Shown here: piece by piece, positions 1-18,174 of the stretch | Position numbering within the stretch: the first letter of the stretch is position 1 | How the letters are laid out: each line of letters begins with the position of its first letter | Source: Methanobacteriota archaeon | GTDB lineage: Archaea; Hydrothermarchaeota; Hydrothermarchaeia; Hydrothermarchaeales; JAADFM01 | Assembly: GCA_013152845.1 (NCBI GenBank) | Contig: JAADFM010000007.1 | Location: 1 to 18,174, forward strand | Length of the DNA: 18,174 bases | Direction: 5' to 3' | Position numbers and translations under genes: made by a program | Notes under the pieces: model-generated | The model's input: only the letters and a program-made list of their open reading frames with translations | The model's database searches: none | Told to the model about the DNA's origin: nothing

Positions 1-686
1 TCCGGGGGGTCCACCGGGTCACCGCCCACATCCACGGCCGTCCTCCTGGCTATGTCCAGGTTCCGGTTCAGGACGCGGACCATTGCCCCCCGGTCCTTGA
101 GGCTCCATGCCAGCCGCCTTCCGCTGAGGCCTGCCCCGTAGAGGAGGACCCCCCTGCCATGGAACTCCCCGACCTCCCCTGCCAGGGCTGCCCTGGCAAC
201 CTCGGCCGGCCTTCCGGTGCCCAGGATTCCGGTCTCCTCCCTGGCCCGGAGCATGGCCCTGAATACCGCCTGGAAGGTCATGCCCAGCTGCCTGCCCAGG
301 GCGCCGCAGTCCTTTGCGGCCCTGACCCCGTCCTCGGCCTGCCAGGGTATGTAGGTCTCCCCCAGGACCCGGGACTCGATGCAGCAGACCAGGCGGAAGA
401 GGTGCTCTGCGGCCTCCCTGCCCAGGTGGGGCTCAAAGAATTCCGTGAGCTCTTCCCCTGCCATGCCGCTTTTTTCCGCAAGGAGGTCCATGGTCCTATC
501 GATGGCCTCCCCCGGGTCCGGGGCCGTGGCGTATATCTCCACCCTGGTCCCGGTCTGGAGCAGGACCCTCTCATCCAGGATGTCCCGGGTGAGGTGGTAG
601 AACTCCAGGGGGCGGCGGAACCTGAGCTTCAGGAAGTTGGAATAGGAGGTCTTTATGTGGTGGAAGGACAGGCAGAAGAGGCCCAT
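1..686 (-). CDS. Glutamyl-tRNA reductase-like protein (HemA family), partial, catalytic Cys missing
   Basis: The minus-strand frame from ATG at 686 stays open to the window edge (228 codons, C-terminus missing). Seen: LLQTGTRVEIYAT at about residues 42-54 matches the GluTR signature (usually TCNRVE); GREAAEHLFRL...ESRVLGE (89-110) matches the second conserved block; a Rossmann NADPH motif GAGLSG lies at 184-189, followed by NRNLDIARRTAVDVGG, like the ANRT...A..LA...GG of HemA. Known: GluTR reduces glutamyl-tRNA to glutamate-1-semialdehyde, the first step of tetrapyrrole (siroheme, heme) synthesis, through a thioester on the motif cysteine. Odd: that cysteine is Gly46 and the next Asn is Thr, so normal catalysis is doubtful. 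It starts 5 nt after the 183-residue gene, so the two are probably cotranscribed, divergently from dsrAB, which needs siroheme. Family membership is fairly sure; function is open (paralog with a changed role, or a non-catalytic subunit). Confidence 0.75.
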   Translation of the reverse strand, partial: MGLFCLSFHHIKTSYSNFLKLRFRRPLEFYHLTRDILDERVLLQTGTRVEIYATAPDPGEAIDRTMDLLAEKSGMAGEELTEFFEPHLGREAAEHLFRLVCCIESRVLGETYIPWQAEDGVRAAKDCGALGRQLGMTFQAVFRAMLRAREETGILGTGRPAEVARAALAGEVGEFHGRGVLLYGAGLSGRRLAWSLKDRGAMVRVLNRNLDIARRTAVDVGGDPVDPP

Positions 687-691
687 TTTCC

Positions 692-1243
692 CTAGAGGAG
701 CTCGGAGAAGCCCATGAGGAAGCTGGAGAATATCTCCGAGAGCTCCATGCCCTCGTAGTCCGGGTCCTCCTTGAGGGACTCGAGGAAGTCCCTGTCCAGG
801 GGGCAGGCCCCCATCTTGTCTGACTCGGGGTCATAGACTGTCACCGTGAAATCCCCGAGTTCCAGGAGTTTCTCCACATGTTTCCCGAGTTCCATGATCA
901 TCCCGGGGTCGGGGGGGATTACGATGTTCTTGACCAGCTGGGGGTGCTCGCCCCTCTCCACCCTGGCCTCGAAATAGGCCCGGCAGCGCTTCTCGAAGTC
1001 GTCTATTATCCTCAAGACCCCGCCGTCGAAGGATGGGCATACCTCCATCACGTTGAAGGTCCGGCCCTTGGGGTGGAGGCATATCTCGCACAGGTCGATG
1101 GGTCCCTCCGGGGTGGGTACGTCCCTCTCGGTCTGGAATCTCACAAGGCCCTGGCTCCTCTCCTCAGCCATCCTGTTCCTGGCTGCCTTGGTCTCGCTCG
1201 AATAGAGGCGGTCGATGAAATCCTCCTTGTCCATTTCAATCAC
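692..1243 (-). CDS. Uncharacterised 183-residue protein divergent from dsrAB
   Basis: I do not recognise the family. The frame is open from GTG at 1243 (an in-frame ATG is at 1234) to TAG at 692-694. It is soluble and acidic with no signal peptide or membrane segment. Cysteines are at about residues 52, 55, 69, 87 and 147; 52 and 55 form a CxxC (LCEICLHPKG) that, with Cys69 in EVCPSF, could bind a metal. A central PPDPGMIMELGKHVEKLLELG stretch looks helical. The TATA box at 1271-1282, read on the minus strand, predicts transcription starting near 1246, which favours a leaderless GTG at 1243; I see no Shine-Dalgarno sequence. It probably forms an operon with the HemA-like gene that follows 5 nt later, and shares a divergent promoter region with dsrAB. 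A role in siroheme supply or sulfite reduction is only inference from context. Confidence 0.75.
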   Translation of the reverse strand: MIEMDKEDFIDRLYSSETKAARNRMAEERSQGLVRFQTERDVPTPEGPIDLCEICLHPKGRTFNVMEVCPSFDGGVLRIIDDFEKRCRAYFEARVERGEHPQLVKNIVIPPDPGMIMELGKHVEKLLELGDFTVTVYDPESDKMGACPLDRDFLESLKEDPDYEGMELSEIFSSFLMGFSELL

Positions 1244-1270
1244 TTGGGGACATTCTCAAATGGAAAACTA

Positions 1271-1282
1271 TTTATATTTTTA
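1271..1282. promoter_or_regulatory. Shared TATA box of the divergent dsrAB and hemA-like operons
   Basis: TTTATATTTTTA is the only strong AT-rich promoter-like element in the 112 bp between the divergent starts. Read rightward it predicts a start of transcription near 1300-1305, giving dsrA a leader of about 50 nt with a Shine-Dalgarno site. Read leftward it predicts a start near 1246, just ahead of GTG 1243. One element may serve both directions, or a second box was missed. Confidence 0.5.
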
Positions 1283-1342
1283 TCTAATATCTACTACCAC
1301 ATACCAGGCTTGCTTTAAAGTGAGCTTAAGAGAGGCAAATTT

Positions 1343-1350
1343 GGAGGTGA
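1343..1350 (+). promoter_or_regulatory. dsrA ribosome binding site that fixes the GTG start
   Basis: GGAGGTGA lies 5 nt before the in-frame GTG at 1356. The same octamer at 2510-2517, with the same spacing, precedes the dsrB ATG at 2523. This, with the match of the following residues (VETPLLDE) to known DsrA N-termini, excludes the longer open frame from 1215. Confidence 0.85.
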
Positions 1351-1355
1351 AAGTA

Positions 1356-2510
1356 GTGGTCGAGACGCCATTATTGGATGAGAACGAAAAAGGTCCTTGG
1401 CCCAGCACCGTTACCGAGATAAAGAAGACCGGTTATGAAGGTCTTCTTCAGATATACGAGCTGGCCTTCAAGGACAGGGTGACCCACTGGGCCCACGGAG
1501 GAATGGTCGGTTATCCCGGTTACGATGCAGGTGTCATTGGCAGGATGTCCGACAGACACGATATCCTGAGGGACTGCCATACCCTGAGGTTAATCGAGCC
1601 CGCGGGATGGTTCTACAAGACCGATGCCCTGAGGAAGATGTGCGACATCTGGGACAAATACGGAAGCGGCCTCATGAACTTCCACGGGGCCACCGGTGAC
1701 ATCCAGCTTATCGGTGTACCCACCGACAACATCATTCCGGCTTTCAATGAACTGGCCAAAGAGCACTGGGACCTGGGCGGTTCGGGCGGTGATTTCAGGA
1801 CCGCCAGCTGCTGTATCGGCCCTGCCAGATGCGAGAACGCCATGATTGACACCCTGGACATCTACCAGACCCTCATGACCGACCCCAACAACCTGGACGC
1901 CATGCACAGGCCCAGGTGGCCCTACAAGTTCAAGCTGAAGATATCGGGCTGCCCCACGGACTGCAACGCCGGTGTCGCCAGGGCGGACTTCGTGCTCATC
2001 GGGATTTGGAGAGACGACATGAAGGTGGACCAGGACGAGGTCAAGAAATACGCCGACGGCGGTCTGGACATCGGGTACATCGCTTCCAGGTGTCCCGGAA
2101 GGGCCATGGAGTGGGACGGGGAGACCCTGACCATCGACAACGACAACTGCATGAGGTGCATGTACTGCATCAACAAGATGCCCAAGGCCCTCCGTCCCGG
2201 TGACGACAGGGGTGCGACCATCCTCCTCGGCGGACGTGCCAGGGGCAGGTACGGTGCCTTCCTGGGCTGGCCTCTGATACCCTTCATGAAGTTGGAGGCT
2301 CCCTACGAGAACGTCCAGGAGCTCATCGATACCCTCACCGAATGGTGGGACGAGAACGGCAGGACCAAGGAGAGGATGGGCGAGACCATCTACAGGATAG
2401 GTACCGGGAAGATGCTGGTGGAGACCGGCCTCAAGCCCAACCCGACGATGGTGAGAGCACCCAGGAACAACCCCTTCTGGTTCTATCTGCCGGGAGAGGT
2501 TGAGGAGTAG
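1356..2510 (+). CDS. dsrA: Dissimilatory sulfite reductase, alpha subunit
   Basis: DsrA pairs with DsrB in a cytoplasmic siroheme enzyme that reduces sulfite in anaerobic respiration (or runs in reverse in sulfur oxidisers). Start: GTG at 1356 with GGAGGTGA 5 nt upstream, giving 384 residues. Seen: N-terminus ETPLLDENEKGPWPS as in Archaeoglobus DsrA as I recall it; siroheme-[4Fe-4S] ligands C153-x5-C159 (CIGPARC) and C199-x3-C203 (CPTDC); an inserted ferredoxin domain with Cys246, 265, 268 and 271 (CMRCMYCINKMPKAL); C-terminal VRAPRNNPFWFY. It is shorter than the roughly 420 residues common in the family; much of the deficit is a missing loop right after EIKKT at residues 21-25. dsrB starts 12 nt after its stop. 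No dsrC, dsrD or dsrMK lies nearby. Direction of catalysis is not decidable from one operon, but the close likeness to the Archaeoglobus enzyme favours reduction. Confidence 0.96.
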   Translation: MVETPLLDENEKGPWPSTVTEIKKTGYEGLLQIYELAFKDRVTHWAHGGMVGYPGYDAGVIGRMSDRHDILRDCHTLRLIEPAGWFYKTDALRKMCDIWDKYGSGLMNFHGATGDIQLIGVPTDNIIPAFNELAKEHWDLGGSGGDFRTASCCIGPARCENAMIDTLDIYQTLMTDPNNLDAMHRPRWPYKFKLKISGCPTDCNAGVARADFVLIGIWRDDMKVDQDEVKKYADGGLDIGYIASRCPGRAMEWDGETLTIDNDNCMRCMYCINKMPKALRPGDDRGATILLGGRARGRYGAFLGWPLIPFMKLEAPYENVQELIDTLTEWWDENGRTKERMGETIYRIGTGKMLVETGLKPNPTMVRAPRNNPFWFYLPGEVEE

Positions 2511-2522
2511 GAGGTGAAGAGA

Positions 2523-3638
2523 ATGAGCAATGCTGAACCCATGCCCATGGACGAGCTGGACTTTGGACCTCCGGATTACAAGGACATGCTCCCGGACTAC
2601 ATCTCCAAGAACTACGGCAAGTGGAAGTGCCACGAGCTCTTGGAGCCCGGTGTATTCAAGCACGTCTCCGAGACCGGGGACGAGGTCTACACCGTAAGGA
2701 CCGGTGCCCCCAAGTTCATCGCTTCCCAGACGGTAAGGGAGATATGCGATATAGCGGACGAGTACTGCGGGGGCTGCGTCAGGTTCACCGCCAAGCACTC
2801 CATCGAGTTCATGACACCCGAGAAGGACAACGTGGAGAAGATAAAGGAGGCGGTGGGCAAACTCGGCCTCCCGGTAGGCGGGACCGGAAACGCCATGCAC
2901 AGCATCGTGACCTGCACCGGCTGGGTCCACTGCCACACACCGGCGACGGATTCCCCGGGTATAGCCAAGGCGGTCTACGACGAGCTCCTGCCCTACTTCC
3001 AGAGGGACGACCTCCCTGCAAGGGTGAACATAGCGGTCTCGGGCTGCCTGAACATGTGCGGTGCGGTCCACTGCTCTGACATCGCCCTGCTGGGCATGCA
3101 CAGGGTGCCGCCCAAGGTGAACGACGATGTGGTCTCCACCGCCTGCGAGGTCCCAAGCCTCATTGCGGCCTGCCCGACCTACGCCATCAAGCCCAAGATG
3201 CTCAAGCAGGAGGACGGCACCATGAAGAAGTCCATCCAGATAGATGCCCCCAAGTGCATGTACTGCGGTATCTGCTACGGCATCTGCCCGGGCGTACCCC
3301 TGGCCGATGCCAAGAACGACGGCGTCTCTGTCTGGGTGGGCGGCAAGGTGTCCTCCACAAGGGGTGGGCCCGCCTTCTCGAGGCTGGTGATACCCTTCCT
3401 GCCCAACAACGCCCCCAGATGGCCCGAGGTCGTTGATACGGTCAAGAAGATTGTGGACGTATGGGCCGCCGAGGCCAAACCCGACGAGAGGATGGGCGAA
3501 TGGATAGAGAGGATAGGCTGGAAGGCCTTCTTCGACAAGATGGGCTTCGAGTTCACCGAGAAGCACGTCGACGACTACATCTTCTCTGTCCGCGACATGA
3601 ACTGGGGCGCCCGCCTCAAAGGCACCGAGCTGAAGTAA
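2523..3638 (+). CDS. dsrB: Dissimilatory sulfite reductase, beta subunit
   Basis: This is the second subunit of the alpha2beta2 enzyme; in the family the catalytically active siroheme sits at the beta-side site. The ATG at 2523 follows GGAGGTGA (2510-2517), which overlaps the dsrA stop, so translation is probably coupled. The protein has 371 residues. Seen: LDFGPPDYKDMLPDYISKNYGKWK at the N-terminus, as in archaeal DsrB; C131-x5-C137 (CTGWVHCHTP) and C175-x3-C179 (CLNMCGAVHCSD); a ferredoxin domain with Cys217 (CPTYAI) and Cys245, 248, 251 and 255 (CMYCGICYGICPG); C-terminal DERMGEWIERIGW. The complete C-x5-C plus C-x3-C pattern differs from the DsrB form I know, where the first Cys is Thr and a Cys-Cys pair precedes x3-Cys. 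A hairpin terminator begins inside its last codons. Confidence 0.96.
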   Translation: MSNAEPMPMDELDFGPPDYKDMLPDYISKNYGKWKCHELLEPGVFKHVSETGDEVYTVRTGAPKFIASQTVREICDIADEYCGGCVRFTAKHSIEFMTPEKDNVEKIKEAVGKLGLPVGGTGNAMHSIVTCTGWVHCHTPATDSPGIAKAVYDELLPYFQRDDLPARVNIAVSGCLNMCGAVHCSDIALLGMHRVPPKVNDDVVSTACEVPSLIAACPTYAIKPKMLKQEDGTMKKSIQIDAPKCMYCGICYGICPGVPLADAKNDGVSVWVGGKVSSTRGGPAFSRLVIPFLPNNAPRWPEVVDTVKKIVDVWAAEAKPDERMGEWIERIGWKAFFDKMGFEFTEKHVDDYIFSVRDMNWGARLKGTELK

Positions 3639-3670
3639 TTCAGCTCTCCCCCTTTCTTTTTTTATTCTTT
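3627..3670 (+). terminator. Hairpin and T-tract ending dsrAB
   Basis: Perfect 8-bp arms GAGCTGAA (3627-3634) and TTCAGCTC (3639-3646) enclose a GTAA loop that contains the dsrB stop codon TAA (3636-3638). A T-rich run with seven consecutive T's follows at 3653-3670. Archaea usually terminate at a bare T-tract; here both parts are present. The tract also lies just beyond the convergent ribL stop. Confidence 0.7.
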
Positions 3671-3676
3671 CAACCG

Positions 3677-4273
3677 TCAGGTGTTATTCCCGTTTTTTTC
3701 CGGATAGCCCCTCTCCATGCACTTCTGCAGTATCTTCCTGGAGGAGTGGAATGTGCACTCCTTGTACTCCTTTATCCTTGTCACCTCCACGTCGAGCCCC
3801 CGGGCCTTCAGCTCATCCCTGATGTCCTCCTCCCTGTGGTGCTGGTCCGGGCCCAGGGCGATGACGTCAGGGCGGATTTCCTCGATGATGTCCAGGAAGT
3901 CCTCCCCCTCCTTTCCCAGGACCGCCACGTCCACGCCCTTGAGGTAGGAGACCATCTCCCTCCTCTGCTCTTCCGGGATGATGGGTATGCGCTTGCGCTT
4001 CTCCACCGTCGAGTCCCGGGCCACAATCACGACCAGGATATCCCCCTTCTCCCCGGCCTTCTCCATGAAGAAGCCGTGGCCGGGGTGGAGGATGTCGAAG
4101 GCCCCGCCGGAGACCACCACCCTTATCATCCTGCGGCCTTTCTCGGTCAGGCGGTATGAACCCCCGTCCCCTTCCACCAGTCCCTGGGAAATAGCGTCAT
4201 TGACGTCCATACCATCGGGCAGGGGCCGCCCCTCAAAATCCGCAATCCAGACCGCCTTCAGTACGTCCTTCAT
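3677..4273 (-). CDS. ribL: FAD synthase RibL with N-terminal winged-helix-like extension
   Basis: Archaeal RibL adenylylates FMN with ATP to make FAD. The nucleotidyltransferase core runs from about residue 50: VSGGAFDILHPGHGFF with the HPGH motif at 63-66, VIVARDSTV, IPIIPEEQRREMV, GPDQ at 141-144, and KECTFHSSRKI at 171-181, closely matching Methanocaldococcus RibL. That enzyme has about 150 residues; this one has 198. The extra 48 at the N-terminus end in SYRLTEKGRRMI, which looks like the wing and last helix of a winged-helix domain. ATG 4273 is preferred; GTG 4282 overlaps the guaAb stop, and TGAGG ahead of the ATG can act as ribosome binding site. An internal ATG at 4129 would give a bare RibL but lacks a good binding site. 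Likely cotranscribed with guaAb. Confidence 0.9.
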   Translation of the reverse strand: MKDVLKAVWIADFEGRPLPDGMDVNDAISQGLVEGDGGSYRLTEKGRRMIRVVVSGGAFDILHPGHGFFMEKAGEKGDILVVIVARDSTVEKRKRIPIIPEEQRREMVSYLKGVDVAVLGKEGEDFLDIIEEIRPDVIALGPDQHHREEDIRDELKARGLDVEVTRIKEYKECTFHSSRKILQKCMERGYPEKNGNNT

Positions 4274-4278
4274 GGTCC

Positions 4279-5202
4279 TCACTCGAACTCGATGGTCGCC
4301 GGGGGTTTGTCGGTGATGTCGTACATGACCCTGGTCACCTCCGGGATCTCCCTGGTGATGCGCTTCTGCACCGTCTTGAGGACATCCCAGGGTATCTCCA
4401 TGGCGGTGGCGGTCATGGCGTCCACCGACTCCACGGCCCGGATGGCGATGGTGTACCCGTAGTCGCGGATATCCCCCTTGACACCCACGGTCTTCTCACC
4501 CAGGAGGGCCGCTAGGGCCTGCCAGGGCTTGAGCCCCGCCTTCTTCAGCTCCTCCTCGAAGATGGCGTTGGCCTCCCTTACTATCTCCACCTTCTCAGGG
4601 CTCAGCTCCCCGATGACGCGCACCGCAAGGCCCGGGCCCGGGAAGGGCATGCGCTCCGAGATGCTCTCCGGCAGGCCCAGTTCCCTGGCCACCTTGCGCA
4701 CCTCGTCCTTGTAGAGGTCCCGCAGGGGCTCGATGAGCTTCAGGGTCATTCCCGAGGGCAGGCCCGCCACGTTGTGGTGGGACTTGATGCCACCGTCGGA
4801 CTCTATCCAGTCCGGTGCGATGGTCCCCTGGACCAGGTAGGCCGCCCCCTCCTCCCTTGCCACCTCCTCGAAGACGCGGATGAAGACCTCGCCGACAATC
4901 TTGCGTTTTTCCTCCGGGTCCGTAACGCCCTTCAATGCCTCGAAAAATCTGTCCTGGGCGTGGACCACCCGCAGGTTCATGCCCAGGTCGTCCCTGAAGG
5001 TCCGCACCACCTCCTCCTCCTCCCCTTTTCGCATGAAGCCGTGGTTGACAAAGACCGCCACCAGGTGCTCCCCAACCGCCCGGTGGACCAGGGCGGCGGC
5101 AACAGAGCTGTCCACGCCCCCCGAGAGGCCGATGATGGCGGTCTCCTCCCCGATGTCGATTTCTGATACCGCTTCCTCGATGAAGGCTTTGGGGTCGAAC
5201 AT
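4279..5202 (-). CDS. guaAb: GMP synthase, ATP-pyrophosphatase subunit B
   Basis: In archaea GMP synthase is split: the GuaAa glutaminase delivers ammonia to this subunit, which adenylates XMP and aminates it to GMP. The 307-residue protein shows the ATP-PPase P-loop SGGVDSS at residues 27-33, the [12 protein letters not shown] and [13 protein letters not shown] blocks of the XMP-binding region, [12 protein letters not shown], and the C-terminal dimerisation part ending [10 protein letters not shown]. No glutaminase domain is fused, and guaAa is not in the window. ATG 5202 lies about 25 bp after a TATA-like AATTTTTAAG, so the message is probably leaderless. The stop overlaps a possible GTG of ribL, indicating an operon of purine and flavin nucleotide synthesis. 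Confidence 0.96.
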
Positions 5203-5225
5203 AAGGCTTAAGTTGTTACAAAGGG

Positions 5226-5235
5226 CTTAAAAATT
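5226..5235 (-). promoter_or_regulatory. TATA box of guaAb-ribL
   Basis: AATTTTTAAG on the minus strand, centred about 28 bp before the guaAb ATG at 5202. That distance fits a leaderless transcript, and no Shine-Dalgarno sequence precedes the ATG. Confidence 0.5.
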
Positions 5236-5246
5236 CTTCGCCCGGA

Positions 5247-5286
5247 ATATTAATATAGTGATAACCCTAATTAGTGCCTTGGTGAT
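5247..5286 (+). promoter_or_regulatory. Promoter and ribosome binding site of the envelope glycan operon
   Basis: A TATA-like ATATTAATATAG (5247-5258) is followed by a GGTGAT Shine-Dalgarno sequence (5281-5286) located 7 nt before the ATG at 5294. It is the only promoter-like element ahead of the three overlapping genes that follow. Confidence 0.55.
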
Positions 5287-5293
5287 ATAAACC

Positions 5294-6142
5294 ATGGAGG
5301 GCGTTCTGGTAGAACTGACTGCAATACTTCAAGCCTCAAACCCCTCCTACGTCCTCCTCGCCATTGCCGTATACTATCTCAGTGTTTACATCTGGGCCTC
5401 TCGGTGGAAGACGACCCTTTCTTTGTTGGGCTACAGGGTCAAGGCCGCCGCCCTTCTACCCATAGTCATGGGAGGAATATTCTTCAACAACGTCACTCCG
5501 TCCAGCAGGGTTGGAGGCGAACCGGTGAGGGTCTACTGGTTAAGGGATGCCGCGGGCGTGCCACTTACCGCGGGGGCCTTATCCATCTTCTATGAGAGGG
5601 CCTCAGAGGCCGTCCCGGTGTCCGTCCTGGCCTTTTACGCCTCCCTGGTCCTGAAGAACTTCCTGCCCCCCATGGGCATTCTGAGGGATGCCCTGTTCGC
5701 CTTGGCGGTCGTCGCGGTGACCGCATATATCCTGAGGAAGAAATCTCCGGCCATGAGGTTCCTGGCAAAAAGGCGTCTGGCGAAAGAGAGACAGGGGATG
5801 CTTGCCATAATTGTGATGTCCTCCCTCATCTGGGTCCTGGATGTATTGCGCTTCAAATTCATATCCCAGGCCCTGGGTGTCAGCCTCCCTATCTCCATCA
5901 TAGCCGTCATGTCCTTCTTGTACCTCGTCCTCGGGGCAGTACCCCTTACCCCCGGGGGTATCGGTGTGGTGGAAGGAGGTTTCGTCTCGGCCGTGGCGGC
6001 CATGGGCGTCGGGGTACCGGCGGCCATCGGCGTCATCATGGTGGAGAGGTCGATTTCCCTTATAACAAGCACGGCCCTTGGCGGGATATGCGTCATGTCC
6101 TATGGAGGTCAGAAGCTATGGAGACATGCAAGATCGCTCTAG
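5294..6142 (+). CDS. Lysylphosphatidylglycerol synthase TM-domain / UPF0104 family membrane protein
   Basis: This 282-residue protein is largely hydrophobic with about seven membrane segments. Seen: NNVTPSSRVGGEPVRVYWL around residues 66-84, FYERASE, a basic cytoplasmic loop RRLAKERQ near the middle, and PLTPGGIGVVEGGF around 217-230; these are the signature blocks of the UPF0104/LPG-synthase-TM family, which includes archaeal AglD-type proteins involved in protein glycosylation and flippase-like proteins. The ATG follows GGTGAT by 7 nt. Its last 25 nt overlap the start of the glycosyltransferase. Together with the glycosyltransferase and deacetylase genes it suggests synthesis or transfer of a lipid-linked sugar at the membrane. 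Substrate unknown. Confidence 0.88.
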   Translation: MEGVLVELTAILQASNPSYVLLAIAVYYLSVYIWASRWKTTLSLLGYRVKAAALLPIVMGGIFFNNVTPSSRVGGEPVRVYWLRDAAGVPLTAGALSIFYERASEAVPVSVLAFYASLVLKNFLPPMGILRDALFALAVVAVTAYILRKKSPAMRFLAKRRLAKERQGMLAIIVMSSLIWVLDVLRFKFISQALGVSLPISIIAVMSFLYLVLGAVPLTPGGIGVVEGGFVSAVAAMGVGVPAAIGVIMVERSISLITSTALGGICVMSYGGQKLWRHARSL

Positions 6143-7209
6143 CCAGCGACTGGTACTACCCGAAGGTGGGTGGTGTGGAGACCCACATCCACAACCTGGC
6201 GAGAAACCTTGTGGAAAGGGGCCACGAGGTGGAGATAATCACCCACAAATACGCTGAGCCCGGGATTCCCGCACAGGAGGATTCCATCCCCTGCCACCGC
6301 ATCGATGGAGCGGTTTTCAGGTCCCACGAGGTCCTGGCAGACCCCAGATCCCTGGTCCAGTTGAAGGCCACGGTCGAAAAAGGGGATTACGACATCGTCC
6401 ACGGTCACGGCATCACGTCTCCCATCAGCCTCTTCTCGTGCCGTTTCGGGGGCAAATCCGGGTCTGCCACGGTCCTCACCAACCATTCCCTCCTGCGCGG
6501 CGTGAGGCCGAATCTCCTGGTGAGGCGTATCCTGGGACCCTTCGTCTCATCGGTGGACGCCGTGATAGCGGTGAGCACCCCCGTGGCAGAGGAGACGCGC
6601 AGGATGAGGAAGGGGCCCATATTCGTCGTGCCCAACGGGATAGGGAGCGTGGATGCAGAAAAAGATCCGCCTCCCATGCCGGTGGTCACCACCGTCTCCC
6701 GCCTCGTAAAGAAGAAAAACGTCATGGACCTGGTAAGGATAGCACCCCGCCTGGTTGAGAGCTATCCGGACATCCAGTTCCGGATAATCGGGGATGGGCC
6801 CGAGAGGGTTCGTATCGAGAGGGAGGTCCGGGCCCGGGGACTGGAGGGGCATTTCACCCTCCTGGGCCTGGTTCCCCGTGAAGACGTCTACAGGCATCTC
6901 GGCAGTTCCACGGTCTTTGCCCTGCCCTCATCTGACGAGGCCTTCGGGATATCCATCCTGGAGGCCATGGCCTGCGGGGTGCCGGTGGTGGCCAAAAACC
7001 ACAGCGGCGTCTCGGACATCGTTACCCAGGGGAAAAACGGGCTCATGGCAGACAGCCCGGAGGAGTTGGAATCCCACATCAGAAAACTGCTCTCTGACGA
7101 AGAGGCCAGGAGGCGAATGGCTGAGGAAGGCCTTTCAACAGTCAGGGAGTTCCGGTGGGAGAGGGTGACAGACAGGGTCCTTGAAGTCTACGAGGGTGTG
7201 TTGAGTTGA
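6118..7209 (+). CDS. Glycosyltransferase family 4 (GT-B fold)
   Basis: A soluble or membrane-associated glycosyltransferase of 363 residues that would use a nucleotide sugar. Seen: N-terminal SDWYYPKVGGVETHIHNLA at about residues 10-28, the GT4 acceptor-side signature; VHGHGITSP; TVSRLVKKKNVMDLV; IIGDGPER; LGLVPREDVYRHL; and the retaining GT4 E-x7-E region SSDEAFGISILEAMACG at about 271-287. The GGVETH N-terminus recalls PIG-A-type N-acetylglucosaminyltransferases. ATG 6118 is chosen over the longer frame from 6088 because GGAGGTCA lies 6-7 nt upstream. It overlaps the membrane protein gene by 25 nt and its stop overlaps the start of the deacetylase gene, so all three are translationally linked. 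Confidence 0.93.
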   Translation: METCKIALASDWYYPKVGGVETHIHNLARNLVERGHEVEIITHKYAEPGIPAQEDSIPCHRIDGAVFRSHEVLADPRSLVQLKATVEKGDYDIVHGHGITSPISLFSCRFGGKSGSATVLTNHSLLRGVRPNLLVRRILGPFVSSVDAVIAVSTPVAEETRRMRKGPIFVVPNGIGSVDAEKDPPPMPVVTTVSRLVKKKNVMDLVRIAPRLVESYPDIQFRIIGDGPERVRIEREVRARGLEGHFTLLGLVPREDVYRHLGSSTVFALPSSDEAFGISILEAMACGVPVVAKNHSGVSDIVTQGKNGLMADSPEELESHIRKLLSDEEARRRMAEEGLSTVREFRWERVTDRVLEVYEGVLS

Positions 7210-7952
7210 TAGTGCTTTTCACCGTGGACGTGGAGCAGGACTGCCCCCCCTTCTTGGATTCCACCAGGGGCATGGAGGAGGGCCTTCCCAGGGTCCTGGA
7301 TATCCTGGAGGCGGCAGGTATCAAAGCCACTTTTTTCGTAACAGGCGAGATGGCAGGGAGGTACCCCGAGGTCGTCAAAGGGATTGAGCGGTTGGGCCAC
7401 GAGGTGGGCTGCCACGGGGACCACCACGAGAGGTTCGATAGGCTCCCCTATGCCCTGGCAAGGATGAGGCTGGAAGAGGCCACCTCTACCCTGGAATCCC
7501 TCCTGGGCCATTCCCTATGTTCCTTCAGGGCGCCCAACCTCAAGTTCCCCTCCCCATACATCCCTCTCCTGGAGGAGGAAGGCTATCTTGTCGATTCCTC
7601 CACTGCAAGCTACAAGTGGCCCTTCGCAGGGGGCCCCACCTGGCACGGTGAACTGCTGAGGGTCCCTGCCAGCATTACGTCCTCTGCCCTGCGGTTGTTC
7701 TATCCGGTCATGATACGGGTCCTGCCCAGGTTCAAAGGCCCCCTGGTCTTTTTCGTCCACCCCTGGGAGCTGGTGGACATGTCCGGGGAGAGGATAAGGT
7801 TTGACTGCCGGCTCGGTACAGGTCAAAGGGCCGCCGAAAACCTGGTAAGGTTTATCGATTATTACCGGGACCGGGGAGCCGAGTTCATGACCATGAAAGA
7901 TTTTTATTCGGTTTCAAAGAAGGGCCGCAGCTCCCTGCCGGAGGCCATTTGA
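7206..7952 (+). CDS. Polysaccharide deacetylase (NodB homology, CE4 family)
   Basis: This family removes N-acetyl groups from sugars with a metal ion. The 248-residue protein has motif 1 as FTVDVEQD (residues 5-12), the metal histidines in GCHGDHHERF (His70, 73, 74), the RAPN motif (108-111), DSSTAS (130-135) and FVHPWEL (183-189). No signal peptide or anchor is seen, so it should act in the cytoplasm, as fits deacetylation of a lipid-linked GlcNAc on the inner face. The TTG at 7206 is 7 nt after GAGGGTG and overlaps the stop of the glycosyltransferase; GTG 7212 is the alternative start. Its 3' end overlaps the convergent permease gene by 49 bp. Confidence 0.92.
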   Translation: MIVLFTVDVEQDCPPFLDSTRGMEEGLPRVLDILEAAGIKATFFVTGEMAGRYPEVVKGIERLGHEVGCHGDHHERFDRLPYALARMRLEEATSTLESLLGHSLCSFRAPNLKFPSPYIPLLEEEGYLVDSSTASYKWPFAGGPTWHGELLRVPASITSSALRLFYPVMIRVLPRFKGPLVFFVHPWELVDMSGERIRFDCRLGTGQRAAENLVRFIDYYRDRGAEFMTMKDFYSVSKKGRSSLPEAI

Positions 7953-9205
7953 TAGGCGACCTCAGTGGCAAAGGCGGCCCCGACCAGTACCCCCAGGACC
8001 AGGAGGTTCTGCGGCGATTGCATAGCAGTCTGCCATACCAGGGCGCCCAGGGCAAAGAGGCATCCGATGAACCCCGCGGCCGGTATCGACCTACAAGCCC
8101 CGGTTTTCTTGTACAGCCGTATGTTGGCCCAGTTGACGGCTGCGAAGATTATCAGGAACCCGGCACTCCCCATTATGGATATGCTGGAAAGGTCGAAGAG
8201 GTTTGCCACCAGCAGGGAGAGGCCGGAGGTGATAAACAGCCCCTCGAGCGGACGGTTCCATATCTTTTTATCCAGGACTTCCGGGAGTTCGCCCTCTTTG
8301 GCGATTATGTAACTTACCCGGCTCGCTCCGTAGAGGGTTGCGTTGATGGCAGAGGCGGTGGACAGGAGGGCCGCAACAACGATTAGCGTGAAACCGAGGC
8401 TGCCCAGGAAGGGTCTGGCTGCCATGGCGAGGGCATAGTCCCTGGCCGCCACGATCTGGTCAACGGGGAGGTTGCCCAGGACGACCACTGTGATGAGGAC
8501 ATAAAGCAGGATGACGAATCCCACCGAGATGAAATAGGCCCGGGGCAGGGTCTTAGCTGGATTCTTCACCTCCCCTGCGGTGTTGGCGATGAGCTCGAAG
8601 CCCTCGTAGGCCAGGAAGATGATCATGCCTCCTGCAATCACCTCCAGGGGCGGGGACCAGGTGGCGGGCCGCAGCTGCTGGAGGTCCACCCCCCGCAACC
8701 CGAACCCGATGAAAAGGCCCAGGATGGTGAGGAATCCGACGATGAGCTCTTCGGATTCCCCGATGATTCTGGCACTGAGGACGTTCAGGGCCGTCAGGAG
8801 GAGAATCACAGCGGTAATGAGGACGTGTTTCCATATCGATTGTACGCCATCTGCAAAGAAGGCCGCACCATAGCTTCCGAAGGCATAGGCATAGAGGGAC
8901 AGCATCACCACGTAGCTCAACCACAGGAGGATGTTGAGCCCCCCGGTCATCGTCCCTGGACCAAAGCCCTGGTTCAGGAACTCCACCGTTCCCCCCCTGC
9001 AGGGATAGGCTACCGACAGTCTTGCGTATGAGTATGCGGTAATCAGGGCGATGAGTCCCGCCAGGGCGAAGGCCACGGGGGTCCCTCCACGGGCGAGGGA
9101 TACCGCAAGGCCCAGGACCGCAAAGATACCGCCCCCCACCATGCCCCCGACTCCGATGGAGACGGCAGACCAGAGGCCGATGGACTCTTCGTTACTCGCT
9201 GCCAT
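7904..9205 (-). CDS. APC-superfamily amino acid/polyamine permease
   Basis: A 433-residue integral membrane transporter with about 12 hydrophobic segments. Seen: the N-terminal APC signature GVGGMVGGGIFAVLGLA at about residues 18-34, whose unwound helix holds the substrate; AYSYARLSVAYPCRGGTVEFLNQGFG near 53-78; FLAYEGFELIANTAGEVKNPAKTLPRA near 196-223, the conserved helix-6 and loop block; and STASAINATLYGASRVSYIIAKEGELP near 284-310. It probably imports an amino acid by proton or sodium symport; the substrate cannot be read from sequence. The ATG at 9205 lies about 30 bp from a TATA element on the minus strand, with a weak AAGGTAGT just ahead. It stands alone on its strand. Confidence 0.93.
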   Translation of the reverse strand: MAASNEESIGLWSAVSIGVGGMVGGGIFAVLGLAVSLARGGTPVAFALAGLIALITAYSYARLSVAYPCRGGTVEFLNQGFGPGTMTGGLNILLWLSYVVMLSLYAYAFGSYGAAFFADGVQSIWKHVLITAVILLLTALNVLSARIIGESEELIVGFLTILGLFIGFGLRGVDLQQLRPATWSPPLEVIAGGMIIFLAYEGFELIANTAGEVKNPAKTLPRAYFISVGFVILLYVLITVVVLGNLPVDQIVAARDYALAMAARPFLGSLGFTLIVVAALLSTASAINATLYGASRVSYIIAKEGELPEVLDKKIWNRPLEGLFITSGLSLLVANLFDLSSISIMGSAGFLIIFAAVNWANIRLYKKTGACRSIPAAGFIGCLFALGALVWQTAMQSPQNLLVLGVLVGAAFATEVAYQMASGRELRPFFETE

Positions 9206-9230
9206 TTACTACCTTCTTTGGCCGGGTTAG

Positions 9231-9239
9231 GTTTTTATC
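9231..9239. promoter_or_regulatory. TATA element shared by the divergent permease and ZPR1-like genes
   Basis: GTTTTTATC lies midway between two divergent ATG codons at 9205 and 9263, about 28-30 bp from each. Both genes therefore look leaderless and could be driven from the same TBP site in opposite directions. Confidence 0.5.
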
Positions 9240-9262
9240 CTTTTTCCCCATCATAGACAGTC

Positions 9263-9778
9263 ATGTTCCGCGGGTTCCCATGTCCGGTCTGTGGCGGCAA
9301 CAAGACCGAGAATACCTTCGAGACCCTGGACATCCCCTATTTCGGCGAGGTCCTGGAGAGCACCGCCAGGTGTACTGACTGCAAGTGGCGCCACGTGGAC
9401 GTTCTGGTCCTGAAGAAGGACAGGCCCAGGAGGCACACCCTCAGAATCGAGTCCCCGGATGACATGGACATCCGGGTGGTCAGGTCCTCACAGGGGACCA
9501 TCAGGGTCCCGGAGATAGGGGTGGAGATTACTCCCGGGACCGCCGGGGAGGGCTTCATAACCAACGTGGAGGGCATCTTCGAACGCATCGAGGACGTCCT
9601 GGATTCCCCCAGCCTCCAGGAGGACGGGAAACGGAGGGAGAAGGCCCGGGAACTGAAGGAGAAAATCCGGGATATAAAGGAGGGGAGGATGGAGGCAACC
9701 CTCATCATCGAGGACCCCACCGGCAACAGCTCCATCATATCCGAGAAGGCCGCAAAAGAGGATATGCACCCGGAGTGA
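9263..9778 (+). CDS. ZPR1-like zinc finger protein (archaeal)
   Basis: A 171-residue protein with one zinc ribbon: Cys7-x2-Cys10 and Cys37-x2-Cys40 (CPVCGG ... CTDCKW), followed by the beta-rich alpha-box region RVVRSSQGTIRVPEIGVEITPG and the C-terminal LIIEDPTGNSSI, the family hallmark. Archaeal members hold one copy of the module that is duplicated in eukaryotic ZPR1, an elongation factor 1A-binding chaperone. A helical stretch rich in Lys and Glu (about 120-140) is typical. The ATG is about 28 bp after the shared TATA element, with no leader. Molecular function in archaea is not established. Confidence 0.93.
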   Translation: MFRGFPCPVCGGNKTENTFETLDIPYFGEVLESTARCTDCKWRHVDVLVLKKDRPRRHTLRIESPDDMDIRVVRSSQGTIRVPEIGVEITPGTAGEGFITNVEGIFERIEDVLDSPSLQEDGKRREKARELKEKIRDIKEGRMEATLIIEDPTGNSSIISEKAAKEDMHPE

Positions 9779-9788
9779 GCTCCAGAAC

Positions 9789-9797
9789 TTTTATCTA
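9789..9797 (+). promoter_or_regulatory. TATA box of the Lrp-type RAM protein
   Basis: TTTTATCTA sits about 28 bp before ATG 9821 and 10 bp after the ZPR1 stop, consistent with a separate leaderless transcript. AGATATAATA at 9809-9818 is AT-rich but too close to the start to serve. Confidence 0.45.
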
Positions 9798-9820
9798 CCA
9801 ACAGGTGCAGATATAATACC

Positions 9821-10078
9821 ATGACGGAGATGATTATGGCGGGGCTGGTGAACATCAACACCGATTCAGGGAGGTTCTACGAGGTCGCCGACGCCCTCCG
9901 GGAGATCGACGAGGTCAAGGAGGTCTGGGGGGCCTACGGGGACATCGACCTCATCGCCTGGGTGGAGACAAGAGGCGAGTACCTCTCGGAGGTCATCGTC
10001 AAGAAGGTCCAGTCCATCCCGGGGGTCACCAAGACCAGCACAACCATCCTGATACCCCTGAAGAAGAAGGGAGAATAG
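9821..10078 (+). CDS. Stand-alone Lrp/AsnC ligand-binding (RAM) domain protein
   Basis: An 85-residue protein that covers only the RAM (regulation of amino acid metabolism) domain: AGLVNINTDSGRFYEVADAL, EVKEVWGAYGDIDLIAWVETR, VIVKKVQSIPGVTKTSTTIL. The beta-alpha-beta-beta-alpha-beta layout and the GxYDxxL-like GAYGDIDLI are family features. No helix-turn-helix is present, so it cannot bind DNA alone; such proteins oligomerise and can sense amino acids or mix with full-length Lrp proteins. The upstream amino acid permease is a possible link, but only by proximity. Confidence 0.92.
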   Translation: MTEMIMAGLVNINTDSGRFYEVADALREIDEVKEVWGAYGDIDLIAWVETRGEYLSEVIVKKVQSIPGVTKTSTTILIPLKKKGE

Positions 10079-10095
10079 TCAGGGCCTGTCCCCCC

Positions 10096-10118
10096 GGCGG
10101 CCTCCACGAAGGCGAGAA
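10096..10118 (-). repeat. pyrG 3'-end remnant, copy C
   Basis: GGCGGCCTCCACGAAGGC (10096-10113) is identical to 12207-12224 inside the pyrG 3' end, and the next bases match with two mismatches to 10118. Read on the minus strand it gives FLAFVEAA, the pyrG C-terminal residues; the two changes are synonymous (CTG to CTC, TTC to TTT), so it looks like a piece of a diverged pyrG rather than noise. It starts about 12 nt after the ATPase stop, on the same strand. Unlike copy B it is not followed by a near stop codon. Confidence 0.65.
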
Positions 10119-10129
10119 AGCTTCATCTT

Positions 10130-11416
10130 TTAAGAGCATAGCCCTAAAAGCCACTTCCAGATAGGGATGAACTTTATACCTCCTGCCTCATCTTCGTAGT
10201 CCCACGTAATGATAAGCGAATCGCTGCAGTCCAGTTCTCTGGCGGCCTTTAAAAGGGAACGGGTTTCCCTCTTTTCAATCTCCCCGGCATTTGAAGCATA
10301 GGTCACCTGGATCAACTGGTTCACCCTGGTCCCCCGTTTCAATACGAAGTCCACCTCGTGACCGGTATAGCCTTTCCAATAGTAGAGCTCCAGGAGGCTG
10401 TCAAGCGCTTTTTTTCTCATCAGTTCAAGGAAAACGAGATTTTCCATCAGCCTGCCGAAATCCTCACTTGACCTGAAGGCCAGGGCGTTGATAACCCCTG
10501 TGTCAATGGCATAGACCTTCTTTGGAGACGCGGTCCTCTCTTTCTCTTTGAATGAAAACTTGTCAACGAGGAATATCAGGTAGGACTCCTCCAGGTAGGA
10601 GACATAGTTTTTGGATGTATGGGGGCTTCTTAAACCAAAAACGTTCTTTATCTTGTTGAAAGTGATGGGCCGGGAGAAGTTGGATACGAGATAGTTGGAT
10701 ATCTCCCTTATCGTTTTTATGTACTTTATCCTCTGCCTGCCCACCACATCCTTTGTCAGGATGGTGGAATAGAGGGTCGAAAGGTATCTTCCCGCATTCG
10801 GCCTGTCTTTTAGGACCTCGGGAAATCCCCCGATTTGGAGGTACTCGTGGAGTTTTTTCAACAGAAGGGCCTTTTCTCTGGTGCTCGGGGGTTTGCCTTT
10901 CTCAAGGGCAAACCCGTCAAAGGCCAGAAATTCCCTGAAGGAGAACGGGAATATCTCTATGGGTACGTGCCTTCCGGTAAGGTGGGTTGCAAGTTCCCTG
11001 CTCAAAAGCCTTGCATTGCTGCCGGTGACAAACACGTTCAGGCCGGCCCGTTTCAGCCTGTTCACGAAGAGCTCCCAGCCGTCGATGTTCTGGACCTCGT
11101 CAAGGAAGACGAATCTCATTTCCCCGAAGACCTCGTATAAGGCCTGGAGGACTTTGTTCAGGTCATCCACCTCCAACCCGACCAGGCGCTCATCATCGAA
11201 GTTTATGTATCCACAGCTCCTGTCGGCCAGCATCTGGAGAGAAAAGGTGGATTTGCCCGACCTCCTCACACCAGTGATGACCTTTATCAGAACGCTGTCC
11301 ACCAGGGGCTTCCAGTTATCCAGGAATTCCCTCTCTATTATCCGTTCTTCTTTGAAAACCCTCTTCAGCTCTTCCTGCTGGTCAACGATTACGAGCTTCA
11401 GCTCTTCGACTTCCAT
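10130..11416 (-). CDS. AAA-family ATPase with C-terminal DUF4143
   Basis: A 428-residue P-loop ATPase of the AAA_14/DUF4143 type, common and often multicopy in archaea. Seen: Walker A GVRRSGKST at residues 49-57, INFDDERL at 71-78, Walker B FVFLDEVQN at 102-110, TGSNARLLS at 131-139 (sensor-like), and FPFSFREFL at 156-164. The C-terminal domain contains YYWKGYTGHEVDFVLKR and a following IQVTY, which resembles the E-x-D...Q-V core of restriction-like folds in this family. Biological role is unknown; such genes are associated with mobile and accessory regions. It lies alone between two pyrG 3'-end remnants (copies B and C). The ATG at 11416 is about 25 bp from its TATA box, so it is probably leaderless. 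Confidence 0.93.
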   Translation of the reverse strand: MEVEELKLVIVDQQEELKRVFKEERIIEREFLDNWKPLVDSVLIKVITGVRRSGKSTFSLQMLADRSCGYINFDDERLVGLEVDDLNKVLQALYEVFGEMRFVFLDEVQNIDGWELFVNRLKRAGLNVFVTGSNARLLSRELATHLTGRHVPIEIFPFSFREFLAFDGFALEKGKPPSTREKALLLKKLHEYLQIGGFPEVLKDRPNAGRYLSTLYSTILTKDVVGRQRIKYIKTIREISNYLVSNFSRPITFNKIKNVFGLRSPHTSKNYVSYLEESYLIFLVDKFSFKEKERTASPKKVYAIDTGVINALAFRSSEDFGRLMENLVFLELMRKKALDSLLELYYWKGYTGHEVDFVLKRGTRVNQLIQVTYASNAGEIEKRETRSLLKAARELDCSDSLIITWDYEDEAGGIKFIPIWKWLLGLCS

Positions 11417-11428
11417 GCCAAACTATAC

Positions 11429-11466
11429 TGCAAACTTCTTTATAAATCTTTGCATTACAGTGCAAA
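11429..11466 (-). promoter_or_regulatory. ATPase promoter flanked by TGCAAA half-sites (putative operator)
   Basis: Three copies of the hexamer TGCAAA/TTTGCA surround the promoter: 11429-11434 (forward), 11449-11454 (inverted) and 11461-11466 (forward). The first two flank the TATA box TTTATAAAT (11439-11447); the last two form a perfect palindrome with a 6-nt spacer (11449-11466). A repressor bound here would cover the TATA box. Which protein binds is unknown. Confidence 0.5.
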
Positions 11467-11484
11467 CTTTCATTCACGGTGATA

Positions 11485-11538
11485 TTACGATTTTCCCCCT
11501 GCCCTTCTGATGGCGGCCTCCACGAAGGCCAGGAACAC
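11485..11538 (-). pseudogene. pyrG 3'-end remnant, copy B (last 17 codons and stop)
   Basis: Bases 11507-11538 are identical over 32 bp to 12202-12233 in pyrG, and the match runs 36 of 37 when 11502-11506 is included. On the minus strand it reads [12 protein letters not shown] as in PyrG residues 521-532, and then ends AGGKS and TAA (11485-11487), instead of EKG and TAG. It is therefore a complete alternative pyrG C-terminus cut off from any body. It has no start codon context and is not expected to be expressed as protein. Confidence 0.8.
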
Positions 11539-11570
11539 GCAGAGAAGACATATCTTTTCGCTTCCCTGGG

Positions 11571-11589
11571 GTTTAAAAAGGTATATAAT
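11571..11589 (+). promoter_or_regulatory. Promoter of the toxin-antitoxin pair
   Basis: Two overlapping AT-rich candidates: GTTTAAAAAG (11571-11580) and TATATAATA (11582-11590). The second, about 26 bp from ATG 11613, fits a leaderless transcript; the first would give a leader of a few bases. Confidence 0.45.
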
Positions 11590-11612
11590 ATTGCAATGGT
11601 TAATCAAATCCC

Positions 11613-11921
11613 ATGGATATAGAAAAGGAAATCAAGCAGAGGCTTCACAACATAAGGCATACACTGCACGCGGTGGAAGAGCAGTTCCGGGATGGCCTTG
11701 TAGCAGACGACGTTGATGACGCGTTAAGGGCTGGATTCGAGATAATCGAGGATTATCCAGACGACCCCCGCGGGCGCAGTTGCCTGGTGCTGTGCTGGAA
11801 AGGGAAAAAGCCTCTTCACGTCGTGTGTGCCCCTCATGAAGACACACTTATAATAATCACAACCTATGTACCGAAACTGGAGGAATGGGAAAGAGGATAC
11901 AAGACGAGGAAGCTACCATGA
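11613..11921 (+). CDS. DUF4258 protein, probable toxin of a toxin-antitoxin pair
   Basis: A 102-residue protein with the DUF4258 pattern: N-terminal helix IKQRLHNIRHTLHAVEEQFRDGLVADDVDDALRAG, then IIEDYPDDPRGRSCLVLCWKGKKPLHVVCA and the C-terminal LIIITTYVPKLEEWERGYKTRK. The family has a small RelE-like fold and is commonly found ahead of a YgiT-type zinc finger antitoxin, as here. Its TGA overlaps the antitoxin ATG (ATGA), so translation is coupled. The target, presumably RNA, is inferred from relatives. It lies between pyrG and remnant copy B, on the opposite strand from pyrG. Confidence 0.85.
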   Translation: MDIEKEIKQRLHNIRHTLHAVEEQFRDGLVADDVDDALRAGFEIIEDYPDDPRGRSCLVLCWKGKKPLHVVCAPHEDTLIIITTYVPKLEEWERGYKTRKLP

Positions 11922-12145
11922 AGACCTGCTATCAGTGTGGAGGCCCGGTTAAAAGGAAGTTTGCGGAAGTGAAGATCGCCGATGCGGTGGTTACGGATGT
12001 CTATGCGGATGTATGCCAGCGCTGCGGCGAAAAGTACTTCGACTCCAGAACCGCAACCTTTATCCAGAAGGCGGCCTCTTTCATTGAATCCTTGAAGAAG
12101 GAGTACCTCCTGGAAGCCTCGAAGAGCGCCATGGGAGAAGGATAG
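11918..12145 (+). CDS. YgiT-type zinc finger protein, probable antitoxin
   Basis: A 75-residue protein with Cys4-x2-Cys7 and Cys33-x2-Cys36 (CYQCGGP ... CQRCGEKY), the N-terminal zinc domain of MqsA/YgiT antitoxins. The C-terminal helix-turn-helix of full MqsA is absent; only about 35 residues with FIQKAASFIESLKKEYLL follow. The ATG at 11918 overlaps the toxin stop and is preceded by GAGGAAGC about 9 nt away; the longer frame from 11885 lies within the toxin gene and is not needed. Without a DNA-binding domain it probably neutralises the toxin but may not repress the operon. Confidence 0.87.
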   Translation: MKTCYQCGGPVKRKFAEVKIADAVVTDVYADVCQRCGEKYFDSRTATFIQKAASFIESLKKEYLLEASKSAMGEG

Positions 12146-12185
12146 CCGACTGTCCAGGAGATTGAAACCCAGCCCGTATTCCAGC

Positions 12186-13793
12186 CTAGCCTTTCTCCCT
12201 CCTGATGGCGGCCTCCACGAAGGCCAGGAACACCGGTGCGGGCCGCAGGGGCCGGGACTTGAACTCGGGATGGAACTGGGTGGCCAGGAAATAGGGGTGG
12301 TCGGGGATTTCGCACATCTCCATCCTGCGCCCCCCGTCGCTGCGGGCCGAGAATTTCATCCCCTTCTCCTCGATCTTCTCGATGTAGTCGGGGTTCACCT
12401 CGTAGCGGTGTCGGTGGCGCTCCCCCACCTCGGTCTTCCCATAGACCCGGTGGGCCAGGGTCCCCTCCTGGATGGTAAGGGGTATCTCCCCCAGGCGCAT
12501 GGTCCCTCCCATCTGCTCGATGTCCCTCTGCTCGGGCAGGAGGTCGATGACCGGGTGGGGGGTATCCCTGTCCAGCTCCACGCTGTTGGCCCCCTCCAGC
12601 CCGAGGACGTTCCTGGCAAACTCGATGACCGCCAGCTGGAACCCGAAGCATATGCCGAAGTAGGGGATGCCCTTCTCCCTGGCGTACTGGATGGCCAGGA
12701 TCTTGCCCTCCGAGCCCCTCTTCCCGAAGCCGCCGGGCACCAGGATGCCCGAGACCCCCTCAAGGTCGTTGACCCTGGCCGGGTCGTCCTCCAGCTCCAG
12801 TGACTCTATCCACCTGATTTTCACCCTGCTGCCGTGGTGTGTCCCGGCATGGCGCAGGGCCTCCACGATGCTGATATAGGAGTCCCGCAGGTCGGTGTAC
12901 TTGCCGACCACGGCTATCTCCACCTCGTCCTCCAGGGACTTCATCCTCTCCACCAGACGCTTCCACTCCTTCATATCGTTCCTGCGCTCCCTCAAGGTGA
13001 GCTTGGCGAGGATGTTGTCCCCCAGGCCCTGCTCCTCCATGATGATGGGCACCTCGTAGACCGACTCCACGTCGTGGTTGGATATCACGTCGAGTTTCGA
13101 GACGTCGCAGAAGAGGGCCAGTTTGGCCTTGGTCTCCTCCAGGAGGGGCTTCACCGTGCGGCAGATGAGGATATCTGGCTGGATGCCGATGCCCCGCAGC
13201 TCCTTCACCGAATGCTGGGTGGGCTTGGTCTTCTGCTCCCCCACCGCGTCCAGGGTGGGCACCAGGGTCACGTGGATGAACATGACGTTCTCCTTGCCGT
13301 TCTCCATCCTCATCTGGCGCAAGGCCTCCAGGAAGGGCATGCTCTCGATGTCCCCGGTGGTGCCGCCGATCTCCACAATCAACACATCCGGGTGGGACAG
13401 CCGGGCGATCTCGTAGAGCTGTTTCTTGACTTCGTCGGTGATATGGGGGATTATCTGCACCGTCTGGCCCAGGTACTCGCCTTTCCGCTCCCTCTCCAGG
13501 ACCGTCAGGTAGACCTTGCCGGTGGTGATGTTGTGGTCCCGGCCAATCTCCATGTCCAGGAAGCGCTCGTAGTGGCCGAAGTCCAGGTCGGCCTCGTATC
13601 CGTCCTTGGTCACCCAGACCTCCCCGTGCTGGAAGGGGTTCATCAGCCCCGGGTCCACGTTCAGGTAGGGGTCTATCTTGCAGATGTCCACCTTCAGCCC
13701 CTTGCTCCTGAGGATCTTGCCGATTGCAGCGGCCGCCACCCCCTTGCCGAGGCCCGAGAGGACCCCGCCGGTTACGATGATGTACTTGGTCAA
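12186..13793 (-). CDS. pyrG: CTP synthase (glutamine-dependent)
   Basis: This enzyme aminates UTP to CTP with ATP and glutamine, the last step of pyrimidine nucleotide synthesis. The 535-residue protein is full length. Amidoligase domain: [17 protein letters not shown] (residues 9-25), [21 protein letters not shown] (39-59), [17 protein letters not shown] (141-157). Glutaminase domain: VPGGFGKRG (352-360), nucleophile Cys382 in FGICFGFQ, His508 and Glu510 in QFHPEF. The start is TTG at 13793, supported by GGGAGGAG 5 nt upstream and by overlap with the purA stop (TTGA). Its last 12 conserved codons are duplicated twice downstream (positions 11502-11538 and 10096-10118), which marks this 3' end as a recurrent insertion point. 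Confidence 0.97.
12197..12233 (-). repeat. pyrG 3'-end repeat, copy A (in the intact gene)
   Basis: The reference copy of the three-copy repeat, inside the last codons of pyrG (residues 521-533). Its 32-bp core 12202-12233 is identical to 11507-11538, and 12207-12224 is identical to 10096-10113. Copies A, B and C have the same orientation, at start-to-start distances of 695 bp (A to B) and about 1.4 kb (B to C). Confidence 0.85.
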
Positions 13794-14799
13794 AGCTTCT
13801 CCTCCCGGAGGTCGATGGTCTCCTCCATGTCCGGGCCGGTGGATATGATGGTCACCGGCACCCCGACCTCCCTTTCAACCTTCTCGATGAACTCCCGGGA
13901 CTTCTCCGACAGTTTGTCATATTCGGTAACCCCCCGGTCCCCGGGCACCAGGTAGTCGATGCAGGTCAGGGCAATCTGGGACGCCGAGTTTATCATGGCC
14001 GAGTAGCGGGCCTGCTCGAATCGAAGTAGCCCATCCTCCTGGGCCGCCCGGTCACGGTGCCGTACTCCTGGATGCCGAGCCTTTTGGCCTCTTCCTCGGG
14101 CATCTGGGTGGGGAATGGCCCTTCGCCCACCCTGGATACGAAGGTCTTGAAGACCACCACCACGTCCTTTACGTTGCGCGGCCCCACGCCGCAGTCCACC
14201 GCAGCCATGCCCGCGGTGGTGTCCTTGGATGTCACGAAGGGGTATGTGCCGTAGAAGAGGGACAGCCCGAAGCCCTGGGAGCCCTCGATGAGGACCTTCC
14301 TGCCGGCCTTTATGGCGTCGTTCATCTCCTGGGGCACGTCGGTGAGGTAGGGTTTGAGGGCCTCGATGTCCCGGGCGAGTTTCAGCGAGCGGTTGGCCCT
14401 GTCGATGTTTGCCGGCCCGCAGCCTGTGCCGGTGGAGCCAATCTTCCCGGCCAGGTGGTCCGAGCCCTTGTCCCTTTTGATGTGGTCCTCCTCGATGATG
14501 CCGGCCCGCATGTCGATGCCGATGCGCCCGGCCAGGTTCATGTCCTCGATCTCCTTGAGCATGACCTCGGGGTTCACAAGCACCCCGGCCCCGATGAGGA
14601 GCCGTGCCTTCTCGTTGATGAAGCCCGAGGGGGTGAGGCGCAGGGGGTACTTCACGCCCTTGTAGACCACGGTGTGGCCTGCATTGGGCCCCACACCCGC
14701 CCTGCCGATGATGTCCGGCCTGTCCTTCAGGCACATGTAGCTGATGATTTTCCCTTTGCCCTCGTCCCCCCACTGGCCTCCAACAAGTATCGTTACCAA
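13790..14799 (-). CDS. purA: Adenylosuccinate synthetase, interrupted by a one-base frameshift
   Basis: PurA joins IMP and aspartate with GTP on the way to AMP. N-terminal part from TTG 14799 (GGAGGT 7 nt upstream): [13 protein letters not shown] at residues 6-18, [42 protein letters not shown], and [12 protein letters not shown] near 255. This frame then runs into a stop at 13993 (268 residues). The neighbouring frame continues without a gap as [24 protein letters not shown] and ends [11 protein letters not shown] at 13790. Restoring one T in the TT of 14019-14020 joins them as [15 protein letters not shown] and gives 336 residues, the normal archaeal size. A sequencing or assembly error at a short homopolymer is the simplest cause; a real pseudogene would cost de novo AMP synthesis. 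The stop overlaps the pyrG start. Confidence 0.93.
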
Positions 14800-14806
14800 A
14801 TCCTAG

Positions 14807-14896
14807 ACCTCCGAAGTGCGCATCCTCTCTAGGCCCGGCCTCCCTACCCACAGACTGGTCACGGCAATAGAGGATTCGCATCTCATTTTTAAAAAC
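14807..14896 (-). promoter_or_regulatory. purA-pyrG promoter and ribosome binding site
   Basis: On the minus strand a TATA-like GTTTTTAAAAATG (14884-14896) predicts a transcript start near 14860 and a leader of about 60 nt. GGAGGT (14807-14812) lies 7 nt before the TTG start at 14799 and supports that start. The rest of 14800-15000 is AT-rich and serves the divergent HNH gene. Confidence 0.55.
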
Positions 14897-14970
14897 AGTA
14901 TCCATGAATTGATTTAATGGTTTATATAGATTGTGTTTGGGCGTACGTATCGGTTTTAAAAAAGGCGAAG

Positions 14971-14979
14971 TATTTATAT
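14971..14979 (+). promoter_or_regulatory. TATA box of the HNH nuclease gene
   Basis: TATTTATAT is 22-30 bp before the GTG at 15001. Further AT-rich boxes at 14921-14929 (TTTATATAG) and 14954-14963 make this divergent region AT-rich compared with its neighbours; which is used cannot be told from sequence. Confidence 0.4.
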
Positions 14980-15000
14980 CATCAACTGCTGACATAGGGT

Positions 15001-15897
15001 GTGGGAGAAGAGGTGATGAATCTCGAAAATTTGCTTGGTGGGAAAGACAATTTTTATATTATGCATCTGAGCTACGGGGGAGAGGAAAAGGACAGGCTTT
15101 GGAAATATGCCCAGCGAAATAGCATAATCGGCCTTTCTCACCATCAGGTGGTTACTGATCATTGGATGAAATTGCGGAAAAAAGTGAAAAATGAACTGTC
15201 CAACGTTTGGATAAAACAGTTTGATATGTTCTGCGATACGTTTGGGGATGGCATAAAGCGTGGTGACATAGTAGTTATACTTGAAGGGTGGTATTACTTA
15301 CTTGGAATTGCAAAAGTATCTGACAATCAACCTAGATATATTCAAGACTTTATCCTTACGGATGAATTTTTCGACCATGTGAGAGAAGTAGAGTGGCTTG
15401 TGAAATATGATTATGATAAACGCCAAAGGCTCCAGATGCCAATTTCAGGATTTAATAGGACATTGGCTAAAGTTAGAGAGGGCACTGTCTGGTGGGACGC
15501 CCTAATAACTCTGGAATTATCTCGATGGAACCGACTTCCTAAAAATGAAAAAAGTAAACGGATTGAAAAAGAGAATAGACGTGAAGTAAAAGAAGGGGAG
15601 CAGTATAGAACTGAAGTAAAATTTCGAAAGAGACATAGGGGTTTAATTGAAGAAAAGAAAGAAAATTCGGATTACCGCTGCGAAGTATGTGAGATGAAAT
15701 TTGAGGAGGTCTATGGTGATATCGGGCGTGATTACATAATAGCACACCATAAAGAACCCATTGGCAGTAGAAAGAAAGCATCAAATACAACCCTAGACGA
15801 TATTGCGCTGGTCTGCGCAAACTGTCACGCAATGTTGCATCGTAGAGAACGTCTGATGAGCATCAGTGAACTTCGCCGTAGAATCCGAAAGAAATGA
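15001..15897 (+). CDS. HNH endonuclease with EVE/PUA-like N-terminal domain (putative modification-dependent restriction enzyme)
   Basis: The 298-residue protein has two parts. Residues about 17-135 resemble EVE/PUA-like base-reading domains: YIMHLSYGGEEKDRLW, then IKRGDIVVILEGWYYLLGIAKVSD (86-108) and DHVREVEWL (125-133), the 'GD-V, GI-V, R-V-W' pattern seen ahead of nucleases in type IV restriction enzymes. A charged linker (180-222) leads to a McrA-like HNH domain: Cys227-x2-Cys230, IIAHHKEP with His249 and His250, and LVCANCHAMLH with Cys272, Asn274, Cys275, His276 and His280. It likely cuts DNA with modified bases. No methyltransferase is adjacent. The gene is visibly AT-rich compared with purA and glmS, suggesting transfer. 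GTG 15001 or ATG 15016 could start it; AGGTG abuts the ATG too closely to act as its binding site. A glmS 3'-end remnant begins 8 nt after its stop. Confidence 0.8.
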   Translation: MGEEVMNLENLLGGKDNFYIMHLSYGGEEKDRLWKYAQRNSIIGLSHHQVVTDHWMKLRKKVKNELSNVWIKQFDMFCDTFGDGIKRGDIVVILEGWYYLLGIAKVSDNQPRYIQDFILTDEFFDHVREVEWLVKYDYDKRQRLQMPISGFNRTLAKVREGTVWWDALITLELSRWNRLPKNEKSKRIEKENRREVKEGEQYRTEVKFRKRHRGLIEEKKENSDYRCEVCEMKFEEVYGDIGRDYIIAHHKEPIGSRKKASNTTLDDIALVCANCHAMLHRRERLMSISELRRRIRKK

Positions 15898-15905
15898 ATT
15901 ATTCT

Positions 15906-15946
15906 ACTCCACCGTCACGCTTTGCCAACGCCCTGGGCTTGTCCAC
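15906..15946 (-). repeat. glmS 3'-end remnant
   Basis: Bases 15924-15946 are identical over 23 bp to 16728-16750 in glmS, and 15906-15918 match 16708-16720. The few bases between differ and are two shorter, which breaks the reading frame. It corresponds to the last codons of GlmS (VDKPRALAKSVTVE). The likeness continues a few bases past the glmS stop. It lies directly behind the stop of the winged-helix gene (15949) on the same strand. Confidence 0.8.
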
Positions 15947-15948
15947 AT

Positions 15949-16299
15949 TCAAGCTTTTTCTTCTGCGGCCTTTCTAGGTACAGCCAATCTTTCTTCAGCC
16001 AGTTCTTTGTCAGCAATCTTCAGGGACCTGTATTTGGTCAACTCCCAGTCAAACTCCAGCAGTTTTTTGACAACAGGATTATCCAGATTGAGGGCATACT
16101 GAACGGCGTTGGCAATCTTCCGCACCGGTTTGATGAATTCGTTTTCCTCTAAAACCTTCCAGTTTCTCGTGACGGTCATCCTATTCAATCCTATGTACCT
16201 TGCCACTTCGTTCTTGTTGTAGTCGTAGTTCTTGTGGTCAATGAAGAAGTCCAGAATCTTCGCCACCGTATTGTCGGGGAATATATTTTCTAATGTCAT
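15949..16299 (-). CDS. Winged helix-turn-helix transcriptional regulator
   Basis: A 116-residue protein with a clear wHTH: VAKILDFFIDHKNYDYNKNEVARYIGLNRMTVTRNWKVLEENEFI (about residues 12-56) gives helix 1, the helix-turn-helix with recognition helix LNRMTVTRNWKVLEE, and the wing KPVRKIANAVQYALN. The tail NPVVKKLLEFDWELTKYRSLKI is typical of small archaeal and viral regulators, followed by a charged C-terminus. AGAGGGCGAT precedes the ATG at 16299. Tandem 12-bp repeats in its own upstream region suggest autoregulation. It is divergent from the small gene at 16448, and the two form one accessory unit between the glmS 3' end and its remnant. Confidence 0.8.
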   Translation of the reverse strand: MTLENIFPDNTVAKILDFFIDHKNYDYNKNEVARYIGLNRMTVTRNWKVLEENEFIKPVRKIANAVQYALNLDNPVVKKLLEFDWELTKYRSLKIADKELAEERLAVPRKAAEEKA

Positions 16300-16332
16300 T
16301 CTATCGCCCTCTTTGTTGAAATGGTATATATT

Positions 16333-16368
16333 AAAGTATATCTCAAAGTATATCTCAAAGTCATATAT
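16333..16368. repeat. Tandem 12-bp repeats, putative operator
   Basis: AAAGTATATCTC occurs at 16333-16344 and again, without a gap, at 16345-16356; a degenerate third copy AAAGTCATATAT follows at 16357-16368. They lie between two divergent genes, 34 bp upstream of the winged-helix regulator ATG, overlapping its TATA-like sequence. A 12-bp period is close to one helical turn, so a protein could bind the copies on nearly the same face. Confidence 0.55.
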
Positions 16369-16413
16369 AAAGTTTATGCCGATTCGCTCATGCTTATCTA
16401 TAAAATAAGAAGA

Positions 16414-16423
16414 TTTATATATT
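16414..16423 (+). promoter_or_regulatory. TATA box of the 82-residue protein gene
   Basis: TTTATATATT about 25-34 bp before ATG 16448, with no Shine-Dalgarno sequence between, fits a leaderless transcript. Confidence 0.5.
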
Positions 16424-16447
16424 TCAATTAGCTAATGAGTATAATAT

Positions 16448-16696
16448 ATGTTGATATGTGAGATCGAGATCCTAAAGCGAATGCTCCGCAGGGAGATGAT
16501 CGGGAAGGCTGATAAATACGAAAAGGCGGTTCTTTCTGGATTTCCTCGTTACAGGTACAAGGAGTACCAGAAGGCTTTAGGGGCTTTGGTCAGGAAGGGG
16601 TATGTAATATCTAGACCCAAGCCCCATGGCACAAAATATGCCCTCGATCCAAGAAGAGTCAGAGAAATAATTGAAGTCATTGAAAACCTGAAGTAG
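16448..16696 (+). CDS. Small basic winged-helix-like protein, function unknown
   Basis: An 82-residue basic protein: helix IEILKRMLRREMIGKADKYEKAVLS, then FPRYRYKEYQKALGALVRKGYVISRPKPHGTKYALDPRRVREIIEVIENL. The pattern 'helix, helix, LVRKGYVISRPK...KYALDP' is that of a winged-helix DNA-binding domain with a two-strand wing. I do not recognise a named family. It ends 9 nt before the convergent glmS stop and is divergent from the winged-helix regulator; both may act on the same AT-rich control region. Confidence 0.65.
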   Translation: MLICEIEILKRMLRREMIGKADKYEKAVLSGFPRYRYKEYQKALGALVRKGYVISRPKPHGTKYALDPRRVREIIEVIENLK

Positions 16697-16705
16697 TCGT
16701 TGTTC

Positions 16706-18174
16706 TCACTCCACCGTCACACTCTTGGCCAACGCCCTGGGCTTGTCCACGTTGCGGCCCAGCTGCACGGCGGTATGGTAGGCCAGGAGCTGGTATGCCG
16801 GCGCAAAGACCAGGGGTGAGAGGACCTCGCTGCACTCCGGGACCACGATGCAGGCATCGCACTGCTCCACTGGTTTGCCCGACGTGATGCCTATGACCAC
16901 CCCGCCCCTTGCTTTTACCTCCTGGATGTTGCTCTGGATCTTCAGGCGGTTCTCCCCCGAGGCCGGGACCATGGCCACCGTGACCATATCGTCGTCGATT
17001 AAGGAGATGGTCCCGTGCTTCAACAGGCCGCCGCTCATGCCCTCGGCGTGGCGGTAGGTAATCTCCTTGAACTTCAGGGCCCCCTCCAGTGCCGAGGGGT
17101 TGTTTATCCCCTTGCCGATGTAGAGGTAGTTGCCCACGTTGCAGTACCTCTCGGCTACTCCTTGAATCTCCCTGTTGAGTTCGAGGACCTCTCCGATGAG
17201 CTCCGGGACCCGCTCCAGTTCCCGCTCCAGCTCAGCGTGCCCCTTTCCCTGGAGCCGGGCCAGGGCCAGGGCGGTGCGCAGGAGGATGACAAGCTGGCTG
17301 GTGAAGGTCTTGGTTGCGCATACCGATATCTCGATGCCCGAGCCCTGGAGGACCGCATGGTCGGCACTCCTTGTGGCGGTGGAACCCACCACGTTGACGA
17401 TGGTGGCCACCTTCGCCCCTTTTCGCCTGGCATGGCGCAGGGAGGCCAGGGTGTCGTAGGTCTCACCGGACTGTGTGATGCCTATGACAAGTGTCTCCCC
17501 GTCGATGACGCCCACCTCGGCCATCTCCGAGGAATCCACGGCGGTGGCAGGCGTCGAGCAGAGTTTTGCGAACCAGTACTCCGCGGTCTTTGCCGCATGG
17601 AGGCTTGTGCCGGCGGCCGAGAGGTAGACCCGTCCGGCGTCCCCTATCATCTCTGCCAGGCGGCGGATGTCCTCGGGGTAGACGTTCAGCGCCTCGGTGA
17701 CGGTGCGGGGCTGCTCGAAGATCTCCTTGAGCATGAAATGGGGGTACCCCTCCTTCTCCGCTGTCTCCAGGTCCCAGTCCACCTCCACCACATCCTTTTC
17801 CACCACCGACCCGTCCCCGAGGTTGAAGACCTGGTAGCCGTCCCTGGTGATGACCGCCCCCTCACCGTCGTCCAGCGGGACGACCTTCTTGGTGTGCTCC
17901 AGGAAGGGGGCCACGTCAGAGCCCGCGAACATCTCCCCGTCTCCGATTCCCAGCATGAGGGGGCTCTCGTGCCTTGCGGCCAGGATCATGTCCGGCTCCT
18001 TCTGGGATACCACAAGGAGGGCGTAGCTGCCGTCCACCTCCCTGAGGGCCTTGATGAGGGCGGATTTCAGGTCCCCTTCGTAGGCCTCCTCCAGGAGGTG
18101 CACGAGGCACTCGGTATCGGTCTCGGAGACGAAGACGTGGCCCTTCGACTCGAGTTTCTCCCTGAGTTCCTGGT
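16706..18174 (-). CDS. glmS: Glutamine-fructose-6-phosphate aminotransferase (isomerizing), 5' end beyond window
   Basis: GlmS makes glucosamine-6-phosphate, the entry to UDP-GlcNAc. The window holds the last 488 codons; the reading frame is open to the edge and no start is seen. The glutaminase-domain part shows the SETDTECLVHLLEE block near the edge and DGSYALLVV and ILAARHESPLMLGIG; the N-terminal Cys lies outside. Two SIS sugar-isomerase domains follow: YLSAAGTSLHAA and ITQSGETYDTLASLRHARRKGA in the first, YIGKGINNPSALEGALKFKEITYRHAEG in the second, ending KPRALAKSVTVE. The product could feed the GlcNAc-type glycan genes at 5294-7952. The last codons are duplicated at 15906-15946 with accessory genes in between. 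Confidence 0.97.
   Translation of the reverse strand, partial: QELREKLESKGHVFVSETDTECLVHLLEEAYEGDLKSALIKALREVDGSYALLVVSQKEPDMILAARHESPLMLGIGDGEMFAGSDVAPFLEHTKKVVPLDDGEGAVITRDGYQVFNLGDGSVVEKDVVEVDWDLETAEKEGYPHFMLKEIFEQPRTVTEALNVYPEDIRRLAEMIGDAGRVYLSAAGTSLHAAKTAEYWFAKLCSTPATAVDSSEMAEVGVIDGETLVIGITQSGETYDTLASLRHARRKGAKVATIVNVVGSTATRSADHAVLQGSGIEISVCATKTFTSQLVILLRTALALARLQGKGHAELERELERVPELIGEVLELNREIQGVAERYCNVGNYLYIGKGINNPSALEGALKFKEITYRHAEGMSGGLLKHGTISLIDDDMVTVAMVPASGENRLKIQSNIQEVKARGGVVIGITSGKPVEQCDACIVVPECSEVLSPLVFAPAYQLLAYHTAVQLGRNVDKPRALAKSVTVE
16708..16750 (-). repeat. glmS 3'-end repeat (in the intact gene)
   Basis: Reference copy of the repeat whose decayed partner is 15906-15946, same orientation, about 0.8 kb apart. 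It covers the last 14 codons of glmS and the first bases of its stop. In bacteria this part of glmS is the Tn7 recognition site, but Tn7 leaves only a 5-bp duplication, so this is not a Tn7 footprint. Confidence 0.8.

Follow-up and report, generated by a model that had tools for sequence, protein, structure and literature searches.

Integron gene cassettes and CALINs combine a compact gene with a recombination site, carry toxin-antitoxin (TA) cargo, and form arrays. Phage 21 and e14, which insert in icd, are prophages with an integrase that supply a diverged working 3' end of their target gene. Among thaumarchaeal elements, 14 of 68 are described as inserted in the 3' ends of protein genes (PMC6563490). 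TA modules have been described as exceptionally mobile in a paper whose main text contains no occurrence of the word "integrase" (PMC2701414), and vapBC pairs of Sulfolobus islandicus have been suggested to move with nearby degenerate insertion sequence (IS) elements (PMC3718332). Here we analyze a stretch of 18,174 nucleotides of DNA from an uncultured archaeon (the window) in which short cargo lies between copies of the 3' ends of two protein genes, pyrG and glmS.

Copied ends of pyrG and glmS

The last ~35 nt of pyrG, a gene that 15 further genomes of the order match at 73 to 83% identity, recur twice downstream, all on one strand, around a TA pair and an ATPase gene (Table 1). The stretch 11502-11538 of copy B is 97% identical to copy A over 37 nt, 32 of which match exactly without interruption (11507-11538), and copy C shares 18 exact nt with the pyrG end at 10096-10113. 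When the 12,185 nt downstream of pyrG were simulated 1,000 times with a Markov model and queried with the last 60 nt of the gene, the longest match never exceeded 15 nt; in the real sequence outside copies B and C, it was 10 nt. The triplication in one orientation that the original prediction had pointed out is thus beyond what the simulations produce. Copy B was also correctly read as an alternative C terminus, as it runs to its own in-frame stop and codes for a 17-letter protein end, compared with 15 letters in pyrG. Copy C, said to differ at synonymous sites, indeed retains FLAFVEAA with two third-position differences, and because its frame continues for 185 nt without a stop, this copy can be no more than a decayed end.

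The cargo is also of the predicted kind. The TA pair between copies A and B consists of a YgiT-type antitoxin and a DUF4258 protein; a search with the latter returned 88 proteins including itself, the nearest other being 70% identical. The AAA/DUF4143 ATPase between copies B and C also matches the PADLOC candidate defense family PDC-S01 (383 bits). The G+C content of the cargo is 0.48 to 0.50, compared with 0.58 to 0.63 in the surroundings. Of the 15 other order genomes that have a pyrG match, 11 have guaA directly after pyrG, with a gap between BLAST ends of 4 to 20 nt in 10 genomes and 106 nt in 1; of the other four, three have no guaA match in the stretch read and one is cut by a contig end. 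This adjacency and the G+C content of the cargo support the proposal that successive insertions left pyrG with a working end and moved the older end further out. There is no pyrG remnant above shuffles at the start of guaA in the window and no tRNA in the window. A degenerate fourth match to the pyrG end (C84) was rejected as a chance match within another protein.

The pyrG repeat was not found with other cargo: a 21-nt pattern of it, sought with up to two mismatches across the genome contigs examined, occurred only in the three pyrG copies. We rejected a dedicated pyrG integrase; viral contigs gave no exact 24-nt and two exact 18-nt matches, neither in a pyrG frame by eye, and no relatives of the ATPase. 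A pyrG-specific hot spot was rejected as well, since only matches of chance length (13 to 14 nt) were found behind pyrG in the 17 relatives in which its end was located (it was not found in 2 further ones) and likewise at 80 other pyrG loci. In the papers found that combine pyrG with island terms, pyrG serves only as a marker gene.

A second case, absent from the original prediction, lies at glmS, where the end at 16700-16753 and its copy at 15899-15949 are 87% identical over 54 nt. The stop of the cargo open reading frame (ORF) at 15949..16299 abuts the copied end. No third glmS copy above shuffles was found before purA, which has a broken frame in the window.

Table 1. Features of the pyrG and glmS loci in the window
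Feature	Coordinates	Strand	Remarks
guaA	4279..5202	-	pyrG neighbor in most relatives, 7 kb away here
Copy C, outermost displaced pyrG 3' end, decayed	10096..10118	-	
AAA_14/DUF4143 ATPase, cassette 2 (B-C) cargo	10130..11416	-	PF13173 116 bits, PF13635 92 bits
Copy B, displaced pyrG 3' end, own in-frame stop	11485..11538	-	
DUF4258 protein (presumed toxin), cassette 1 (A-B) cargo	11613..11921	+	PF14076 72.5 bits
YgiT-type zinc-finger antitoxin, cassette 1 (A-B) cargo	11885..12145	+	TIGR03831 32.5 bits, cutoff 20.2
pyrG (CTP synthase), intact target gene	12186..13793	-	Pfam CTP_synth_N and GATase
Copy A, functional pyrG 3' end	12197..12233	-	
HNH endonuclease beyond glmS copy	15001..15897	+	PF01844; GC about 0.41
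Displaced glmS 3' end (VDKPRALAKRDGGVE, then stop)	15899..15949	-	Smith-Waterman 68, maximum 21 in 200 shuffles
Winged-helix-like protein, glmS cassette cargo	15949..16299	-	Below-cutoff HTH, weak PADLOC matches
Small protein, winged-helix-like by eye, glmS cassette cargo	16448..16696	+	Below-cutoff matches only
Functional glmS 3' end (VDKPRALAKSVTVE, then stop)	16700..16753	-	
glmS, second target gene	16706..18103	-	Matches in 19 of 20 order genomes, own included

Cassettes at other gene ends

Across 733 kb of the genome, which is 63% complete (95 of 177 contigs, whole or in part), copied 3' ends of 14 different genes delimit 17 cassettes, with stacks of two cassettes at three genes. Fourteen cassettes measure 647 to 756 nt and the others 996, 1,184, and 1,366 nt; a TA-type gene is present in 13 of the 17. 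The cargo Pfams are PIN, MazE, AF2212-like, RHH, NTP_transf_2 with HEPN, DUF433 with DUF5615, and PIN_2, and the target genes include those for a TIGR01177 methyltransferase, pelota, ornithine carbamoyltransferase, S-adenosylhomocysteine hydrolase, TruD, and NDK. Direct repeats bound each unit at its locus, and their sequence is different at every gene. The copied ends span 23 to 74 nt in this genome and 216 nt in a relative, G003. All but two of the 17 displaced copies reach an in-frame stop near the expected place, the exceptions being pyrG copy C, which has no such stop, and C98, which runs off its contig. In several pairs the two copies have different in-frame stops, several copies have an identical stretch on the 5' side, and several cargo ORFs (ahcY-1, glmS, and C76) end within a few nucleotides of the copy. 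One extra case, at the 5' end of an ABC permease gene (C33), was left out of the 17 and tallied separately.

Before the count, we dropped L284 (41 nt, at a contig end and inside a gene), L273 (64 nt at 80%, adjacent ORFs), and weak repeats around PIN genes in L301, L276, and L300 (E values of 0.002, 0.005, and 0.001); the remaining dropped pairs were removed by their listed positions inside ORFs or between similar ORFs, mostly without individual inspection. A forecast set in advance yielded copied ends at 4 of 12 further PIN-toxin loci; no clear copied end was found at the other 8 or at 5 PIN loci from previously sampled contigs. With a fixed scan, 41 stretches of relatives (at most 340,832 bp, an upper figure because the stretches partly overlap) yielded 0 pairs, and 80 control loci yielded 17. 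Fourteen of the control pairs lie in one repeat-rich region (L071), the L133 pair is 70% identical, and the pairs at L104 and L113 proved on inspection to be intergenic palindromic repeats. No report of cassettes with copied gene ends in this layout was found in the literature searched, which does not prove that none exists.

Origin of the copied ends and route of entry

If a displaced copy had drifted freely after plain duplication, we reasoned that about half of its differences would fall at third codon positions. The differences between paired copies were distributed 5/3/28 over positions 1/2/3 in 18 comparisons with hand-set boundaries, some with a common proximal end; the frame of C98, which adds one difference, may be wrong. 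Under the half-at-third-position null, the probability of 28 or more of 36 is 0.0006. The Trm-1, ahcY-1, C132, and truD pairs have no coding difference and are therefore silent on origin. This third-position excess suggests that the cassettes import a foreign gene end, which may be either of the pair, rather than duplicating the target. The same pattern indicates that paired ends can have diverged as working ends in separate lineages, clearly so in G003, whose glmS end behind a SIR2-like gene has 78% identity over 216 nt, the differences being 10/1/36 by codon position. G003 also has a copied ilvC end behind a TumE toxin gene. When glmS fragments were sought in 394 genomes, only G003, among the matches listed, had a short extra copy by the gene; G133, G208, and G273 had, among the matches listed, one glmS match each, in a short frame.

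We give an even chance to the reading that the pyrG and glmS copies belong to a larger set of gene-end cassettes that enter by host homologous recombination. A cassette would come in as a DNA molecule, probably circular, that was produced in a related species or excised from it and that bears the donor's version of the gene end. A single crossover between the two conserved ends, carried out by host homologous recombination and not by a cassette-coded recombinase, would insert it, so that the target gene would take over the arriving end while its previous one came to lie behind the cargo; the direct repeats formed on insertion could also allow the cassette to leave by looping out. An insertion at the end of a gene would survive because the gene stays whole, and the 5'-end case at the ABC permease is easier to reconcile with homology than with an enzyme specific for 3' ends. 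Against entry by homology, the 23- to 74-nt copies are short for ordinary homologous recombination, and random circles would not explain the precision with which some cargo stops lie within a few nucleotides of the copy. Nothing relevant was found in the literature on short homology in archaea, and neither an excised circle nor a close relative with an empty site was seen, the nearest relatives belonging to other families. We favor entry by homology between conserved gene ends; dedicated integrases that have since been lost may have acted instead.

In that account, many different site-specific integrases would each have used an att site in the 3' end of one gene, and their elements would later have shrunk, in a CIME-like way, to a small module between att repeats. 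Archaeal elements do insert in protein-gene 3' ends and can supply a new stop codon (PMC6563490), tandem accretion is described for CIMEs and for integrase-less ssrA islands (PMC5704250 and PMC3146451), and the identical stretch on the 5' side of several copies resembles attR. However, roughly one integrase per gene would be required for the 14 targets, and the contigs examined contain one tyrosine-integrase (PF00589) match, 440 nt from a tRNA-Thr on a separate contig, with none in the window or in any of the 17 cassettes of this 63% complete genome. All 17 would also have had to shrink to 0.65 to 1.37 kb, the copied ends have no extra dyad symmetry, and the 5'-end case exists. We consider this account unlikely. 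Comparison of 13 copied ends with random gene ends (small null sets of 25 and 100) revealed neither a shared motif nor extra dyad symmetry, a result compatible with many integrases that each use a different site. The original prediction of small pyrG cargo without an integrase agrees with the lack of a PF00589 match in the window, and its tandem accretion stands. A single att site of one integrase family is not supported, given the same layout at 14 gene 3' ends without a common motif, extra dyad, or terminal inverted repeats.

One recombinase acting in trans, with relaxed structure-based recognition, might instead have moved the cassettes as an integron integrase does. The compact units, the arrays of up to two cassettes per site, and the cargo stops that abut the repeat are consistent with such an enzyme, but the lack of motif or dyad enrichment in the 13 copied ends speaks against it, and we consider it quite improbable. 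No resolvase or Cas1 match was found in the genome contigs examined either; because the genome is 63% complete, recombinases may be missing from it.

The flanking direct repeats, and the preference of casposons for gene 3' ends, where they can be tandem (PMC4046053 and PMC6563490), would fit casposon- or Tn7-like transposition with a long target-site duplication. This is very doubtful, as none of the 17 cassettes exceeded the 95% shuffle score for terminal inverted repeats, repeat lengths vary, the differences are biased to third codon positions, and several pairs have different in-frame stops. A Tn7-like insertion lies downstream of an intact, unduplicated glmS and has transposon ends; here the glmS 3' end is duplicated, and no terminal repeats were found in the cassettes. 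An assembly artifact or local tandem duplication, which the division into 177 contigs, the 63% completeness, and the broken purA frame might suggest, is scarcely credible: almost all of the copies fall within contigs, their lengths are variable, most of their differences are at third codon positions, the modules between them are complete and of lower GC, and a second genome shows such copies as well.

Returning to entry by homology, our results suggest that TA and defense genes may travel between species on a borrowed gene end without a recombinase of their own. More tentatively, and with the odds somewhat against it, gene-end cassettes may form a recombinase-free mobile class in which TA or defense modules pass between species as circles linked to the conserved final codons of a cell gene and enter the orthologous end through host recombination, so that any conserved C terminus could be a port. 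The single TA modules described here carry an apparent footprint of arrival, a spare gene end; if the proposal is true, gene-end entry is one way in which solitary, very mobile TA modules actually move. This footprint (a copied gene 3' end on the same strand, 0.35 to 2.5 kb apart, with third-position differences) can readily be sought in any genome, which makes both the mechanism and its reach immediately testable.

Comparison with described systems

CIMEs and tandem island accretion likewise involve integrase-less units between direct gene-end repeats, stacked at one site (PMC5704250 and PMC3146451). In contrast, the cassettes here are smaller than 1.4 kb, mostly hold one TA module, and occupy 14 unrelated genes of one genome; neither a shared att nor a partner bearing an integrase was seen. 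Thaumarchaeal integrated elements have the same target, the 3' end of a protein gene, and supply a new stop codon; they are described as proviruses, casposons, and IS-like, ICE-like, and cryptic elements (PMC6563490), whereas those here are single-module cassettes. Compact units, TA cargo, and arrays are shared with integron cassettes and CALINs, but the repeat here is the host gene end, which differs at every locus, and no common site was found. The insertion of phage 21 and e14 in icd supplies a diverged working gene end, as proposed here, although those are prophages with an integrase and the cassettes here have no integrase match.

Copied gene ends in the window

The functional 3′ end of pyrG (copy A) recurs twice downstream of the gene and on its strand, as originally noted. 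Copy B (11502-11538) is 97% identical to it over 37 nt, including 32 nt exactly, and translates into an alternative PyrG C terminus. Copy C contains an exact 18-nt match (10096-10113) and retains FLAFVEAA with two third-position changes, the synonymous divergence that had been noted; beyond FLAFVEAA, its frame lacks a stop codon over 185 nt. The longest chance match to the pyrG end in 1000 simulations was 15 nt. The cargo noted originally was likewise recovered: a toxin-antitoxin (TA) pair, DUF4258 plus a YgiT-type antitoxin, lies between copies A and B, and an AAA_14/DUF4143 ATPase, with a further match to candidate family PDC-S01 in PADLOC, lies between copies B and C. The G+C content of this cargo is 0.48 to 0.50 versus 0.58 to 0.63 in the flanks. 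We refer to such a cargo unit, enclosed by the intact end of a gene and a displaced copy of that end, as a cassette.

The closest named pyrG (76%) is that of Candidatus Pyrohabitans JdFR-17 (NCBI phylum Hydrothermarchaeota). The order comprises 20 genomes, of which the remaining 19 belong to families other than that of the genome studied here. guaA lies directly 3′ of pyrG in 11 of the 15 other pyrG-bearing genomes, with a gap of 4 to 20 nt (n = 10) or 106 nt (n = 1); among the other four loci, three lack guaA in the stretch read and one is cut off. In the window, guaA is on the same strand as pyrG, 7 kb downstream, and no pyrG remnant was detectable at its start. Because AsnC-like, ZPR1, permease, glycosyltransferase, and other genes also sit in between, the pyrG-guaA joint is opened by more than the two cassettes.

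The last ~46 nt of glmS recur at 15899-15949 (score, 68; maximum in 200 shuffles, 21), and the enclosed cargo has a G+C content of about 0.4. No third glmS copy or other copied gene end was found on the far side of the neighboring HNH endonuclease gene, whose product has weak PADLOC similarity to ZorE and to restriction proteins of type IV. In two other genomes (G005 and G009), glmS adjoins purA. The purA frame in the window (13790-14995) is broken toward its 3′ part into two overlapping frames, reflecting an error or a real break. In a relative, G003 (stretch L202, 3929-5475), glmS is followed by a SIR2-like defense-type gene and then by a second glmS end of 216 nt, 78% identical, with differences of 10/1/36 by codon position. 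The end of ilvC is copied in G003 as well: 31 nt of it recur 2.15 kb downstream, after the gene for a TumE toxin and further ORFs.

Recurrence across the genome

The gene-end cassette layout recurs in this genome. The assembly consists of 177 contigs (1.17 Mb, 63% complete), from which we scanned 83 contigs (688,550 bp) plus 12 additional stretches totaling 44,414 bp and found 17 cassettes at the 3′ ends of 14 genes. At least one TA-type family scored over the cut-off in 13 of the 17, the YgiT/DUF4258 pair included. The gene paired with PIN has no family assigned to it in four cassettes (the first of C37, C61, C98, and C132). The same layout occurs at a gene start on contig C33 (L232, 2537-2570 and 4627-4660), where a 34-nt copy of an ABC permease 5′ end encloses genes for a membrane protein and a PIN-like protein, the latter without a Pfam match.

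Genes with cassettes at their 3′ ends, and the HNH endonuclease gene of the window
Gene (contig)	Position	Strand	Cassettes	Cargo or remark
pyrG (window)	12186-13793	minus	2	YgiT-type + DUF4258; AAA_14/DUF4143 ATPase
glmS (window)	16706-18103	minus	1	two small winged-helix-like genes
HNH endonuclease (window)	15001-15897			AT-rich; between displaced glmS end and purA
TIGR01177 methyltransferase (C37)			2	first: PIN + partner gene; second: PIN + MazE
S-adenosylhomocysteine hydrolase, ahcY (C77)			2	NTP_transf_2+HEPN; DUF433+DUF5615
GXGXG protein (C47)			1	PIN + AF2212-like
SIS-domain protein (C61)			1	PIN + partner gene
pelota (C41)			1	MazE + protein without assigned family
FAD oxidoreductase (C58)			1	Phd/YefM-like antitoxin, below cut-off
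ornithine carbamoyltransferase (C76)			1	methyltransferase
nucleoside diphosphate kinase (C105)			1	PIN + RHH
CdhD-type protein (C169)			1	PIN + AF2212-like
AhbD-like radical SAM protein (C98)			1; copy runs off contig	PIN + partner gene
glycosyltransferase-like protein (C132)			1	PIN + partner gene
truD (C136)			1	PIN_2

A scan with a fixed criterion (repeat of 25-130 nt, spacing of 350-2500 nt, both copies on one strand, located at an open frame's 3′ end) returned 13 pairs in 10 of 83 loci from the genome's own contigs, namely, 11 of the 17 cassettes, the C33 case, and one not counted. It returned 4 pairs in 4 of 12 PIN stretches, 1 pair in 21 loci of G003, none in 41 loci of relatives (340,832 bp, partly overlapping), and 17 pairs in 4 of 80 other prokaryotic loci (1,243,940 bp). 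Inspection of two of these four control loci, L104 and L113, showed intergenic pairs rather than gene ends; in these two Armatimonadetes genomes, short palindromic GGGGCGCAGCGTGCTGCGCCC-like repeats flank one gene behind pyrG (L104, 10534-11624; L113, 1768-2833). A 41-nt exact direct repeat on L284 (7691-7731 and 8175-8215) was also not counted, as it lies inside a frame, multiheme cytochrome-like by eye, with the second copy at a contig end.

Before retrieval of the 12 PIN stretches, we recorded an expectation that at least 3 would carry the PIN gene between copied ends and observed 4 (C105, C169, C98, and C132); the C136 stretch has a cassette around another PIN gene. A clear copied end was absent at 8 of the 12 PIN loci (for 2 of the 12, a contig terminus is no more than 400 nt away) and at five earlier PIN loci (C57, C36, C25, C81, and C65). 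The genome has 24 PIN-domain matches, the most among the 20 order genomes despite its incompleteness.

Origin of the copied ends and possible mechanism

Third codon positions account for 28 of 36 differences between copies in 18 comparisons (the 17 cassettes and G003 ilvC, with G003 glmS left out); segment boundaries were drawn manually, and certain segments have a proximal end in common. Roughly half would be expected there had a plain duplication been followed by free drift of the displaced copy (P = 0.0006). An in-frame ending is kept by 15 of the 17 displaced copies, often with a different stop context (GTT TGA versus GTC TAG in C47, TGA versus TAA in C37, and WPPG* versus WPPKSE* in C169). 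Given this bias and the retained stops, one end in the differing pairs resembles a gene end shaped by evolution in service in another lineage. The sequences indicate a foreign origin for one of the two ends; the four pairs without coding differences say nothing on this point.

No shared motif was found in 13 copied ends (13 of 25 random sets at width 8 and 5 of 25 at width 12 scored equally high), nor did these show excess dyad symmetry (85 of 100 sets of random gene ends were equally high). Terminal inverted repeats are absent from the 17 cassettes, which have no likeness to each other except 18 nt common to both C37 cassettes. The stop of a cargo ORF lies at, or a few nucleotides from, the copy in the first ahcY cassette, glmS, and C76. 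The absence of an integrase noted originally extends to all cassettes: none has a PF00589 match, and the only such match in this 63% complete genome is on C144 (L156), 440 nt from a tRNA-Thr gene and at a contig end, apparently in a separate element. That many site-specific integrases, since lost, placed the cassettes seems improbable to us, and a single relaxed recombinase that moves them slightly more so.

We infer a circle intermediate, host recombination, and the direction of insertion. In the simplest scheme, a circle bearing an orthologous gene end would enter via one crossover within that end, and cassette loss would be the reverse of this reaction.

Relation to known systems

Archaeal att sites lie mostly in tRNA genes (PMC8371274). 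Of 68 thaumarchaeal elements, 14 target protein genes in their 3′ part, and tandem casposons occur in ef-2 (PMC6563490). Together with these 3′-end insertions, ef-2 casposons, and tRNA att sites, the nearest known systems include cis-mobilizable elements (CIMEs) (PMC5704250) and ssrA islands without an integrase (PMC3146451). None of the consulted portions of these four papers reports lone TA modules flanked by duplicated ends of numerous distinct genes.
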